Below, piece after piece: positions 1 to 64,000 of a stretch of DNA of 64,000 nucleotides. The position numbers were made by a program, and so were the translations under genes. The DNA comes from Reyranella sp. (lineage in GTDB: Bacteria; Pseudomonadota; Alphaproteobacteria; Reyranellales; Reyranellaceae), in assembly GCA_019750135.1 (NCBI GenBank), contig JAIEOV010000008.1, forward strand, positions 1-64,000, read 5' to 3'. A model generated the notes under the pieces. It had not been told where the DNA came from, did no database searches, and was given only the letters and a program-made list of their open reading frames with translations. Positions within the stretch are counted from its first letter, which is position 1. Each line of letters begins with the position of its first letter.

Positions 1-538
<538 letters not shown>

Positions 539-549
<11 letters not shown>

Positions 550-2113
550 GATCTCGCGGCGTACGCTCGTCGAACTGATCGGCCGACTCGCAGGCGCTGC
601 CACTGCCTATTCTGCCCTGAACATGGCCGGATTGCTGGACACGCCGACAGCTCATGCCGCGCCGCCCGCGCTGCCGCCTGGTTCCGGCACTGGCAAGCGA
701 GTCGCCATCCTCGGCGCCGGGATCGCCGGCCTGACGGCGGCGTACTGTCTCGGCAAGGCCGGCTATCAGTGCACGGTCCTCGAAGCGCGTGCACGATCCG
801 GAGGGCGGGTCTGGACGATACGAGGCGGCGATCAGATCGTCGAAACCGATGCCACGCAGCGCGTCGAATGGGCGACGGACCGCGACCTCTATTTCAACGC
901 CGGTGCGGCCAGACTCTCCAGTCACCACCAAGGCATCCTGGGGTACTGTCGCGAGTTCGGCGTTCCGCTCGAGCTTTTCGTCAACGACAACCGCGCAGCC
1001 CTGGTCCAGTTCGACGACCAGTTCGACGCCAAGCCGCAAACCGCACGACGGCTCCAGGCCGATCTCCGAGGCGCGATCGCGGCGCTCGCCGCCAAGAGCG
1101 TGCCGCATGACGAGCGCCTCCGGACGGTGCTGCGGATCTTCGGCGACCTCAGCGGTGACATGAGCTACGCCGGCTCGACGCGTGCGGGTTTCGCCGCCGA
1201 CGACTTGCCGGGCGGCGGCCCTCAGCGCGGCCGGCGGCAACCTCCTCTTCCCCTGGACGAGATCGCAGGGCCCTCGTCGGTGAAGATGGCCCTCGCCCTC
1301 TGCTTCACCGAGCTGTGGCAGCAATCACCGACCATGCTGCAGCCGGTCGGCGGGATGGATGCCATTGTCCGTCCCTTCGATCGGGCCGTCGGCGGCGTGA
1401 TCCGGCACAACGAAGAAGTCGTGCAGATCGACCGCGTCGGCGACGGCGCGCGGATCGTCTCGCTCGATCGCAGTACTGGTCGCCGGAACACGCTCGACGC
1501 CGACTTCGTGATCTGCACGATCCCGCTGTCGGTGCTGGAGCACATTCCTGCCGATTTCAGCCCGGCGGTAAGCCATGCGATCAAGGTCGGGGCCAAGCTC
1601 TACTTTCCTGCGGTCAAAGTTGCGTTCGAGGCGCCGCGCCGCTGGTGGGAGCTCGACCAGCAGATCTACGGCGGCATCAGCTGGACTGGCCGCGACATCA
1701 CCCAGATCTGGTATCCATCGCACGGGTTTCATGGCGGCAAAGGCGCGCTGGTCGGCGCCTATATCTGGAACCATGATCCGGCCCGGCGTTTCACCGCGAT
1801 GACTCCGGCCGAGCGCCATGCGGCCGCGATCAGCGATGGCGAGCGACTTCATCCTGGTTATGAGAAGCTTGTCGGGCCGGCCGCCTCGGTTGCCTGGGCA
1901 AAAATTCCGTATTCGCTGGGCGCCTGGATCGAGTGGGAGACCGTTCCGGGGCGCCGGCAATCGGAGTACCCGACCCTGCTCGCCGGCGACGGACCGTTCT
2001 ATTTCGCCGGAGAGCACATGAGCTACGTTACGTCCTGGCAGGAAGGCGCTGTACAATCGGCGCATTACACCGTGGCCCAGATCGCCGAGCGTGTCGCGAA
2101 AGGTCGACCTTAG
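539..2113 (+). CDS. flavin monoamine oxidase family protein, Tat-exported
   Basis: A 524-residue FAD-dependent amine or L-amino-acid oxidase. The ATG at 539 overlaps the queG stop and gives a twin-arginine signal (SRRTLVEL at residues 5-12, then a hydrophobic stretch ending near AHA), so the folded enzyme is probably exported. The dinucleotide-binding motif [11 protein letters not shown] lies near residue 60, followed by [12 protein letters not shown], typical of the MAO/LAAO group. The C-terminal flavin motif [10 protein letters not shown] lies near residue 490. Substrate cannot be read from sequence. The methyltransferase-like gene starts 17 bases downstream, so the two are probably co-transcribed. 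Confidence 0.88.
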
Positions 2114-2130
2114 ATCCGGAGGAGATGCCG

Positions 2131-3012
2131 ATGATCATCCGACGTAACACTCGTCTGAAAGCCTTGGCCGCAGGCACGGGCCTGTTGCTCGCGATCGCCC
2201 CGGCATCGGCCCAGCAGCCCGCGTCCCTGACGGCCGAGCAGGCCGCCCAGATCGTGGCGAGTCCCGAGCGCAGCGCCGCCGACCGCACCAACGATCAGCG
2301 ACGCAAGCCCGAGCAGATGCTGGTCTTCATCGGCGTTCGCCCCGGCATGAACGCGCTCGATCTCAGCGCGGCTGGTGGCTACACCACCGAGCTGCTGGCC
2401 CGCGCGATCGGGCCGACGGGCGTGGTCTACGGCCAGAGCCGGCCGCGCGATCCCAGCCGCCCGGTCACGCCGCCGCTGGCCCCCGAGGGCAACAGCCATC
2501 CGACGGCGACGTCCGCAACCGCGGTCTCGGCGGCGGCGGCACCGGCGGCCGGACCGCGCCCGTCGCCCGACGCCTTGGAAGCCCGTGACCGGGCGCTCAG
2601 GGCCGCTGACATCAAGGCCGCGCCGATCGCCGTCGTCGTCCGCCCGTTCGAGGATCCCGTTCCGCCCGAGCTGCCGGAGTTCGACCTCGTGACCCTGATG
2701 TTCAACTACCACGACCTCGGACATCTCGGCGTCGATCGCGCGGCCATGAACCGCGCGATCTTCCAGGCGCTGAAGCGCGGCGGCGTCTACGTCATCGCCG
2801 ATCACTCGGGCCGGCCCGGCACCGGCATCTCCGAAGCCGGCACGCTGCATCGCATCGAGGAAGCGTTCCTGCGCAAGGAGGTCGAGGCGGCCGGCTTCAA
2901 GCTGGCGGCGGAAGGGGACTTCCTGCGCAATCCCAACGATCCACGCGACAAGAACACGCCGGACCCGCCGCAGCCCAAGGACGAGTTCGTGCTGAAGTTC
3001 GTGAAGCCCTAG
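2131..3012 (+). CDS. secreted class I SAM-dependent methyltransferase-like protein
   Basis: About 293 residues. A strong ribosome site (GGAGGAG, 2118-2124) favours the ATG at 2131 over the one at 2125. The N-terminus is a signal peptide (LLLAIAPASAQQ). A Rossmann motif I (ALDLSAAGGYTTEL, about residues 73-86) and the end DEFVLKFVKP match periplasmic predicted methyltransferases. An Ala/Pro-rich insertion lies near residues 120-150. The expected acidic loop DLVTLMFNYHDLGH is present. The methyl acceptor is unknown, and export of a SAM enzyme is odd because SAM is cytoplasmic, so the fold may be used differently. Confidence 0.75.
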   Translation: MIIRRNTRLKALAAGTGLLLAIAPASAQQPASLTAEQAAQIVASPERSAADRTNDQRRKPEQMLVFIGVRPGMNALDLSAAGGYTTELLARAIGPTGVVYGQSRPRDPSRPVTPPLAPEGNSHPTATSATAVSAAAAPAAGPRPSPDALEARDRALRAADIKAAPIAVVVRPFEDPVPPELPEFDLVTLMFNYHDLGHLGVDRAAMNRAIFQALKRGGVYVIADHSGRPGTGISEAGTLHRIEEAFLRKEVEAAGFKLAAEGDFLRNPNDPRDKNTPDPPQPKDEFVLKFVKP

Positions 3013-3622
3013 ACCGCGACAGCTGTCGCGAACCTGCGAGGATGTTTGCGGCCGTTCAGCACGGCACCGATGACGGTCGGCCGTACGGCGTAGTGATAGA
3101 GCGCCCACCTGCCGGTCATCACGCTGTTCCAGCTGATCCTGCTCGATGTGCGCTTGCCATGTGGTGCCTGATCCTGGGCGTCACCGGCCTGTTCCTGCAC
3201 TACCTTTCAGACCACAGCGCGCTCGGTCGCTATCTCTGCGATTCCTCGTACTTCCTCCACATCGACACGACGGCAAGCGGCAACGGCGCCCATATCGATT
3301 GCACCACCCGTCGGTAGATGCCGAGCAGGCTGCTCCGCACGGCCGCAGGCAGGACGCGCGGAAGCGTGACGACGATGACGGCCGCGACCGCATGGAACAC
3401 CAGCAGATATTCGAGGAACCACAGATGCAGCGGGTGGGCGTAGTCGAGGAAGCGTCCGGACAGGATGAAGGACACTGAACATGGCCAGGGGATAAACGAC
3501 CATCCAACCGACCACGAACGGCACGACGATGCGCCAGAACCGGTTGCAGGTAGATGCCGAGGAACATCATCGCCGCACGCAAGGCATCGAGGGCGTGGTA
3601 GCGCGAAGCGGTTGGGCTGCAT
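3009..3622 (-). pseudogene. scrambled acyltransferase-3 (OpgC-like) membrane protein remnant
   Basis: Pieces of one acyltransferase family 3 protein are spread over both strands. On the minus strand, from an ATG at 3622, are LRAAMMFLGIYLQ (after a frameshift), then RIVVPFVVGWMVVYP with the intervening part missing. FLDYAHPLHLWFLEYLL and GIYRRVVQSIWAPL follow after another shift. At the far end is the typical C-terminus YHYAVRPTVIGAVLNGRK (about 3045-3105, minus). Between them the plus strand encodes HLPVITLFQLILLD (3106-3147) and, in another frame, ALAMWCLILGVTGLFLHYL plus RYLCDSSYFLH (about 3150-3265). Those segments belong just before that C-terminus in an intact protein. No uninterrupted product is possible. 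Confidence 0.7.
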
Positions 3623-3629
3623 GGTCTGC

Positions 3630-4604
3630 CTACTTTCCGACGAGGTGCTTGCGAAGGAATGCGACCACCGCCGCATTGAATTCCTCATGGAAGGCCGCGC
3701 GATCGAAGGTCCCGGCGTCGCCGCAGATCTCCGGCAGGACCTTCGCGGCTTCGGCCGAGCAAGGGACGATGAAGGCAAAATGCCCCGAGTTAGGCACGAC
3801 CCGGTAGTCAGGCTGGGTCGGCAGGTTTTCGAAGATCGCCTCGTTGTCCTCGGGCAGCACACCATCGCCGCCCCGCTCCGACGCCCAGAGCTGGATCGAC
3901 ATCTTCACGTCTGCCAATCCCTCGAGCGTGAAGGTGCGGCCGAACTCCAGGTCGGCCAGGACGGCCGCACCGAACCGCGGATCCGCAGCCGGCTGTTGAG
4001 CGGGAATCCTGCCCCTCCCGATCTCGGTACATATCCCGTCGACGAAGCCCTCGGAGCAGACCGCGGCTATTCCTAGAATGTCGAGACGGCCGCCCGCGAT
4101 CACGAGGCCGGTATAGGCGCCGCGTGAGAAGCCGAAGAAGCCGATGCGGCGACGGTCGAGTCTCCCGGCTTCGGACCACACGTCGAGCATGAAGTCGGTC
4201 AGGCGCCGAATGTCGGTGGGGCGGTCGCTCAGGATCGACAAGGTGTCGACGCGGCTGCGATCCGCCACGTTGTCGCCGGGGTGATCGATCGCGGCCACGA
4301 CGAAGCCCGCATCGGCCAGCGCCGCAGCGGTATCACGATGGGCGCCGAACCAGCCGCCCGAGCCGTGCGACATGACGATGAGGGGCAGCCTGTTGCCGGC
4401 GACCGGGCAGTTCCTGGTCGCGACGATCGTGGCCAGGCGGAGCCTCATCTCCTGCAGCGGCTCGGTGCAGGGAGACCATATCGCGCCTGTCAGCGCTGGT
4501 CCGTGCGCATCGGCGGGAATGTCGATGAACCTGAGTCCCGCGGCCTCGACCTTGGGTGCTGCAAACCAGACGACGACAGCGATCAGCATCGCAAACAGGC
4601 GCAT
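3630..4604 (-). CDS. secreted alpha/beta hydrolase, dienelactone-hydrolase-like
   Basis: 324 residues with a signal peptide (cleavage near KVEA/AG, residue 21). The oxyanion region VMSHGSGGW, the nucleophile elbow GFSRGAY near residue 157 (Ser) and the late catalytic-type histidine NSGHFAF are visible. These fit COG4188 predicted dienelactone hydrolases. It is related to the protein at 6340-7314: both share the FSHG/SHGSGG block, a C-terminal PEVC or PEICGD segment and similar length. The gene is divergent from the padR gene with an 87-base gap containing a palindrome, so the regulator may control it. The substrate is unknown. Confidence 0.8.
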   Translation of the reverse strand: MRLFAMLIAVVVWFAAPKVEAAGLRFIDIPADAHGPALTGAIWSPCTEPLQEMRLRLATIVATRNCPVAGNRLPLIVMSHGSGGWFGAHRDTAAALADAGFVVAAIDHPGDNVADRSRVDTLSILSDRPTDIRRLTDFMLDVWSEAGRLDRRRIGFFGFSRGAYTGLVIAGGRLDILGIAAVCSEGFVDGICTEIGRGRIPAQQPAADPRFGAAVLADLEFGRTFTLEGLADVKMSIQLWASERGGDGVLPEDNEAIFENLPTQPDYRVVPNSGHFAFIVPCSAEAAKVLPEICGDAGTFDRAAFHEEFNAAVVAFLRKHLVGK

Positions 4605-4637
4605 GACGATTACCTCTGGACAGGCTCTCTATCACTC

Positions 4638-4677
4638 ACTACCTTGTTGTGCAAGGTACTGGGTCATGCGTTATAGT
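4638..4677 (+). promoter_or_regulatory. PadR operator-like palindrome overlapping the padR promoter
   Basis: The inverted repeat ACTACCTTG-TTGTG-CAAGGTACT (4638-4660; 9-bp arms, 8 of 9 matching) sits between the divergent hydrolase and padR genes. A -35-like TTGTGC (4648-4653) lies inside it and TATAGT (4672-4677) is 18 bases downstream. A regulator bound to the palindrome would block this promoter, as expected for an autoregulated PadR gene. Confidence 0.6.
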
Positions 4678-4691
4678 GCAGAGGCCATGTC

Positions 4692-5054
4692 GTGACGGAT
4701 TCGTTGTTGGTGCAGTTGCGCAAGGGCGTGCTCGACATGTGCGTGCTCGCCCTGTTGGCGCGCCAGGATGGCTACGCCTACGACATCGCGAGCCGGCTCG
4801 CTGAAGAGATCGGCATGGGTGAAGGCACGATCTATCCCCTGATGCGGCGCATGCAGGCTGACGGGCTGGTGCGCACCTACCTCGAGGAATCGAGCAGCGG
4901 GCCGCCGCGCAAGTACTACCAGCTCACCAAGGCGGGCCATGCCGCGCTCGCCAGCCAAAAGACCGAATGGAACGCCTTCACGGCAGCCGTCGCCCGGGTG
5001 CTGGAAGGCCGTTCGGCGGGACCCGCTGCCAAGATCGCAGGAGGCAACCGATGA
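4692..5054 (+). CDS. PadR family transcriptional regulator
   Basis: 120 residues with the PadR winged-helix pattern: LRKGVLDMCVLALLA in helix 1, GYAYDIASRL, EGTIYPLMRRMQADGLV (recognition helix and wing) and GPPRKYYQLTKAG. The start is GTG at 4692, since the ATG at 4687 meets an immediate stop. The last four bases (ATGA, 5051-5054) overlap the next start, so translation is probably coupled to the DUF1700 gene. PadR proteins are mostly ligand- or stress-responsive repressors. The palindrome just upstream is the likely binding site. Confidence 0.92.
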   Translation: MTDSLLVQLRKGVLDMCVLALLARQDGYAYDIASRLAEEIGMGEGTIYPLMRRMQADGLVRTYLEESSSGPPRKYYQLTKAGHAALASQKTEWNAFTAAVARVLEGRSAGPAAKIAGGNR

Positions 5055-5620
5055 CCAAAGGCGAATTCCTCAACACCTTGCGCCAGCGCCTGGCCGGCAT
5101 GCCGCCGGACGAGGCCGACGACATCATCGTCGACTACGCCGCCCACTTCGCCGACGGCCGCGCGGCCGGCCGCAGCGAAGAAGAAATCGCCAAGGCGTTG
5201 GGCGATCCGGTGCGGCTCGCGCGCGAACTGCGCGCCGAGGCGGGCCTGCGCCGCTGGGAGGAAGAGCGCTCGCCCTCGAGCTTCTTCGCGGTGCTGTTCG
5301 CCTTCCTGGCGTTGATCGCGGTCGACTTCGTGTTCCTGCTGCCGCTGATCGGCGGGCTTCTGCTCGCCGCCTTCGTCATTGCGATCGTGCTGATCGCACT
5401 CTGCATCGCAGGCATCGTGCTGCTCGCCAAGGTGCTGAGCTGGGAAGGCCTGTTCGCGCTGAAGTCGATCACGCGCGGGCTCTACGGCTTCGGCCTGCTC
5501 GGCATCGGCATCGGCGGCGGTGCGCTGCTCCTGATGGCGCTGGACTACGCGGTGCGCCTGCTCGGCCGCTTCGCGCGCCTGCACTACACGCTCCTGAACA
5601 AGGCCGAGCAGTCGGCCTGA
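5051..5620 (+). CDS. DUF1700 (HAAS-type) membrane protein
   Basis: 189 residues. The first 75 form the helical DUF1700/HAAS domain (MTKGEFLNTLRQRLAGMPPD, then EIAKALGDPVRLARELRAE), followed by two to three hydrophobic segments near residues 80-125 and 145-170. This domain habitually sits beside PadR regulators and is thought to sense or relay a signal at the membrane (family association). The start overlaps the padR stop (ATGA). The DUF2807 gene follows after 16 bases, completing a three-gene operon. Its biochemical role is unknown. Confidence 0.85.
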   Translation: MTKGEFLNTLRQRLAGMPPDEADDIIVDYAAHFADGRAAGRSEEEIAKALGDPVRLARELRAEAGLRRWEEERSPSSFFAVLFAFLALIAVDFVFLLPLIGGLLLAAFVIAIVLIALCIAGIVLLAKVLSWEGLFALKSITRGLYGFGLLGIGIGGGALLLMALDYAVRLLGRFARLHYTLLNKAEQSA

Positions 5621-5636
5621 GCCAACGGAGGATCAC

Positions 5637-6338
5637 ATGATCAGGAACCTCGGCTTGATCGCGGTCGGCGGTCTCGGCATCGGCATCGCCTCGCTCTCGC
5701 TCGCCTATGCGATCGGCGGCCATGACATCGATACGTTCGGCTTCGCCGAGAGATGGGCATCGAGCTGCGGCGACAGCACCGGCTCGCGCGAGCGCCGGCT
5801 CGCCTGGGACGGCGGCGACAGTGTCGAGCTGTCGCTGCCCGGCACCGTGCGCTTGCGCGCCGGCGAGGGCAACGAGATCGTCGTGCGCGGTGCGCCTGGC
5901 CCGGTCGACCATGTGCGCGTGCACGGCAGCCGGCTCGTGCTTGCCTGCCGCGGCCGCAGCGGCCCCATCGAGATCACCCTGCCTGGCCGTGCCTTCCAGC
6001 GCATCGCCATCGCCGGCTCGGGCAATCTCGTGATGGAGAGTGTGAGCCAGCCCGAGGTGACGTTGCGCATCAGCGGCAGCGGCTCGATGCGCGCGCAGGG
6101 CACCGTCGATCGCCTGACCGTGAAGGTTTCCGGCTCGGGCGATGCCCGGCTCGGCGAGCTTTTGGCCAAGCAGGCCACCATACACATCTCCGGCAGCGGC
6201 AAGGTCGAGGCCTCGCCCAAGGACCAGGCCGACATCAGTATCTCCGGCTCCGGCGACGTGACGCTGCTGACCCGCCCTGCTGACCTGCGCAGCAAGGTCT
6301 CGGGCTCGGGGCGCATCAGCCAAGCCGCGGAGAAGTGA
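5637..6338 (+). CDS. DUF2807 (head GIN domain) secreted beta-helix-like protein
   Basis: 233 residues after a good ribosome site (GGAGGA). The N-terminus is hydrophobic and can act as a signal or anchor (AVGGLGIGIASLSLAYA). The rest carries repeated ISGSGS/VSGSGD motifs (GSGNLVME, ISGSGSMRA, VSGSGDARL, ISGSGKVE, ISGSGDVTL, VSGSGRI), the hallmark of the DUF2807 GIN-domain solenoid. It is the last gene of the PadR-DUF1700 operon, and PadR/HAAS/GIN trios recur in bacteria. Envelope location is likely. The function is not established. Confidence 0.85.
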   Translation: MIRNLGLIAVGGLGIGIASLSLAYAIGGHDIDTFGFAERWASSCGDSTGSRERRLAWDGGDSVELSLPGTVRLRAGEGNEIVVRGAPGPVDHVRVHGSRLVLACRGRSGPIEITLPGRAFQRIAIAGSGNLVMESVSQPEVTLRISGSGSMRAQGTVDRLTVKVSGSGDARLGELLAKQATIHISGSGKVEASPKDQADISISGSGDVTLLTRPADLRSKVSGSGRISQAAEK

Positions 6339-6339
6339 A

Positions 6340-7314
6340 TTGCGTCGTCTCATCTGCAGCCTCCTTCTGGTCGCCATCGGCGCATCGACTGCGCTGGCCG
6401 ATCCGCCATCGTTCCGGGCCGGCATCACCCGGATTGCCGTCCAGGGCGTCACGCCGTTCGAGGCCTTGATCGCCTATCCGACGGAAGCGGCCGAAGCCTC
6501 CATCGAAGACGGCCCGTTCAAGCTCCAGGCAAACCGCGACGCCCCGATCGCCGCCGGCGCTCGCTTTCCCATTGTCCTGTTCTCACACGGCGGCGGCCAA
6601 AGGCCGGGGACGCCATTGGCTCAGGCCGGTCTTCTGCTCCATTTGGCGCGGCAGGGCTTCATCGTCGTGGCGCCGTTCCATCCCGCCACCGACAAGCCTT
6701 TCATCGACCGGCCTCGACAGATGCGCAAGGCGCTCGATTCCCTGCTGGCGGATCCGCGTTTTTCCCAACCCGCCGACCCCGATCGTATCGCCATGGCAGG
6801 CTTCTCGTTCGGCGGGGCGGTGACACTCCTCTCCGCGGGAGCGAACGTCGATCTGGCGCACCTGTCGGCCTATTGCCACGATCATCCCGACGATACGAGA
6901 GCCTGCGACGGCATCGCCACCGATGGCTCCTGGGCCAAGGTACCGCCGAGCCCGAAATCGGACGCCGTGCTTCCCCTGAAGGCGCTCGTCCTCCTGGAAC
7001 CCTATGGCGCGCCGTTCGCGCAAAAGAGCCTTACCTCGATCGATCTGCCGGCATTGATCTACTCCACGTCACAAACCGATCTCCGGCCCGAGGGCAACGC
7101 CCTGGCGGTCGCCAAAGCGCTGCCGAAGCCGCCACAGCAAGTCGTCGTGCCCGGCAGCCACTTCGTGTTCGTCGACGTCTGCTCGCCGGACCTGGCAGCG
7201 CAGGTTCCGGAGGTCTGCAACGACCCGCCCGGCACCGACCGCGCCGCCATCCAGCAGCGCGTGAAGCGGGAGATTACGGATTTCCTTCGCGGACGCCTCA
7301 GCGCCGTTCCCTGA
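6340..7314 (+). CDS. secreted alpha/beta hydrolase, dienelactone-hydrolase-like (paralogue)
   Basis: 324 residues from a TTG start at 6340, one base after the DUF2807 stop; no ATG gives the signal peptide (LLLVAIGASTALA). Catalytic features are VLFSHGGGQRPG, the nucleophile GFSFGGAV near residue 155 and PGSHFVFVD near the end. It resembles the hydrolase at 3630-4604, so the PadR operon is bracketed by two related exported hydrolases. The 3' end overlaps the tadA 3' end by 17 bases (tail to tail). The substrate is unknown. Confidence 0.8.
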   Translation: MRRLICSLLLVAIGASTALADPPSFRAGITRIAVQGVTPFEALIAYPTEAAEASIEDGPFKLQANRDAPIAAGARFPIVLFSHGGGQRPGTPLAQAGLLLHLARQGFIVVAPFHPATDKPFIDRPRQMRKALDSLLADPRFSQPADPDRIAMAGFSFGGAVTLLSAGANVDLAHLSAYCHDHPDDTRACDGIATDGSWAKVPPSPKSDAVLPLKALVLLEPYGAPFAQKSLTSIDLPALIYSTSQTDLRPEGNALAVAKALPKPPQQVVVPGSHFVFVDVCSPDLAAQVPEVCNDPPGTDRAAIQQRVKREITDFLRGRLSAVP

Positions 7315-7729
7315 AGAAAGCGCGCAGCAGTTCGCCTGATTCACCTTCGCTGAGTCCGGGATAGAGCTCGGGCTTATGATGGCAGGTCGGCTGGTCGAAG
7401 ATGCGCGGACCGTGCTCGATGCCGCCGCCCTTGGGATCGGCGGCGCCCCAGTACAGCCGGCGGATGCGGGCGAAGGAAATCGCCTGGGCGCACATCGGGC
7501 AGGGCTCCAGCGTAACGTAGAGATCGCAATCGACCAGCCGCGGCGCACCGAGCGCGGCCGCGGCGGCGCGGATCGCCAGCATCTCGGCATGGGCCGTGGG
7601 ATCGCGGTCCTGTTCGGTGCGATTGCCGGCGGCCGCGAGCACCGCGCCGTCGGGCCCCACGATCACGGCGCCGATCGGCACCTCGCCCCGCTCTGCGGCT
7701 GCCCGCGCCTCGCGGAGCGCGCGCTCCAT
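7298..7729 (-). CDS. tadA: tRNA adenosine(34) deaminase TadA
   Basis: 143 residues from ATG 7729; an in-frame ATG at 7756 would add nine residues and cannot be excluded. TadA deaminates A34 to inosine in tRNA-Arg(ACG). The zinc and catalytic motifs are complete: TAHAEMLAIR (His and the proton-shuttling Glu) and PCPMCAQAI (two Cys). VPIGAVIVGPDG and LYWGAADPKGGG are also typical. It is single-copy here and divergent from the acyl-CoA dehydrogenase operon, with about 70 bases between starts. Confidence 0.92.
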   Translation of the reverse strand: MERALREARAAAERGEVPIGAVIVGPDGAVLAAAGNRTEQDRDPTAHAEMLAIRAAAAALGAPRLVDCDLYVTLEPCPMCAQAISFARIRRLYWGAADPKGGGIEHGPRIFDQPTCHHKPELYPGLSEGESGELLRAFFRERR

Positions 7730-7799
7730 GGGTGACGCTCTTGTCGTTCCGGTCATAAGGGGGAAAATAGCGCCAACATCGGGTCGGGAGGAGTATGTC

Positions 7800-8927
7800 A
7801 TGCGCTTCAGCTTCACGCCGGAGCAGGAGGAGTTCCGCACCAGCCTCAGGCGCGCTCTCGAGGCGCGCTCGCCGACCAAGGAAGTGCGCCGCCTGATGGC
7901 GACCGACCAGGGCTTCGAGCGCGACGGCTGGCAGAAGCTGAACCAGGAGCTGGGCCTCACCGCCATCCATATCCCCGAGGCCTACGGCGGCGCCGGCTTC
8001 GGCCAGGCCGATCTCGCCATCGTGCTCGAGGAGATGGGCCGCGGGCTGCTCTGCGCGCCCTTCCTGTCGACGGCACTGGCCGCCAACGCCATCCTGAATG
8101 CCGGCACGGAGGAGCAGAAGGCGGCGCTGCTGCCCGCGATCGCCGCGGGCGAGAAGACCGCCACGCTTGCGATCTCCGAGGACGACGGGCGCAACGACGC
8201 CGAAGGTGTGGCTTCGACGGCGACGCAGTCGGGCGCGGCCTGGCGGCTGGAGGGCAGCAAGAGCTTCGTGCTCGACGGTCATACTGCCGACCTCATCGTC
8301 GTCGTAGCCCGTCGGCCGGGCTCGCAGGGTGAGGACGGGCTGTCGTTCTTCATCGTCGAGGGCAACTCGCCGGGCCTGGAGCGCAAGCGGCTCAAGACCA
8401 TGGACGAGACGCGCAAGCTCGCGCGGCTCACCTTCAACTCGGTCGAGGCCAAGCTTTTAGGCGAACCGGGCGCAGGCGGCGCACCGTTCGCCAAGACCAT
8501 GCAACAGGCCGCCGTCCTGCTCGCCAACGAAATGGTGGGCGGCGCCGAGCGGCTGCGCGAGGATGCGCTGGCCTATACCCAGATGCGCATGCAGTTCGGC
8601 CGCTCGATCGCCTCATTCCAGACGACCAAGAACAAGGCGGCCGACATGCTGGTCGATGTCGAGCTCGCGAAGTCGGCGGCCTACTACGCTGCCGCCGCGC
8701 TCGACGAGGGCGATGACGAACTGCCGGCTCTCGCCTCGCTCGCCAAGGCCTGCGCCTCCGAGGCCTATCTGCAGACGGCCATCCATGCCGTGCAGATGCA
8801 TGGCGGCATCGGCTTCACCTGGGACAACGACACCCATCTCTGGTTCAAGCGGGCCAAGAGCTCCGAGATCCTGTTCGGCGATGCCAACCAGCATCGCGAA
8901 CTCATGATGCAGCACTGGAAGCACTGA
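7800..8927 (+). CDS. acyl-CoA dehydrogenase family protein (first of a pair)
   Basis: 375 residues. The ATG at 7800 follows GGGAGGAG (7786-7793). N-terminal FTPEQEEFRTSLRRALEAR, LGLTAIHIPEAYGGAGFG and ATLAISEDDG fit the acyl-CoA dehydrogenase fold, and QMHGGIGFTWDNDTHLWFKR is the FAD-binding C-terminal helix region. The end of the protein (KSSEILFGDANQHRE) replaces the usual GGTDEIQR block with its nearby glutamate, as in the non-classical partner of heterodimeric enzymes. It lies ten bases from the second dehydrogenase, so a two-subunit flavoenzyme oxidising a bulky acyl-CoA is a reasonable inference. Confidence 0.85.
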   Translation: MRFSFTPEQEEFRTSLRRALEARSPTKEVRRLMATDQGFERDGWQKLNQELGLTAIHIPEAYGGAGFGQADLAIVLEEMGRGLLCAPFLSTALAANAILNAGTEEQKAALLPAIAAGEKTATLAISEDDGRNDAEGVASTATQSGAAWRLEGSKSFVLDGHTADLIVVVARRPGSQGEDGLSFFIVEGNSPGLERKRLKTMDETRKLARLTFNSVEAKLLGEPGAGGAPFAKTMQQAAVLLANEMVGGAERLREDALAYTQMRMQFGRSIASFQTTKNKAADMLVDVELAKSAAYYAAAALDEGDDELPALASLAKACASEAYLQTAIHAVQMHGGIGFTWDNDTHLWFKRAKSSEILFGDANQHRELMMQHWKH

Positions 8928-8937
8928 GGGCCCGATC

Positions 8938-10215
8938 ATGAGCGACGCAACCATGAGCGAACCGACCGAAAGCGCCGTGCGCGCCGAAGTGCGGGCCTGG
9001 CTGGAAGCCAACTGGAACCCCGAGTACGGCCTGGTCGAATGGCGCACCAAGCTGATCGAATCGGGCTGGGGCGCGCCGCACTATCCCAAGCAATGGCACG
9101 GCCGCGGCCTGCCCGTGCGCTTCAACGCCATCGTCGACGAGGAATTCGCGCGCATCGGCGCGGTCGGCGTCGCCAAGGCCGGCATCCGGACGCTGGCCGC
9201 CGCGACCATCCTCGATCACGGCACCGACTTCCATAAGGAGAAGTTCCTGCGGCGCATCCTCACGGGCGAGGACACCTGGTGCCAGCTGTTCAGCGAGCCA
9301 GGCAGCGGCTCGGACATGGCGGGCGCGGTGACGCGCGCCGACCGCCGCGGCAACCAGTGGGTGATCAACGGCCAGAAGGTGTGGACCACCAGCGCGCACA
9401 AGGCGCACTGGGGCCTGCTGCTGGCTCGCGCCAACTGGGACGTCGCCAAGCACAAGGGGCTGGCCTACTTCATCCTCGACATGAAGCAGCCCGGCGTGCA
9501 GGTCCATCCGCTGAAGCAGATGAACGGCCACGCCTCGTTCAACCAGGTGTTCTTCACCGACGCCATCGTCGAGCCCGAGATGATGGTGTGCGACGTGGGC
9601 GACGGCTGGACGGTCGCCACTACCACCCTGATGCACGAGCGTCGCGGCGCCGACGGCCTGCGCAGCTGGGCGCAGGCCTCCGACCGCAAAGGCCGCATCT
9701 ACGAGGAGGAGAAGGCCGAGATCGCCTCCACCATGGAGCCCTACAAGTGGTATCCGCAGCGCGCCGGCCGCGTCGACCTGGTGATGGAGCGGGCGAAGGC
9801 CACGGGCAAGATCAAGGATCCTGTCATTCGCCAGGAAATCGCCAAGCTCCTGATCATGTCCAAGGCCGCCGAATGGACGGCGCGCCGCGCGCGGGCGGCG
9901 CAGGCCCAGGGCAAGCCGCAGGGGCCTGAGGGCTCGCTCGGCAAGCTGGTGTCGAGCAACGTCGCGCGCCAAGCGGCACGGGTGCACACCTACATCACCG
10001 GGGCCGACGCGCTGCTGACCGGCGAGGACAGTCCGATGGGCGGCGTCATCGCCGAGATCCTGGTCTCCGTCCCTGCCACCTCGATCGCGGGCGGCACCGA
10101 CGAGATCCAGCGCAACATCATCTCCGAGCGCGTCCTCAAGATGCCCAAGGAGCCCAGCGTCGACACCAACAAGCCGTTCAAGGACGTGCCACGCAACATC
10201 ACGGCGAAGTCGTAA
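8938..10215 (+). CDS. acyl-CoA dehydrogenase family protein (second of a pair)
   Basis: 425 residues; the start is ATG 8938, with ATG 8953 as an alternative. Typical segments are GWGAPHYPKQWHGRG, WCQLFSEPGSGSDMAG (FAD and substrate site), QWVINGQKVWTTSAHKA and GGTDEIQRNIISERVLK. This longer form matches the FadE-type partner found next to shorter dehydrogenases like its upstream neighbour. The likely role is alpha,beta-dehydrogenation of an acyl-CoA in the cytoplasm. The specific substrate, possibly a branched or ring-derived acid, cannot be read here. Confidence 0.87.
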   Translation: MSDATMSEPTESAVRAEVRAWLEANWNPEYGLVEWRTKLIESGWGAPHYPKQWHGRGLPVRFNAIVDEEFARIGAVGVAKAGIRTLAAATILDHGTDFHKEKFLRRILTGEDTWCQLFSEPGSGSDMAGAVTRADRRGNQWVINGQKVWTTSAHKAHWGLLLARANWDVAKHKGLAYFILDMKQPGVQVHPLKQMNGHASFNQVFFTDAIVEPEMMVCDVGDGWTVATTTLMHERRGADGLRSWAQASDRKGRIYEEEKAEIASTMEPYKWYPQRAGRVDLVMERAKATGKIKDPVIRQEIAKLLIMSKAAEWTARRARAAQAQGKPQGPEGSLGKLVSSNVARQAARVHTYITGADALLTGEDSPMGGVIAEILVSVPATSIAGGTDEIQRNIISERVLKMPKEPSVDTNKPFKDVPRNITAKS

Positions 10216-10235
10216 AGTGTGATATCTTCGCCTGC

Positions 10236-10952
10236 ATGCCCCGTCCCCTCATCGGAGTCACCCTGGATGCAGAAAAGCCAGGGGGCTATTCCAAGTTTCC
10301 CTGGTATGCGCTGCGCCAGAACTACCTCGACGCCATCGACGCCGCGGGCGGCCTGGCGGTCGCGCTGCCGCACGAGCCCGACCGCGTCGGCGACTATCTC
10401 GAGCGCATCGATGCCCTGGTCGTGACCGGCGGAGCGTTCGATGTCGATCCCTCCTACTATGGCGGCGGCGCGAAGCACGCGACCGTCATCACCAAGGATC
10501 GTCGCACCGCCTTCGAGTTCGCCGTCACCCAGGGCGCGCTCGACCGGAACAAGCCCGTGCTGGGCATCTGCGGCGGCCAGCAGCTGCTGCACGTCGTGCT
10601 GGGCGGCAAGCTGATCCAGCACATCCCCGACGCCATCGCCGAGGCGCTGGCACACGAGCAGCCCAATCCGCGCAACGAGCCCGGCCACACCGTGCAGGTC
10701 GCCAAGGGCACGCAATTGCACGGAATCGTCGGCGCCGACGAATTGCAGGTGAACAGCGCCCATCACCAGGCGGCGGCCGATGCGCCAGCCGGCATCGTGG
10801 TGAACGCCACCGCTCCCGACGGCGTCATCGAGGGCATCGAGGCGCCGCGCTATCGCTTCTGCATCGGCGTGCAGTGGCATCCCGAATTCCTGATCTCCGA
10901 GGGCGACGCACGGCTCTTCCGCGCCTTCCTGGGAGCGGCAGCGACGAAGTGA
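10236..10952 (+). CDS. class I glutamine amidotransferase-like hydrolase (peptidase C26 / PuuD-like)
   Basis: 238 residues. The nucleophile elbow [16 protein letters not shown] (Cys near residue 111), [17 protein letters not shown] upstream and VQWHPEF (catalytic His) near the end define the C26 gamma-glutamyl hydrolase family. Relatives hydrolyse gamma-glutamyl-GABA in putrescine breakdown; that specificity is only an analogy here. It is the first of a plus-strand run (rluB, rsmD, phosphatase) with short gaps. Confidence 0.85.
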
Positions 10953-10962
10953 GCTTGCTGCG

Positions 10963-11748
10963 ATGAATGGGCCCGAAAGAATAGCCAAGCGGCTGGCGCG
11001 CGCGGGCCTGTGCTCACGCCGCGACGCCGAGCGCTGGATCGCCGCCGGCCGCGTCAAGGTCGACGGCAAGGTGCTCGACACGCCGGCCTTCACCGTCACC
11101 GATGCGAGCCGCATCGAGGTCGACGGCAAGCCCCTGCCCGACGCCGACCGCGCGCGGCTGTGGCGCTATCACAAGCCGACCGGCGAGCTGGTCACCGAGC
11201 GCGATCCCCAGGGCCGGCCGACCATCTTCGATTCCCTGCCTAAGGGCATGCCGCGCGTCGTCACCGTGGGCCGGCTCGACTTCATGTCGGAGGGCCTGCT
11301 GCTGCTCACCAACGACGGCGGGCTGGCGCGGCAACTGGAGCTGCCGGCCAATGGCTGGACCCGCCGCTACCGCGCGCGCGTGCACGGCCTGGTCGACGAG
11401 GCGCGGCTCGCGGCGCTGGCCAAGGGCATCACCATCGAGGGCGTGCGCTACGGCGCCATCCAGGCCAAGCTCGAGCGCCAGCAGCGCACCAATGCCTGGC
11501 TGGAGATCGCGCTCACCGAAGGCAAGAACCGCGAGGTGCGCCGCGTCCTCGCCCATCTCGACCTGCCGGTGATGCGCCTGATCCGCGTCGCCTTCGGCCC
11601 GTTCTATCTCGGCGAGCTCGAGCAAAACCAGGTCGAGGAGGTGCCGCAACAAGCGCTCGCCAACCTGCTGGGCGTGAAGCCGCCGCCGCGCAAAGCCGGC
11701 TGGGCCAAGCCCAAAGCGCCCGCGCGCCCGCACCGACGGCGGCACTGA
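10963..11748 (+). CDS. rluB: 23S rRNA pseudouridine synthase, RluB type
   Basis: 261 residues. An S4 RNA-binding domain opens the protein ([20 protein letters not shown]). The catalytic domain carries [17 protein letters not shown] with the essential Asp near residue 105, and [14 protein letters not shown] is the RsuA/RluB signature. The C-terminus is a basic, Pro/Ala-rich tail, commonly seen in alphaproteobacteria. It isomerises a uridine in helix 90-region 23S rRNA (family knowledge). RluB fits better than RsuA because of the S4 sequence and the rsmD neighbour. Confidence 0.9.
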
Positions 11749-11775
11749 TGCTGAAGATCCCATGCTGAAGATTGT
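11748..11775 (+). repeat. 14-bp tandem duplication at the rsmD start
   Basis: ATGCTGAAGATCCC (11748-11761) is followed directly by ATGCTGAAGATTGT. The first ATG overlaps the rluB stop in the common TGATG arrangement but reads only six codons before a stop. Only the second copy opens rsmD. The unit is not a multiple of three. Confidence 0.8.
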
Positions 11776-12331
11776 CGGCGGCAAGCATCGCGGCCGCACC
11801 ATCGCCGCTCCCGAAGGCCAGAGCACGCGGCCGACGGCGAGCCGCGCACGCGAGGCATTGTTCAACATCCTGGTGCATGCCAACTGGCGCGACGACGGCA
11901 CCTCGCCCCTGATCGACGTGCGCGTGCTCGACGCCTTCGCGGGCTCGGGCGCGCTCGGGCTGGAGGCGCTGTCGCGTGGCGCCGCGCACGCGACCTTCCT
12001 CGACAACGACGCCATCGCGATCAAGCTGATCGGCGAGAACCTGCGCAAGCTCGGTGAGACGGGCGCGGCCAAGGTCGTGCGCGCCGATGCGACGCGGCCG
12101 CCGCCCGGCCGCGATCCCTGCGATCTCGTCTTTCTCGATCCGCCCTATCGCTCGGGCCAGGCCGCGCCGGCGCTCGCCGCCCTTGCCGCCGCCGGCTGGG
12201 TGGCACCCGATGCCATCGTCACCGTCGAGCTGGCGCACAACGAGGACATCGTGCCGCCGGAAGGTTTCGAGGCGATCGACGAGCGCCGCTATGGCGCGGC
12301 CAAGTTCGTGATCCTGCGAGGCAAGCCGTGA
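11762..12331 (+). CDS. rsmD: 16S rRNA (guanine(966)-N(2))-methyltransferase RsmD
   Basis: 189 residues. N-terminal LKIVGGKHRGRTIAAPEG and RPTASRAREALFNIL are RsmD signatures. SAM motif I is DAFAGSGALGLEALSRGA and the catalytic N6/N2-methylase motif is LVFLDPPYRSG. It methylates G966 of 16S rRNA on the assembling 30S subunit. The start at 11762 is the second of two tandem copies of the same 14-bp start region. The 3' end overlaps the next start by GTGA. Confidence 0.93.
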   Translation: MLKIVGGKHRGRTIAAPEGQSTRPTASRAREALFNILVHANWRDDGTSPLIDVRVLDAFAGSGALGLEALSRGAAHATFLDNDAIAIKLIGENLRKLGETGAAKVVRADATRPPPGRDPCDLVFLDPPYRSGQAAPALAALAAAGWVAPDAIVTVELAHNEDIVPPEGFEAIDERRYGAAKFVILRGKP

Positions 12332-12936
12332 CGCTCAATGTTCCGCTCTACATGCTGCGCCACGGCGAGACGGCGTGGAACACCGAACGGCGCATGCAGG
12401 GCACCAAGGATTCCAACCTCACCGAGCGCGGCCGCGTCCAGGCGCAGGCGATGGGCCGCACGCTCAAGGCCGAGCTCGCCGGCGCGCCTGGTCGCACGAT
12501 CTTCTTGCGCAGCCCGCTCGGCCGCGTGCGCGAGACCTCGGAGATCATCGGCCGCGAGCTCGGCCTCGATCCCGCCGAATGGCGCGACGATCCTCGCCTG
12601 GTCGAGCTGAGCTACGGCCAGTGGGAGGGCTTCAGCTGGAAGGACATCGAGGTCACGCATCCCACGGCACTGAGCGACTGGCGCGCCGATCCGCACGGCT
12701 ACTGCCCGCCGGGCGGCGAGACCCACGCCGAGCTGCGCCAGCGCTCGGCCGAGGTGCTGGCCGAGATCATCGCGTCGAAGACGCGCACCGTCGTGGTCGG
12801 ACATGGCGTCAGCGGCGCCGTGCTGCGCGGCCTCAACCTCGGGCTCGACGCCAAGGCGATGTTCGTCCTGGAGAAGCCGCAGGACGCCTTCTTCCGCCTG
12901 CTGTCGGGCGTCGAGGAGAAGATCTTCTGCGGCTAA
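12328..12936 (+). CDS. histidine phosphatase family protein (phosphoglycerate-mutase-like)
   Basis: 202 residues from GTG 12328, overlapping the rsmD stop. The phosphohistidine motif LRHGETAWNTERRMQG sits at residues 9-24. RSPLGRVRETSEI and the second histidine in VVVGHGVSGAVLRGL complete the branch-1 active site. Members act on phosphorylated sugars, cobalamin precursors or small phosphates; nothing here narrows the substrate. The 3' end overlaps a convergent small gene by four bases. Confidence 0.87.
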   Translation: MTLNVPLYMLRHGETAWNTERRMQGTKDSNLTERGRVQAQAMGRTLKAELAGAPGRTIFLRSPLGRVRETSEIIGRELGLDPAEWRDDPRLVELSYGQWEGFSWKDIEVTHPTALSDWRADPHGYCPPGGETHAELRQRSAEVLAEIIASKTRTVVVGHGVSGAVLRGLNLGLDAKAMFVLEKPQDAFFRLLSGVEEKIFCG

Positions 12937-13352
12937 CGCGACAGCCGCGCGGTGCGCCGGCAGCCGGTGGTCTCGCTGATCACCAGGCCGCGACCGTCGC
13001 TTTGCGCCGTCATCTTGCCCTGGCGGCGGTCGGCGGCTTTCACCGAGGCAACGCTGACCAGGGAAAACGGACCGCTCGGCTTGGCCACGCCGTGGATCTG
13101 CCACAGGCCGGGCGTCGGCGCAGGGGCCGGCGCCTTCTTGAGGTTGGGGACCGGCCCGTGCGCGGTGGTGTCGTAGGCCGAGCCGTCGACGAAGCCGTTC
13201 TCGATCGTGAGCACAAAATCGAGCGGCGCGTTGCACGAGCCGCCGTCGCTCGTGCCGCGCCATTGGCCGTCGAGGGGCGAGGTCGGCGCCGGCTGCGCCG
13301 CGGCGGGCGCCGCCCCCGCGATCGCGAACGCCAGTAACAGGATACGCTTCAT
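12933..13352 (-). CDS. small secreted protein of unknown function
   Basis: 139 residues from the ATG at 13352, which overlaps the mutL stop (ATGA), so it is translated as the last gene of the ileS-to-mutL operon. A signal peptide is clear ([17 protein letters not shown]). The mature part contains [18 protein letters not shown] and [15 protein letters not shown]. The two cysteines could form a disulphide. The pattern suggests a small periplasmic beta-sheet domain, but no family was recognised. Confidence 0.75.
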
Positions 13353-15154
13353 CGCCTTCCGAACAGTCGCTCTATATCGGCCAGTTTCAGCTCTACATAG
13401 GTCGGCCGGCCGTGATTGCACTGGCCGGAGTGCGGCGTCGCCTCCATTTGCCGCAGCAGGGCGTTCATCTCATCGACCGTGAGGCGACGGCCGGCGCGCA
13501 CCGAGGTGTGGCAGGCGAGCGTGCCGCAGACCTCCTCGATCTTCTCCTTGAGCGACAGGTGATCGCCCATCTCGCCGAGCTCGTCGGCGAGATCGCGCAC
13601 GAGGCCCTGGACATCCACTTCGCCCAGCACCGCCGGCGTTTCGCGCACGACCACTGCGCCGAGGCCGAACGGCTCCAGCACCAGACCCATCTCGGCGAGC
13701 TCGCCGGCGCGCTGCGCGAGGCGGCGTGCGCCGTCCTCGCCGATCTCGACGACCTCGGGCAGCAGCAGCGCCTGGCGCTTCACGCCGTCGGCCTGCAGCT
13801 GGTCCTTGAGGCGCTCGTGCATCAGCCGCTCGTGCGCGGCGTGCTGGTCGACGATCACCACGCCCTGGTCGGTCTGGGCGACGATGTAGGTCTCGTGCAG
13901 CTGGGCGCGCGCTACGCCCAGCGGATAGTCGTGGCCGTTGCCGTTCGGCGCCTCGGCCGGCGTCTCGACGCGTGCCGACGGAGCGGCGAACGGCGACATG
14001 AACTGCATGGCCGCTTCGGCAAGGCCGCGCGGCACCGACGTCGAATGGCCGCCTCCCCCCATCGGCAGAGGCATCGAATAGCCCGTGTGCGGCCGCAAGG
14101 CGCCCAGCGCGGCATCGGCCACCGTGGTGCTGGCGCGATGGCCGGCGGCGGCGAGCGCGGTGCGCAGCGCACCCACGATCAGGCCGCGCACGATGCCGGC
14201 GTCGCGGAAGCGCACCTCGGTCTTGGCCGGGTGGACGTTGACGTCGACCATGCCCGTCGGCGCCTCCAGGAACAGTGCCACCATGGGATGGCGATCGCGC
14301 GCCAGGAAATCCTGGTAGGCGCCGCGCACCGCGCCGGCCAGGAGCTTGTCGCGCACCGGCCGGCCGTTGACGAAGAGGTACTGGTGCTGGCCGGTCGGCC
14401 GGTTGAGCGTCGGCAGGCCGGCGAAGCCGGTCAGCCGGAAGCCCTCGCGGTTGGCGTCGATGGCGACGGTATTGTCGGCGAACTCGCGGCCCATGATGGC
14501 GGCCAGCCGCTCGAGCCGCGCCGCGCCAGGCTCCTCGAGCAGCGTGGGATTGGCCATCGGCAGGTCGACCAGGGTGCGCTCCTCGCTTTCCAGGCGGAAC
14601 GCGATGGCGGGATGGGCCATGGCGAGGCGGCGCAGCGCGTCGGCGACATGGCCCGATTCGGTGCGCGGCTCCTTGAGGAACTTGAGACGCGCCGGCGTGG
14701 CAAAGAAGAGATCGCGCACTTCGACGCGCGTGCCGGCAGGATGCGCCGCGGGCCGCAGCTCGCCCTTGGCGCCGCCTTCGATCTCGAGGCTCCACGCCGT
14801 GTCGGCACCGGCCGGGCGCGAGGTGAGAACGAAGCGGCTGACCGAGGCGATCGAGGGCAACGCCTCGCCGCGGAAGCCGAGCGTGCGGATGTCGCCGAGA
14901 TCGTCGTCAGGCAGCTTGGACGTGCAGTGACGCTCGACGGCGAGCGCCATCTCCTCGCGCGTCATGCCGACACCGTCGTCGACCACGGAAATGAAGCTGC
15001 GGCCGCCCTCCTTGAGGACGATGGCGATGCGATGCGCGCCGGCGTCGATCGCGTTCTCGACCAGCTCCTTGACGGCGCTCGCCGGGCGCTCGACCACCTC
15101 GCCCGCGGCGATGCGGTTGACCAGCGTCGAGGGGAGTCGGCGGAGCGCGCTCAT
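13349..15154 (-). CDS. mutL: DNA mismatch repair protein MutL
   Basis: 601 residues. The GHKL ATPase N-terminus ([41 protein letters not shown]) is intact. The C-terminal domain holds the endonuclease motif [12 protein letters not shown] (pattern DQHAx2Ex4E), plus ACHTSVRAG and QCNHGRP. This is therefore the nicking form of MutL used by bacteria without MutH. The linker (about residues 330-410) is Ala/Gly/Pro-rich. It is downstream of the M16 peptidase genes with a 52-base gap containing a 14-bp tandem repeat. Confidence 0.95.
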
Positions 15155-15162
15155 GGCACCTT

Positions 15163-15190
15163 CATCTTACGCCCGGCATCTTACGCCCGG
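15163..15190. repeat. 14-bp tandem repeat in the mutL leader
   Basis: CATCTTACGCCCGG occurs twice in a row (15163-15176 and 15177-15190), between the second M16 gene and the mutL start. It adds spacing just upstream of mutL without altering any frame. Confidence 0.75.
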
Positions 15191-15206
15191 GCTCGGGATC
15201 CCGCGA

Positions 15207-16532
15207 TCACGGATCCGCGGAGATACCCACCGGCTTGCCGACGACGACCGTGGTCAGCGCCTCGTCGCGCAACAGGCGGCGCGCGAGACGGCGGACATCG
15301 TCGATCTTCACCGCCGCGATCAGGGCAGCGCGCTTGGTGAGATGGTCGGGCGCGAGGCCGTCGACCTGCATGGAATGCAGCAGGCCCGCGATGGCGCCCG
15401 ACGAATCGAGCGACAGCGCCAGGGCGCCGGCGAGATAGGTCTTGGCGTCGGCGACCTCCTGCTCGGTCGGGCCGTCGACGCGCAGCCGGGCCAGCTCAGC
15501 CTTCACGACGCGCAGCGCCTCGGCGACCCGCTCGTTGGCCGACGCCGTCGACATCACCAGCAGCGCCGCGCGCTTGTAGACGCGCAGGCTCGACGAGGCG
15601 CCGTAGGCCAGCCCGCGCTTCTCGCGCACCTCGCTGAACAGCCGCGACTGCTGGCCGCCGCCGCCCAGGATGTGGTTCATGATCAGCGCGGCGTACCAGT
15701 CGGGATCGTCGCGGGCGACGCCGGGCAATGCCAGCAAGGCCGTGCTCTGCGGCACCGGCCGCTCGACCACGACCGTGCGCGCCTTGGTCGGCGGCTTCCA
15801 CTCGGGCGGCAAGGCGGGCGGCGTGCCCATGGGCAGGCTGCCGAACGCACGGTCGAGCAGGCGGGCGAAATCGGCCTCGTCGATGTCGCCCACCGCGGCC
15901 ACGATCAGGCCGTTGCGGATCAACAGCGCCGTCGCGCGCTGCTTGAGGTCCTGCTGCGAGAGCTTCTTCAGATCGTCGGGCGTGCCGTCGGGGTCGTTGG
16001 CATAGGGATGGCCCGCGAACTCGGTCTCCATCAGGGTGCGCGCGGCGACCGAGCCGGGACGCTGGTTGGCCTGGTTGATGCCGGCGATGGTCTGGGCGCG
16101 GCGCTGCTCGATCATGTCGGCATCGAAGCGCGGCTGGGTGAGCGCCAGGCGCAGGAGCTCGAAGCCTTCCTCGCGGTTGGCCGACAGCACGCGCAGGCTG
16201 CCGCCCAGGCGGTCGAGCGAGGCGCTGAAGCTCACCGATGCCGCGGCATCCTCCTGGCGCTGCCGGAAGGCCTGCGCAGTGAGCGTCCCGGCGCCGTCGG
16301 TGAGCAGCGCGGCCATGAGGGAGGTGACGCCGAGCTGGCCCGCCGGATCCGAGGCCGTGCCGCCGGCGAAGGAGAAGGCGAGCGACAGCGCAGGCGCGCT
16401 CTTGTCCTGCACCAGCCACGCCTTGATGCCAGCCGGCGTGGTCACGGTCCTGATGTCGACCGCACCGGCAGCGGCTGGCAGGATCAGGACCGCGACGAGC
16501 AGCGCGGCAAGGACACGCAACAGCCGGCTCAC
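15207..16532 (-). CDS. M16 family peptidase-like protein, non-catalytic partner
   Basis: 441 residues with an N-terminal signal (LLVAVLILPAAAGA). The M16 fold is recognisable from SFAGGTASDPAGQLGVTSL, REKRGLAYGASSSL and GGGGQQSRLFSEVREKRG. The zinc-binding HxxEH of the family is absent; the corresponding place reads GQLGVTSLMAALL. It overlaps the upstream, catalytically complete M16 gene by ATGA, so the two form a typical active/inactive periplasmic pair. The role of this pair in cofactor or leader-peptide processing is not established. Confidence 0.85.
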   Translation of the reverse strand: MSRLLRVLAALLVAVLILPAAAGAVDIRTVTTPAGIKAWLVQDKSAPALSLAFSFAGGTASDPAGQLGVTSLMAALLTDGAGTLTAQAFRQRQEDAAASVSFSASLDRLGGSLRVLSANREEGFELLRLALTQPRFDADMIEQRRAQTIAGINQANQRPGSVAARTLMETEFAGHPYANDPDGTPDDLKKLSQQDLKQRATALLIRNGLIVAAVGDIDEADFARLLDRAFGSLPMGTPPALPPEWKPPTKARTVVVERPVPQSTALLALPGVARDDPDWYAALIMNHILGGGGQQSRLFSEVREKRGLAYGASSSLRVYKRAALLVMSTASANERVAEALRVVKAELARLRVDGPTEQEVADAKTYLAGALALSLDSSGAIAGLLHSMQVDGLAPDHLTKRAALIAAVKIDDVRRLARRLLRDEALTTVVVGKPVGISADP

Positions 16533-17923
16533 CGCATGCCTTCCTGCGGGGTCAGCACCGAGGTCACGAGCCCGTCGGCGCGCCAGACATGGCGCGCGGC
16601 GGCGACCACGGCGGCGGGCGTGACGGCGGCGATGCGTTGCGGCCAGGCATCGATATCGGCCACGGTGCCGCCGACGCCGAGCGCGCCGCCGTAGATGCGC
16701 GGGCCGCTCTGCAGCGAATCCTGCGAATAGATCGCGGCGGCCAGCAGCTGGTTCTGCGCCCGCTCGACCTCCTCGGCGGTCACGCCGTCATCGAGCAGCT
16801 TGCCTAGCAGGCCGCCGACCGCGCTCTCGATCTCGACGATGGGCGTGCCCGACGTCGGATGGACACCGAGATCGAACGAGGTGAGGCCGAGGCTCGACGG
16901 GCTGTAGGACGCCCAAGCCGACAGCGCGACCTTGCGGTCGGTCACCAGGCTGTTCCACAGCCGGCTGGTCTCGCGGCCGCCCAGCAGGCTCGCCAGCACC
17001 TGCAGGGCATAGGCGTACTGGCTCTCGCCCTTGTGGTAGGACGGCGCGAGGTAGTAGCGCGACCAGCGCGGCTCGGCGACGCGCGCGTCGGCGCGCGTGA
17101 CGCGCTGCGGCAGGTCGGAGGCGCCCTCGCCCGGCCGGCGCCGCGGATCGACCTTGCGCTGTGGGATCGGCCCGTAGTGCTTCTCGGCGAGCTTGCGCAC
17201 CTGGTCGGCCGTGGTGTCGCCGGCCACGATCAGAATCGCGTTGTTGGGCATGTACCATTTGGCATAGAACGCCGCGAGATCGTGGACGCTGAGCTTCTTC
17301 ACGTCGTCGACATAGCCCGAGATCGGCATGCCGTAGGGCTTGTGGCGGCCGTAGAGTTGCTCCTGCACCGCCTCGCCCAGCAGCGCGGCAGGCGAGTTCT
17401 CGGTGCGCATGCGGCGCTCCTCGAGCACGACCTGGCGCTCGGGGATCAGCTCCTTCTCGGTGATGCGCAGGTTGGCCATGCGATCGGCCTCCATGCGCAT
17501 GACCATCTCCAGCCGATCGGGCGCGACCGTCTGGTAGTAGCCCGTGGTGTCGAAGCTCGTATAGGCGTTGTCGCGCCCGCCGTTCCTGGAGACGATGCGC
17601 GAGAATTCAGTCGGCCCGATCGTGCCCGTGCCCTTGAACATCATGTGCTCGAGGAAATGGGCGATGCCGGTCTTGCCGTAGACCTCGTCTGCACTGCCGA
17701 CCTTGTAGACCACGAGCTGGTTGATGATCGGCGCGCGGCTCGACGGCAGGACCACGACCTGCAGGCCGTTGGGCAGCGTGAAGAACTCGGACTTGCGCCG
17801 CTCGACCGAGAAAAGCTTGGCGCCCGCGATCGATGGCGAGGCGAGCGCGCCGGCCGCGACGATTCCCGCGAGTAGTGGCCCGCCGAGCAGAGCGCGGCGG
17901 CGCGAGATCGCTGCGGCGCTCAG
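16529..17923 (-). CDS. M16 family zinc peptidase, probable CTG start
   Basis: About 464 residues. The zinc motif HFLEHMMFKG (HxxEH) and the downstream glutamate region are intact. The conserved M16 opening FTLPNGLQVVVLP and, before it, a signal-like RRRALLGG plus a hydrophobic stretch are in frame upstream of the first GTG (17755). No ATG, GTG or TTG exists between there and the upstream gene. A CTG at 17923 overlaps the previous stop as CTGA, with GAAGG a few bases before it, and is the best start. The protein is likely exported and works with the neighbouring non-catalytic M16 protein. Confidence 0.8.
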   Translation of the reverse strand: MSAAAISRRRALLGGPLLAGIVAAGALASPSIAGAKLFSVERRKSEFFTLPNGLQVVVLPSSRAPIINQLVVYKVGSADEVYGKTGIAHFLEHMMFKGTGTIGPTEFSRIVSRNGGRDNAYTSFDTTGYYQTVAPDRLEMVMRMEADRMANLRITEKELIPERQVVLEERRMRTENSPAALLGEAVQEQLYGRHKPYGMPISGYVDDVKKLSVHDLAAFYAKWYMPNNAILIVAGDTTADQVRKLAEKHYGPIPQRKVDPRRRPGEGASDLPQRVTRADARVAEPRWSRYYLAPSYHKGESQYAYALQVLASLLGGRETSRLWNSLVTDRKVALSAWASYSPSSLGLTSFDLGVHPTSGTPIVEIESAVGGLLGKLLDDGVTAEEVERAQNQLLAAAIYSQDSLQSGPRIYGGALGVGGTVADIDAWPQRIAAVTPAAVVAAARHVWRADGLVTSVLTPQEGMR

Positions 17924-18504
17924 AAGATGCCTTCGAGCAGGCCGCGCTGGCGCCGCTTGATGGTCGGCGTCGAGCCCGAGGCGGGCTGGCCCGCGGCCTG
18001 GGCGTCGCGGATGCGCTGCTGCTCCTTGGTCGGATCGACGACGACGCCGGGAGGCGGCGAGTCCTGCCAGAAGATCAGGCTGTCGATGAACGACTTGTCG
18101 CTGTCGGCGATCGTCTTGGTGTCCTGGTTGACCCGGCTGCGGATGTTGGGGTCGACGCTGGCGCCGCCGGCCTTCTGGACCAGCGACTGCTCGCTGCTGG
18201 TGCGGCCCGGTCCCTGGGCAGCTCCGGTCATGACCTGGTTGCGCTGCGGACGCGCCGCCAGCGCCGGCGACAGCGCCTCCTTGGCCTGGTCGGCCGGCGT
18301 CACTTCCTGTGGCCGCGGCTCACCGGGCCGCGGCGGGCGTAGCTCGGCATTGGGCGGCATGGTGAGCGGCGAGTGCGAGACGATCTTGAACTCATCGGGC
18401 GACACCTTCTTGCCGCCACCGAGATTCTCCAATGCACTGCAGCCGCCCAGCGCCAGCGCGCCCAGAGCAGCAAGACCTGCCGGTATCAGGATCGTGCGTC
18501 GCAT
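17920..18504 (-). CDS. DUF3035 lipoprotein (BamF-type)
   Basis: 194 residues with a lipoprotein signal (lipobox LGGC, Cys near residue 22). The mature part begins with FKIVSHSPLTMPPNAELRPP, the hallmark of DUF3035 proteins, which are restricted mainly to alphaproteobacteria and include the BAM-associated BamF lipoprotein. The rest is Pro/Gln-rich and probably disordered. It sits between lspA, whose product processes lipoproteins, and the M16 pair, as in many alphaproteobacteria. An outer-membrane assembly role is inferred from the family. Confidence 0.85.
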   Translation of the reverse strand: MRRTILIPAGLAALGALALGGCSALENLGGGKKVSPDEFKIVSHSPLTMPPNAELRPPRPGEPRPQEVTPADQAKEALSPALAARPQRNQVMTGAAQGPGRTSSEQSLVQKAGGASVDPNIRSRVNQDTKTIADSDKSFIDSLIFWQDSPPPGVVVDPTKEQQRIRDAQAAGQPASGSTPTIKRRQRGLLEGIF

Positions 18505-18549
18505 CGTTCGTCCTTCGGTTTTTGTTCTTGTCCACAGATCATGGCCGCA

Positions 18550-19029
18550 TCAGGGCGCACGTTGTCTTTCGCCGACGAGGGAATCGATGAGCATCAGGCC
18601 AACGCCGACAACGATCGCCGAATCGGCGATGTTGAACGCCGGCCAGTGCCAATGGCCAATATGGAAATCGGCGAAGTCGAACACCTGTCCCCACCGGGCG
18701 CGGTCGATAACATTACCGATGGCGCCCCCCATGACAAGGCCGATGCCCCATCCTGTGAATGGCCGGTCTGTTCGTCGCAGCCAGACGAAAAGGCCGATGC
18801 ACACGGCGATGGCCACGGCCGACAACACCCACGGCGGCAGCGCCTGGTCGCCCATCAGGCCGAAGCTGACGCCGCGATTCCACACGATCACCAGCCGGAA
18901 GAAGCCGTCGATCACCGGCACGATGGCTCCGGCCTGCGCCAGGTAGCTGAGCAGCAGCTGCTTGGAGACCTGATCAGCAATCACGGTGATCACGACCAGA
19001 GCCATGGCCTGGCGGTCGAGGGGCCTCAT
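18550..19029 (-). CDS. lspA: lipoprotein signal peptidase (signal peptidase II)
   Basis: 159 residues with four membrane segments. The two catalytic aspartates are in GNVIDRARWGQVFDF and NIADSAIVVG. RLVIVWNRGVSFGL is the conserved NxGxxF region. It cleaves prolipoprotein signal peptides in the inner membrane. The start overlaps the ileS stop (ATGA), the widespread ileS-lspA arrangement, and the product directly serves the downstream DUF3035 lipoprotein. Confidence 0.95.
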   Translation of the reverse strand: MRPLDRQAMALVVITVIADQVSKQLLLSYLAQAGAIVPVIDGFFRLVIVWNRGVSFGLMGDQALPPWVLSAVAIAVCIGLFVWLRRTDRPFTGWGIGLVMGGAIGNVIDRARWGQVFDFADFHIGHWHWPAFNIADSAIVVGVGLMLIDSLVGERQRAP

Positions 19030-21875
19030 GAGCTCACCGCCTCTTCGCAGCGTTCACAGAGCAGCGGGTGCTTGGACGACTTGCCGACCTCCTTCAGCAC
19101 CTGCCAGCAGCGTGCACATTTGTTGCCTTCGGCCAGCAGCGGCGCCACGCCGACGCCCGGGACGTCGGACAGCGTGAAGTCGGTCGCGGCCGGCTCGCCT
19201 TCGATCAGCTCGCCGCCCGAGGTGATGCAGAGCTCGACGAGGTCGAGATCCTTCATGGCGGCGATGTATTCCTTCGTCACGTGGACGTGCGGAGCGGCCT
19301 GCAGGCTGGACCCGATGCGCTTCTCGGCGCGCTCCAGCTCGAGCGCGCCGGTGACGACGCGGCGCAGCGCCCGCACCATCTTCCACTTCTCGCCCAGGCC
19401 GGCATCGAGCCACGCCGCTGGAATCGCCGGATAGAGCCTGAGATGCACGCTTTCCGCGGAGCCGTCCGGTACGTCCTTGGGCCGCGCCAGCCACGCCTCC
19501 TCGGCGGTGAAGCAGGTGATGGGGGCGAGCCACGCGGTGAGGAAGGAGAACAGCTCCGCCATCACCGTGCGCGCCGCGCGCCGGCGCAAGCCGGTGGGCG
19601 CATCGCAGTAGATCGCGTCCTTGCGGATGTCGAAGTAGAAGGCCGAGAGATCGACGGCGCAGAAGTTGTGCAGCTCGGTCGCGATCTTGTGGAAGTCGAA
19701 GTCGTCGACCGCCGGCCGGAACGCCGCATCGAGCTCGGCCAGGCGATGCAGCACCCAGCGCTCGAGCTCGGGCATGTCGGCATAGGCCACCTTCTCCGCC
19801 GCCGAATAGCCGTCGAGACTGCCCAGCAGGTAGCGCAAGGTGTTGCGCAGCCGGCGATAGGCCTCGGCCTGGTGCTTCAGGATCTCAGGACCGATGCGCT
19901 GATCTTCGGTGTAGTCGGTGCCGACCACCCACAGGCGCAGGATGTCCGCGCCGTACTGGTCGCACACCGCCTGCGGCGCAGTGATGTTGCCCAGCGACTT
20001 CGACATCTTGCGGCCCTGCTCATCGAGCGTGAAGCCGTGCGTCAGCACGCCGTCGTAGGGCGCGCGGCCGCGGGTGCCGCAGCTCTCGAGCAGCGAGGAG
20101 TGGAACCAGCCGCGATGCTGGTCGGAGCCCTCCAGATAAAGATCGGCTGGCCACTTCAGCTCGGGATTGCCTTCGAGCGTGAAGGCGTGCGTCGAGCCGG
20201 AGTCGAACCAGACGTCAAGGATGTCCTTCACCTGCTCGAAGTCTTCGGCCTTGTACTTGTTGCCGAGGAAGCGCTCGGGTGGACTCTCGAACCAGACGTC
20301 GGCGCCCTCGGCCTTGAAGGCCTCTACGACGCGGCCCATCACCTCCGGGTCGCGCAGCGGCTCGCCGGTCTGCTTGTTCACGAACACGGCGATCGGCACG
20401 CCCCAGGCGCGCTGCCGCGACACGCACCAATCGGGGCGCTGCTCGATCATGCTGCGGAGCCGATTGTAGCCGGCGCGGGGCACGAAACGCGTGGCGTCGA
20501 TCGCCGCCAGCGCCTTCTCGCGCAGCGTGCCGCCGATCTCGGCAATCGGCTTGTCCATGGCAATGAACCATTGCGGCGCATTGCGGAAGATCACCGGCGC
20601 CTTCGACCGCCACGAATGCGGATAGGAGTGAGTGATGCGTCCCGACGCCAGGAGCATGCCCGCCTGGTCGAGCGCCTCGATCACAGCCTTGTTGGCCGGG
20701 CCCTTCTTGCCGACGGCCGTGTAGACCTGCAGGCCGGCGAACAACGGCACGTGCGGATAGTAACTGCCGTCCTCGGCCACCGTGTCGGGCACTTCCACGC
20801 CGTTCGCGACGCCCAGCTCATAGTCGTCGGCGCCGTGGCCCGGCGCGATGTGGACGAAGCCGGTGCCGGCATCGGCAGTGACGAACGATCCCGGCAGCAG
20901 GCGCACGTCGAACTCGTATCCCTGGCCGCGTAACGGGTGCGCAGCGAGCAGCCCCTCGAAATCCTCCGTCGCGATGTCGCCCACCACCTTGGGCGTGAAC
21001 TTCACCTCCTCGGCAACGGCGTTCACCAGATCCTTGGCCAGGATCATCGTCTCGCCGACCTTGGCGCGGCTGCCCTCGCCGACCGCGGCGACTTCGACCA
21101 GCGCGTAGGCGATGTCGGGGCCGAAGGCGAGCGCCCGGTTGCCCGGCATGGTCCAGGGAGTCGTGGTCCAGATCACCACGGAGGCGCCGTCGAACTTGCC
21201 GCCTTTGGACTTCACCACCGGGAAGCGGACATGAACGGTGTCCGACGTGTGGTCGTGATATTCGATCTCGGCCTCGGCCAGCGCGGTCTTCTCGACCACG
21301 CTCCACAGCACCGCCTTGGAGCCCTTGTAGAGCCCGCCGTTCATCAGGAACTTGCCGAGCTCGCCCGCGATCACGGCCTCCGAATCGTAGGCCATGGTCG
21401 AGTAGTAGTTCTCCCAGTCACCCTCGACGCCCAGCCGCTTGAACTCCTCGCGCTGCACGCCGATCCAGTGATCGGCGAAGGCGCGGCACTCGCGGCGGAA
21501 CTCGCCGACCGGGACCGCGTCCTTGTCCATCTTCTTGGCGCGGTACTGCTCCTCGATCTTCCATTCGATCGGCAGGCCATGGCAGTCCCAGCCCGGCACG
21601 TAGTGGCTGTCCTTGCCCAGCATCTGCTGGGTACGCGTCACCAGGTCCTTCAGGATCTTGTTGAGCGCATGGCCGATATGGAGGTTGCCGTTGGCGTAGG
21701 GCGGACCGTCATGCAGCACGAACTTGGGCCGACCGCGGCTTTCGGCGCGCAGCCGGTGGAACAGCTTCATGTCCGCCCAGCGCTTCAGGAGCTCCGGCTC
21801 CTTCTTGGGCAGGCCGGCGCGCATGGGAAAGTCGGTCTTGGGCAGGAAGACACTGGATTTATAGTCAGTTGTCAC
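19026..21875 (-). CDS. ileS: isoleucyl-tRNA synthetase
   Basis: 949 residues from GTG 21875 (TTDYKSSVFLPKTDFPMRAG); a GTG at 21911 would add twelve residues without a better ribosome site. Class I motifs are PPYANGNLHIGHALNKIL (HIGH) and GRKMSKSLGN (KMSKS). The CP1 editing region includes VVIWTTTPWTMPGNRALAF. The C-terminal zinc module has four cysteines (CARCWQV and LCERC). It charges tRNA-Ile and heads the minus-strand operon to mutL. Confidence 0.96.
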   Translation of the reverse strand: MTTDYKSSVFLPKTDFPMRAGLPKKEPELLKRWADMKLFHRLRAESRGRPKFVLHDGPPYANGNLHIGHALNKILKDLVTRTQQMLGKDSHYVPGWDCHGLPIEWKIEEQYRAKKMDKDAVPVGEFRRECRAFADHWIGVQREEFKRLGVEGDWENYYSTMAYDSEAVIAGELGKFLMNGGLYKGSKAVLWSVVEKTALAEAEIEYHDHTSDTVHVRFPVVKSKGGKFDGASVVIWTTTPWTMPGNRALAFGPDIAYALVEVAAVGEGSRAKVGETMILAKDLVNAVAEEVKFTPKVVGDIATEDFEGLLAAHPLRGQGYEFDVRLLPGSFVTADAGTGFVHIAPGHGADDYELGVANGVEVPDTVAEDGSYYPHVPLFAGLQVYTAVGKKGPANKAVIEALDQAGMLLASGRITHSYPHSWRSKAPVIFRNAPQWFIAMDKPIAEIGGTLREKALAAIDATRFVPRAGYNRLRSMIEQRPDWCVSRQRAWGVPIAVFVNKQTGEPLRDPEVMGRVVEAFKAEGADVWFESPPERFLGNKYKAEDFEQVKDILDVWFDSGSTHAFTLEGNPELKWPADLYLEGSDQHRGWFHSSLLESCGTRGRAPYDGVLTHGFTLDEQGRKMSKSLGNITAPQAVCDQYGADILRLWVVGTDYTEDQRIGPEILKHQAEAYRRLRNTLRYLLGSLDGYSAAEKVAYADMPELERWVLHRLAELDAAFRPAVDDFDFHKIATELHNFCAVDLSAFYFDIRKDAIYCDAPTGLRRRAARTVMAELFSFLTAWLAPITCFTAEEAWLARPKDVPDGSAESVHLRLYPAIPAAWLDAGLGEKWKMVRALRRVVTGALELERAEKRIGSSLQAAPHVHVTKEYIAAMKDLDLVELCITSGGELIEGEPAATDFTLSDVPGVGVAPLLAEGNKCARCWQVLKEVGKSSKHPLLCERCEEAVSS

Positions 21876-22205
21876 GAGACACTCGGCACAAAAGGAGCGG
21901 AGGGCAACCACCGGAAACGGCAGTCACGAGCAGGCAGGTCGACCCGGCCGCGGTCAGCGGACCGGGCGGATAATTCGCTCCTGGAGGGCCCCGATGAACA
22001 TAGGGCGGGCAATCTAGGGATGGGGGTCCGGAGGGTCAAGGTGATGGGTTTCCGCATTTCCCGCAATTTGCGCAGCCCCCCGCCAGGCTGGCGGCCGACG
22101 CATTTAAGTCGGGAGCCTCGTCGATCCGGCTCTCCGCCCCATCTCACAATATAACTCAAGTATAGGTATAAAACAAGAACAACGCGCGAGGGCGCACCCC
22201 GGCAG
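21876..22205. other. intergenic region upstream of ileS
   Basis: 330 bases between the ileS start and the end of the inositol-phosphatase-family gene; both genes run on the minus strand. A pyrimidine/purine-mixed GC-rich stretch is followed by a short AT-rich patch near 22150-22185 just beyond the stop of the upstream gene. No open reading frame with family similarity, clear hairpin terminator or known riboswitch was recognised. The ileS promoter should lie here. Confidence 0.5.
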
Positions 22206-23000
22206 CTAGCGGAGCCGATCGATCACGGGCGCGAAGACATCGAGAAACACGCGCGGGCCGCCGACAAACTTCAATTTCGACGTAAGCTCGAGGCGCGCCC
22301 AGTCGATCGTGTCCTTCATGCCCAGGGCGCGGATGATCGCAAGCCCACCCATCGCGTCCCATGTCGACAGGCCCAGCCCGACATAGCCATCGACCTGTCC
22401 CGCTGCCAGCTCCAGCAGGGAAATGGCCGCCGAACCATAATTGCGGAACGCCATGCCCGCGTCGGCCATGATGAACTCCATCACGGCCAAACGTTCGGGT
22501 ACCGGAAACGCCGGGTTCAGGCTCACGGCGACCACAGCACTGCTGCGCTCGAGCGCCGACGGTGGATCGAGAGCCCGGCCGTTCAGGGTTGGCGTCAGGT
22601 CGCGGCCGCCGATCAGCATCTGATCGCGTGCCGGGGCATGGATGATGCCGAACTGCGGGCGGCCGTCCTCGAAAAGCCCGACGGACACCGCCCACTGCTC
22701 GCTGCCGCGCACGAAATTGAGAGTTCCATCGATCGGGTCGATGACCCAGATGCGACCGCTCCTGCCCGCCACCGCTGCCCCCTCCTCGCCGAACACACCG
22801 TCCTGCGGGAAAAGTCGCGACAGGCCGTCGGTGAGAAACCGCTCAACCTCGCGGTCGGCCGCAGTCACCAGGTCGAGATGGCCTTTCAGGTGGACCGAGT
22901 CGCCGGCGAGCCGGCGGAACTGGCCGATGGCGAGGTGGCCGGCCTGGCGCACCAGGTGCTCGAGCGCTGCGCAAGATTGAGAGACATCGTCGACCGGCAT
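22206..23000 (-). CDS. inositol monophosphatase family protein
   Basis: 264 residues. The metal sites of the IMPase/FBPase-like family are VFGEEGAAV (Glu), WVIDPIDGTLNFVRG (the two Asp) and STWDAMGGLAI (third Asp). These place it among IMPase, CysQ and histidinol-phosphatase (HisN)-like enzymes; which phosphate ester it cleaves is not decidable here. It is a stand-alone gene, divergent from the cyclase-like gene. Confidence 0.87.
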   Translation of the reverse strand: MPVDDVSQSCAALEHLVRQAGHLAIGQFRRLAGDSVHLKGHLDLVTAADREVERFLTDGLSRLFPQDGVFGEEGAAVAGRSGRIWVIDPIDGTLNFVRGSEQWAVSVGLFEDGRPQFGIIHAPARDQMLIGGRDLTPTLNGRALDPPSALERSSAVVAVSLNPAFPVPERLAVMEFIMADAGMAFRNYGSAAISLLELAAGQVDGYVGLGLSTWDAMGGLAIIRALGMKDTIDWARLELTSKLKFVGGPRVFLDVFAPVIDRLR

Positions 23001-23166
23001 GCCATCACCCCTGCACCGTGACGCGGGTCATGCCTTGACGGCTGCCGGTCGCGTTTCCGATAGTTGCAATACTGCCGGACAGGCCCTGCGGGCTAGGGCC
23101 GGCGACGTCTCCCCCTACTGGCGGACCTTGGGCCGCCTGCGAACACAGCAACCGAGGAGAACGCGC

Positions 23167-23706
23167 ATGTCCTTCTGGACGGAATTGCGCATGCCGACGG
23201 AGCGGGAGCTCCTGGTCGGCTTCTACGGCCTTGCCGGCTACATGCGTCACGCGGAGAAGACACCACCGCAGGAACTGCTGGCGACGATGGCGGGGTACTT
23301 CGCTCTCACCGGGCAGATCGTCGGCGACGCCGGCGGGCGATTGATCAAGACCCTGGGCGACGCCGGGCTGGTCGCCTTCCCGGCCGAAGCCGCAGATGCC
23401 GGCGTTGCCGCCTTGCGCGCCGTGCAATCGGCGGGGCGCGAGTGGCTCGCCCAGCACGGCTTCAGGACCGGCATCGTGGTCAAGCTGCACCTGGGGCCCG
23501 TCGCGGTCGGCCGAGTCGGCAGCCCGGGCGAGGAGATCATCGATGTCTACGGCAAGACCGTGAACGTCGCGGCTGCCCTGCCCAGCACCGGGCTCACGGT
23601 CACGCCGGCGGTGTTCCGCAGCCTGCAGGCCGAGAGCCGAAAGCTGTTCAAGAAGCACACGCCGCCGATCAGCTACATCGACGCGGGTGATCAGCGTCCG
23701 GACTAG
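23167..23706 (+). CDS. stand-alone class III adenylate/guanylate cyclase-like domain, degenerate
   Basis: 179 residues covering one cyclase homology domain and nothing else. LVGFYGLAGYM stands where active cyclases have FxDLxGF, so the first metal aspartate is Gly. The second, in KTLGDAGLVAF, is kept. VYGKTVNVAAAL replaces the usual GDTVNxAxRL, so both the ribose/base-contacting Asp (now Lys) and the transition-state Arg (now Ala) are missing while Asn is kept. The protein probably binds a nucleotide or partner rather than making cAMP. No membrane segment or sensor domain is present. Confidence 0.75.
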   Translation: MSFWTELRMPTERELLVGFYGLAGYMRHAEKTPPQELLATMAGYFALTGQIVGDAGGRLIKTLGDAGLVAFPAEAADAGVAALRAVQSAGREWLAQHGFRTGIVVKLHLGPVAVGRVGSPGEEIIDVYGKTVNVAAALPSTGLTVTPAVFRSLQAESRKLFKKHTPPISYIDAGDQRPD

Positions 23707-23720
23707 TTTGAACGATGGGC

Positions 23721-23748
23721 GGATGGCGAGGATGTTGCTTCGCCATCC
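23721..23748. terminator. hairpin after the cyclase-like gene
   Basis: GGATGGCGA (23721-23729) pairs with TCGCCATCC (23740-23748), a perfect 9-bp stem starting 14 bases after the stop codon. No T-run follows, so rho-independent termination is uncertain. Confidence 0.4.
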
Positions 23749-23797
23749 GACTTCCGGGGCCCTTACAGCGCCTTTCGCCTTCCGATATCATCGGTAC

Positions 23798-24019
23798 ATG
23801 AACAAAGCGCTGATGGATGAGCTTGAGAAGCTGGGACCGGACGAGCGCCTTCGCTTGGCGTACGACCTGCTCGACAGCGTCGTTCAGGCTGAAGCGACAG
23901 CGCCGGTTACCGATGCTCAACGAGCGGAGCTGCGGCGACGGCTCGATGACTATGGAGCCAGTCCTACTGAGCCTGTCGTGACCTTGGCGGACATACGCCG
24001 GGAATTTGGCGCCTCCTGA
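23798..24019 (+). CDS. addiction-module antitoxin (TIGR02574-like)
   Basis: 73 residues: LMDELEKLGPDERLRLAYDLLDSV, then DAQRAELRRRLDDYGASPTE and LADIRREFG. This is the standard layout of the small 'putative addiction module component' antitoxins paired with ParE/RelE toxins: an N-terminal helical part and a C-terminal toxin-binding helix. The start ATG 23798 is chosen by fit to the family length. The toxin reading frame begins four bases after the stop but is broken, so this antitoxin may be an orphan. Confidence 0.8.
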   Translation: MNKALMDELEKLGPDERLRLAYDLLDSVVQAEATAPVTDAQRAELRRRLDDYGASPTEPVVTLADIRREFGAS

Positions 24020-24023
24020 CCGG

Positions 24024-24337
24024 ATGGCACTACCGGTCGTCTATCGGCAGGTGCCCGCCTCGAAATCGTCGGCGTTGCGCGAACTTACGAAAGGCGACGT
24101 CCGGGCATGGGTAGCCTGTTTCTCGACGAAATCGGCCGGATCGAAGCTCGCATATCTGACCGCCCGCGCCTCTATCAGCTTGTGGTTAGCGGCGTGCGTC
24201 GAGCGGTCATGCGCCGATTCCCGTTCGGCTTGTTTTATGTCGAGGAGGAGCAGCGAATTATTGTACTCGCTTGCCTCGACCTTCGACGTGATCCCGACAT
24301 GATCATCTCCAGTGTGGCGACACGCCGAGGCCAGTGA
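24024..24337 (+). pseudogene. ParE/RelE-family toxin, frameshifted
   Basis: From ATG 24024 the frame reads LPVVYRQ, the usual ParE start, then turns into nonsense. From about 24047 another frame continues the family sequence: ARLEIVGVARTYERRRPGMG, FLDEIGRIEARI, VRRAVMRRFPFGLFYVEE and IIVLACLDLRRDP, ending at 24337. One base appears lost, or two gained, around 24045-24050. All expected ParE segments are otherwise present, so the lesion is recent or a sequencing error. Alternatively a late ATG at 24107 gives a 76-residue truncated toxin. Confidence 0.75.
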
Positions 24338-24361
24338 ACGTGCGATCACCGTGATTGCGGC

Positions 24362-24916
24362 TTACCGAAACGCCGCCGCGATGTCGTTGATCGGCGCCGC
24401 GCTCTGCCGGATGCGGGCGATCAGCAGCGCGCCTTCCATGGTCGCGACCAGGAGCTGGGCCTTGGCCCTCGCCTCCTTCGCCGACACGCCCCTTGCCGCG
24501 AACACCGGCGCGATGATGTCGATCCAGTGATCGAGGGCGGCGACGCCGGCCCTGGTCAGGCCGGGCGCGTGCGGGGCGGTCTCCAGCATGGTGGTGGCGA
24601 TCGGGCAGCCCGAGCGGAAGTCGGACTCCTCCATCCACTTCGCCATGGTCCGGCAGTAGGCCTTCACGAAGGCTTCCGATGTTTTGTGGCGACCGGCAAG
24701 GTCGGCCAGCATCTCGCCCATCAGCCTGGCCGCGAGCTGAACCGCCGCCTCACCGAGCTCTTCCTTGCCACCCGGGAAGTAATGGTAGAGCGAGCCGCGC
24801 GGCGCCTCGCTCTCGGCCAGGATCTGCTGCAGGCCGGACGAGGCATAGCCCTGCTGGCGGAACAGCCGCATCGCCGTGCGCACCAGGCTGTCTTTGTGTT
24901 TCGCCGCGTTGGCCAT
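24362..24916 (-). CDS. TetR family transcriptional regulator (LmrA/YxaF type)
   Basis: 184 residues. The helix-turn-helix is LFRQQGYASSGLQQILAESE, then APRGSLYHYFPGGKEELGE, the LmrA/YxaF subgroup signature. The C-terminal ligand domain contains FRSGCPIATTMLETAP. It is divergent from the enoyl-CoA hydratase/thioesterase pair, with the GACCGGTC palindrome in the shared 82-base region, so it probably represses that operon and responds to a substrate-like molecule. Confidence 0.9.
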   Translation of the reverse strand: MANAAKHKDSLVRTAMRLFRQQGYASSGLQQILAESEAPRGSLYHYFPGGKEELGEAAVQLAARLMGEMLADLAGRHKTSEAFVKAYCRTMAKWMEESDFRSGCPIATTMLETAPHAPGLTRAGVAALDHWIDIIAPVFAARGVSAKEARAKAQLLVATMEGALLIARIRQSAAPINDIAAAFR

Positions 24917-24931
24917 CGTTCTGGTTCTGCC

Positions 24932-24958
24932 TTGACTCTATGATGACCGGTCTATATC
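24932..24958 (+). promoter_or_regulatory. promoter with TetR-type palindrome in its spacer
   Basis: TTGACT (24932-24937) and TATATC (24953-24958) are separated by 15 bases. Inside the spacer is the perfect palindrome GACCGGTC (24945-24952). It faces the enoyl-CoA hydratase gene, and a half-site-like GGTCTA recurs at 24981. The position would let the divergent TetR protein block the promoter. Confidence 0.45.
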
Positions 24959-24998
24959 ACGCTCGAAAATTATGGCAATTGGTCTAGAAAGCGGGAAA

Positions 24999-25682
24999 AT
25001 GCGAACGACGATCGAGAACCGCGATGGCGCTGCCTGGATCACCCTCGACGACGGCAAGGTGAATGCGATGTCGTTCGACATGCTGAGCGAGATCGCCCGG
25101 CGCCTCGAAGAGGCCAAGGCAGCCGGCGGCCCGGTGGTCCTGAAGGGACGGCCGGGCATGTTCTCCGCCGGCTTCGACCTCAAGACCTTCGCCCTGGGCC
25201 CGGAGCCGGCGCGCGACATGGTGCTGGCGGGCGTCGGGCTGATCCAGACGATGCTGGCCTATCCTCGGCCCATCGTGACCATCTGCACCGGCCACGCCTA
25301 CCCGATGGGCGCCTTCCTGATGCTGAGCGCCGACGTCCGCTTCGGCGTCGCCGGCCCCTGGCGCATCGGCATGAACGAAGTCGCGATCGGCCTCACCGTG
25401 CCGCAGTTCGCCATCGAACTTGCGCGACACCGGTTGACGCCGCCCGGCTTTGGCCGCGTGTCGACCGCGGCGATGGTCGACCCCGTCGAAGCCGTGCAGC
25501 TCGGCTATTTCGATTACTGCCTCGCCGCCGAGGAGATCGACGCCGCCGTCGATGGCGAGCTGCAGCGGCTGAAGAAGCTCGACGGGAGGAGCTACGAGGC
25601 CACGAAGGCGCGGCTGAACGAGCATGTCGTGAAGGCGATCGCTTCGGCGGCAGCCACCTATCAGCCGCGGCTCGCCGCATGA
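24999..25682 (+). CDS. enoyl-CoA hydratase/isomerase family protein (crotonase)
   Basis: 227 residues from ATG 24999; ATG 24972 would add nine residues but lacks a ribosome site. Crotonase features are GAAWITLDDGKVNAMSFDM, the oxyanion loop MFSAGFDLKTF and HAYPMGAFLMLSADVRFGV. The second active-site region (MNEVAIGLTVPQ) has Glu as in hydratases. It overlaps the thioesterase gene by ATGA and is controlled from a promoter shared with tetR. It acts on a CoA thioester in the cytoplasm; the substrate is unknown. Confidence 0.88.
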   Translation: MRTTIENRDGAAWITLDDGKVNAMSFDMLSEIARRLEEAKAAGGPVVLKGRPGMFSAGFDLKTFALGPEPARDMVLAGVGLIQTMLAYPRPIVTICTGHAYPMGAFLMLSADVRFGVAGPWRIGMNEVAIGLTVPQFAIELARHRLTPPGFGRVSTAAMVDPVEAVQLGYFDYCLAAEEIDAAVDGELQRLKKLDGRSYEATKARLNEHVVKAIASAAATYQPRLAA

Positions 25683-26089
25683 ACGACCTCGTCACCTACA
25701 AGGGATGCGTCTATCCCTGGCACTGCGACCATGTCGGCCACATGAACGTGATGTGGTACGTCGGCAAATTCGACGAGGCCACCTGGAACCTGTTCGCGGC
25801 GCTCGGCCTCACCCCGTCATACCTGCGCAGCCACAATCTCGGCATGGCGGCGGTGCAGCAGAACATCACCTACAAGCGCGAACTTCTGGCCGGCGACATC
25901 GTCGAGATCCGCAGCCGCGTCGAGGAGCTGCGCGAGAAGTCGGTGCGCTTCGTCCACGAGATGTTCAACGCCGAAGCCGGTGCCATTGCTGCCGTCTGCG
26001 AGTTGACCGGGGTTCATATGGACCGAACGGCCCGCCGGGCGGTGCCGTTTCCGGCCGAGCTGCGGGCGGGCTTCCTGGCCAGGGCGTAA
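25679..26089 (+). CDS. acyl-CoA thioesterase, 4-hydroxybenzoyl-CoA thioesterase family
   Basis: 136 residues, a single hot-dog domain. WHCDHVGHMNVMWYVGKFDEA carries the conserved Asp-His-x-x-H-x-N block of YbgC/4HBT-type thioesterases, and NITYKRELLAGD follows as expected. The start overlaps the crotonase stop. Hydrolysis of an acyl-CoA released by the upstream enzyme is the natural inference. Confidence 0.85.
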   Translation: MNDLVTYKGCVYPWHCDHVGHMNVMWYVGKFDEATWNLFAALGLTPSYLRSHNLGMAAVQQNITYKRELLAGDIVEIRSRVEELREKSVRFVHEMFNAEAGAIAAVCELTGVHMDRTARRAVPFPAELRAGFLARA

Positions 26090-26121
26090 CGCCGGCGTTC
26101 TTGCCCGGCGCCCAGACGCAA

Positions 26122-26159
26122 AGCGAGGGACCTTTCCCCCACCAAAAAGGTCCCTCGCT
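26122..26159. repeat. perfect 14-bp palindrome, REP-like
   Basis: AGCGAGGGACCTTT (26122-26135) is exactly repeated in inverse at 26146-26159, with a 10-base loop, in the convergent gap after the thioesterase gene. The motif also extends outward imperfectly (GCGCCC on both sides). No T-run follows on either strand, so it looks more like a dispersed palindromic repeat than a plain terminator, though it may stop transcription from both sides. Confidence 0.65.
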
Positions 26160-26255
26160 GCGCCCGGCTGACAGCCCCCAACGTCCCGCCGGGCATTATC
26201 CGCGCCGCCTCGCCATCGGCGGCGAAGCTGCGCCTTGAGTAGCGTCCCCGTGTCG

Positions 26256-26693
26256 TCAGGGGAGCCTGTCGAACCACTCCTGGGCAAGCGCGCCGCGGCG
26301 GCGGCGCACCTGTCCCTGCGGATCGTCGGGCCGCTCATAGAGCCTGCAAATGACCCTGCCGGCCTCATCCGCCGTCGTCGTGCCGCGCAGCGCGCGACCA
26401 GCGAGTTGCTCGGCATTCGACAATTCGAAGACGACGAAAGCCAACTGGGCGACGTAGTCGGCATCCTTGATGCTGTAGCCGAATTGCCTTTGGAATCCGG
26501 CCTGCCGGTCGGGATGCCATTGGCAAATACCGAAGGCCTGCCCACCATCGCCCACGGCTTGGTGATCGAAGGCACTCTCGGCCTCGATGTTGGCGATCAG
26601 ACCTGCCGATTGCTCCCTGGTCCACTTCTCCTTCACGAAGAAGTCGTGCGCCTGGAGCGCCAGGTCGAGCTTGGTCGAAGTATCGTTGCTCAT
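26256..26693 (-). CDS. phage-tail-type lysozyme domain protein
   Basis: 145 residues from ATG 26693, preceded by AGAGGAG at good spacing. AGLIANIEAESAFDHQAVG and GQAFGICQWHPDR are the signature of the phage tail lysozyme family (Phage_lysozyme2), the Glu in AES being the likely catalytic acid. There is no signal peptide. It is the last gene of a four-gene minus operon (28924 to 26256). Peptidoglycan cleavage is the expected activity; whether it serves release, secretion or attack is unknown. No other phage structural gene is nearby. Confidence 0.78.
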   Translation of the reverse strand: MSNDTSTKLDLALQAHDFFVKEKWTREQSAGLIANIEAESAFDHQAVGDGGQAFGICQWHPDRQAGFQRQFGYSIKDADYVAQLAFVVFELSNAEQLAGRALRGTTTADEAGRVICRLYERPDDPQGQVRRRRGALAQEWFDRLP

Positions 26694-26732
26694 TGGATTG
26701 CTCCTCTCTGTCAACTTCGCGTCATCGACGGT

Positions 26733-27629
26733 TCAAGCGGCGGCGGACTTGTTCGCAGTCTTTTCACTCGGACTCGGTCCCGCACCCTTGAGACGAACCA
26801 GGTTCTGCAAAGCGTCGAACCAGAACGGCGCGCCGAACAACGTGGCGAGCGCGGTGATCAGCCAGCCAATCAGTGCCAGTCCGTCGTTTGTGTATGCGCG
26901 GAGGATGACGAACGTCGTTGCCGTCGAGGGTGTTTCCTTCAAGGTCCAGCCGACGGGAAAGGTCGTCAGGAGCTGCTTGGCAGCATCCTCGGCATTCTGG
27001 GTCGCCTTCACGTTGGCCGTGATGCCCGGATTCGCCCACAACGTCCGCGCCACGTGGATCGCGTCGACGTTCAGCGCCACGCACAGAACCAGGGCGACGA
27101 TGAAGCCGATCAGCTGGGTCCAGCGCTTGTATGCCCCGCCGACCCGATCCATGCCGACGTCGAACCAGTCGGCGACTTCCTTCTTCACGGCGTCCATCTG
27201 GCCAACGCCACGCTGAATTGCGCCGCTCAGCAGGCTGTTGACCTGCTCGTTTGCCTTCAGCGGGATATTGGCATTGACGGTCGCAAGCAGAGCAGGCATC
27301 GACGTTTTCGCCGTCAGCGGCCCCGTCAAGCCTGCGATGTCCAGCAACGCCGCCGCGAAGCGCTGCGAGTCGATGTAGGCAGGCTTGTTTTTGTCGGGCT
27401 GCGTGCTGCCGGGCCCACGCGGATTGACCAGGCCATGCCCATAGAGCGTCCGAGCAAGGCCGCTGAATGTCGGATCGTTGACGAGATCCTTGACGCCCGC
27501 GAGCAGGGTTCGCGAACGCCACTTGGTCATCGAGGCGATAGCCTCGACGACCGTGCTGGTCAGAAGGCTGATCGCGAGGAAGGTGAAAACCAGCCCCACG
27601 ACCATATCCAGAACAACGCTGTTCAGCAT
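26733..27629 (-). CDS. conserved membrane protein of unknown function
   Basis: 298 residues. The N-terminal membrane helix (MVVGLVFTFLAISLLTSTVV) is followed by a cytoplasmic part with LYGHGLVNPR and PAYIDSQRFAAALLDI. A central GMDRVGGAYKRWTQ leads into a second helix ending CVALNVDAIHVARTLW, then FPVGW and a last helix with LFGAPFWFDALQNLVRL. I recognise this order as that of a widespread uncharacterised family of three-helix membrane proteins, but no function is known to me. It lies between the lysozyme gene (39 bases) and the helical 140-residue gene (29 bases). Confidence 0.75.
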   Translation of the reverse strand: MLNSVVLDMVVGLVFTFLAISLLTSTVVEAIASMTKWRSRTLLAGVKDLVNDPTFSGLARTLYGHGLVNPRGPGSTQPDKNKPAYIDSQRFAAALLDIAGLTGPLTAKTSMPALLATVNANIPLKANEQVNSLLSGAIQRGVGQMDAVKKEVADWFDVGMDRVGGAYKRWTQLIGFIVALVLCVALNVDAIHVARTLWANPGITANVKATQNAEDAAKQLLTTFPVGWTLKETPSTATTFVILRAYTNDGLALIGWLITALATLFGAPFWFDALQNLVRLKGAGPSPSEKTANKSAAA

Positions 27630-27658
27630 GACTGTTCTCCCCCGAGGTCAATACGGGC

Positions 27659-28081
27659 TCACGCCGTCGCAGCGTCGATGGCGCTGGAGAGGCTATTCAC
27701 CAGCGCGACGACTGCGCCGGCGGCGGCAAGCGGATTGCCGGTCGAGATCGCCGCTGCCGCAGACAGCACGCTGCCGACGATGCTGAGGACGAGCTTCACG
27801 TTCTGAATCTGCTTGAGCGTCTGCTGCGCTCGATCGACCTGCGCCTTGAGGTCGGCAATCGCCTGCAGGACACCGGGCTTCGAGAGATCCGCGGCGATTC
27901 CCGCGATCGTCGCGGCATCCGTCGCGATGCTCGTGCTGAGCGTCCCGAGCTGGATCATCTCCTGTGTGTACGGATCAGGCGCTTCCTGGACGATCTTGTC
28001 GAGCGCGTCCGAGAAGTCGGAGAGCGCGTTGGAAAGGTCCATCAGAGCGTCGGGCGTGGTGATAATTGTGGTATCGGACAT
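27659..28081 (-). CDS. small helical protein with hydrophobic C-terminus, unknown
   Basis: 140 residues, almost entirely helix-forming. Residues 1-85 are amphipathic (LMDLSNALSDFSDALDKIV, then ADLKAQVDRAQQTLKQIQ, a likely coiled coil). Residues 95-135 are strongly hydrophobic (LVLSIVGSVLSAAAAIS, AAGAVVALVNSL), like a membrane-inserting hairpin. There is no cysteine and no signal peptide. It sits second in the four-gene operon, nine bases after the lipoprotein gene. The architecture resembles helical pore-forming proteins, but that is only a shape comparison. Confidence 0.7.
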   Translation of the reverse strand: MSDTTIITTPDALMDLSNALSDFSDALDKIVQEAPDPYTQEMIQLGTLSTSIATDAATIAGIAADLSKPGVLQAIADLKAQVDRAQQTLKQIQNVKLVLSIVGSVLSAAAAISTGNPLAAAGAVVALVNSLSSAIDAATA

Positions 28082-28090
28082 GACTTTCTC

Positions 28091-28924
28091 CTAGGGCTTC
28101 TGGAATGACTTGATGGCGTCGAGCAGGACGGGCACGTCCTTGAGCAGCGCGTCGCGCACAGCCGCGTCCTTCAGCCGGTCGCGGTTCTCGTAGGGGATCT
28201 CCTGGTCCTCGCCGATCTTCTTGAAGGCCGCCTGCGCCGCCCTGGCTTGCGCGATCGGGGCGGCGAACGTCGCTTCGTCGATCAGCTGTGCCCGGAACAA
28301 GAGCGCTCGCGTCCCGACGTCGCCAGTGGAGGCGATGGCGACACGCCAATACTCCTTTGCCACGCTTTCAGCCGCGATATTGGCCTTGACGACGTTCGGC
28401 GCTGCCACTGTCGCCAGGTAGTGGGCGAGCTGCTTGACGTCGTCATGGCCATTGGTGATCAGGTCGACGATCGCGCGCTTCCTGACGGCGTCCAGGACCA
28501 CACCCACCACCTTGAAGGCGACGCCGGCAATCGCCGTGCCCGTCGGATCCGCGCCGACCTTGCCGAGGCCGGCGGTGATGTCCGCCGCCTGCTGGCTCAC
28601 GTCGGCGACCTTGTCGTCGGCCAGTTGGCCAAGCGTCTTGAGGTAGAGCGTGAGCGCCTGGGCGGCCAGGATCGCGGTCTCCGAGCGTCCGACGGCGTAG
28701 GCGTCTTCCTTCTGAATCTTCTCATGCAGCCCGGGCGCAACGCTGCGCACGTGAGGCGCCGCCGAGAGCGAGAGCGCGGTGTCATAGGCCGTCGGCCATT
28801 GCCGGAAGATCGTTGAATTCTCGGTGACTGTGCTCGCTGTCTTCGCGTAGTCGCGCACCGCACTGAGATCCGTACACGCACTCGTTGCGAGCAAGATCAG
28901 CAGGACTGGTCGTGCATAGGCCAT
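28091..28924 (-). CDS. putative lipoprotein, first gene of the lysozyme operon
   Basis: 277 residues. The N-terminus LLILLATSACTDLSAVRDYA has a lipobox-like TSAC (Cys near residue 17). The remainder is mostly helical, with an alanine-rich hydrophobic stretch (GTAIAGVAFKVVGVVLDAV) mid-way and the terminal segment VRDALLKDVPVLLDAIKSF. No known domain was recognised. It is the promoter-proximal gene of the operon running to 26256 and is divergent from the peroxidase gene; the 184-base gap holds two pairs of SARP-type direct repeats. Confidence 0.7.
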   Translation of the reverse strand: MAYARPVLLILLATSACTDLSAVRDYAKTASTVTENSTIFRQWPTAYDTALSLSAAPHVRSVAPGLHEKIQKEDAYAVGRSETAILAAQALTLYLKTLGQLADDKVADVSQQAADITAGLGKVGADPTGTAIAGVAFKVVGVVLDAVRKRAIVDLITNGHDDVKQLAHYLATVAAPNVVKANIAAESVAKEYWRVAIASTGDVGTRALLFRAQLIDEATFAAPIAQARAAQAAFKKIGEDQEIPYENRDRLKDAAVRDALLKDVPVLLDAIKSFQKP

Positions 28925-28978
28925 TTCTATCTCCCCCTCGATGCCGGTTGTGCCACAGTGGCCATCATCTACCGGCAG

Positions 28979-28995
28979 CGTGAGCGGATCGTGAG
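28979..28995 (+). promoter_or_regulatory. SARP-type direct repeat pair facing the peroxidase operon
   Basis: CGTGAG at 28979-28984 and again at 28990-28995, an exact 11-bp period, oriented toward the peroxidase gene 114 bases downstream. The same hexamer, period and orientation-to-gene occur in the ycaO promoter. No convincing -10 lies 8 bp downstream here, unlike at ycaO. Confidence 0.6.
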
Positions 28996-29056
28996 TCGCG
29001 GCGACACCAACCTTTTTTGTGCAGAGCGCGATTCTTCGATTGCCGCCGTCATGCGA

Positions 29057-29073
29057 CTCACGATGGACTCACG
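29057..29073 (-). promoter_or_regulatory. SARP-type direct repeat pair facing the lipoprotein-lysozyme operon
   Basis: CTCACG on the plus strand at 29057-29062 and 29068-29073 (CGTGAG on the minus strand), again an exact 11-bp period; the match extends to CTCACGAT in both copies. It is oriented toward the minus operon starting at 28924, 133 bases away. Confidence 0.6.
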
Positions 29074-29108
29074 ATCACGCGGGCAACCTGCTCGCATTGG
29101 GGGATCAC

Positions 29109-30836
29109 ATGAGTCACAGCGGAAGTTCGCATGTCGGCATCGAGCCGAAGGGCCTGACCAGCTGCCCGCACGGATTCGACCCGGCAGCCTTCTCCGGCTT
29201 CAGCTACCTCCTGGGCCCGCCAGCGGCCGCCCAGCGAAGCAAGCTCGGCAACGATCCCGCGGCTGCACACCAACTGCTCGCGGCGCTTTCAAAGGCGCTG
29301 CCGGGCGCCGGGAATTACTGGCCGGCGGCGCTCGACGGCGGCCTCACGCACGACGACAACCCCGGCATCCCATCGGGCTATACGTACCTGCTGCAGCTCG
29401 TCGCCCACGACCTGGTACAGACCACCGTTCCATTCTGGGCGGCCGCCCAGCTCGGTCTCGGCAGCCGCAACATGCGATCGTCGCCGCTACTGCTCGACAC
29501 GCTGTACGGCGGCGGGCCCAACACGGCGCCGACGGCCTATCGCATGATGGGCTACACCACCGCCGACCGCACTCACCTGCGCATTGGCCGGTTCCGATCC
29601 GCCACGACCGGCATGATGGCCCAGTCGGAAGAGTGTCCCTTCCGCGACCTCGCCCGCATCAATCTCGATGCCATGGACTATCTCCGGGGGTCCGACGACC
29701 TCAAGGCATGCGACAGTCTCGAGCACTGCCGGAACCTCGACACCGCCAAGCACGTCCAGCCTGCCAATTTCGACGATCCCTTCGTGACCTGCGTCGCCGA
29801 CCCGCGAAGCGACGACAATCTCGTGCTGGCGCAGCTCGTCGTCCTGTTCGCCAGAGCGCACGAAGCCATCGTGGCCCAACTGACCGGCGCCCGCCCCGAA
29901 GCCATGTTCGGATTTGCGCAGCTCGCCATGCAGCGCCTCTACCACGCCATCATCGAGCACGATCTGCTGCCGCGCCTGCTGCATCCCGACATCCTGGCAT
30001 CGCTGCGCGATCGTTCGGCGAACGACGAATGCTGGCTGTGGCGGACCGAGGGGGCGCCGCTCGAGTTCACGCACGGCGTGTTCCGCATCGGCCATGCCAT
30101 GGTCCGTAGCGACTATCGCTTGAACGCCGCCAACGCGCTGGACATCGGCCGGGTGCTGAAGGGTGATGGCAGCTGGGCCGACCTGCACTATCCGCTGCGC
30201 GAGAGCTGGCTCATCGAGTGGGCGCAATTCTTCGACTTGCCCGGCGGCGTCACACCCAACTTCGCCCGGCGCTTCAGCCCCACCCAGTCGGCGCTCGACG
30301 TGGCAGGACTGTTTCAGTCCAACGATCCGGAACAGCCGGCGAGCCTGTCGCTGCGCGATATGCTCAGCGCCGCCCTCGCCCGTACCTGGAGCGTCGATGC
30401 CCTGATCGACCGGATGCTGGCCCACACGGTCAACCCGCTGCCGCCGGGCTGGGCCTGGTGCAACGCTGGCAAACGTCGAGCGGCGATCGGCGACTGGCTC
30501 TCGACCCGTTGCAAGGCCGGTGAGCTCGACGATGCCAAAATCGAGGTACTCGCCGTCGACCCACCCCTGCCGCTCTTCGTGCTGCTGGAAGCGGCCCTCG
30601 ACGACAAGATCGCAGGCCGACATCTCGGCCCACTCGGCTCGGTCATTGTCGGCGAAGTGATCGGCCGCAGCATCGCCCGGCAACGACAGCAGCTGGCGGC
30701 CGCCGAGTGCGCCGCTTGGGCCGCGTTCGATCCCGAATTCTGGAGTGAAATCGAAGCGATCAAGGCGATGCCCGACCTGATCGCGTTCGTCCAGCGTCAG
30801 GCTGGCTGCGAGACGCCGCCGACAGCGGGCACCTGA
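29109..30836 (+). CDS. animal-type haem peroxidase family protein
   Basis: 575 residues from ATG 29109 with GGGGGA before it. The distal-histidine block LLQLVAHDLVQTTVPFW (about residue 96) and the proximal-histidine helix LVVLFARAHEAIVAQL (about residue 247) fit the peroxidase-cyclooxygenase (animal haem peroxidase) superfamily. RLYHAIIEHDLLPRLL and FRIGHAMVRSDY are further family features. No signal peptide is visible, so it is cytoplasmic or exported by another route. Relatives oxidise halides, phenols or protein tyrosines with peroxide; the substrate here is unknown. It is followed after 35 bases by a gene of unknown function, and the promoter region carries CGTGAG repeats. Confidence 0.82.
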   Translation: MSHSGSSHVGIEPKGLTSCPHGFDPAAFSGFSYLLGPPAAAQRSKLGNDPAAAHQLLAALSKALPGAGNYWPAALDGGLTHDDNPGIPSGYTYLLQLVAHDLVQTTVPFWAAAQLGLGSRNMRSSPLLLDTLYGGGPNTAPTAYRMMGYTTADRTHLRIGRFRSATTGMMAQSEECPFRDLARINLDAMDYLRGSDDLKACDSLEHCRNLDTAKHVQPANFDDPFVTCVADPRSDDNLVLAQLVVLFARAHEAIVAQLTGARPEAMFGFAQLAMQRLYHAIIEHDLLPRLLHPDILASLRDRSANDECWLWRTEGAPLEFTHGVFRIGHAMVRSDYRLNAANALDIGRVLKGDGSWADLHYPLRESWLIEWAQFFDLPGGVTPNFARRFSPTQSALDVAGLFQSNDPEQPASLSLRDMLSAALARTWSVDALIDRMLAHTVNPLPPGWAWCNAGKRRAAIGDWLSTRCKAGELDDAKIEVLAVDPPLPLFVLLEAALDDKIAGRHLGPLGSVIVGEVIGRSIARQRQQLAAAECAAWAAFDPEFWSEIEAIKAMPDLIAFVQRQAGCETPPTAGT

Positions 30837-30871
30837 GCCCGTTCACCCTTACAAGCCAAGAGGAGAGAAAG

Positions 30872-31429
30872 ATGCCGACAATGATCCAGGATCCCGACAG
30901 CCTCACCTGGGGCCGACTGGTCAAGAGCTGGGCCACTGGCCTGGACTATCTCAACACCCCGCCGGGCCAGCAGCCGCCGCCCGCCGGCGCTTCGGCGGCC
31001 GGCAAGCCGTGGGCACTGCCGCCGCTCGCTCCCGCCAGCTTCAACGCGACGGTCGGCGGCAACGTGGTTCAGAAGACGATTCCGGGCGTGCTCTACCTCA
31101 CGAAGGACGATTGCAATACGCTGCTCGGCGCCGCCGGAATCCCGGCCGAGCGCGTCACCTACCCGCCGGAGACCACAGAGGTGATCATCGTGCAGGGCGA
31201 CGCCAAGACGATGGTGATCAGACTGCCGCCAACCAAGGTGCTGCAAACGTCGGAAGCGAACCTGCTCGGCGGCGGCGCCTATCCGACACCGGCCTTCTAC
31301 GAGCCGCTGTTCAGCCCTCCGGGCGGCCCGGTCAAGCATGCCAATCCGCCCCAGCTGCCGAACAAGGCCGGCATCATGGATCTGCACGCCAATCGCATCG
31401 GCGACTACACGATGGGCCTGTGCGCCTAG
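30872..31429 (+). CDS. unknown protein, downstream partner of the peroxidase
   Basis: 185 residues with a strong ribosome site (AAGAGGAGAG). No family was recognised. The N-terminal third is Pro/Ala-rich (GQQPPPAGASAAGKP), then VPGVLYLT-like strands, TTEVIIVQGDAKTMVIRLPP and the end GIMDLHANRIGDYTMGLC. One cysteine is near residue 115 and one is the penultimate residue. It is co-transcribed with the haem peroxidase, so it could be a substrate, partner or binding protein. Confidence 0.7.
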   Translation: MPTMIQDPDSLTWGRLVKSWATGLDYLNTPPGQQPPPAGASAAGKPWALPPLAPASFNATVGGNVVQKTIPGVLYLTKDDCNTLLGAAGIPAERVTYPPETTEVIIVQGDAKTMVIRLPPTKVLQTSEANLLGGGAYPTPAFYEPLFSPPGGPVKHANPPQLPNKAGIMDLHANRIGDYTMGLCA

Positions 31430-31457
31430 CGCGATGCCATCGTCGGCCTGAATCATT

Positions 31458-31487
31458 TCCTCCTCATCGTTCTTACGATGGGGAGGA
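31458..31487. terminator. bidirectional hairpin between convergent operons
   Basis: TCCTCCTCATCGT (31458-31470) pairs with ACGATGGGGAGGA (31475-31487) around a four-base loop, with one G-T wobble. It lies exactly between the convergent peroxidase and SARP-regulator operons. Confidence 0.6.
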
Positions 31488-31502
31488 CTGAACCCAGCAG
31501 CC

Positions 31503-33650
31503 TCACCAACCGTGGTGGGTCATCCCGCCATCGGGAATACCGGCCGCGATCACACCCGCGTGCAGGCGCTGCCAGGCTGCGCGATCGCCCATCGGATAGA
31601 TGTGCAACAGCCACCGGCCGATCATCCCATCGGTCGGCGACGACGGTCCGAACCAGTTGGCGCGTGTCAGCGCGAGGAAGCGCTCCGCTTCCTCGCGCGC
31701 TTCCCGAGGCCGCCCGAGGTTGCACAAGGCCGCTCCCCGCCAGGCAAACAGGTTGGACAGCGCCTGCGTGCGCCACGGATAGGGTTCGGGGGTGAGGGCG
31801 TGCGCATGCGCCGAAGCGTCGAGCAGGCCTTCGTCGTCGCCACAGAGATAGCGCGTGGTCGCGAGATAGGTCCAGTGGGCAAGGCTGGGCGACAGGGTGA
31901 GTTCCATGGCTTCGTCCGACAGCGCCTCGGCGCGGCGAAAATTGCCGATGAAGGCATGAAACATGCCTGCGGCGATCAAGGTCCAGGCGTCATAAGGGTT
32001 GAGCTCGCAGGCGATCTCCATGTGCGTCTCGGCCTGGGCGTAGCGCTTGCTCATCGCCAGGGCCCAGCCGAGGCTGAGCTCGGCCCGTGAATCGCGCGGA
32101 TCGAGGCGAACCGCCTGCTGCGCCAAGGCCAGCGTGCGGTCCTCCTTGTGCCGGGCGCGGAACACGCCGGGATGGGCGATGTGGAAAGTGTTGTTCATCT
32201 GCACGAGGCTGCTGTAGAGCGGCGACGCCGTGGGCGCACGCTCGATCGCCCGCGCCAGCATTTCCGCTGCGTCGTTCCAGTTCTCCGGCGTAAAACGCAT
32301 TATCAGCAGTTGTGTGCGCAGCCATACGTCGTGGGCCTCGAACGACCCTTCCGCAGCGGACCCCAGGCGCATCAGGCGCTCGGTCGAAAGCTCGACGTTG
32401 AGAGTGGAGGCGAGCCGGCGGACGACGCGCTGCTGCGTCGCCGCCCAATTGTCGAGCGAGACCTCGAACCGCTCGCTCCACACGACGACGCCGGCGGTCT
32501 GATCCTGCAGCACCATGACCGCGCTGATCGTCGATCCGGCCTGATAGGTCGTCGTCGTGACGCGATAGCGCGTCGAGACTGGCACGGCGACGTTGGCGTT
32601 GGTGGCGCTGCGATCGCTGTCGGTCACGTACCATTCGCGAAACCGCACCAGGCAGGCCATCAGTTCGAGCCGGAAGCCCTCGACCAGATGCACGCGGTCC
32701 GGCTCCACGCCGTGGATGTCGAACGGCGCGATGATGAGCGCCGGCTTTGCGGCAGGCGGCAGGGCAGACTGGACGGCAGCCGGCACCGGCCGTGGCGCCA
32801 TGATCTGCGCCACCTCGTCGCGAAGTGGCCGCGCGGCGGTTTCGCGCGCCGGCAAGGCGTCGAACTTGCCTTGCTTGATCTCGGCCACCAGCTCCTGCGT
32901 GGCGGCGGAAGGCTCCATGTCGTACTCGTCGCCGAGCAGCCGATACAGCTCGTCATACGCGCGCAGCGCGGCGCCGATCTCGGCATCTTCCGCGGCACAT
33001 TGCATGACCGTCCGGCAGGCTTCCTCATGCGTCGGATCGAGCAGCAGGACCACCTCGGCCAGCTGCCGCCGCCGCCGGCGCGGCAGGTCGAGATCGCGAT
33101 AGCCCCGTTCGAGGTCGCGAACCATGCGGTCGTGCAAGGTCTGGCGTCGCGCGCTGAGCCAGCCGTGAAAGGCGGGATCGAGGTCCTCGAAGCCCGCCAG
33201 CAAACCATCGGCGCCCTGCCGCTGCCGCACCAGCAGATCGGGCGTTTCGCCGGCCGCGACGGCGCGCAGCACCAGATCCACGTCGACAGCGAACGAGCCG
33301 GGGCGCAAACCGATCGCGGCGCGCGTGCCGACCAGCGCGTCGCATCCCGCCGCAAGCATCGCCTCGCGTGCCTCATGCACGACCTGCCGCAACGTCGCCC
33401 GCGCGTTCGCCTCGCTCGATTCGCTCCAGAACAACCCCGCAAGCCGCTCGCGCCGCTCCTCGCTCCTTTCACTCAGCGCCAGATATCCGATCATCGCCAG
33501 CGCCTTGCGGTTACGCAGGGCGATTTCGCGGCCACTGAACGTGAGGGCGGCACCACCGATCAATGAAACGGTCAGCTGCGGCGCCGCGCCTTCGACCTTG
33601 CGGCCACCAGCCGTACTGGCGGACAGTCCGAGAGTATCGCTCATCGTCAT
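31503..33650 (-). CDS. SARP-type regulator: winged helix, BTAD domain and TPR region
   Basis: 715 residues from ATG 33650; alternatives are ATG 33644 or GTG 33680. An OmpR-like DNA-binding domain comes first (LTVSLIGGAALTFSGREIAL, RKALAMIGYLALS, RERLAGLFW). The BTAD helical-repeat domain follows to about residue 260 (VVLLLDPTHEEACRTVMQ, DELYRLLGDEYDMEPS). A TolB/FlgO-like segment (LIIAPFDIHGVEPDRVHLVE) and a TPR-like C-terminal half with LDPRDSRAELSLGWALAMS complete it. SARPs activate biosynthetic and stress genes by binding direct repeats with an 11-bp period, and such repeats lie in its own operon promoter and in the divergent promoter region. It is 13 bases after ycaO. Confidence 0.85.
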   Translation of the reverse strand: MTMSDTLGLSASTAGGRKVEGAAPQLTVSLIGGAALTFSGREIALRNRKALAMIGYLALSERSEERRERLAGLFWSESSEANARATLRQVVHEAREAMLAAGCDALVGTRAAIGLRPGSFAVDVDLVLRAVAAGETPDLLVRQRQGADGLLAGFEDLDPAFHGWLSARRQTLHDRMVRDLERGYRDLDLPRRRRRQLAEVVLLLDPTHEEACRTVMQCAAEDAEIGAALRAYDELYRLLGDEYDMEPSAATQELVAEIKQGKFDALPARETAARPLRDEVAQIMAPRPVPAAVQSALPPAAKPALIIAPFDIHGVEPDRVHLVEGFRLELMACLVRFREWYVTDSDRSATNANVAVPVSTRYRVTTTTYQAGSTISAVMVLQDQTAGVVVWSERFEVSLDNWAATQQRVVRRLASTLNVELSTERLMRLGSAAEGSFEAHDVWLRTQLLIMRFTPENWNDAAEMLARAIERAPTASPLYSSLVQMNNTFHIAHPGVFRARHKEDRTLALAQQAVRLDPRDSRAELSLGWALAMSKRYAQAETHMEIACELNPYDAWTLIAAGMFHAFIGNFRRAEALSDEAMELTLSPSLAHWTYLATTRYLCGDDEGLLDASAHAHALTPEPYPWRTQALSNLFAWRGAALCNLGRPREAREEAERFLALTRANWFGPSSPTDGMIGRWLLHIYPMGDRAAWQRLHAGVIAAGIPDGGMTHHGW

Positions 33651-33663
33651 GACGCCGACGCCC

Positions 33664-34947
33664 TCACAGCGGTGCCGCACTGGTCGGATCGAAGCCTGAG
33701 TCCGACGCGGCCACTTGGAGGCGCGGGCCCGGCGGCGACGTCATGGCGATCTCGAGCCCCGGGCAAAGGACACGCACCGCGGGAACGCCGATCTCCGAGC
33801 GGGTGAGGTTGAGGACACAGGGCGACAAACCCACGCTCTCGAGTCCCTGGCGGATCATCCTGAGGGTAACCAGGCCCTCCGCCTCCGGCAGATCCTGAAG
33901 TCGGCGGGGCGGCGCGACCGGATGCAGTGCGCGTGTCGTCTTCACGTCGATGCTCCTGAAACGCTCGATATGGCGCCGATCGAGCTCACTCAGGCAGGCC
34001 TCCCCCTGTGTCTGCCGCTTCACCTCCGAGAGATGATGGGCAAGTTCCATCTGCGCCATTTCGCGCACGGCCGCCTCGGCCGCCTTCGCCTGCGTCGGGC
34101 GAGCCGCAAAACCACAGCACAAGCCGAACCCGTCGTCATTGCACGAAGCGGCGACGACAACGGGCACGCCGACGTCGCTCGTGACGTCCAGCAACCAGGC
34201 ACGCCTGTGCGTCGGCCCGCCGCGCAGATGCTCGAGCATGGCGTTGCCCGAGGCATTGGAGATCACATGCGCGGGACGGCCGCCACGCCACCAGAGCGCC
34301 ACGGCATCGCGCTCCACGAGCTCCAGAAGGCCGTGCAGGGCGGCGTCGAGCGGCCCCAAGCCTGCACCCGTTCCAGTGCTCAGTGGCCAGGGCGGGTCGA
34401 GGTCGCGGAGATCGGGCGGCCGGCGGAAGCACAGATCCACGGGAACACGGACCGGTTCACCGCTGGCAAGATCTGCTGCATTCACCCAGGCCGTCGGAGT
34501 ATGGCGAGCGCGGCGTCGATACCCCGCGAGCCTCGTCCAGAGCTCGTGCAAGGCGGGCGAAGCGCCGGCAAGGGCATCGTCTTCCGGCAACAAGGCGACG
34601 GGATCGTCCGCCGACATGAACTGCGATGCGTATTCGACCCCTTCGCCGACGCACGATTCGAACGCTTCCCGGAAACTCAGCCCGGTCCCCGCCACGTCTC
34701 CGACCGGACCGGGACCCAATCCGAATGCCTGCGGGTCGACTTGCGCGCCGAGCACGACGAGGTTTGGCGCATCCGGCGCCCGCAGCCCGAAAATTCGTAG
34801 GAAGCGGGCGGCCACGAGCAGAAGCGCCGAACGATGCGGAATCAGTTCTGGCGGACCTCCGAGATACTCCAGCCGCCCCAGGAAAGCCTGGGCCTCTTCG
34901 TCGACGACAGTTCTGCAGGCAAGCATGGCCGCGGCGGTTTCAAACAC
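33664..34947 (-). CDS. YcaO-family protein (peptide-backbone-modifying enzyme candidate)
   Basis: 427 residues from GTG 34947, supported by GGAGGAGAGGA eight bases upstream. ATP-binding YcaO motifs are GEGVEYAS (101-108; Arg of the usual GEAIER is Tyr), GTGAGLGPLDAALHGLLELVERDA's core ELVERDA (209-215) and REMAQME (295-301). YcaO enzymes phosphorylate peptide amide oxygens to install azolines, thioamides or amidines, usually with a partner protein. The C-terminus here ends FDPTSAAPL with no PxPxP tail as found in azoline-forming enzymes, and no E1-like or TfuA partner was seen nearby. The chemistry is therefore open. Confidence 0.8.
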   Translation of the reverse strand: MFETAAAMLACRTVVDEEAQAFLGRLEYLGGPPELIPHRSALLLVAARFLRIFGLRAPDAPNLVVLGAQVDPQAFGLGPGPVGDVAGTGLSFREAFESCVGEGVEYASQFMSADDPVALLPEDDALAGASPALHELWTRLAGYRRRARHTPTAWVNAADLASGEPVRVPVDLCFRRPPDLRDLDPPWPLSTGTGAGLGPLDAALHGLLELVERDAVALWWRGGRPAHVISNASGNAMLEHLRGGPTHRRAWLLDVTSDVGVPVVVAASCNDDGFGLCCGFAARPTQAKAAEAAVREMAQMELAHHLSEVKRQTQGEACLSELDRRHIERFRSIDVKTTRALHPVAPPRRLQDLPEAEGLVTLRMIRQGLESVGLSPCVLNLTRSEIGVPAVRVLCPGLEIAMTSPPGPRLQVAASDSGFDPTSAAPL

Positions 34948-34996
34948 ACCACGCGTCCTCTCCTCCGCGACCCCGACCCGAGAGATTGTGCCGCCC

Positions 34997-35031
34997 CCAT
35001 AAGCACTCTACTCACGGTAGCCTCACGGTAG
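34997..35031 (-). promoter_or_regulatory. ycaO-SARP operon promoter with 11-bp direct repeats
   Basis: On the minus strand CTACCGTGAG occurs twice (35031-35022 and 35020-35011), period 11 bp. Exactly 8 bp later is TTATGG (35002-34997), a plausible -10. Direct repeats ending 8 bp before the -10 are the known geometry of SARP activators. The start of transcription would fall near 34990, leaving about 43 bases of leader with the ribosome site before GTG 34947. Autoregulation by the downstream SARP gene is inferred. Confidence 0.65.
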
Positions 35032-35177
35032 ACCAGCGTCAATGCGGCGATGGTTCTGCAAGATAACGGCCGCCCGCCACTTGGCTTCGTGATCGCCCTC
35101 CGCGCGGAAGTGGCCGACCAAGCCGGCAGCGCCCGCAGCGAGTGGCTGATCGCATCGAGATGGGGCGACGGCGGCAC

Positions 35178-35315
35178 CTATCTCTCAATTGCCAGGACGC
35201 TGGTGCCAGTGAGAACAACGGTGGCGGCGCCGCCATACCTGGTACCGCGGTGGTCGGCCCTTGCCTTGCTGGACGCGAGGTCAGCCCATTCGAACTCGCC
35301 GATCTTCAGTTTCAT
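35178..35315 (-). CDS. possible 45-residue peptide upstream of ycaO
   Basis: A short open frame from ATG 35315 to TAG 35178 with mostly G/C third positions, as in real genes here. It begins MKLKIGEFEWADLASS (charged) and ends GGAATVVLTGTSVLAIER (Thr/Ser-containing and hydrophobic after a Gly-Gly). The leader-then-core look and its place on the same strand upstream of ycaO make it a candidate modified-peptide precursor. Against this, there is no clear ribosome site, it lies before the mapped SARP promoter, and no family is known. It may be chance. Confidence 0.25.
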   Translation of the reverse strand: MKLKIGEFEWADLASSKARADHRGTRYGGAATVVLTGTSVLAIER

Positions 35316-35511
35316 ACCGGAGCGTCCGCTGCAGCTGCCGCTCGCCGGACGGTTCTGCCCCTCACTTGGCAGTGCCCAGATGGAATGCCGCGACGAGTCA
35401 ATACGGCTGCACGGCGACCTGAACTGCATGCCCCGGAGATCCGGGCGGGCCTATCGCTTCGACGGGACACGCGTCATATGGGTTGGAGAATTCATACAAA
35501 GCCGCTGATGC

Positions 35512-36453
35512 TCATCGACCATCGAGCAGCCGACGCGCCGCCTCGCCGTCGGCCGCGATCTGCGCCTTGAGCTGGTCGAGACCGCCGAACTTCATCTCGG
35601 GCCGGATGAACTCGATCAGCGCCGCACGCAGCGTCTTGCCGTAGAGGTCGCCCGCAAAGTCGAACAGGTGGACCTCGAAGTTCTCCTTGAGCTTGCCGAA
35701 GGTCGGACGGCGGCCGAGGTTGGCGACGGCGGGCCGCCATTCCTTGCCGTTCTGGCCGTCGACCAGGGCGCGCACGGCATAGACGCCGAAGCGCGGCCTG
35801 AGGTGCTCGCCCAGCGCCACGTTGGCCGTCGGGAAGCCGATGGTGCGGCCGCGCTGGTCGCCCAGCTCGACGACGCCTTCAATCTCCCATGAATGACCCA
35901 GCAGGTCGGACGCCTCGCTGACCCACCCGGCGCGCAATGCCTCGCGGATGCGGGTCGAGGAGTAGATCTCGCCCTCGTGCGTCACCGGATCGAGCACGGT
36001 GACCCCAAAACCCTTTTCACGGCCCTTCTCGCGCAGCATCTCGACATTGCCGGTGCGGCGGGCGCCGAAGGTGAAATCGTAGCCGCACACGACATGGCGC
36101 GCGCCCATCCCCTTCAGCAGCACGTCGTCGATGAAGGCGTCGGCCGAGAGGGCGGCAAACGCCTCGTCGAAGCGCTGCGCCAGCACGGCCTGCACGCCGT
36201 ACTGCTCGAGCAGCCTGAGCTTGGCTGGCGGCAGGGTCAGCCGGAACGGACCGGTATCGGGCACGAAGAAGCGCCGCGGGTGCGGCTCGAACGTCAGCGC
36301 CACGGCCGGCGCGTTCAGGACCTTGGCCTGCTCGGCGGTACGGTCGAGCAGCGCCTGGTGGCCGCGATGTACGCCGTCGAAATTGCCCAGCGCCACCGCC
36401 CCGCCCTGCCATTCAGCGGGCGCGGCCTGCCAGTGGTCGAAGCTCGGGATCAT
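35512..36453 (-). CDS. ribF: bifunctional riboflavin kinase / FAD synthetase RibF
   Basis: 313 residues from ATG 36453, overlapping the stop of the MaoC gene. The FMN adenylyltransferase half has VALGNFDGVHRGHQALL and SSTRIREALRAG. The kinase half has GRTIGFPTANV and the YGKTLRAALIEFIRPEMKF stretch. It converts riboflavin to FMN and FAD, supplying cofactor to the several flavoenzymes in this window. In many bacteria ribF precedes ileS; here the two are about 14 kb apart. Confidence 0.94.
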   Translation of the reverse strand: MIPSFDHWQAAPAEWQGGAVALGNFDGVHRGHQALLDRTAEQAKVLNAPAVALTFEPHPRRFFVPDTGPFRLTLPPAKLRLLEQYGVQAVLAQRFDEAFAALSADAFIDDVLLKGMGARHVVCGYDFTFGARRTGNVEMLREKGREKGFGVTVLDPVTHEGEIYSSTRIREALRAGWVSEASDLLGHSWEIEGVVELGDQRGRTIGFPTANVALGEHLRPRFGVYAVRALVDGQNGKEWRPAVANLGRRPTFGKLKENFEVHLFDFAGDLYGKTLRAALIEFIRPEMKFGGLDQLKAQIAADGEAARRLLDGR

Positions 36454-36899
36454 TTCTTCGGCGTGCGGCGCGGCACCGACACCACGGCCTCTCCGTCGAT
36501 CACGACCTTGTCGCCGGAGATGCATTGCGTCTTCAGGGTCACGCGCCGGCGCTCCTGGTTGATGTCGGTGATGGTGCAGACTGCGGTCACGGTGTCGCCG
36601 ATCGAGACGGGGGCGGTGAAGTTGAGTGTCTGCGAGACGTAGATCGATCCCGGGCCGGGCAGCTTGGTGCCGACCACGGTCGAGATGAAGCTGCCGCTCA
36701 GCATGCCGTGGGCGATGCGCTGGCCGAAGCGCGTCGACTGGGCGAAGCCGCCGTGCAGATGGATCGGGTTGGTGTCGCCCGAGACGCCGGCGAAGGCCGC
36801 GATGTCGGCCTCGGTCACCGTCTTGCCGAACATCGCCGACATGCCGACCTTGAGGTCCTCGAGATACAGGCCATGCATGGCCGCAAAATCAGTCGACAC
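36450..36899 (-). CDS. MaoC family (R)-specific enoyl-CoA hydratase-like protein
   Basis: 149 residues from GTG 36899, supported by GAGGAG ten bases upstream; ATG 36878 is an alternative. The hot-dog hydratase motif FAGVSGDTNPIHL contains the catalytic Asp and His, followed by IAHGMLSGSFISTVVG. Such enzymes hydrate trans-2-enoyl-CoA to (R)-3-hydroxyacyl-CoA. It is translationally coupled to ribF, although no metabolic link is obvious. Confidence 0.87.
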   Translation of the reverse strand: MSTDFAAMHGLYLEDLKVGMSAMFGKTVTEADIAAFAGVSGDTNPIHLHGGFAQSTRFGQRIAHGMLSGSFISTVVGTKLPGPGSIYVSQTLNFTAPVSIGDTVTAVCTITDINQERRRVTLKTQCISGDKVVIDGEAVVSVPRRTPKK

Positions 36900-36969
36900 G
36901 TCCGGGCCTCTCCTCGCTGTGGCGGGCGCCCTCTTACCACGCTGCCGGGCCTGTGCCACAGTCCGGTGA

Positions 36970-37995
36970 ATGACCGTTCACACAGCTTCCGAAGCCGAGC
37001 AGGTGGCCGGCGTGCTGGCCAGGGCCGCCGCGCGGCACTTCGGCGGCCCCGCCGTCATCGAGGGCCTGAGCCGCGAATCGGGCGGCGCCTCGCGCCAGAC
37101 CTGGAGCTTCGACGCCGTGGTCGACGGCGAGCGCCACGGCCTCATCCTGCGGCGCGATCCGCCGACCACGGGCAAGGCCAGCGACCGTTCGGCCACCGCG
37201 CTCGACCGGGCGACCGAGTTCCGGGTGCTGAAGGCCGCCTTCGCGGCGGGCGTGCGCGCCCCCGAAGTGCTGTTCGAGCTCACGGCCCAGGACGGTCTGG
37301 GCGAGGCCTTCGTCATGCGCCGCATCGACGGCACGGCGATCGCCCGCAAGCTGCTGCGCGACCCGCCCTACGAGAAGGCGCGCGGCCTGATCGCGGGCCA
37401 GCTCGGCGAAATCCTGGCGCGCATCCATGCCGTCGACCTGAAAAGCCTGCCGCCGCTGGACCACCGCGAGGCGGCCGATCACATCGCGGGCCTGCGGCGC
37501 GCCCTCGATGCGCTCAGCCAGCCGCAGCCGGTGTTCGAGCTGACGCTGTCCTGGCTCGATCGCCGCAAGCCCGCGCCGATCGAACAGGCGCTGCTGGTGC
37601 ATGGCGACTATCGCACGGGCAACTATCTCGCCAACGAAAGCGGTGTGACGGCGATCCTCGACTGGGAAGGCGCTCATCTCGGCGATCCGGTGGAGGATCT
37701 CGGCTGGCTGTGCGTGAAGAGCTGGCGCTTCGGCGCCGTCGACAAGCCGGCCGGCGGCTTCGGCAGCCGCGAGGCCTTGTGGCGGGCTTACGAAGAGGCC
37801 GGCGGCGCCAAGGTCGATCCGGCGCGCGCGCACTGGTGGGAAGTGTTCGGCACGGTGCGCTGGGGCATTATCTGTCATCAGCAGGCGTGGCGACATCTCG
37901 GCGGCGCGGTGAAGTCGATGGAGCTCGCCTCGATCGGCCGTCGCGCAGTGGAGACCGAGGTCGACCTGCTGCAGTTGCTGAAGGCCGGAGGCTAG
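36970..37995 (+). CDS. phosphotransferase family protein (APH/ACAD10-like kinase)
   Basis: 341 residues. The kinase catalytic loop LLVHGDYRTGNYL and the metal site ILDWEGAHLGDPVEDLGW are those of the aminoglycoside-phosphotransferase fold, as in the ACAD10/11 kinase domain that phosphorylates hydroxyacyl-CoAs. GLSRESGGASRQTWSFDA forms the nucleotide loop. The next gene begins at the adjacent base and encodes DUF6285, a frequent companion. A role in acyl-CoA metabolism is more likely than antibiotic resistance. Confidence 0.85.
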   Translation: MTVHTASEAEQVAGVLARAAARHFGGPAVIEGLSRESGGASRQTWSFDAVVDGERHGLILRRDPPTTGKASDRSATALDRATEFRVLKAAFAAGVRAPEVLFELTAQDGLGEAFVMRRIDGTAIARKLLRDPPYEKARGLIAGQLGEILARIHAVDLKSLPPLDHREAADHIAGLRRALDALSQPQPVFELTLSWLDRRKPAPIEQALLVHGDYRTGNYLANESGVTAILDWEGAHLGDPVEDLGWLCVKSWRFGAVDKPAGGFGSREALWRAYEEAGGAKVDPARAHWWEVFGTVRWGIICHQQAWRHLGGAVKSMELASIGRRAVETEVDLLQLLKAGG

Positions 37996-38355
37996 ATGGC
38001 CCAGGATCGTCCCACCGCATCGGAGCTTCTCGCCGCCATCGCCGACATGCTGCGTGACGAGGCGATTCCCGCTCTCGACAAGGCCGAACCGCGCCTCGGC
38101 TTCCAGATGCGCGTCGCCGTGAACTCGCTCGCCATCCTGGAGCGCGAGGCGCGGCTGGGCCCGCCTGCCGACGCCCGCGAGCACGAGCGGCTGGTGAAAC
38201 TGCTGGGCCGCGACGGCACGCTCGACGAGCTCAACCGCGAGCTCGCCCGCCAATTGCGCGCCGGCGAACGCGACGAGCGCGACGCGGCCCTGATGGCGCA
38301 TCTCGAAGCCACCATCGCCGACAAGATCGCCATCGCCAACCCGAAGTGGCGTTGA
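37996..38355 (+). CDS. DUF6285 protein
   Basis: 119 residues, fully helical: PTASELLAAIADMLRDEAIP, then FQMRVAVNSLAILEREARLG and LEATIADKIAIANPKW. This is the DUF6285 pattern, commonly encoded next to APH-like kinases. It starts at the base after the kinase stop, indicating an operon and probably a complex. The function is unknown. Confidence 0.8.
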   Translation: MAQDRPTASELLAAIADMLRDEAIPALDKAEPRLGFQMRVAVNSLAILEREARLGPPADAREHERLVKLLGRDGTLDELNRELARQLRAGERDERDAALMAHLEATIADKIAIANPKWR

Positions 38356-38405
38356 GGGAGCACGGGCCTCCGGCCGGCGGTCCGGACTCATGAGCCCGCG
38401 CTCCC
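38356..38405. repeat. REP-like palindromic element (copy 1)
   Basis: Outer arms GGGAGCACGGGC (38356-38367) and GCCCGCGCTCCC (38394-38405) pair with one mismatch; between them lie CCGGCCGG, TCCGGA and CATGA. It shares GGAGC-CGGG-CCT, CATGAGC and CCGCGCTCC with the element at 49851-49914. It begins directly after the DUF6285 stop. Confidence 0.6.
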
Positions 38406-38473
38406 GTAATCGTTCGGCACCCACCGAACTATTGACCGTGGCGGGCTCGCGCGCGCGGGCCTAGATTTTCGCC

Positions 38474-39178
38474 ATGACCACGATCAATGCCCTCTCCGAA
38501 GTGGCCGCCCTGATGGGCGACCCGGCGCGCGCCTCCATGCTGTCGCTGCTGATGGACGGCCGTGCCCATACCGCGTCCGAGCTCGCGCTCACGGCCGGCG
38601 TCACGGCGCAGACCGCGAGCGGACACCTGTCCCGCATGGTCGACGGCAACCTGCTCGCCGCCCGGGCCCAGGGCCGCAACCGCTTCTACCGGCTGGCCTC
38701 CTCCGACGTGGCGCATGCCATCGAATCGTTGATGGCGCTCGCCGGCACGCGCGCGCCGCCCGTCTCGATGCACGCCGCCTGGCGGCGCGACCCCGACCTG
38801 CGCTTCTGCCGCACCTGCTACGACCATCTGGCGGGCCAGGTCGGCATCGCCGTCACCGACGCGCTGACCAAGGCCGGGCATATCGAGCCCAAGGGCCCGC
38901 GCGACTGGAAGCTGACGGAAAGCGGCGACTTGTTCTGCCAGCGGATGGGCGTCGACGTGCCGGCGGCGCGGCGCGCCGGCAACCGCCATTTCGCCCGCCA
39001 GTGCCTGGACTGGAGCGAACGGCGACCGCACATCTCGGGCGCGCTGGGCGCCGCCATCGCCGACACCTTCTTCCGCCGCGGCTGGGCCGAGAAGCTGCGC
39101 CGCAGCCGGACCGTACGGCTGACCGATTCGGGACGGCGGGCCCTGCAGCGCGACTTCGGGGCAACGGTACAAGTCTAG
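38474..39178 (+). CDS. ArsR-family winged-helix transcriptional regulator
   Basis: 234 residues. The ArsR DNA-binding domain spans residues 1-90: LMGDPARASMLSLLMDGRA, HTASELALTAGVTAQTASGH, then RNRFYRLASSDVAHAIESL. The C-terminal extension contains FCRTCYDHLAGQVGI and FARQCLDWSERRPHISG; the three cysteines could bind metal or sense oxidants. The long C-terminal half separates it from classic metal sensors. It stands alone, so targets are not evident. Confidence 0.87.
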   Translation: MTTINALSEVAALMGDPARASMLSLLMDGRAHTASELALTAGVTAQTASGHLSRMVDGNLLAARAQGRNRFYRLASSDVAHAIESLMALAGTRAPPVSMHAAWRRDPDLRFCRTCYDHLAGQVGIAVTDALTKAGHIEPKGPRDWKLTESGDLFCQRMGVDVPAARRAGNRHFARQCLDWSERRPHISGALGAAIADTFFRRGWAEKLRRSRTVRLTDSGRRALQRDFGATVQV

Positions 39179-39322
39179 GCTTAAGCCGGCGGCGACTTCT
39201 TGGATTGTACTGTCGCGTCAGGTTGGCGTAAGGGGCGCACTTTTTTTGGGTGCAATCGATTTTTCATTGTTCGCGGGCGAGCGAGGCCACTAGGGTGCGC
39301 CTCGCACCAACCGATCCGATAG

Positions 39323-39559
39323 ATGGCCGTCGAAAGCCCCCCTCTCTTTTCCTCCCTCGCGTGGGCAACGGCTTCGGGTCGCCGGGTGGCGATCGTCCGG
39401 TGCGATCGTCGGCGCCCCGCCAACGGCAGCGGTCTCGTGAACCGCAATGTACGCATCGACGGCAAGCTCTGGTTTTGCACGGCTGTCGACCGCGACAAAG
39501 CCGTCGGTGAGATCCTTGCCGGCGAGAAGATTTATCTGTGGGTGCGAGCCGCCTCTTAG
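39323..39559 (+). CDS. small protein of unknown function
   Basis: 78 residues. The first half is low in conserved features (SSLAWATASGRRVAIVRCD); the second half (VNRNVRIDGKLWFCTAVDRD, GEILAGEKIYLWVR) looks like a folded beta-rich module. No ribosome site is obvious and no family was recognised. The minus-strand alternative over the same bases looks less protein-like. Existence is uncertain. Confidence 0.45.
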   Translation: MAVESPPLFSSLAWATASGRRVAIVRCDRRRPANGSGLVNRNVRIDGKLWFCTAVDRDKAVGEILAGEKIYLWVRAAS

Positions 39560-39591
39560 GAACCGCGGGCCTGCCGTGATAGCATCGCGGC

Positions 39592-40143
39592 ATGTTCGAC
39601 CTCGACCAATTCATCGCCGATCTTCGCGCCACGCTCCCCGAGCGCTCGCGCCAGCCCATGAAGGACGTCGTGGCCCGCGCCGTCTCGGACCCTGCCGCGC
39701 TGATGCGCAGGATCGGCGAGCCCGAGAAGGCCGGCGTCCAGATCCTGCACCGGTCGCCCGACCTCACGGTGCTGAACCTGCTGTGGGCGCCGCGGCAGAT
39801 CGCGCTGCCGCACGACCATCGAATGCCGGCGGTGATCGGCATGTATACCGGCCGCGAGGACAACATCTTCTGGCGTCGCGTCGCCCACCCCGTGAAATTC
39901 CAGATCGAGGCGGCCGGCGGCGAAGCGCTGGGCGTCGGCGACGTCACGCTGCTGGGCCACGACATCGTCCATTCCGTCGTCAATCCGCTGGGCAAGATCA
40001 GCGCGGCGATCCACGTCTATCTCGGCAATTTCCTCGAGATCGAGCGCAGCATGTGGGACGCCGAGACCCTGGTCGAAGAGCCCTACGACATGAAGAAGGT
40101 CGTCCAGGGCATGGCGCTGCAAAGGCGCGAAGCGGCGGAATAG
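39592..40143 (+). CDS. cysteine-dioxygenase-like cupin protein
   Basis: 183 residues. The double-stranded beta-helix metal site is LPHDHRMPAVIGMYTGREDN (two His and a Glu-type position) and the second His is in GHDIVHSVVNP, followed by HVYLGNF. This matches predicted metal-dependent enzymes of the cysteine dioxygenase-like group. The active-site Cys-Tyr crosslink seen in true cysteine dioxygenase cannot be confirmed. The substrate is unknown. Confidence 0.75.
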   Translation: MFDLDQFIADLRATLPERSRQPMKDVVARAVSDPAALMRRIGEPEKAGVQILHRSPDLTVLNLLWAPRQIALPHDHRMPAVIGMYTGREDNIFWRRVAHPVKFQIEAAGGEALGVGDVTLLGHDIVHSVVNPLGKISAAIHVYLGNFLEIERSMWDAETLVEEPYDMKKVVQGMALQRREAAE

Positions 40144-40193
40144 GATCAACCGTCATCGCAGCGCGTCTCGCCCGCTCATGATCATGCTCTTCC

Positions 40194-40250
40194 GGACCGC
40201 GCGCATCTTGCGCGCTCATGCATCATGAGCGAGCTGGAAGCTCGCGGTCC
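40194..40250. repeat. REP-like palindromic element (copy 2)
   Basis: Outer arms GGACCGCG (40194-40201) and CGCGGTCC (40243-40250). Inside, GCGCGC-atctt-GCGCGC and GAGCT-gga-AGCTC each fold alone, and CTCATG-cat-CATGAG joins them. The layout of two side hairpins within outer arms resembles the element at 49851. It is in the convergent gap before the DUF917 gene. Confidence 0.6.
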
Positions 40251-40253
40251 GCG

Positions 40254-41336
40254 CTACGCTGGGATGACAGCAGGCTTGTAATCGAAATCGTAGCCGAAGG
40301 CGCGCGGGCCGACGGTCGCGAGGCCCTTCGGTGTCAGGAACGGCTCGGGTGCCGGCAGGGCGATGACGCTGATGCGCTGGCCGTAGCGCAGCATCTCGGT
40401 GCCGACGGCCTCGCCCGATTCGCTGTCCAGGGTGCAGATGATGTCGGGCGTCGTGGCCACGACCTCGCCGTCGCGCCAGGCCGCGGCGTACTCGTTCTGG
40501 AAGGCGAGCTCGAGCATCGCACCGCGATCGCCGTCGAGACCGGCCAGGCGCGAGGTGCCGCGCAGAAAACCCTCGGTCGTGCGGCGCTCGACGTCCTGCA
40601 CCTTGCCCTTGAACAGCAGGACGCCCCGCTCGGCCTCGATGAGAGCGACAACGGCATCCTCACGACGGCGGCGCGCCTCGCCGATGACGCGGCCGATGCG
40701 GATCGCCTTGCTGGTGCTGTAGAGGACGCCGTGATCCTTGACCTCGCGGCCAGTACGCGGCGCGCGGCAGGCCGAGGCGACCGATCCCATCTCGGCGCAG
40801 GCCTTGCGGCTCAGCCGCTCCATCCATTTGGCGTCGGCGGCGCGCTTGATGATCACCTCGATGCCGCGCACGTCGGACAGCACGGTGGTGAGCATCGGCA
40901 GGCCGGCGATGGCGAAGCTGGTCATCTGGCCCTCGGGAAAGGCACGGCCCATCGAATCGGCATCGACCGCCGGCAGGCCGGTCACCGCCCCGGCGATCAG
41001 CGCGCGCAGGCCATTGGCGCCGCCGATCTCGCCCGACATGACGGCGCGGAACGGGCGTTTGAGATGGTCCTGCAGCGCGAGCAGCGGCCGGGCCACGACC
41101 TTGGGATCGGGCAGGCGCTCCTGTCCCACCAAGGGCGCGCCGATGCCGGCGACCATGGCGACGAGGTCGTCGTCGGCGAGGTCCTTCGGATCCATCAGCG
41201 AAACGCGCGCTCCCCCGTCGTACAGGGCGCGAAGGTTGACGTAGGAGAGGTAAGGATTGCCGCCGCCGCCGGCGCCCAGGATCCAGGCGCCGGTCGCCAG
41301 CGGTTCGAGCTCGTCGCGTTGGATCTCGCGCATCAT
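40254..41336 (-). CDS. DUF917 family protein
   Basis: 360 residues from the first ATG of ATGATG at 41336, overlapping the stop of the phosphoesterase gene. WILGAGGGGNPYLSYV at the N-terminus, AVMSGEIGGANGL, PAVDADSMGRAFPEGQM and the C-terminal DIICTLDSESGEAVGTE are characteristic. Some DUF917 members are S-methylthiohydantoin desulfurases, and the family is often linked to hydantoinase-like metabolism; specificity here is unknown. It is the last gene of a minus operon with a phosphoesterase and two thioesterase-like genes. Confidence 0.85.
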   Translation of the reverse strand: MMREIQRDELEPLATGAWILGAGGGGNPYLSYVNLRALYDGGARVSLMDPKDLADDDLVAMVAGIGAPLVGQERLPDPKVVARPLLALQDHLKRPFRAVMSGEIGGANGLRALIAGAVTGLPAVDADSMGRAFPEGQMTSFAIAGLPMLTTVLSDVRGIEVIIKRAADAKWMERLSRKACAEMGSVASACRAPRTGREVKDHGVLYSTSKAIRIGRVIGEARRRREDAVVALIEAERGVLLFKGKVQDVERRTTEGFLRGTSRLAGLDGDRGAMLELAFQNEYAAAWRDGEVVATTPDIICTLDSESGEAVGTEMLRYGQRISVIALPAPEPFLTPKGLATVGPRAFGYDFDYKPAVIPA

Positions 41337-42706
41337 CGTTGGACCATTGCCGATAGCGAGAGGTTCGTTCCTCTGAAGGGCTGGTCGGCCGGACCGCGCG
41401 CGGCGTGGCCGACGGCCCAGCGATCGGGCCAGTCGAGGCGCTCCGAACCCCAGGCCGACGCGCCGGTGAGCGACGACCAGCCCGCCTCGCCCGTGCCGCG
41501 ATAGAGAAAGCCGCCCGGCCCCATGCCCGTGTGAATGACCAATTGAAGATCGAACGACGAACCCGCCGCGACGGCAGGACCATTCCAATAGTGCGGGCTG
41601 CGACGCGCCTGAAAGCCGACGATCACCGTCAGCCGCTGCTCGATGCCGCGCAGGCCGATCCAGAGCGGCATCTGCCCATCCGGCCGAAAAGCCGACAGCA
41701 GCGTCTGCGCCGAGCCATCGCCGGCCGCCGCCGCCCGGCCCGTGATGCGGAGGCCGAGAAGGCGATCGTCGTAAGGCCCGCCTGCGAGAGCCGCCGCGCA
41801 GACGCCGGCCGGCAGCGCGTCCCAACGGGAGACATCGGCCAACCGCAACGGCCACGACAGGCGCTCGCGTACCCGGCCCTCGGCATCGAGCACCTGGTAG
41901 CGCAGGCCATCGTCATCGAGCGCGCCCTGGACGCAATGCAGGTACTCCACGCCCTCGGGCATGCGATGCGCCGTGCCGGCGCCGGCGGTGCAGACCTGCA
42001 GCACGCCGCGATGGACCTGGACGTCGAAGGCGAGGATATGGCTGCAGAGATAGGCCAGCACACCGGCCTCGACGAGCACGTCCCAGAACGGGCCGGCATG
42101 CTCGGGGCCGATCTCCCTCTGGTAGGCGCCGGAGAAACCGTTGATCGGGAATGCCGGATGATGGCCCAGCACGAGTTTGTGGCGCGCATCGGCGTGACGC
42201 TGCAGGACCTCGCGCAACCATGTCGTCTCGACATGACCCTCGCCGCCCAGGCCCGTCCACATCGTGTGGACGAAGACCATCAGCAGGTCGCCGCGCCGCA
42301 CGAAGTAGGACAGGCCTTCCTGGCCGGCCGGCCCGTTGCGCGGCAGATGGGCGAGCATCGCGCCGAACGTCGCCTCGCTCATCTCGTCGTATGTCGTGTG
42401 GTTGCTCGTCGTGTTCCACAGCGGGATCGCCTGGCGGTCGAGCCAGGCCATTTCGTGCTGCAGCCAGCGCCGCCACTGTGCTTCGAGCTCGGCGCGGTCG
42501 GCCGTGTAGCCCGCGACCTCGTCGCCCAGGAAGGCGATGAATTCCGGCGGCGGCTCGAGGCGCCGCACGACCGCGTTGACCGACGCGAAGGTTCTTTCGT
42601 GCAGGGCGCCGGCGATGCCCGAGCAGGAATCGCCATAGACCACGAATTGATGGCCCGGCCCGCGCGGCAGCAGGGCGGGCAGCCGGTCGGCAGCATCGGC
42701 CGGCAT
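41333..42706 (-). CDS. metallophosphoesterase (calcineurin-like) with C-terminal domain
   Basis: 457 residues from ATG 42706. The metal-binding motifs occur in order: VVYGDSCSG (Asp), FIAFLGDEVAGYT (GD), TTSNHTTYDEM (Asn-His), VLGHHPAF (GHHP) and LCSHILAFDVQ (His). After about residue 260 a beta-rich domain follows (GMGPGGFLYRGTGEAGWSSL) with no recognised family. It resembles bacterial purple-acid-phosphatase-like or PhoD-like enzymes, but no signal peptide is visible. It is coupled to DUF917 downstream. Confidence 0.78.
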   Translation of the reverse strand: MPADAADRLPALLPRGPGHQFVVYGDSCSGIAGALHERTFASVNAVVRRLEPPPEFIAFLGDEVAGYTADRAELEAQWRRWLQHEMAWLDRQAIPLWNTTSNHTTYDEMSEATFGAMLAHLPRNGPAGQEGLSYFVRRGDLLMVFVHTMWTGLGGEGHVETTWLREVLQRHADARHKLVLGHHPAFPINGFSGAYQREIGPEHAGPFWDVLVEAGVLAYLCSHILAFDVQVHRGVLQVCTAGAGTAHRMPEGVEYLHCVQGALDDDGLRYQVLDAEGRVRERLSWPLRLADVSRWDALPAGVCAAALAGGPYDDRLLGLRITGRAAAAGDGSAQTLLSAFRPDGQMPLWIGLRGIEQRLTVIVGFQARRSPHYWNGPAVAAGSSFDLQLVIHTGMGPGGFLYRGTGEAGWSSLTGASAWGSERLDWPDRWAVGHAARGPADQPFRGTNLSLSAMVQR

Positions 42707-42711
42707 CGGCG

Positions 42712-43218
42712 CTAGCGCGATGGCGCCGCGGCGCCGGCGGCGCTGCGATCGAGCTTTGCCTTGCCGAAAGCCGGGCCCTCGCCCGACGGGATCTTGGCGA
42801 TCTGCGAGGCGCGCAGGAACTTCTCCTCGCCCACCGTCAGGTAGATGTTGGTGAAGAGCAGCGAGCGCGTCTGGCGCACGATTTCGGCGCGGCCCTCGAC
42901 CCAGTCGCCGACCCTGGCCGGGGCCACGAAGTCGAAGGTCATGCTGACCGTGGGCAGGAACTTGCGCAGGCCGACCAGCGTGCCGCCGCCCATCGTGCCA
43001 ACCAGGTCGGCCACGGTCATCATCATGCCGCCATGCAGGCCGCCGGCCGGATTGCACATGTGCTGGTGCACCCGGAAGCCCAGCACGAACTCGTCGCGCG
43101 TGCCCTTGGCGCCGCGCTTGGCGTAGAGCGTGCCGATATGGCTGTTGAAGGTGGTCTCGGGCCGGTCGCGATCGAAATCGATGCGCAAGAAACCGTCGGG
43201 CGGATCGTCCTGAAGCAA
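42712..43218 (-). CDS. PaaI family thioesterase (second in operon)
   Basis: 168 residues. No ATG fits; a TTG at 43218 lies six bases after AGGGGT and right after the upstream stop. The hot-dog core is NPAGGLHGGMMMTVADLVGT, the PaaI motif HGG, with TVSMTFDFVAPARVGDWVEG after it. The C-terminal tail (GAAAPSR) is variable. It probably hydrolyses an aryl- or acyl-CoA. It is directly preceded by another PaaI gene, a tandem pair of diverged paralogues. Confidence 0.8.
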   Translation of the reverse strand: MLQDDPPDGFLRIDFDRDRPETTFNSHIGTLYAKRGAKGTRDEFVLGFRVHQHMCNPAGGLHGGMMMTVADLVGTMGGGTLVGLRKFLPTVSMTFDFVAPARVGDWVEGRAEIVRQTRSLLFTNIYLTVGEEKFLRASQIAKIPSGEGPAFGKAKLDRSAAGAAAPSR

Positions 43219-43220
43219 AT

Positions 43221-43643
43221 CTAACCCCTGCGCGGAAGCGGGCGATGGCGGCTGAGCAGCGAGAACACGCCCAGCCCCGTCAGCACCTCGTGGCGCGGAC
43301 CATAGAGACGGCCCCTCACCTGCGCCATATGCTCGTCGTGGCCGATGATCTCGCCCTCGGCCTGCAGCCAGTCGCCGACGCGGCCGGGCCCCAGGTAGTC
43401 GAGCGACAGGTGCGCCGTCACCGCCCTGCGGCTCAGCGTGTGCAGCACTGCCGTGCCCATCGCCGAATCGAGGAACGCCGCCAGCATGCCGCCATGCACG
43501 ATGCCGAGCGCATTGGCGTGTTGGGGGCCGGGCAGGAAGCCGCGGATGGCGCGGCTGCCGTCGATCTTCTCGAACCACGGGCCGTTGGCCGCGGCAAAAC
43601 CGGACGCTTCGGTGAGCTTGCGAAAGCCTGGGGGAATAGCCAC
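43221..43643 (-). CDS. PaaI family thioesterase (first in operon)
   Basis: 140 residues from GTG 43643, the only start codon before the conserved core. ANALGIVHGGMLAAFLDSAMG holds the PaaI HGG motif and AHLSLDYLGPGRVGDWLQAEG follows. Three PaaI-type proteins occur within 3.3 kb (this one, 42712 and 45578), suggesting local amplification around CoA-ester metabolism. No specific substrate can be assigned. Confidence 0.8.
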   Translation of the reverse strand: MAIPPGFRKLTEASGFAAANGPWFEKIDGSRAIRGFLPGPQHANALGIVHGGMLAAFLDSAMGTAVLHTLSRRAVTAHLSLDYLGPGRVGDWLQAEGEIIGHDEHMAQVRGRLYGPRHEVLTGLGVFSLLSRHRPLPRRG

Positions 43644-43667
43644 GGGCCATTGTAGATCATGAAAGCC

Positions 43668-43710
43668 GAAGGGGTCACGAGCACCCGCAACGATGGCTCG
43701 TGACCCCTTC
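43668..43710. terminator. strong hairpin downstream of the TauE-like gene
   Basis: GAAGGGGTCACGAGC (43668-43682) is perfectly complementary to 43696-43710, a 15-bp stem with a 13-base loop. On the minus strand it follows the TauE-like gene and precedes the PaaI start; TTCGGCTTT comes after it. It is a probable terminator, although the T-run is weak. Confidence 0.5.
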
Positions 43711-43750
43711 CCTGCCCTCCCCGGGTGAACGCGTGGGGAGGAAGAGACGT

Positions 43751-44497
43751 TCAGGCGAGGCGCGCCATCAGGACCAGGCTGTAGCCGACGTAGTAGGTCG
43801 CGATGGTGGTGATGATGCGGTTCGACCAGACGCGGAACTGCTTGTCCGAGAGCTTCTCGAGCAGGAGCTTGCCGAGCGAGGTGCCGATCATCGACGAGGC
43901 GACGGCGATGGCGAGGAACCACGGCTCGACCGAGCCCGCCTGGTCGATCAGCGCGCCGAAGTAGACGAGCTTCAGGCTGTGGCTGAAGAGCTGACAGGCA
44001 GCCTTGGTGGCGATGATCTGCTTGCGCTCCAGGGTCGTGCGCAGAAACAGAGTGTCGAGCAAGGGGCCGGTGACGCCCGCGACCAGCATCAGCATCATGC
44101 AGATCGCACTGCCGCCCAGCATCTGGCCGGGGCCGAGGTTGCGCGGCAGCACGCTGTCGGGGATCGCCCGCACGATGAAGGGCGAGATGCCGAGCAGCAG
44201 CAGCGCCACCGCCCGGTCGGGCACGTAGAGCCAGAGCGACCACAGGCCGACCGAGAGCAGGCTGCCGACGATGCTGGCGGCGGCGATCTTCCACTCGATG
44301 TGGCGCCACCACAGGAAGGCGCGCCAGCCGTTGGAGGCCATCTGGGTCACCGCATGCAGCACCATGGCCTGCGGCAAGGGCATGACGACCAGCAGCACGC
44401 CGATCAGGATCAGGCCGCCCGCCATGCCGAACACGCCGGACAACAGGGCGGTGAAGATCATCAGGGCGGAAAGGCTGGCGGCGAGCAGGGCGGTCAT
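43751..44497 (-). CDS. TauE/SafE family membrane exporter
   Basis: 248 residues from ATG 44497 with GGAG seven bases upstream. Seven to eight hydrophobic segments are visible. LLSGVFGMAGGLILIGVLL is the TauE/SafE repeat motif, and the second half contains MLMLVAGVTGPLLDTLFL. Members move sulphite, sulphoacetate or other organic anions across the inner membrane. It is divergent from a LysR gene, so the LysR protein likely controls it in response to the transported anion. Confidence 0.83.
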   Translation of the reverse strand: MTALLAASLSALMIFTALLSGVFGMAGGLILIGVLLVVMPLPQAMVLHAVTQMASNGWRAFLWWRHIEWKIAAASIVGSLLSVGLWSLWLYVPDRAVALLLLGISPFIVRAIPDSVLPRNLGPGQMLGGSAICMMLMLVAGVTGPLLDTLFLRTTLERKQIIATKAACQLFSHSLKLVYFGALIDQAGSVEPWFLAIAVASSMIGTSLGKLLLEKLSDKQFRVWSNRIITTIATYYVGYSLVLMARLA

Positions 44498-44618
44498 GGC
44501 GGCGTCTCCGGTAGCGAAGTGCCGCCAGCATGAGCGTGGAATGTGCACACTTCAAATATATGATAAGTGGTATTTAGATATATTTCTCATATGCATTGCG
44601 CCCCGGCAAAGGCTCGCC
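44498..44618. promoter_or_regulatory. divergent TauE/LysR promoter region
   Basis: 121 bases with a strikingly AT-rich core (about 44552-44592: AAATATATGATAAG, TATTTAGATATATTT, CTCATATG) in otherwise GC-rich DNA. Several overlapping ATA-rich dyads of the T-N11-A type used by LysR proteins can be drawn; no single one is compelling. Confidence 0.45.
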
Positions 44619-45506
44619 ATGGAACTGCGCCATCTCCGTTACTTCGTCACCGTCGCGCGCGAGGGACACATCACGCGGGCGGCGGAGAAGCTCAACATGC
44701 AGCAGCCGCCGCTCAGCCAGCAGATCAAGGCGCTGGAGAGCGAGATCGACGCCGCCCTGTTCGTGCGCCATCCGCGCGGCGTCAGCCTGACCGACGCCGG
44801 CCGCTCCTTCCTGGCCGACGCCGAGGCGGTGCTGGCCGAGGTCGATCGCGCGGCCGCGAGGGCGCGCCGTACCGCGCGCGGCGAGGTCGGGCGCATCGCC
44901 GTGGGGTTCACCACCTCGGCCCCGTTCCATCCTCTGGTGGCGCGCGCTATCCGCGAGTTCCGTACCAACCGGCCCGACGTCTCCTTCGTGCTGGAGGAGA
45001 CCGGCTCGGGCGAGCTTCTGGCCGGCCTGCGCGAGGAGCGGCTCGACATCGCCTTCATCCGGTCGGGCCTGGCCGACCCTCAGGGGCTCGCCGTCCATGC
45101 CCTGCTGCAGGAAGACATGGTCGCCGCCCTGCCCGCGCGTCATCGCCTGGTCCGCCGACCGCGCCTCACCCTGAAGGACCTCGCGGAGGAGATCTTCATC
45201 CTCTACCGCCGGCCCGACGGGCGCGGGCTCTACGACGTCATCATCAGCGCCTGCACCGAGGCGGGCTTTAGCCCGCATGTCGGCCAGGAGGCGCCGCGCA
45301 TCGTCTCGACCCTGAACCTGGTGGCGGCGGGCCTCGGCATCACCATCGTGCCGGCGTCGCTGAGCCGCCTGCCGCTCGAGGGCGTCACCTACCGCACGCT
45401 GAGCGGGAGGCCCTCGATCAGCGTGCCGCTCAATCTCGCCTGCCGCGGCGACGAACGCTCGGCCGCGACCTTGGGCTTCATCGATCTGGTGCGCCGGTTG
45501 GCATGA
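44619..45506 (+). CDS. LysR family transcriptional regulator
   Basis: 295 residues from ATG 44619. The helix-turn-helix is ELRHLRYFVTVAREGHITRA, then LNMQQPPLSQQIKALE. The effector domain starts at VGRIAVGFTTSAPFHPLVA and closes with VAAGLGITIVPASLSRL, like aromatic-acid-type regulators (CatM/BenM group). It is divergent from the TauE-type exporter and followed by a PaaI thioesterase, so it probably senses an organic acid. Confidence 0.92.
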   Translation: MELRHLRYFVTVAREGHITRAAEKLNMQQPPLSQQIKALESEIDAALFVRHPRGVSLTDAGRSFLADAEAVLAEVDRAAARARRTARGEVGRIAVGFTTSAPFHPLVARAIREFRTNRPDVSFVLEETGSGELLAGLREERLDIAFIRSGLADPQGLAVHALLQEDMVAALPARHRLVRRPRLTLKDLAEEIFILYRRPDGRGLYDVIISACTEAGFSPHVGQEAPRIVSTLNLVAAGLGITIVPASLSRLPLEGVTYRTLSGRPSISVPLNLACRGDERSAATLGFIDLVRRLA

Positions 45507-45577
45507 TCTGCGTGCATACGATCCAATTCTAAACATTCATTTCTCGCATCCGACGCCGCGGCGCTAGGCTTCGCGCC

Positions 45578-46009
45578 ATGGTCGACGCCCCTCCCCCGCC
45601 CGGCTTCGAGCCGCTGTTTCGGACCAGTCCGTTCCTCGAACACCTCGGCCCGTTCTTCATGCGCAAGCAGGCCGACGGGACGTTCGTGGTCGGCGTGCGG
45701 GTCCAGCCTCATCACGCGAACGGCCGCGGCGTCGCCCATGGCGGGCTCCTGATGACGCTGTGCGACATCTCGCTGGGCTATCGCACGACGTCGAGCGTCG
45801 AGCCGCGGCCGATGCTGACGACGGCCAGCATCACCACCGACTTCGCGGGCTCGGCGAGGATCGGCGACTGGATCGAGGTCCATGTCGATGTCCACAAGGT
45901 CGGCGGCCGGCTCGCCTTCGCCAATTGCTACATCGTGCGCGACGGTGAGCGCATCGTGCATGCCAGCGGCGTATTTGCGCGCAGCGGGGATCGCGCCGCT
46001 ACTTCATAG
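45578..46009 (+). CDS. PaaI family thioesterase
   Basis: 143 residues. HHANGRGVAHGGLLMTLCDIS carries the HGG motif and the catalytic-type Asp; TASITTDFAGSARIGDWIEV follows as in PaaI. The start codon ATG 45578 gives the normal family length. It follows the LysR gene after 71 bases. The 3' end overlaps the 3' end of the phospholipase D-like gene by six bases. Confidence 0.87.
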   Translation: MVDAPPPPGFEPLFRTSPFLEHLGPFFMRKQADGTFVVGVRVQPHHANGRGVAHGGLLMTLCDISLGYRTTSSVEPRPMLTTASITTDFAGSARIGDWIEVHVDVHKVGGRLAFANCYIVRDGERIVHASGVFARSGDRAATS

Positions 46010-47845
46010 CGGCGGTCCGCCGTTCGGCCTGAAGCTCGGGCCTTTCCAGGGATCGGCAAAACCCTTCATGCGCTTGAACATGTCGACGCGCTTCTGCTTC
46101 AGGCTGCCGGGCTTGTAGGCGGCGAGCCAGCCGTCGGTCTCGTCGAGGAACAGCGACTGACGGTCGCGATTCTTCTTCTCCGTCTCGCTCAGCATCTTCC
46201 TGGTGCGCTCCTGCACCGAGCGGAAGTAGTAGTGATAGAAGAGCCGGTTGAACTCGGTGAAGTAGATGTCGGCGACGCGCTGGTTGCCGCGGATCACCAG
46301 CATGTTCTCGTCATTCTCGTTGGTCGAGGCGGTGCTGAAATTGGCCGAACCCGTGACCACGATCGGGTCGGTGCCGAGCGGATCCTTGAGCAGGAACTTG
46401 GAATGGATGTAGCTCACGTGCGAGTTGAGCTGCAGGAAGCGCGTGTTGGTCTCCTTGGCCCATTGATAGAGCGGTTCGGCGATGAACGAGCCGAACGCCT
46501 CGTAGATGTTGTTCTTGGCGTTGAGCTGGACGAACGGATCCTTGGTGCGCGGATTGGCCTTGTCCTCCTTCTCGAGCAGGAAGAACCCGATATGGCCGTC
46601 GGCCTTGTTGTCCTTCAACACGTCCTTGAAGACCTTGCTGATGCCGAAGGCGAGCGTGATGCAGGACGTGTCGCTCGCCTCGTCGACCATCTGGGCGTAC
46701 ATGTTGAGCACGCCCGGGCCGCTGCGCGGGCTGAAGACCGTCGTGATGCCCTTCTTGACCTTGGGCCATGACGTGGGCGCCGCGATGATGCCCTCGACGC
46801 CGTCCTTGAACTTTTTGTTGTTGGCCCTGACGGTCGCCGCGGCTTCGCCGTCCTTCCCGCCGGGGTCGGACTTCAAGACCTCCCAATAGGCCTGGAACTT
46901 CTTCGCCGTCTCGCCGTTGCGCACCCAGTGGCCGACATTGGTCTGGCCGTGGATGCCGCCGTCGGAAATGTTGGTCGAGCCGGTCCACACCTCGGCGGGC
47001 GTCTTCTGCTTGCCCTTGAGCAGCACCATGAACTTGTTGTGCTGGATGGCGCTGGTCCTGGCTTCGCGCAGGAACACGTTCGCCTTCGGCAGCTTCACCT
47101 TCTTGATCAGCGCGAGGTTCTCGGTGCGCGGGAAAGGAGGCTGCATCTTGCCCTTCACCTTGGCCCCGTTGTTCTTGGCGTCGACGATCACGCGCACGTC
47201 CACGCCGTCATCGAGCGCCTTCCTCAGCGCCTCGGCCACGGGCGGGTAGCGGAATTCGTAGAAGCAGCAGAGCAGCGTGTCGCCTTTCGCCGCATTGGCG
47301 ATGAACTTCAGGATGGCCTCGTCGAGATCGCGGCTCAGCCACTGCAAGGCCTCGGTGCGCTTGGCGCCCTTCAACTGGTCGGGCTTCTTGTTGCCGAACT
47401 CGCGGGTGTAGGCCTGGCTGCTGGCCACGCCGCGATTGAAGAAGATGTCGTGCTCCAGGGTGGAGAACAGCGGCTCGGTCTGCACGCGGATCGCCACCGG
47501 CTCGCCGCTGCGGTCGAGGTTCTTGGGCGTGCCCTTGAGCGGATGGAAAATGTACTCGTACTTGTGGTCCGGCTTGGCCGTGAAATCGTCCCACACGAAG
47601 CTCTGCACCGGGTGGTCCGAGGTCTTCACCTTGGTCGTCTCGTCGGGCTTGGGGATCACCGAGGGAAAGACCTTGAAGCCGAAGGCGTAGAAGTCCCGCT
47701 TGTCCTGGGGGTCGCTGCGCTCGACGGCAAAGCCCAGCAGGCCCTTGGTGCCGGCCTTGTCGGCAGCGATGGCGAAGGAGATGGTGTTCGTTCCGCTCAC
47801 GGCCAGGACCTGGTACGGGCCGGTTTTCGCTGACTTGAAGCGCAT
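46004..47845 (-). CDS. phospholipase D-like protein with two HKD regions
   Basis: 613 residues from ATG 47845. The first 200 form a beta-rich N-terminal domain (TISFAIAADKAGTKGLLGF). The first HKD region reads IQHNKFMVLL and then VWTGSTNIS, with Leu where the motif Asp should be. The second, YIHSKFLLKDPLG followed by VTGSANFS, is complete. Bacterial PLD-superfamily proteins act on phospholipids or nucleic acids; no signal peptide or membrane segment is evident. The single-gene context gives no further clue. A competent half plus a weakened half may still make one active site. Confidence 0.82.
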   Translation of the reverse strand: MRFKSAKTGPYQVLAVSGTNTISFAIAADKAGTKGLLGFAVERSDPQDKRDFYAFGFKVFPSVIPKPDETTKVKTSDHPVQSFVWDDFTAKPDHKYEYIFHPLKGTPKNLDRSGEPVAIRVQTEPLFSTLEHDIFFNRGVASSQAYTREFGNKKPDQLKGAKRTEALQWLSRDLDEAILKFIANAAKGDTLLCCFYEFRYPPVAEALRKALDDGVDVRVIVDAKNNGAKVKGKMQPPFPRTENLALIKKVKLPKANVFLREARTSAIQHNKFMVLLKGKQKTPAEVWTGSTNISDGGIHGQTNVGHWVRNGETAKKFQAYWEVLKSDPGGKDGEAAATVRANNKKFKDGVEGIIAAPTSWPKVKKGITTVFSPRSGPGVLNMYAQMVDEASDTSCITLAFGISKVFKDVLKDNKADGHIGFFLLEKEDKANPRTKDPFVQLNAKNNIYEAFGSFIAEPLYQWAKETNTRFLQLNSHVSYIHSKFLLKDPLGTDPIVVTGSANFSTASTNENDENMLVIRGNQRVADIYFTEFNRLFYHYYFRSVQERTRKMLSETEKKNRDRQSLFLDETDGWLAAYKPGSLKQKRVDMFKRMKGFADPWKGPSFRPNGGPPL

Positions 47846-47969
47846 TGGTTCCCCCGCTCGTTCGGCGATGCATCCTATTGTAGTATCATGTCCGCCAGTT
47901 TGCAATTTTCGCGTGTATTTGGACCGTCATCTGTTTGACACCAAGCACGGGTGATCTCTTGATAGTCGC

Positions 47970-48524
47970 ATGATCAAGACGATCGGCCATTCCAACCATC
48001 CGATCGAGCGCTTCGTCGACCTGCTGAAGGCGGGCGGCGTCGAGGCGGTGGTCGATGTGCGTTCCACCCCCTACTCGCGGCGCTTCCCGCAGTTCGGCCG
48101 CGAGCGGCTGGCGCAGAGCCTGTCGGCCGCCGGCATCCTCTACCGCTACGAGGGCGCAGCGCTGGGCGGCAAGCCCAAGGACGGCGCCGGCTACGACGCC
48201 TTGGCCGGGCGGCCGGAGTTCAAGGCGGCGCTCGACCGGCTGATCACGAGCTCGGCCGACGCCACGCTCTGCCTGATGTGCGCCGAGAAGGAGCCGCTCG
48301 ACTGCCATCGCACCGTGCTGGTGTCGCGTCGTCTCGCCGAACGCGGTGTCGAGATCGAGCATCTCCTGGCCGACGGCAAGCGCAAGCCGCATGCGGTGCT
48401 CGAGGAGGAACTGCTGGCGGCAAGCGGCGAGGGCGTGCCCGATCTTTTCACTACAACGGAAGACCGAGCCCACCGCCTTGCCCGCACCTGGCAACAGCGC
48501 GAACGCAAGATGAAGCGCGCGTAA
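47970..48524 (+). CDS. DUF488 family protein
   Basis: 184 residues. IKTIGHSNHPIERFVDLL, VVDVRSTPYSRRFPQF and LCLMCAEKEPLDCHRTVL are the defining DUF488 segments; the two conserved cysteines in CAEKEPLDCHR may be functional. The family is uncharacterised. It has its own promoter region with a good -35 (TTGACA at 47935-47940), although the matching -10 is weak. Confidence 0.88.
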   Translation: MIKTIGHSNHPIERFVDLLKAGGVEAVVDVRSTPYSRRFPQFGRERLAQSLSAAGILYRYEGAALGGKPKDGAGYDALAGRPEFKAALDRLITSSADATLCLMCAEKEPLDCHRTVLVSRRLAERGVEIEHLLADGKRKPHAVLEEELLAASGEGVPDLFTTTEDRAHRLARTWQQRERKMKRA

Positions 48525-48537
48525 GTCATTCTCTTGC

Positions 48538-48560
48538 GGACCGCGCGCGTCTTGCGCTTA
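48538..48560. repeat. REP-like palindrome, half copy
   Basis: GGACCGCGCGCGTCTTGCGC right after the DUF488 stop matches the left half of the element at 40194-40250 (GGACCGCGCGCATCTTGCGC) with one difference. The right half is missing. Confidence 0.5.
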
Positions 48561-48619
48561 CGTGTCCCTGCTGGCATTTTTCTTGCTGCGTGAACGTTCG
48601 TACAGGAACAGGGGCGCAC

Positions 48620-49849
48620 ATGAGCTTGAATCGTCGCAGCCTTCTCAAGGCCACAGCCATTGGCACTGCAGCGACAGTGACCAGTCCATTCATCATTCGC
48701 GATCTTCATGCCCAAGATATCATCAAGGTCGCCGGCATCCACGACACTTCGGGCGGGCTGGACATCTACGGCAAGCAGATGGTCGCCACGCTCGATCTGG
48801 CGGTCAATGAGATCAACGCCTCAGGCGGCGTCCTCGGCAAGAAGATCGCCCTGACCAACTACGATCCGCAGTCGAACATCCAGCTCTATACCCAGTACGC
48901 GACCGAGGCGGCGACCAAGGAGAAGGTCGCCGTGGTCCATGGCGGCATCACGTCGGCATCGCGCGAGGCCATCCGGCCGCTGCTCAAGCGCTTCAACACG
49001 CTCTACTTCTACAACACGCTGTACGAAGGCGGCGTCTGCGATCGCAACATCTTCTGCACCGGCTCGACGCCGGCGCAGACCGTCGAGAAGCTGGTGCCCT
49101 ACGTGCAGAAGAAGTGGGGCAAGAAGATCTACACCATCGCCGCCGACTACAATTACGGCCAGATCACCGCCAAGTGGGTGAAGAAATACGCGCAGGACAA
49201 TGGCGGCGAGGTCGTCCAGACCGACTTCTTCCCGCTCGACGTCACCGACTTCGGCCCGACCATCAAGAAGATCCAGGCCGCCAAGCCCGACCTCGTGATG
49301 TCGGCCCTGGTCGGGGCGGCGCACATCTCGTTCTATCGCCAGTGGGCGGCGGCGGGCATGAACAAGCAGATCCCGCTCGCCTCGACGACCTTCGGCAACG
49401 AGATCGTCATCACCTCGCCCGAGGAGCACAACGGCTATATCGTGGCCTTTGCCTATCTCGAAGGCATCGACACGCCGGCCAACAAGAAGTTCGTCGAGAC
49501 CGTGCACGGCAAGTACGGCATCCCGCACATGACCGAGCTCGCGACCATGACCTATCACGGCATGTATCTGTGGGCGAACGCCGTCAAGAAAGCAGGCTCG
49601 ATCGACCGCATGAAGGTGATCGAGGCGCTGGAAGGCAATGCCTCGTTCGACGGCCCGGCCGGCAAGACCACGATCGATCCGCAGACGCATCACACGGTGC
49701 TCGACGTCTATATCGGCGAGGCCAAGGACAAGAAGTTCAACGTGGTCGAGACGTTCTCGCAGCAGAAGCCATCCGACACCTCGGCGGTGTGCGACCTCAA
49801 GAAGAACCCCAACGAGAACAAGCAGTACGTGATCGACGTGAAGACCTGA
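48620..49849 (+). CDS. ABC transporter substrate-binding protein (Liv/Urt-type), Tat-exported
   Basis: 409 residues from ATG 48620. A twin-arginine signal opens the protein (SLNRRSLLKATAIG). The mature part fits the type I periplasmic binding fold of the UrtA/FmdD and amide group: VAGIHDTSGGLDIYGKQM, GGITSASREAIRPLL and TMTYHGMYLWANAVKKAGS. It is followed by two permeases, two ATPases and an amidase, so a small amide or urea-like compound is the likely ligand; branched-chain amino acids are less likely. Confidence 0.88.
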   Translation: MSLNRRSLLKATAIGTAATVTSPFIIRDLHAQDIIKVAGIHDTSGGLDIYGKQMVATLDLAVNEINASGGVLGKKIALTNYDPQSNIQLYTQYATEAATKEKVAVVHGGITSASREAIRPLLKRFNTLYFYNTLYEGGVCDRNIFCTGSTPAQTVEKLVPYVQKKWGKKIYTIAADYNYGQITAKWVKKYAQDNGGEVVQTDFFPLDVTDFGPTIKKIQAAKPDLVMSALVGAAHISFYRQWAAAGMNKQIPLASTTFGNEIVITSPEEHNGYIVAFAYLEGIDTPANKKFVETVHGKYGIPHMTELATMTYHGMYLWANAVKKAGSIDRMKVIEALEGNASFDGPAGKTTIDPQTHHTVLDVYIGEAKDKKFNVVETFSQQKPSDTSAVCDLKKNPNENKQYVIDVKT

Positions 49850-49850
49850 T

Positions 49851-49914
49851 CCCGGAGCGCGGACCTTCAGGTCCGCATCGTCGCATGAGCGGACCTGGAG
49901 GTCCGCGCTCCGGG
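49851..49914. repeat. REP-like nested palindrome (copy 3, best formed)
   Basis: Two 26-base arms, 49851-49876 and 49889-49914, are inverse repeats with one mismatch and a 12-base loop. Each arm contains its own hairpin (GCGGACCT-tc-AGGTCCGC). It lies between the binding-protein and permease genes of one ABC operon, where it could reduce read-through so that more binding protein than permease is made. Confidence 0.75.
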
Positions 49915-49925
49915 ACACAGGTTGC

Positions 49926-50792
49926 ATGGACTATTTCGTCATCCTCCTGCTGCAGATCGGCAGCGCCGTGGCGAGCCTGGTGCTCTTGAGCATCGGGCTC
50001 GCGGTGATCTTCGGCATGATGCGGGTCATCAACCTCGCGCACGGCGAGTTCCTGATGCTGGGCGGCTACGCTGCCATCACCGCCTACAACAAGGGCGTCA
50101 ATCTCTGGGTCGCCATGCTCGTGGTGGCGCCGCTCACCGTCGGCCTGTTCGGCGCGCTGGTCGAGCGGCTGGTGATCCGCCATCTCTATGGCCGGCTGAT
50201 CGACACCATGCTGGCGACCTGGGGCCTCAGCCTCGCCATGATCGGCTTCGTCACCGTGGTCTTCGGCAATACCGTGTCGGGCATCTCGGCCCCGTTGGGC
50301 AGCCTGCAGGTCGGCGCTTACCGCACCGGGGTCTACGAGCTGTTCCTGATCGTCGTGGCGGTGATCCTGCTGCTCGCGAGCTGGCTGGTGCTGCGCTACA
50401 CGCGGCTCGGCCTGATCGCCCGCGGCACCATGCAGAACGCCGCCATGGCGGCGGCGCTGGGCACCAATCCGTCGGCCGTCTATGCCGTGACCTTCGCCGT
50501 CGGCGCGGCGCTGACGGGCCTCGCCGGCGGGCTGCTGGCGCCGCTCTCCGGCGTCGTGCCGACGATCGGCGCGGCCTACATCGCCAAGGCCTTCATCACC
50601 GTGATCAGCGGTGGCGCCGCCATCCTGTCGGGCACCGCCATCGCCTCGGCATTGCTGGGCTCCATCAACGTCGTCGCCACCTTCGCCTTCACCTCGGTGC
50701 TGGGCGAGGTTGCGCTGCTGGTGGCGGCCGTCGTGCTGCTGCGGCTGCTGCCGCAGGGCATCACCGGCCGCTTCTTCCGGAGGGCGCTGTGA
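49926..50792 (+). CDS. ABC transporter permease, LivH/UrtB type
   Basis: 288 residues, about eight membrane segments. FGMMRVINLAHGEFLMLGGY is the LivH/UrtB signature at residues 36-55, and AVTFAVGAALTGLAGGLLAPL is typical of the second half. It forms the transmembrane channel with the next gene product. The stop overlaps the GTG start of the partner permease. Confidence 0.92.
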   Translation: MDYFVILLLQIGSAVASLVLLSIGLAVIFGMMRVINLAHGEFLMLGGYAAITAYNKGVNLWVAMLVVAPLTVGLFGALVERLVIRHLYGRLIDTMLATWGLSLAMIGFVTVVFGNTVSGISAPLGSLQVGAYRTGVYELFLIVVAVILLLASWLVLRYTRLGLIARGTMQNAAMAAALGTNPSAVYAVTFAVGAALTGLAGGLLAPLSGVVPTIGAAYIAKAFITVISGGAAILSGTAIASALLGSINVVATFAFTSVLGEVALLVAAVVLLRLLPQGITGRFFRRAL

Positions 50793-51850
50793 AAGCGCGC
50801 CTGTTGGCGGTCGTGGGCAATCTCAGCGTGCTGATCGCGGGAGTCGCCGTGCTGTTCGGCCTGCCGGCGCTGGGCGAAACATACCTGATCATCAATTCGA
50901 CGATCTTCGCCGCCTTCGCCATCCTGGCGCTCTCGCTCGCCCTGATCTGGGGCTATGCCGGCATCCTGTGCTTCGGCCAGGCGGCGTTCTTCGGCTTGGG
51001 CGGCTACACCTACGCCGTTACCGCCATCAACATGGGCGACACGACGGTGCCCGCCCTGCTCGCCGTGCTGGTCCCTGGCCTGTTCGCCGCCCTGCTCGGC
51101 TATTTCATGTTCTGGGGCCGCATCAGCGACGTCTATCTCGGCGTCATCACCCTCACCGTCTCTCTGATCTTCTACCGATTCATCAATCAGACGGCCGGCG
51201 AGCAGTGGAACATCGGCGATGCGCCGCTCGGCGGCTTCAACGGCATTCCGGCGACGCCCATCCTCAACTGGCCGGGCCGGCCTGGCGAGCAGCTGGCGCC
51301 CGAGGACATTTTCGCCCTGACCGTCGGGCTGCTGCTGATCGTCTACTTCGCCTGCAAGGCGCTGCTGGCCACGAACTTCGGCCGCGTCATCGTGGCGATC
51401 CGCGAGAACGAAACGCGCGCCGAACTGCTGGGCTACGACACCCGGGTCTACAAGCTCGCCATCTTCGTGATCGGCGGCGCGCTGGCCGGCCTCTCCGGCC
51501 TGCTGTTCGCCAACTCGGTGTTCGTCAGCCCCACCATGTTCAGCCTGCCGGTGAGCGGCCAGATCATCATCTGGGTGATCGTGGGTGGCCTCGGCACCCT
51601 GATCGGCCCGGTGATCGGCTGCGTCCTGATGCAGTTCTTGACCAACTATCTCGGCACGCTGAGCCAGATCAAAGGCTTCGGCTGGGTCGATCCCAACCTG
51701 GTGCTGGGCGTCCTGCTGGTGATCTTTGTGCTGGTCGTCCCGAAGGGGCTCACGGCGCTGGTCGCCGATACCTGGCGCTGGTCGATGGGCTTGCTGCGCA
51801 AGCCGCGCACAGAGGCACCGCCGACTGGCGAGCGGGCGACCAATTCATGA
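50789..51850 (+). CDS. ABC transporter permease, LivM/UrtC type
   Basis: 353 residues from GTG 50789, overlapping the previous stop. LALIWGYAGILCFGQAAFFG is the LivM/UrtC motif and VAIRENETRAELLGYDTRVY the conserved cytoplasmic loop contacting the ATPases. Its stop overlaps the ATPase start (ATGA at 51847). It partners the LivH-type permease. Confidence 0.92.
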   Translation: MKARLLAVVGNLSVLIAGVAVLFGLPALGETYLIINSTIFAAFAILALSLALIWGYAGILCFGQAAFFGLGGYTYAVTAINMGDTTVPALLAVLVPGLFAALLGYFMFWGRISDVYLGVITLTVSLIFYRFINQTAGEQWNIGDAPLGGFNGIPATPILNWPGRPGEQLAPEDIFALTVGLLLIVYFACKALLATNFGRVIVAIRENETRAELLGYDTRVYKLAIFVIGGALAGLSGLLFANSVFVSPTMFSLPVSGQIIIWVIVGGLGTLIGPVIGCVLMQFLTNYLGTLSQIKGFGWVDPNLVLGVLLVIFVLVVPKGLTALVADTWRWSMGLLRKPRTEAPPTGERATNS

Positions 51851-52563
51851 CGCCCCTGCTCGAGACGCGCGAGCTGACGATGCGTTTCGGCGGTGTCGTC
51901 GCGGTCGACCGCGTCGCCTTCACCCTGCAGGAGGCCGAGCTACGCTGTGTCATCGGGCCCAACGGCGCGGGCAAGAGCACCTTCTTCAAGTGCCTGACCG
52001 GGCAGTACCGGCCGAGCAGCGGTGACGTGCTGTTCCGCGGCGAGTCCGTCGCCGGTATCCCGACCCACGCCATCGCCCGCCGCGGCGTCGGCATCAAGAC
52101 CCAGGTGCCCAACGTCTTCGACGGCCTCACGGCACGCGAGAACATCTGGATTGCCGCCAACAAGGTGGCGCCCGGCGGCATCGCCGACACGCGGACCGAC
52201 GAAGCGATGGAGCGCGTCGGCATCGCCGGCATCGCCCACCGCCTGGTCGGGCAGCTCGCCCATGGCCAGCGCCAGTTGGTCGAGCTCGCCATGGTGATCG
52301 CACCCGAGCCCGACCTCATCCTGCTCGACGAGCCCGCCGCCGGCATGACCGACGAGGAGGTCGACCGCCTGGTCGGGCTGATCGCCGAGCTGAACCGCCG
52401 CCACGCCCTGGTCGTGGTCGAGCACGACATGCAGTTCATCCGCCGCATCGCCAAGACCGTCACCGTGTTCCACCAGGGCGCCGTGCTGATCGAGGGCAAC
52501 GTCGCCGACATCCTGGCCAACGACCAGGTGCGCGACGTCTATCTCGGCAAGCAGGCGGCCTAG
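51847..52563 (+). CDS. ABC transporter ATP-binding protein, LivG/UrtD type
   Basis: 238 residues. Walker A is GPNGAGKSTFFKCL, the signature-like loop is LAHGQRQLVELAM (a variant of LSGGQ usual in UrtD/LivG), Walker B is LILLDEPAAGM, and the switch is VVVEHDM. It energises uptake by the permease pair. Two bases separate it from the LivF-type gene. Confidence 0.93.
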   Translation: MTPLLETRELTMRFGGVVAVDRVAFTLQEAELRCVIGPNGAGKSTFFKCLTGQYRPSSGDVLFRGESVAGIPTHAIARRGVGIKTQVPNVFDGLTARENIWIAANKVAPGGIADTRTDEAMERVGIAGIAHRLVGQLAHGQRQLVELAMVIAPEPDLILLDEPAAGMTDEEVDRLVGLIAELNRRHALVVVEHDMQFIRRIAKTVTVFHQGAVLIEGNVADILANDQVRDVYLGKQAA

Positions 52564-52565
52564 CC

Positions 52566-53270
52566 ATGCTCGACGTCCGCGCCCTCGCCTCCGGCTACCA
52601 GAAGATCCCGATCATCCTCGGCGTCACCTTCCAGGTCGCCGACGGCGAGTTCGTCGGCATCCTGGGCCACAATGGCATGGGCAAGTCGACCCTGCTCAAG
52701 ACCCTGGTCGGCCAGCTGCCGGCGACCGGCGGCGCCGTGCGCTTCACCGGCGCCGACGTCACGCGCGCGCCCACGCACAAGCGCGCGCGGCTAGGGCTGG
52801 GCTACGTGCCGCAGGGCCGGCAGATCTTTCCCGGCCTGTCGGTGCTCGACAACATGCGCATGGGCGCGGCGAGCGCCGGGCTCGGTGACGACGTGCTCGA
52901 CGAGGTGATCGAGGCGCTGCCGCGGCTGAAGCCGATCCTGGGACGCGCCGGCGGCGTGTTGTCGGGCGGCGAGCAGCAGATCCTGGCGCTGGCCCGCTGC
53001 CTGTGCGGCCGGCCCAAGCTCATCCTGCTCGACGAGCCGACCGAGGGCATCCAACCCTCGATCATCGACGAGATCATCGACATCCTGTTGGGACTGAAGA
53101 CGCGGCACCGGCTGACGGTCGTGCTGGTCGAGCAGAACCTCGAATTCATCCGCCGCCTGTCGGACCGCGTCCTCATCATCCAGAAGGGCCGCATCACCGG
53201 CGAGGTCCCGCCGGACCACTTGCACGACGACGCGCTGGTCGCCGAGTTCGTCGGCATGAGCGCGCACTGA
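52566..53270 (+). CDS. ABC transporter ATP-binding protein, LivF/UrtE type
   Basis: 234 residues. Walker A is GHNGMGKSTLLKTL (Met as in LivF/UrtE), with GYVPQGRQIFPGLSV, signature LSGGEQQILALAR, Walker B LILLDEPTEGI and VLVEQNLEF. It is the second ATPase of the heterodimer and is followed after 26 bases by the amidase. Confidence 0.93.
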   Translation: MLDVRALASGYQKIPIILGVTFQVADGEFVGILGHNGMGKSTLLKTLVGQLPATGGAVRFTGADVTRAPTHKRARLGLGYVPQGRQIFPGLSVLDNMRMGAASAGLGDDVLDEVIEALPRLKPILGRAGGVLSGGEQQILALARCLCGRPKLILLDEPTEGIQPSIIDEIIDILLGLKTRHRLTVVLVEQNLEFIRRLSDRVLIIQKGRITGEVPPDHLHDDALVAEFVGMSAH

Positions 53271-53296
53271 TATCCAGCCACAGAGGGAGAAACACC

Positions 53297-54820
53297 ATGG
53301 CAAGCGTGAAGATGCCGACACCGGCCGAGCTCAAGCAGGTCGGCAGCGAACTGGGCATGAATCTGTCGGACGCCGACGTCTCGTTCTTCCTCGAGACGAT
53401 GGGCGGCAACGTCGCCGCCTACAATCTGCTCGAATCGCTGCCCGACAACCTGCCGGTCGTGAAGTATCCGCGCACGCCGGGCTACCGGCCCGAGGGCGAG
53501 GAGAACAAGTATAACCTCTGGTACTACAAGAGCGAGATCAAGGGCGCGCCCGACGGCAAGCTCAAGGGCAAGAAGGTGGCGCTGAAAGACAATGTCTGCG
53601 TCGCCGGCGTGCCGATGATGAACGGTGCCTCGACGCTCGAAGGCTACGTGCCCGACGTCGACGCCACGGTGGTGACGCGCGTGCTCGATGCCGGCGCCAC
53701 CGTCGTCGGCAAGGTCCATTGCGAGTATTTCTGCTTCTCCGGCGGCAGCCACACCTCCTCGCCCGGCCCGGTCCACAATCCGCGCAAGTACGGCTACTCG
53801 GCCGGCGGTTCTTCCTCGGGAAGTGCCGCGATCATCGTCACCGGCGAGGCCGACATGGCGATCGGCGGCGACCAGGGCGGCTCGATCCGCATGCCGTCGG
53901 CCTATTGCGGCATCGTCGGCCTGAAGCCGACCTGGGGCCTGGTGCCTTACACCGGCATCATGCCGATCGAGCTCACAATCGACCACACGGGGCCGATGAC
54001 AGCGACCGTGGCCGACAACGCCTTGATGCTGGAAGTCCTGGCCGGGCCGGACGGGCTCGATCCGCGGCAGATGGGCTGCACGACCGACAGCTACACCAAG
54101 GCGCTGGGTGGCAGCGTCGCCGGTCTCAAGATCGGCGTGGTCAAGGAAGGCTTCGGCCATCCGCAGTCGGAGAAGGTCGTCGACGAGTTGGTCAAGAAGG
54201 GCGCCGCCAAGTTCAAGGAGCTGGGCGCCACCGTCGAGGAGGTCTCGATCCCCTGGCACATCACCGGCATGGCGGTGTGGTCGGCGATCGCCGTCGAAGG
54301 CGCCACCTGGCAGATGATGCTGGGCAACGGCTACGGCTTCAATTGGAAGGGACTCTACGTCACCAGCCTGGTCGATGCGCACTCGGCGTGGCGCGAGCGG
54401 GCCGACGAACTTTCAGACACGCTGAAGACGACGATCCTGTTCGGCAAGTACGCCCTGAACAAGTATCGCGGCCACTACTACGCCAAGGCGCAGAACCTGG
54501 CGCGCAAGCTCGGGGCGGCCTACGATTCGGCGCTGGCGAAATATGACCTGCTGCTGATGCCGACGCTGCCGTTGCGCGCCACCAAGCTGCCCGATCCGGC
54601 CGGGCCGCGCATGGACATCATCAATCGCGGCTTCGAGATGCTGCCCAACACCGCGCCGTTCGACGTCACCGGCCATCCGGCGATCACGCTGCCCTGCGGC
54701 ATGAGCGAGGGCCTGCCGGCCGGCCTGATGCTGATCGGCAAGCACTGGAACGAATCGACGATCTACAAGGCCGCCGACGCCTACGAAAAGAGCCACGACT
54801 GGAAGACGGTCACGGCCTGA
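53297..54820 (+). CDS. amidase (amidase signature family)
   Basis: 507 residues from ATG 53297 (GAGGGAGA upstream). The Ser-cisSer-Lys triad is visible: Lys in KKVALKDNVCVAGV, the Gly/Ser-rich YSAGGSSSGSAAIIV and the nucleophile region GGDQGGSIRMPSAY. It hydrolyses an amide to acid and ammonia. As the last gene of the ABC operon it probably cleaves the imported compound, giving a complete uptake-and-hydrolysis route for an amide nitrogen source. Cytoplasmic: no signal peptide. Confidence 0.92.
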   Translation: MASVKMPTPAELKQVGSELGMNLSDADVSFFLETMGGNVAAYNLLESLPDNLPVVKYPRTPGYRPEGEENKYNLWYYKSEIKGAPDGKLKGKKVALKDNVCVAGVPMMNGASTLEGYVPDVDATVVTRVLDAGATVVGKVHCEYFCFSGGSHTSSPGPVHNPRKYGYSAGGSSSGSAAIIVTGEADMAIGGDQGGSIRMPSAYCGIVGLKPTWGLVPYTGIMPIELTIDHTGPMTATVADNALMLEVLAGPDGLDPRQMGCTTDSYTKALGGSVAGLKIGVVKEGFGHPQSEKVVDELVKKGAAKFKELGATVEEVSIPWHITGMAVWSAIAVEGATWQMMLGNGYGFNWKGLYVTSLVDAHSAWRERADELSDTLKTTILFGKYALNKYRGHYYAKAQNLARKLGAAYDSALAKYDLLLMPTLPLRATKLPDPAGPRMDIINRGFEMLPNTAPFDVTGHPAITLPCGMSEGLPAGLMLIGKHWNESTIYKAADAYEKSHDWKTVTA

Positions 54821-54830
54821 CCCATGCTAA

Positions 54831-54856
54831 GGTCTCCCCCATCGAAGGGGGAGACC
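54831..54856 (+). promoter_or_regulatory. perfect hairpin covering the DUF1304 ribosome site
   Basis: GGTCTCCCCC (54831-54840) pairs perfectly with GGGGGAGACC (54847-54856) around a six-base loop. The downstream arm contains the ribosome-binding GGGGGAGA, four bases before the ATG at 54861, so folding would hide it. It also follows the amidase stop by ten bases and could act as the operon's terminator. Confidence 0.6.
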
Positions 54857-54860
54857 GACG

Positions 54861-55238
54861 ATGCGGATCATCGCGCTGCTGCTGGTGGCGATCGTGGCGT
54901 TGAGCCACATGGGCTTCCTGGTCCTCGAGATGCTCCTGTGGACCGACCCGGTCGGCCAGCGCGTGTTCGGCACGACGCCGGAGTTTGCCGCAGCGTCGAA
55001 AGTGCTGGCGGCCAACCAGGGCCTGTACAACGGCTTCCTCGCCGCCGGCCTGCTGTGGGGCCTCGTGGCCGGCCGACGCGACGTGAAGGTCTTCTTCCTG
55101 TGCTGCGTGATGGTGGCCGGCGTCTATGGCGGGCTGACCGCGAAGATGTCGATCCTCTACGTCCAGGCCGCGCCGGCGCTGGCGGCATTGCTCGCCGTGT
55201 TGGCGACGCCGACACCGCGGGTGCGGCACCGGCTTTAG
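54861..55238 (+). CDS. DUF1304 membrane protein
   Basis: 125 residues with four membrane helices. ALSHMGFLVLEMLLWTDPVG, RVFGT and ANQGLYNGFLAAGL are the DUF1304 hallmark residues. The family is an uncharacterised inner-membrane group. Its start is preceded by a hairpin that sequesters the ribosome site. The 3' end overlaps the 3' end of the oxidase gene by four bases. Confidence 0.85.
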   Translation: MRIIALLLVAIVALSHMGFLVLEMLLWTDPVGQRVFGTTPEFAAASKVLAANQGLYNGFLAAGLLWGLVAGRRDVKVFFLCCVMVAGVYGGLTAKMSILYVQAAPALAALLAVLATPTPRVRHRL

Positions 55239-56392
55239 AAAGAAAAGCGCGGATCGGGCTTCCTGCCCTCCGTCACCATCTGGGCCAGCAGTTCGCCGAC
55301 GCCGGCGGAGTGCTTGAAGCCGTGGCCCGAGCAGGGCGAGGCCACGATGATGCGATCGTGGTCGGGATGGCGATCGATGATGAAGCGCGCCTTGTCGACC
55401 CAAGTGTAGAGGCAGGTCTTGCTCCGCACGCAGACCGGCGACAGACCGGGGAAGAACGGCTCGACATAGGTCTCGTACATCTCGCGCACTTCCTCGGGCG
55501 GAACGGCGCGCGACACCGACTCGGGCGTGGTCGCCACGTCGTATTGCTCGGTCGCCAGCTTGACGCCCTCGTCGATGCCGCCCGTCGCGGGAAAGCCGTA
55601 GATCGATTGCGGAGCGGGCAGCTGCCAGATGTAGACGGGGAAACGCTCGGGCGCGAACTCGGCGTGCGCGGCCTCGCTGCGGGCGCGAAACCAGTACAGC
55701 ACCTGACGCGTGATCATGAAGTTGGCGGCGAGCGCGGGCTTCAGCATGGCCGGCAGCCAGGCGCCGGCCGCCACGATCAGCTGGGCGCCATGGTACGTCT
55801 GCTTGTCGGTCGTGACGGTCACCGCACCGTCCTGCTGCCGGAAGGACAGCACCGTCTCGCCGAGCCTCAGATCGGCGCCGCGCGCGGCGGCAGCCTGCAA
55901 CTGGGCGGTCACGCAGTTCTCCGGCCGCGCGAAGCCGCTCACCGTGTCGTGGTAGGCCTTGTCGCCGTCGCCGACGCCGAGGGCCGGATAGCGCCGGCGC
56001 AGCGCCGCGCTGTCGAGGATTTCATAGTCCACCCCTGCGGCTTCGGCGGCAGCGACGGTGCCGCCGAGGAAGTCCTCGACGCCGTGATTCGCCGAGCGAT
56101 TGCCGGCGCCCGAGATCGCCAGGAAGCCGTTCTGGGTCAACAGGTCGAGGCCGGTCTCGGCCTCGAGCTCGCGCCAGATCTCGTGGCTGCGCCTGGCGAA
56201 GGCGGAATATTCCGGTCCCTCGCCGCAGGCGATGCGGGTGATACGCGTGTCGCCATGGGTCGAGCCGAATTCGTGCGGCGGCGCATAGCGGTCGATGCCC
56301 AGCACCTTGGCGCCGCGCCGGGCCAGCTGGTAGGTCGCCGCCGCGCCCATCGCGCCGAGGCCGAGGACGAGTGCATCGTAGGTGTCGGACAT
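55235..56392 (-). CDS. sarcosine oxidase / N-methyl-L-tryptophan oxidase-like flavoenzyme
   Basis: 385 residues from ATG 56392. The FAD motif LGLGAMGAAATYQLARRG is at residues 9-26, followed by GIDRYAPPHEFGSTHGDTR as in monomeric sarcosine oxidase. The covalent flavin cysteine is expected in KTCLYTWVD and the C-terminal flavin contact in SGHGFKHSAGVGELLA. It oxidatively demethylates an N-methyl amino acid, giving formaldehyde and peroxide. Which amino acid is not decidable. Confidence 0.87.
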   Translation of the reverse strand: MSDTYDALVLGLGAMGAAATYQLARRGAKVLGIDRYAPPHEFGSTHGDTRITRIACGEGPEYSAFARRSHEIWRELEAETGLDLLTQNGFLAISGAGNRSANHGVEDFLGGTVAAAEAAGVDYEILDSAALRRRYPALGVGDGDKAYHDTVSGFARPENCVTAQLQAAAARGADLRLGETVLSFRQQDGAVTVTTDKQTYHGAQLIVAAGAWLPAMLKPALAANFMITRQVLYWFRARSEAAHAEFAPERFPVYIWQLPAPQSIYGFPATGGIDEGVKLATEQYDVATTPESVSRAVPPEEVREMYETYVEPFFPGLSPVCVRSKTCLYTWVDKARFIIDRHPDHDRIIVASPCSGHGFKHSAGVGELLAQMVTEGRKPDPRFSF

Positions 56393-56402
56393 GCACGGAC
56401 CT

Positions 56403-56431
56403 TTGCAAATTTCCCGCCAGCGATCTATAAA
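56403..56431 (+). promoter_or_regulatory. strong sigma70-like promoter upstream of asd
   Basis: TTGCAA (56403-56408) and TATAAA (56426-56431) with a 17-base spacer, the best consensus promoter noticed in the window. Transcription would start near 56438, at or just before the ATG of the small frame at 56439. Confidence 0.65.
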
Positions 56432-56438
56432 GGTCGCC

Positions 56439-56516
56439 ATGTCGTTCCGCGCCAAGACCCGAGTCGTCAAAAAAGCCGCCACCTCCGGTGGGTCGGCAGG
56501 GGTTTGCGCGCGCTAA
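56439..56516 (+). CDS. possible 25-residue leaderless leader peptide of asd
   Basis: A short frame from ATG 56439 to TAA 56516, starting at the predicted transcription start, so it would be read without a ribosome site. The peptide is basic (MSFRAKTRVVKKAATSGG, ending GVCAR). A hairpin (CCACC-tcc-GGTGG, 56479-56491) lies inside it and a terminator-like hairpin follows at 56545. There is no run of Thr, Met or Lys codons as in classic attenuators. It may instead be part of a small RNA. Confidence 0.35.
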   Translation: MSFRAKTRVVKKAATSGGSAGVCAR

Positions 56517-57719
<1,203 letters not shown>

Positions 57720-57762
57720 GGTCGATGACGGCAGGTCGCGACGGCGCGACCTGCCGGCCGGC

Positions 57763-59355
57763 CTACTTCATGGTGATCGGCGAGAAGTCCTGGAACCAGT
57801 TCTGCGCCTGCACGAAGCCGGTGACCTTGGTCGACATGGCGCGCGGGTTGACGTCGTGGGTGACGAACAGGAACAGGGCCTCGTCGACGATCTTCTGATG
57901 GATCTGGCGCAGCACCTCGTCCTGCGCCTTGGCGTCGAACGTCGTGCGCGCCTTCTCGAACAGCGCATCCATCTCGGGATCGGCGTAGTAGCCCCAGTTG
58001 GTGCCGCCGGGCGCGACCAGCTTGGAATCGAGGTGGCGGATGAAGGCGGTGAACGGGTCCTGGATGAAATAGGTGAAGTTGATGCCGTTGGCGCCCTTCA
58101 CCTGGTCGGACTTCGCGCCGGCGCGCCACATGTTGATCATGGCGTTCCACTCGACGACGTCGAAATCGACCTTGATGCCGACCTCGGCGAGGTTCTGCTG
58201 GATGTACTCGTTCATCGGCAGCGGCTGCATCTGGCCCGAGCCCGAGGCCGAGATCAGGATCTTGACCTTGGCCGGGTTGGAAGGCCCGTAGCCCGCCTCC
58301 GCCAGAAGCTTCTTCGCCGCCGCGGGATCGAACTTCACCTCGAACTTGGGCTCGCCGAACCATTGGCTGCCCGGCACGACGAAGCCCTTGGCCGGGATCA
58401 TCAGCCCGTTCAGCAGCATCTTCAGGCCGGCACGGTCGATCGCGAGGTTGGCGGCCTTGCGCACACGCACGTCCTTCCACGGCGAGCCGTCGACCATGCT
58501 GAGATGCCAGGTCCAGTTGTGCGGGTAGGCGTTGGTCACGATCTCGAAGCCGGCCTTCTCGATGCTGGGCACGGCATCGGGCGACGGCGCCTCGATCCAG
58601 TCGACCTGGCCCGAGCGGAGCGCGGCGGTCCGGGCCGACGGCTCCGGCAGCGGCAGCAGGACCAGCTTGTCGAGCTTGGGGATCCGCGCCTTGTCCCAGT
58701 AGTCCTTGTTGGGCACCAGTTCCGCGCGGGTCTGGGGCACGAAGGCGGCGAGCTTCCACGGGCCCGTGCCGGACGGCGTGAAGGCGAATTTGTTCCAGTC
58801 GCGGCCGACCCTCTCCCACTGCGCCGGGCTCGACATCATGATCCAGCCGATCTGGTAGGGCAGGAAGGCGTCGGGGGTCTTGGTGATGAATTCGACGGTG
58901 TAGTCGTCGAGCGCCTTGTAGGACTTCACCGCCGGAATGCGCGAGCGGCCCTGCGCCGCCTGCTTGGAATCGAACTGCGGCGACTTGTCGTTCAGGATCT
59001 TGTCGAAGTTCCAGACGACGGCGTCGGCCTTGAAGTCGCTGCCGTCGTGGAACTTCACGTCGCGGCGCAAGGTGACGACCCAGCGCGTGTTGTCGCCCTC
59101 GTCGACCTTCCAGCTCGTGGCGAGGCCGGGCACCAGCCCCGACGGCTTGTCGGCCGACGACAGGTCCCAATTGATCAGCCCGTCATAGACCGTGTAGCCC
59201 ATGAAGCGCATGCCCTCGCCGCCCTGGTCGGTCTGGCCGGTGGTCAGCGGCACGTCGGCCGCGGTCATGCCGATGCGCAAGGTGCCCTGGGCGAGCGCGG
59301 CGTGGCTGCCGAAAGCGAGCGCAAGGGCGAGCGAGAGACAAGTCAGTTTCGACAT
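57763..59355 (-). CDS. ABC transporter substrate-binding protein, peptide/nickel type (family 5)
   Basis: 530 residues from ATG 59355. A classical signal peptide opens it (LTCLSLALALAFGSHAALAQ). Family 5 features are TLRRDVKFHDGSDFKADAVV, NFDKIL and RVRKAANLAIDRAGLKMLL. It is a close relative of the next, divergent gene: both share RIGMTAADVPLTTGQ-like openings and the SASGSGQMQPLPMNE-type block. No permease or ATPase genes are adjacent, so it must use a transporter encoded elsewhere. The ligand is unknown (oligopeptide- or opine-like). Confidence 0.88.
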   Translation of the reverse strand: MSKLTCLSLALALAFGSHAALAQGTLRIGMTAADVPLTTGQTDQGGEGMRFMGYTVYDGLINWDLSSADKPSGLVPGLATSWKVDEGDNTRWVVTLRRDVKFHDGSDFKADAVVWNFDKILNDKSPQFDSKQAAQGRSRIPAVKSYKALDDYTVEFITKTPDAFLPYQIGWIMMSSPAQWERVGRDWNKFAFTPSGTGPWKLAAFVPQTRAELVPNKDYWDKARIPKLDKLVLLPLPEPSARTAALRSGQVDWIEAPSPDAVPSIEKAGFEIVTNAYPHNWTWHLSMVDGSPWKDVRVRKAANLAIDRAGLKMLLNGLMIPAKGFVVPGSQWFGEPKFEVKFDPAAAKKLLAEAGYGPSNPAKVKILISASGSGQMQPLPMNEYIQQNLAEVGIKVDFDVVEWNAMINMWRAGAKSDQVKGANGINFTYFIQDPFTAFIRHLDSKLVAPGGTNWGYYADPEMDALFEKARTTFDAKAQDEVLRQIHQKIVDEALFLFVTHDVNPRAMSTKVTGFVQAQNWFQDFSPITMK

Positions 59356-59468
59356 GGGGCGAGATCCATTGGCCATTGGCGACAGTGCCCATGTCAGCAA
59401 GGAGCATGCCACGTCTCCCGGCATGCCTATTGCGTGCAGACTCCTGCTCAACCGATCAGGAGCCTTCC

Positions 59469-61088
59469 ATGAAGAAGCGCGACTTCCTTAAGCTGTCGAC
59501 GGCCGCTACGGCGGGCTTGGCGTTCGGCAGCTCTGCGCCGCCCCGAGCCCAGGCGCAATCGACGGCCGGAACGCTCCGGGTGGCGATGACTGCCGCGGAC
59601 ATTCCGCTCACCACCGGCCAGGCCAACCAGGGCGCCGAAGGCGTGCGCTTCATGGGAATCACGGTCTATGACGGGCTGACGCGCTGGGACCTGTCGAAGA
59701 GCGACGCCGCCGCCAAGATCGTCCCCGACCTTGCGGAGAGCTGGTCGATCTCGGACACCGACAAGCGGGTCTGGACCTTCAAGCTCCGGCAGGGCGTCCG
59801 CTTCCACGACGGTTCAGCGTTCGATGCCGATGCCGTCGTCTGGAACTTCGACAAGCTCCTGACCAGGACCGCGCCCCAGTTCGACGCCGCACAGGCGGCC
59901 CAGGGCGGCCTGTACGTCGGAGGCATCGCGTCGTGGCGCAAGCTCGACGACAGCACGATCGAGATCACGACGAAGGTCGTCGACGCCGTTCTGCCCTACT
60001 CGCTCGCCAGCGTCTTCATGTCGAGTCCGGCCCAGTACGAGAAGGTCGGACGCGACTGGGCCAAATTCGCCGAACAGCCATCGGGCACCGGGCCGTGGAA
60101 GCTCGAATCGTTCAAGCCGCGCGAGCGCGCCGATCTCGTGCGCAATCCCGATCATTGGGACAAGGCGCGCGTGCCGAAGTGCGAGCGCCTGATCCTCCTG
60201 CCGATTCCGGACGCGAACACCCGGGTCGCGGCCCTGCTGTCCGGCCGCGTCGACTGGGTCGAGGCGCCGCCGCCCGACGCGATCGCGCGCCTCAAGCAGC
60301 AGAAGATTCAGATCGTGACGAACCTCTATCCGCATGTGTGGCCGTACATGCTGAGCTTCGAGGAGGGCTCGCCGTTCCGCGACATCCGGGTGCGCAAGGC
60401 AGCCAACATGGCGATCGACCGCCAGGGACTGGTCACGCTGCTGGGCGGGCTGGCGGCGCCCGCCGTCGGCATGGTCAATCCCGGCCATCCCTGGTTCGGC
60501 GCCCCCAAGACGGACCTCGCCTACAATCCCGCCGCCGCCAAGAAGCTGCTCGCGGAGGCGGGCTTCAGCGACAAGAACCCGGTCAAGGTGAAGTTCATCA
60601 TCTCGCCGTCGGGCTCGGGCCAGATGCAGCCCCTGCCGATGAACGAGTTCATCAAGGAGAACATGCGCGACGTCGGCATCGCCGTCGAATTCGACGTCCT
60701 CGACTGGGAGGCGCTGCGCAACCGGCGGCGTCTCGGCGCGGCGGCGCCGGAGAATCGCGACCGGCACGGCATCAACAATTCCTGGGCCTACTGGGATCCC
60801 GACATCGGCCTGATCGGCCCGGGATCGACCTTCATGAAGGCGAGCGGATTCAACTGGGGCGGCTACTCCAATCCCAAGGCGGAAGAGCTCGCCAAGGCGG
60901 CGAAGGAGACGTTCGATCCCCAGGAGCAGGACAAGCTTCTGGCGCGGCTTCATGAGGTGCTGGTCGACGATGCCGCCTGGGTGTGGGCGGTCCACGATCT
61001 CAATCCGCGCGCGCTCGCCCCCAATGTGCAGGGCTTCGTGCAGGCCCAGAGCTGGCTGCAGGACCTCACGCCGGTGACGGTAAGCTGA
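59469..61088 (+). CDS. ABC transporter substrate-binding protein, family 5 (divergent paralogue)
   Basis: 539 residues from ATG 59469. The N-terminus KKRDFLKLSTAATAGLAFG looks like a Tat signal with Lys-Arg in place of Arg-Arg, unlike the Sec signal of its paralogue. The mature protein follows it closely: MTAADIPLTTGQANQGAEG, KLRQGVRFHDGSAFDADAVV, and SPSGSGQMQPLPMNEF. The two genes are head-to-head with 113 bases between starts, probably a duplicated gene that has diverged in export route. Confidence 0.88.
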   Translation: MKKRDFLKLSTAATAGLAFGSSAPPRAQAQSTAGTLRVAMTAADIPLTTGQANQGAEGVRFMGITVYDGLTRWDLSKSDAAAKIVPDLAESWSISDTDKRVWTFKLRQGVRFHDGSAFDADAVVWNFDKLLTRTAPQFDAAQAAQGGLYVGGIASWRKLDDSTIEITTKVVDAVLPYSLASVFMSSPAQYEKVGRDWAKFAEQPSGTGPWKLESFKPRERADLVRNPDHWDKARVPKCERLILLPIPDANTRVAALLSGRVDWVEAPPPDAIARLKQQKIQIVTNLYPHVWPYMLSFEEGSPFRDIRVRKAANMAIDRQGLVTLLGGLAAPAVGMVNPGHPWFGAPKTDLAYNPAAAKKLLAEAGFSDKNPVKVKFIISPSGSGQMQPLPMNEFIKENMRDVGIAVEFDVLDWEALRNRRRLGAAAPENRDRHGINNSWAYWDPDIGLIGPGSTFMKASGFNWGGYSNPKAEELAKAAKETFDPQEQDKLLARLHEVLVDDAAWVWAVHDLNPRALAPNVQGFVQAQSWLQDLTPVTVS

Positions 61089-61097
61089 TGCTTCACC

Positions 61098-61118
61098 GTC
61101 ACCAGCGTTCGTGGTGAC
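61098..61118. terminator. hairpin after the binding-protein gene
   Basis: GTCACCA (61098-61104) pairs with TGGTGAC (61112-61118), loop of seven, ten bases after the stop codon. No T-run follows, so it is a weak terminator candidate. Confidence 0.35.
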
Positions 61119-61366
61119 TGGCGACTGCCCTCTCCCGATGCGGCGCGTGCAGATAGCACCGTTGTTGCCGATCCGTGGTGCGCTGGCTAAGCTTCATAAT
61201 TGTTTTGGGGTGGGGGAACTCAACCAGTGCGATGGGGGCGGAAGAAAGGCTTGCCGATCAGGCCTGCGTCGAGCGCTTCCTTTGCGGGCGCACTGATACC
61301 GACGTACTCCCATGTCGGTCGCTAACGTTGGCACACGCGACGTTTCACCCGGAGAGCGTGTCGCGT
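61119..61366. other. region without a supported gene
   Basis: About 250 bases between the binding-protein terminator and the acyltransferase-like fragment. An open frame runs in from 61175 but its sequence (LGWGNSTSAMGAEERLADQ) resembles nothing and composition is mixed. It may be decayed coding sequence continuous with the following fragment. Confidence 0.4.
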
Positions 61367-61648
61367 ATGTCGCCGCCCTTCGTGTCCTTCGCGGATCAGG
61401 GTCTGTACCTCGGGCATGTCTCGGGTGGGCAGCAAGCGGTCATTCAGGTGCTGTGGCGCTATCAGCGGCCTGTGGACCTGGACGCGCTGACACGGTTCCG
61501 TGACAATCTCGCACACGGTCATCTGGCGCGGCTGATCCGGCCGGCGGTGCTTCCGTTCGGACGGCACCAATGGGTCAGCGTGCCACCGCCATCGACTGCT
61601 TTGGCCGTCGCGGGGGCGCCGCTTGCCCCTGACGGATTGCGCCTGTAG
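61367..61648 (+). pseudogene. N-terminal fragment of a wax-ester-synthase/condensation-like acyltransferase
   Basis: 93 residues from ATG 61367, then a stop. FVSFADQGLYLGHVSGGQQA, VIQVLWRYQRPVDLDALTRF and RPAVLPFGRHQWVSV resemble the first 80 residues of WS/DGAT- or condensation-type acyltransferases, whose full length is several times greater. The active-site HHxxxDG would lie beyond the break and is absent. Nothing recognisable follows in any frame to 61849. Confidence 0.5.
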
Positions 61649-61849
61649 ACGAGCGACTCGACCACGTGCTGGCACGCGGACATCGCCTCAGCAAGATTCC
61701 GCAACTGGCCGTCGGCAGCGGCCGGCAATCTGACTTCCAAGCTGTTCGCATTGTCGAACTGGCCGGCGGCATCCTCCATCCGGGTGGACCATTAGTTCAG
61801 CATCGAGCCTTTGCTGCTATCCTACTGCGGACGCAACCTTGAAGAGTCA
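61649..61849. other. region without a supported gene
   Basis: About 200 bases between the truncated fragment and the first low-GC gene. Short frames exist on both strands (for example minus 61519-61779), but none shows family similarity. GC falls here, which may mark an insertion boundary. Confidence 0.4.
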
Positions 61850-62359
61850 ATGTTCGACATAACCACGTCCCGCGATTTCTACGCCAAGCTCGTCGCGGAT
61901 TTCGATGACTTCATGGCGCAGCCCGATTCGGCGCGGCATGCACTTAACTGCGCGATATCGGCCTACCATCTCTATGAATGGGTATGGGGAGATTGGCTAA
62001 AGACTGACTATGAGACCCAAAAGCTGCTGGGTATTCGCGACCGAGATTCGTTTGCGGCGTGGGTACGTCGAGCATGCGTTTGGTTTGTTGGAGTTCAAGA
62101 TTTGGCAAATGGGACCAAGCATTTCATCCGAGACCAAGGTTTCGAGACAATGCGCGTGTCCGGTTACGGTCAAGGACCTTACGGCATCGGTCCGTATGGC
62201 AAGGGCTATCTGGTGATCGACTATGGCGAAGACGCAGGTGAACACCGCTGGATGCCCGCTGCCCATCTATTGGAGGTAGTGGTGAGATTCTGGCGGGACT
62301 TCTTCAAGAAATACCGGCCCGGTGAGGACATTCCCGTTAGCGCGCACCACGTTGATTAG
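61850..62359 (+). CDS. small helical protein of unknown function, low-GC
   Basis: 169 residues from ATG 61850. DDFMAQPDSARHALNCAISA and YHLYEWVWGDWLK look like the helical opening of HEPN-like or phage/island-associated proteins, and the C-terminal third has LLEVVVRFWRDFFKKY. A glycine/tyrosine-rich turn (GYGQGPYGIGPYGKG) lies near residue 105. Codon use and GC are clearly lower than in the rest of the window, so it was probably acquired. Function unknown. Confidence 0.65.
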   Translation: MFDITTSRDFYAKLVADFDDFMAQPDSARHALNCAISAYHLYEWVWGDWLKTDYETQKLLGIRDRDSFAAWVRRACVWFVGVQDLANGTKHFIRDQGFETMRVSGYGQGPYGIGPYGKGYLVIDYGEDAGEHRWMPAAHLLEVVVRFWRDFFKKYRPGEDIPVSAHHVD

Positions 62360-62444
62360 AGAGGCACTCGAAATGCGACGGAAGGGCTCTGAGGCCAGCC
62401 GATTGCCGTGAGGGTCCCGGTAGAACGCCTGAGTGAGACACTCG

Positions 62445-63334
62445 CTACAAAACAAGCTCATGCAACTGTCGAGTCCCTATCGGAGAGCGAACATATGAGG
62501 CCGAAGTGGCTCCAATGAGCGCCACGAGGAATCGGCATATAAGCGCCGACATCTCTAGCGTCAGATTTTCATCAGAGCCGACACCTTGTAATGCGAAGCC
62601 TAGAGGTTCTCCCATGAATAGCGCTTCATGGACCGCATCATTGCGAATATCCGTGACCTCCACCGCGCCTCCATTCACCTTGCGCGCCCACGACGGCGTC
62701 GCGACACCGAATCGCTCGCACATCCATGCTATGCGATCAGAATGCCTAATGCGTCGTTCTTCGCCGATAACTGTTTGCGTGAGACGAAAGCAACAGTCGA
62801 GTGCGGTATACAAGAAGCTAAATTCTTCGAACTGAAACAGGCGCGGATTCTGCGCCAGAAACAGCGCATGAATTGCTGCGGCATAGCGCTTGGCGTTGAT
62901 AGGTGCGTTGCGATTCGCGGCCCAAAATTCCTCTGCAAGCTGGATTGCTTTAGCAAGGTCGCGCCCCAGCGAGAAATCGACCATTTTGTACGGTCGGATG
63001 GGCGTCGCATCCGCGAAGCCGGCACTTGTCGCCGTCAAACGCATTCCGCAGAAGAACGAGAGCGCCCAGAGATGGAACGTGACTTGGTCGGGACTCTCCG
63101 CGGTTGGATGCGTTAAGCTGTGTGTTTTCGGAAGACTGAACAGGCGATTTCCAGCACCTTCCGAAAATTGAACCTGGGAAGAAGAAAGAGCCAGTCGTTA
63201 TCGATGGTCGGCCGAGCCTCAACATCAGCAACGCGGTCCTTCAGGCCCGGCAGCGTCGCAATCACAATCGGGCCGGCGCGGCACTCCAGCCGATAAGGAT
63301 AGTAGCCGAAGTCAATGGCGTTCCAAGATTCCAT
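62445..63334 (-). pseudogene. HEPN-like domain protein broken by one frameshift
   Basis: Two frames join into one protein of about 297 residues. The first (63334 to about 63167) reads SWNAIDFGYYPYRLECRAGP, then PRFNF. One T seems missing from the TTTT run at 63164-63167, after which the other frame continues SEGAGNRLFSLPKTHS, then DQVTFHLWALSFFCGMRLTA, and to the end at 62445. The C-terminal half contains TDIRNDAVHEALFMG, an RNxxxH motif of HEPN RNases, and flanking helices typical of that fold. The late ATG at 63044 could still give a 199-residue product. A real mutation and a sequencing error are both possible. Confidence 0.7.
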
Positions 63335-63482
63335 GGCCAGCCGTTGGCGAGAACTTTGGACGTTACCACGTATGTCGATTGTAATCAGCGGACAGGTGTT
63401 TCTCTGTCTCAGCTAGGGTCGCCGCAGAAGTCCGCCTCGACTTGATCGGCGCAGTGCGATGGGCAGCGTTCCGTGCTCGCAA
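63335..63482. other. short intergenic gap in the low-GC tail
   Basis: 148 bases between the two minus-strand genes. Nothing recognisable, apart from a moderately AT-rich stretch near 63370-63400 that could hold the promoter of the HEPN-like gene. Confidence 0.35.
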
Positions 63483-64000
63483 CTAAGGCGAGTTAAGTCG
63501 ATCCATAAGCTCAGTCCGGCGCGTCTCTTCGAATAACTTCCCGATCTCGATTTCCAGAAGCTCATAGGCGTCAATTACGCGGTCGCGATCTATGGCATCA
63601 CCATGCGCGCCGGGATTTCCGAGCTTCCGGACGATTAGCCTAAATGCCTCCACATGGTCGGCATGTTGCGGCTGAGCGGTTTTGATATCTTCCAGATGAA
63701 TACCTAAGCTTACTGGAGAGCCGTTGCTGCCTGATCGTCTCGGTCTCACATGATCAGCGATCTCCTCAACTGCGATCCGCATAGCGCCGGCACACGCTTG
63801 TAGGTCTGACCAGAACAACGGGAAGCTCTTAGCTATGGCATGCTTGATGGGGTCAGGAGTATGCGAGGCCATGGCGACCAGCTTCGGCGCGGAATGGATT
63901 GCCCTGAATGTGAACCGCCGGCCAAACCGCCCATCTATGCCGTGCCCAATTACATAGCCCACGTCATGCGCTAAGGCTTGGTAATCGCCCAGCACCGCAA
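63483..64000 (-). CDS. DUF4145 domain protein, 5' end outside the window
   Basis: At least 170 residues, open at the right edge. The core FPLFWSDLQACAGAMRIAVE, then FRLIVRKLGNPGAHGDAIDR and VIDAYELLEIEIGKLFEET, is the DUF4145 pattern, a HEPN-related helical domain found alone or fused to restriction enzymes. A GTG at 63995 is in frame, but the true start may lie further out. Low GC matches the neighbours. A defence or regulatory role is only suggested by family context. Confidence 0.75.
   Translation of the reverse strand, partial: AVLGDYQALAHDVGYVIGHGIDGRFGRRFTFRAIHSAPKLVAMASHTPDPIKHAIAKSFPLFWSDLQACAGAMRIAVEEIADHVRPRRSGSNGSPVSLGIHLEDIKTAQPQHADHVEAFRLIVRKLGNPGAHGDAIDRDRVIDAYELLEIEIGKLFEETRRTELMDRLNSP

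Follow-up and report, generated by a model that had tools for sequence, protein, structure and literature searches.

Gene content of the locus and its repeat pairs

The window, by which we mean the entire stretch of 64,000 nucleotides analysed here (Reyranella sp., contig JAIEOV010000008.1, positions 1 to 64,000), carries between 26.2 and 35.5 kb a left-hand operon, a peroxidase-small protein operon, a ycaO-BTAD operon convergent with the latter and, transcribed divergently from ycaO, a gene for a 152-aa protein. The same genome has a related cluster on contig C131. The features of the locus are the following (columns are counted behind the repeat pair, in the direction in which it is read).

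26256..28924, minus strand: left-hand operon for a 277-aa putative lipoprotein (by eye), a 140-aa protein, a 298-aa protein and a phage-lysozyme-like protein
28964..28969, minus strand: predicted -10 hexamer of the lipoprotein operon, GATGAT, separated by 9 bp from the last TCACG; CAAACT stands at the same place in C131
28979..28995, minus strand: repeat pair P1, exact, read CTCACGATCCGCTCACG toward the lipoprotein-lysozyme operon
29057..29073, plus strand: repeat pair P2, exact, read CTCACGATGGACTCACG toward the peroxidase gene
29084..29089, plus strand: predicted -10 hexamer of the peroxidase promoter, CAACCT, separated by 10 bp from the last TCACG and by 8 bp from the heptamer TCACGAT
29109..30836, plus strand: animal-haem-peroxidase-like protein, first gene of the right-hand operon (PF03098, 23.1 bits, just below the 25-bit cut-off)
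30872..31429, plus strand: small partner protein, encoded behind the peroxidase in the same operon (17-relative alignment)
31503..33680, minus strand: BTAD protein, candidate regulator (Pfam BTAD and TPR_17; the start may be 33650)
33664..34947, minus strand: YcaO protein, directly 5' of the BTAD gene (Pfam YcaO, 174.6 bits)
35011..35027, plus strand: repeat pair P3, exact, read CTCACGGTAGCCTCACG toward the divergent gene 35050-35508
35038..35043, plus strand: predicted -10 hexamer GTCAAT of gene 35050-35508 (T at column 16 present, A at column 12 absent)
35050..35508, plus strand: conserved cluster gene, 152 aa, EWLIASRWGDGGTYLSIA family, divergent from ycaO (tblastn relatives)

The repeats had first been described, in a sequence-only reading, as CGTGAG pairs with an 11-bp period, and the window search recovered them on both strands where they had been placed: CGTGAG begins at 28979 and 28990 on the plus strand, the minus-strand copies occupy 29057-29062 and 29068-29073, and a third CGTGAGN5CGTGAG pair lies at 35011-35027 on the minus strand. 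Two bases 5' of CGTGAG stands an A in all six window copies, so that the repeat unit, in the other reading, is TCACGNT. P2 ends 35 bp before the peroxidase ATG (29109) and P1 54 bp before the ATG of the lipoprotein operon (28924), whereas 63 bp separate P3 from the ycaO start (GTG 34947).

Exact CGTGAGN5CGTGAG pairs number three in the 64 kb, against a mean of 0.02 in dinucleotide shuffles, and three were never reached in 100 shuffles, which bears out the earlier statement that chance is an unlikely source. The pair is not widespread either: the whole genome (8.46 Mb in 160 contigs, 96% complete) holds four, three of them in the window, and no match to the reversed control pattern. When up to two mismatches are allowed, the window contains six matches, below the 13.4 expected by chance; the excess thus vanishes and the notable signal is confined to the exact pairs. 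This shortfall is what speaks for repeats that are fortuitous or functionless, a reading to which we assign a negligible probability in view of the count of exact pairs, of their conservation across genera and of the BTAD control described below.

The C131 cluster is 79% identical to that of the window in the BTAD protein, 62% in the small protein and 58% in the peroxidase, and retains all three pairs, each one mismatch away from CGTGAG. On its left side stands a class III cyclase-like gene (by eye) in place of the lipoprotein gene; a far pair like P1 is nevertheless present there, as it is in some other clusters. Aligning the sequences 5' of the two peroxidase genes brings out the repeat region and CAACCT, which is identical in both, as conspicuous matching blocks. 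Around 9700-9920 of C131 (locus L033, genome G000), ycaO is left only as fragments, with BTAD, peroxidase, small protein and the three operators kept.

The BTAD protein and the small partner protein

The BTAD protein matches PF03704 with 34.5 bits (cut-off 22.1) and displays at its N-terminus a winged helix of the OmpR type and, behind it, a BTA domain, the arrangement that defines activators of the SARP type. A profile built from 21 relatives found EmbR as its best PDB match (1.1e-13) and also matched AfsR structures (7.1e-13 to 4.6e-12; 8hvr at positions 5-239, E 7.1e-13). With the AlphaFold model (pLDDT 87.7), AfsR provided the top Foldseek hits (2.1e-7, TM 0.50); the model superimposes on the AfsR SARP domain with a Z of 16.3 (229 residues, 4.6 A) and on EmbR with 15.2 over 227 residues, and unrelated TPR rows reach 10.9. 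These profile and model comparisons support the prediction that the BTAD protein carries a SARP domain. The C-terminal half contains a TPR_17 match (29.5 bits, cut-off 24.4) and weaker TPR matches (residues 515-571 of 725); scanning Pfam with E up to 0.001 gave no match to NB-ARC. Large SARPs carry additional modulatory domains in this part, among them NOD/NB-ARC and TPR.

By our own residue mapping, the phosphate-touching R87 and R94 of AfsR align with conserved arginines of the BTAD relatives, and other residues occupy the positions of the base-reading T88 and R92. The latter difference is what would be expected if the BTAD protein, whose DNA recognition we infer, reads another sequence.

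In the alignment of 17 relatives of the small protein (30872-31429), which are otherwise down to 23% identical, an arginine, a tyrosine and the penultimate cysteine are invariant near the C-terminus (RIGDYxxxxCx). The nearby YcaO and the invariance of the cysteine make this residue a candidate modification site. The protein might be a YcaO substrate of the nitrile-hydratase-leader type, to which it bears some resemblance; it had no Pfam or NCBIfam match at E up to 1, and a significant PDB fold match was not found.

Distribution of the repeat pairs among other genomes

Clear matches to YcaO, BTAD and peroxidase together were confined, among 146 related genomes (our own included), to our own genome and G071, the cluster of which is sequence-identical to that of Reyranella sp. 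CPCC 100927 (L064). When the peroxidase alignment was run against 84,980 species genomes, 72 loci were obtained. With L075 (upstream region too short) and L116 and L128 (without a tblastn match) left out, 69 remain, of which 22 have a BTAD match at E <1e-30; the other 47, some of them on short contigs, have none. Pairs were counted from 350 bp upstream of the extrapolated peroxidase start to 120 bp inside it.

An exact CGTGA/CGTGA pair with the 11-bp period is found in 14 of the 22 loci with BTAD nearby versus one of the 47 without (Fisher P 2.7e-8), and in 17 of 22 versus four of 47 when one mismatch is allowed (P 1.8e-8). These P values are optimistic because the seven Bradyrhizobium loci are related; upon their removal, the exact pair is present in seven of 15 loci with BTAD versus one of 47 without. 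At the sole exact pair in a locus assigned to the non-BTAD group (L071), the contig continues for only 44 bases past the match. It is thus the BTAD gene, rather than the peroxidase, that the motif tracks. The core pair precedes peroxidases only 26-36% identical to that of the window in Bradyrhizobium, Belnapia and other Alphaproteobacteria; in L064, the Reyranella peroxidase pair has two mismatches.

In 18 cluster genomes (about 112 Mb), the pattern TCACGNTNNNNTCACG has 83 matches versus 18 for its reversal. The 342 kb of cluster DNA account for 36 of the 83, against none for the reversed pattern, and one of these 36 falls inside the L063 BTAD gene; the other 47 lie outside cluster DNA. The earlier proposal that a single regulator serves the three transcription units gains support from the near-confinement of the exact motif to this cluster within its own genome and from its association with BTAD-bearing clusters in other genera, and this regulator is most probably the BTAD protein.

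The same data bear on the idea that the pairs are bound by another winged-helix regulator of the OmpR type, for instance a PhoB-like response regulator. PhoB-like response regulators also read 11-bp direct repeats located 5' of the -10 element, and PhoB-type pho boxes are 11-bp direct repeats that take the place of the -35 element; as the DNA-binding domains of SARPs are themselves of the OmpR type, architecture alone does not separate the two. The repeats differ from pho boxes in sequence, however, and are tied to one cluster and to BTAD. Many genomic sites, independent of BTAD, would be expected of a global regulator of the PhoB type, but the genome has four exact pairs, three of which the window contains; where BTAD is present the pair tends to be as well (14/22 versus 1/47); and no response regulator was found among the ten window proteins scanned. 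We accordingly regard such a regulator as improbable.

Direction of reading and position of the -10 hexamer

Comparison of 24 clusters, namely, that of the window, C131 and the 22 BTAD-bearing loci, indicated in which direction the pairs are read. The peroxidase-proximal pair reads TCACG toward the peroxidase in 19 of the 24, and in 20 of the 24, P2 included, when L111 is added (at most two mismatches). Both cores are exact in 16 of these 19 pairs, one (L070) has a single mismatch and two (L064, L065) have two; pairs with two mismatches are weak evidence alone, about 0.25 being expected by chance per 600 bp and strand. The L111 pair, with two mismatches, the same orientation and both A12 and T16 (the A and T of columns 12 and 16), was kept out of the column and spacer counts. 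The L068 pair lies about 450 bp upstream, and no TCACG-direction pair with at most two mismatches was found before the peroxidase in L074, L122, L123 and L125. The left neighbour of the peroxidase varies among the clusters (MarR-like, dapA-like, ABC transporter and others, by eye). In L059, L072 and L073 it stands in tandem with the peroxidase gene, and the pair still reads CGTGA away from the latter; consequently, the pair cannot serve the leftward neighbour in these loci.

When the 19 near pairs are read in the TCACG direction, identity reaches 65% at just two of the first 24 columns behind them, 12 (A in 13/19) and 16 (T in 17/19), which correspond to the second and sixth bases of a -10 hexamer at a distance of 10 bp. 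For T16, P is 4.9e-9 over all 19 pairs and 4.8e-6 over the 13 that remain with a single Bradyrhizobium. The ten pairs on the ycaO side show the same two columns (A12 in seven, T16 in eight) and no further conserved ones. The 11 far pairs alone yielded no conserved column in the TCACG direction and a C at column 4 in the opposite one. In the CGTGA direction, the sole conserved column of the near set is a T at column 1, and the ycaO-side set has five (2, 3, 7, 11 and 19); six of its ten rows are Bradyrhizobium, in which this stretch runs into the start of ycaO.

We then scanned spacers over 26 pairs, with one Bradyrhizobium (L059) standing for all and the far pairs of L061, L062, L072 and L074 dropped. 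In the TCACG direction, a hexamer of the form xAnnnT follows 12 of the 26 pairs at a spacer of 10 bp and six at 9 bp, with at most four at any other spacer. In the CGTGA direction, it follows at most three of the 26 at spacers of 5-14 bp, and the maximum anywhere is five (spacer 20). With the four far pairs restored, the count at spacer 10 is 12 of 30. The 10-bp spacing was first noticed in the near-peroxidase set; outside this set, it applies to five of 13 pairs versus a background of 4%. The far pairs of the window, C131 and L072 fit a -10-like hexamer at 9 bp, not 10, and those of L061, L062 and L074 had no matching hexamer.

It follows that each pair is most adequately read in the TCACG direction. 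The pairs had originally been regarded as oriented toward their genes; this holds as to the strand on which CGTGAG lies, but the comparative evidence places the functional direction opposite. The pair-to-gene assignment consequently turned out to be crosswise, a -10-like hexamer occurring at the preferred distance in the TCACG direction only, and the pair ascribed to ycaO has its -10-like hexamer toward the divergent gene 35050-35508 instead. The -10 spacing had seemed less clear in the gap because the pairs were read in the wrong direction.

The reading in the CGTGAG direction, with the same regulator acting from 28979 on the peroxidase, from 29057 on the lipoprotein operon and from 35011 on ycaO, matches the strand orientation as originally described, and a weak hexamer (TTATGG or TAGAGT) does follow the 35011 pair. 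It would, however, leave the 26 pairs without any preferred -10 spacer and the peroxidase pair oppositely oriented in 20 of the 24 clusters, including the three with a tandem left gene, and the two transcripts from the gap would face each other and overlap. Moreover, in six Bradyrhizobium loci the ycaO-side pair stands 7-16 bp from an in-frame ycaO ATG, which leaves no room for a -10 element toward ycaO. Taken together, these observations make the CGTGAG-direction assignment highly improbable.

Predicted regulon

With the sites assigned in this manner, the gap 28925-29108 most likely comprises two promoters of an unusual class that stand back to back, the nearer pair serving each of them. In the mechanism we propose, these would be promoters of the SARP type, each with two TCACGNT heptamers at an 11-bp period in the -35 region and a weak -10 hexamer (xAnnnT) 8 bp later (7 bp for P1). 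The two repeats would probably be occupied by two adjacent protomers of the BTAD protein (31503-33680), which would keep sigma region 4 and RNA polymerase in place at a promoter devoid of a usable -35 element, as AfsR does at afsS. P2 (29057-29073) is the predicted activator site of the peroxidase promoter and would drive the peroxidase and small-protein operon; P1 (28979-28995) is the predicted activator site of the lipoprotein-lysozyme operon; and P3 (35011-35027) would chiefly serve the divergent gene 35050-35508, not ycaO. The predicted start of the last transcript falls on the ATG of the gene itself, so that its mRNA would be leaderless or the start codon lies further in. Overall, we consider it probable that the locus represents a SARP-type activator regulon in Alphaproteobacteria, in which BTAD binding, activation and polymerase contact would occur as outlined.

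The counterparts of P3 and its predicted target suggest that the operators mark cluster genes. The 152-aa gene has relatives in C131 (55% identity), six Bradyrhizobium (31-36%) and Belnapia (33%) by tblastn, and the counterpart of P3 lies between the homologues of ycaO and of this gene in the six Bradyrhizobium and beside the homologue in C131. In Belnapia (L076), the relative is found on the other side of the cluster, in second position of the operon to the left of the peroxidase gene, and a -10-like CAGTCT follows the far pair (8889-8905) in its direction. Furthermore, a Bradyrhizobium gene of 108-118 aa (15772-16207 in L058 and the corresponding position of five further Bradyrhizobium loci) has a pair of its own in six loci, reading TCACGCTGAAATCACG in four, with close variants in L057 and L063; A12 and T16 accompany five of the six, the exception being L057. 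This gene is likely an extra member of the regulon.

The action of the BTAD protein at P3 could also be partly repressive, whereby binding at 35011-35027 would block the ycaO-BTAD promoter in a negative feedback and activate the divergent gene. The six Bradyrhizobium loci, with the pair 7-16 bp 5' of an in-frame ATG of ycaO, fit such an arrangement, since use of this ATG requires that the ycaO transcript start at or 5' of the pair, and the L063 pair is followed by a Shine-Dalgarno-like AGGAG. Against it, the window pair lies 63 bp from the ycaO start, that is, the geometry is not conserved, and in L069 an exact ycaO-side pair points to ycaO, with A12 and T16, about 240 bp 5' of the furthest ATG, an arrangement that suggests activation of ycaO. 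Because the spacing between pair and ycaO varies in this way, autoregulation of ycaO-BTAD through P3 is kept as a rival only, and we deem it rather unlikely; it is compatible with the SARP-activator reading and does not exclude it.

Comparison with known regulatory systems

The targets of SARPs are described as direct repeats 11 or 22 bp apart, the 3' repeat being 8 bp from the -10 element (PMC10936776), and their sites as heptamers with 4-bp spacers (PMC7040171). The window pairs share the 11-bp period, and the 8-bp distance is obtained with the heptamer TCACGNT (12 of 26 pairs, with six more at 7 bp), a register that we chose guided by the conserved T, with a -10 element inferred from conservation. 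The closest parallel is AfsR, which belongs to the SARP family of Streptomyces antibiotic regulators, at the afsS promoter of Streptomyces coelicolor, with which the system described here has in common a SARP domain, two 11-bp direct repeats, C-terminal TPR matches and a 3' repeat 8 bp from a poor -10 element: that of afsS is suboptimal, CACTGT (PMC10936776), and those of the peroxidase promoters read CAACCT, CACTGT, CAGTCT and others. A SARP-like working of the window promoters is well supported. By contrast, the host is an alphaproteobacterium, the repeat is TCACGNT versus CGTT(T/C)ATCGNN (PMC10972967), the residues that confer base specificity differ and the BTAD protein is without the Pfam NB-ARC match. 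EmbR of Mycobacterium tuberculosis, the best PDB profile match, has an FHA domain, unlike the BTAD protein, in which the C-terminal half has weak TPR matches; this half also resembles CadC and HilA weakly, far below their cut-offs.

According to one review, SARPs are 'exclusively found in actinobacteria' (PMC10972967), and in another paper proteobacterial hits to SARP profiles were judged probably atypical (PMC7040171). The clusters described here, by contrast, occur in the Reyranella family, Bradyrhizobium, Belnapia and other Alphaproteobacteria; the actinobacterial restriction is a statement of range, not of mechanism. A broader interpretation, which we put forward tentatively and hold to be somewhat doubtful, is that a lineage of alphaproteobacterial BTAD regulators has a true SARP-type sigma adaptation with its own TCACGNT code, dedicated to an undescribed protein-modification system that would consist of a haem-peroxidase-like enzyme, YcaO and a small protein with the conserved RIGDYxxxxC tail. 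The operator would travel with target genes as these switch cluster sides and would recruit lineage-specific genes, in the present case the lipoprotein-lysozyme operon.

Neither the cluster nor the operator was found in the titles and abstract openings returned by searches of the open-licence PMC literature. In passages of a paper on Acetobacteraceae, a YcaO cluster is mentioned only for Roseomonas mucosa, along with a Dyp-type peroxidase, which is not the peroxidase/YcaO/BTAD system (PMC8776678). A conserved, predictable operator with its promoter geometry offers a handle on BTAD regulators outside Actinobacteria, and the uncharacterised peroxidase/YcaO cluster gains a regulon outline together with a search rule, namely, two TCACGNT, 8 bp and xAnnnT.

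Further matches and observations

The fourth exact pair of the genome (C147:95838, L001) lies about 150 bp behind a luciferase-type monooxygenase-like gene (gene type by eye), and no xAnnnT hexamer was found 10 bp behind it in the TCACG direction; this pair is probably due to chance. Another genome-wide match, C123:23488 (L129), apparently falls within a plus-strand reading frame; it likewise lacks an xAnnnT hexamer at a 10-bp distance on its TCACG-direction side and looks like a chance occurrence.

In the Bradyrhizobium loci L130 and L131, around 1943-1959, a conserved TCACGGTATTGTCACG stands between clpP-like and clpX-like genes (by eye). No -10-like hexamer was seen at the expected distance in these two loci, and the site is not claimed as a target.

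Distances between the two inverted pairs of 78 (window), 57 (C131) and 57 (Reyranella) suggested a helical phasing two turns apart, an idea that was dropped in view of the corresponding distances in other clusters (57, 74, 74, 24, 100, 42 and 48).

In G042 (L134), a TCACG pair was not found near the BTAD homologue (41% identity). At 5182-9903, this locus encodes a fusion of cyclase-like, winged-helix and BTAD parts, toward which the genes for a small-protein relative and for a CxxCH-containing protein are convergently oriented. Finally, a peroxidase contig from Saprospiraceae (L112) carries at 5351-6391 a 26% identical relative of the 298-aa protein of the window, a co-location that perhaps reflects an old link between the peroxidase and this protein.
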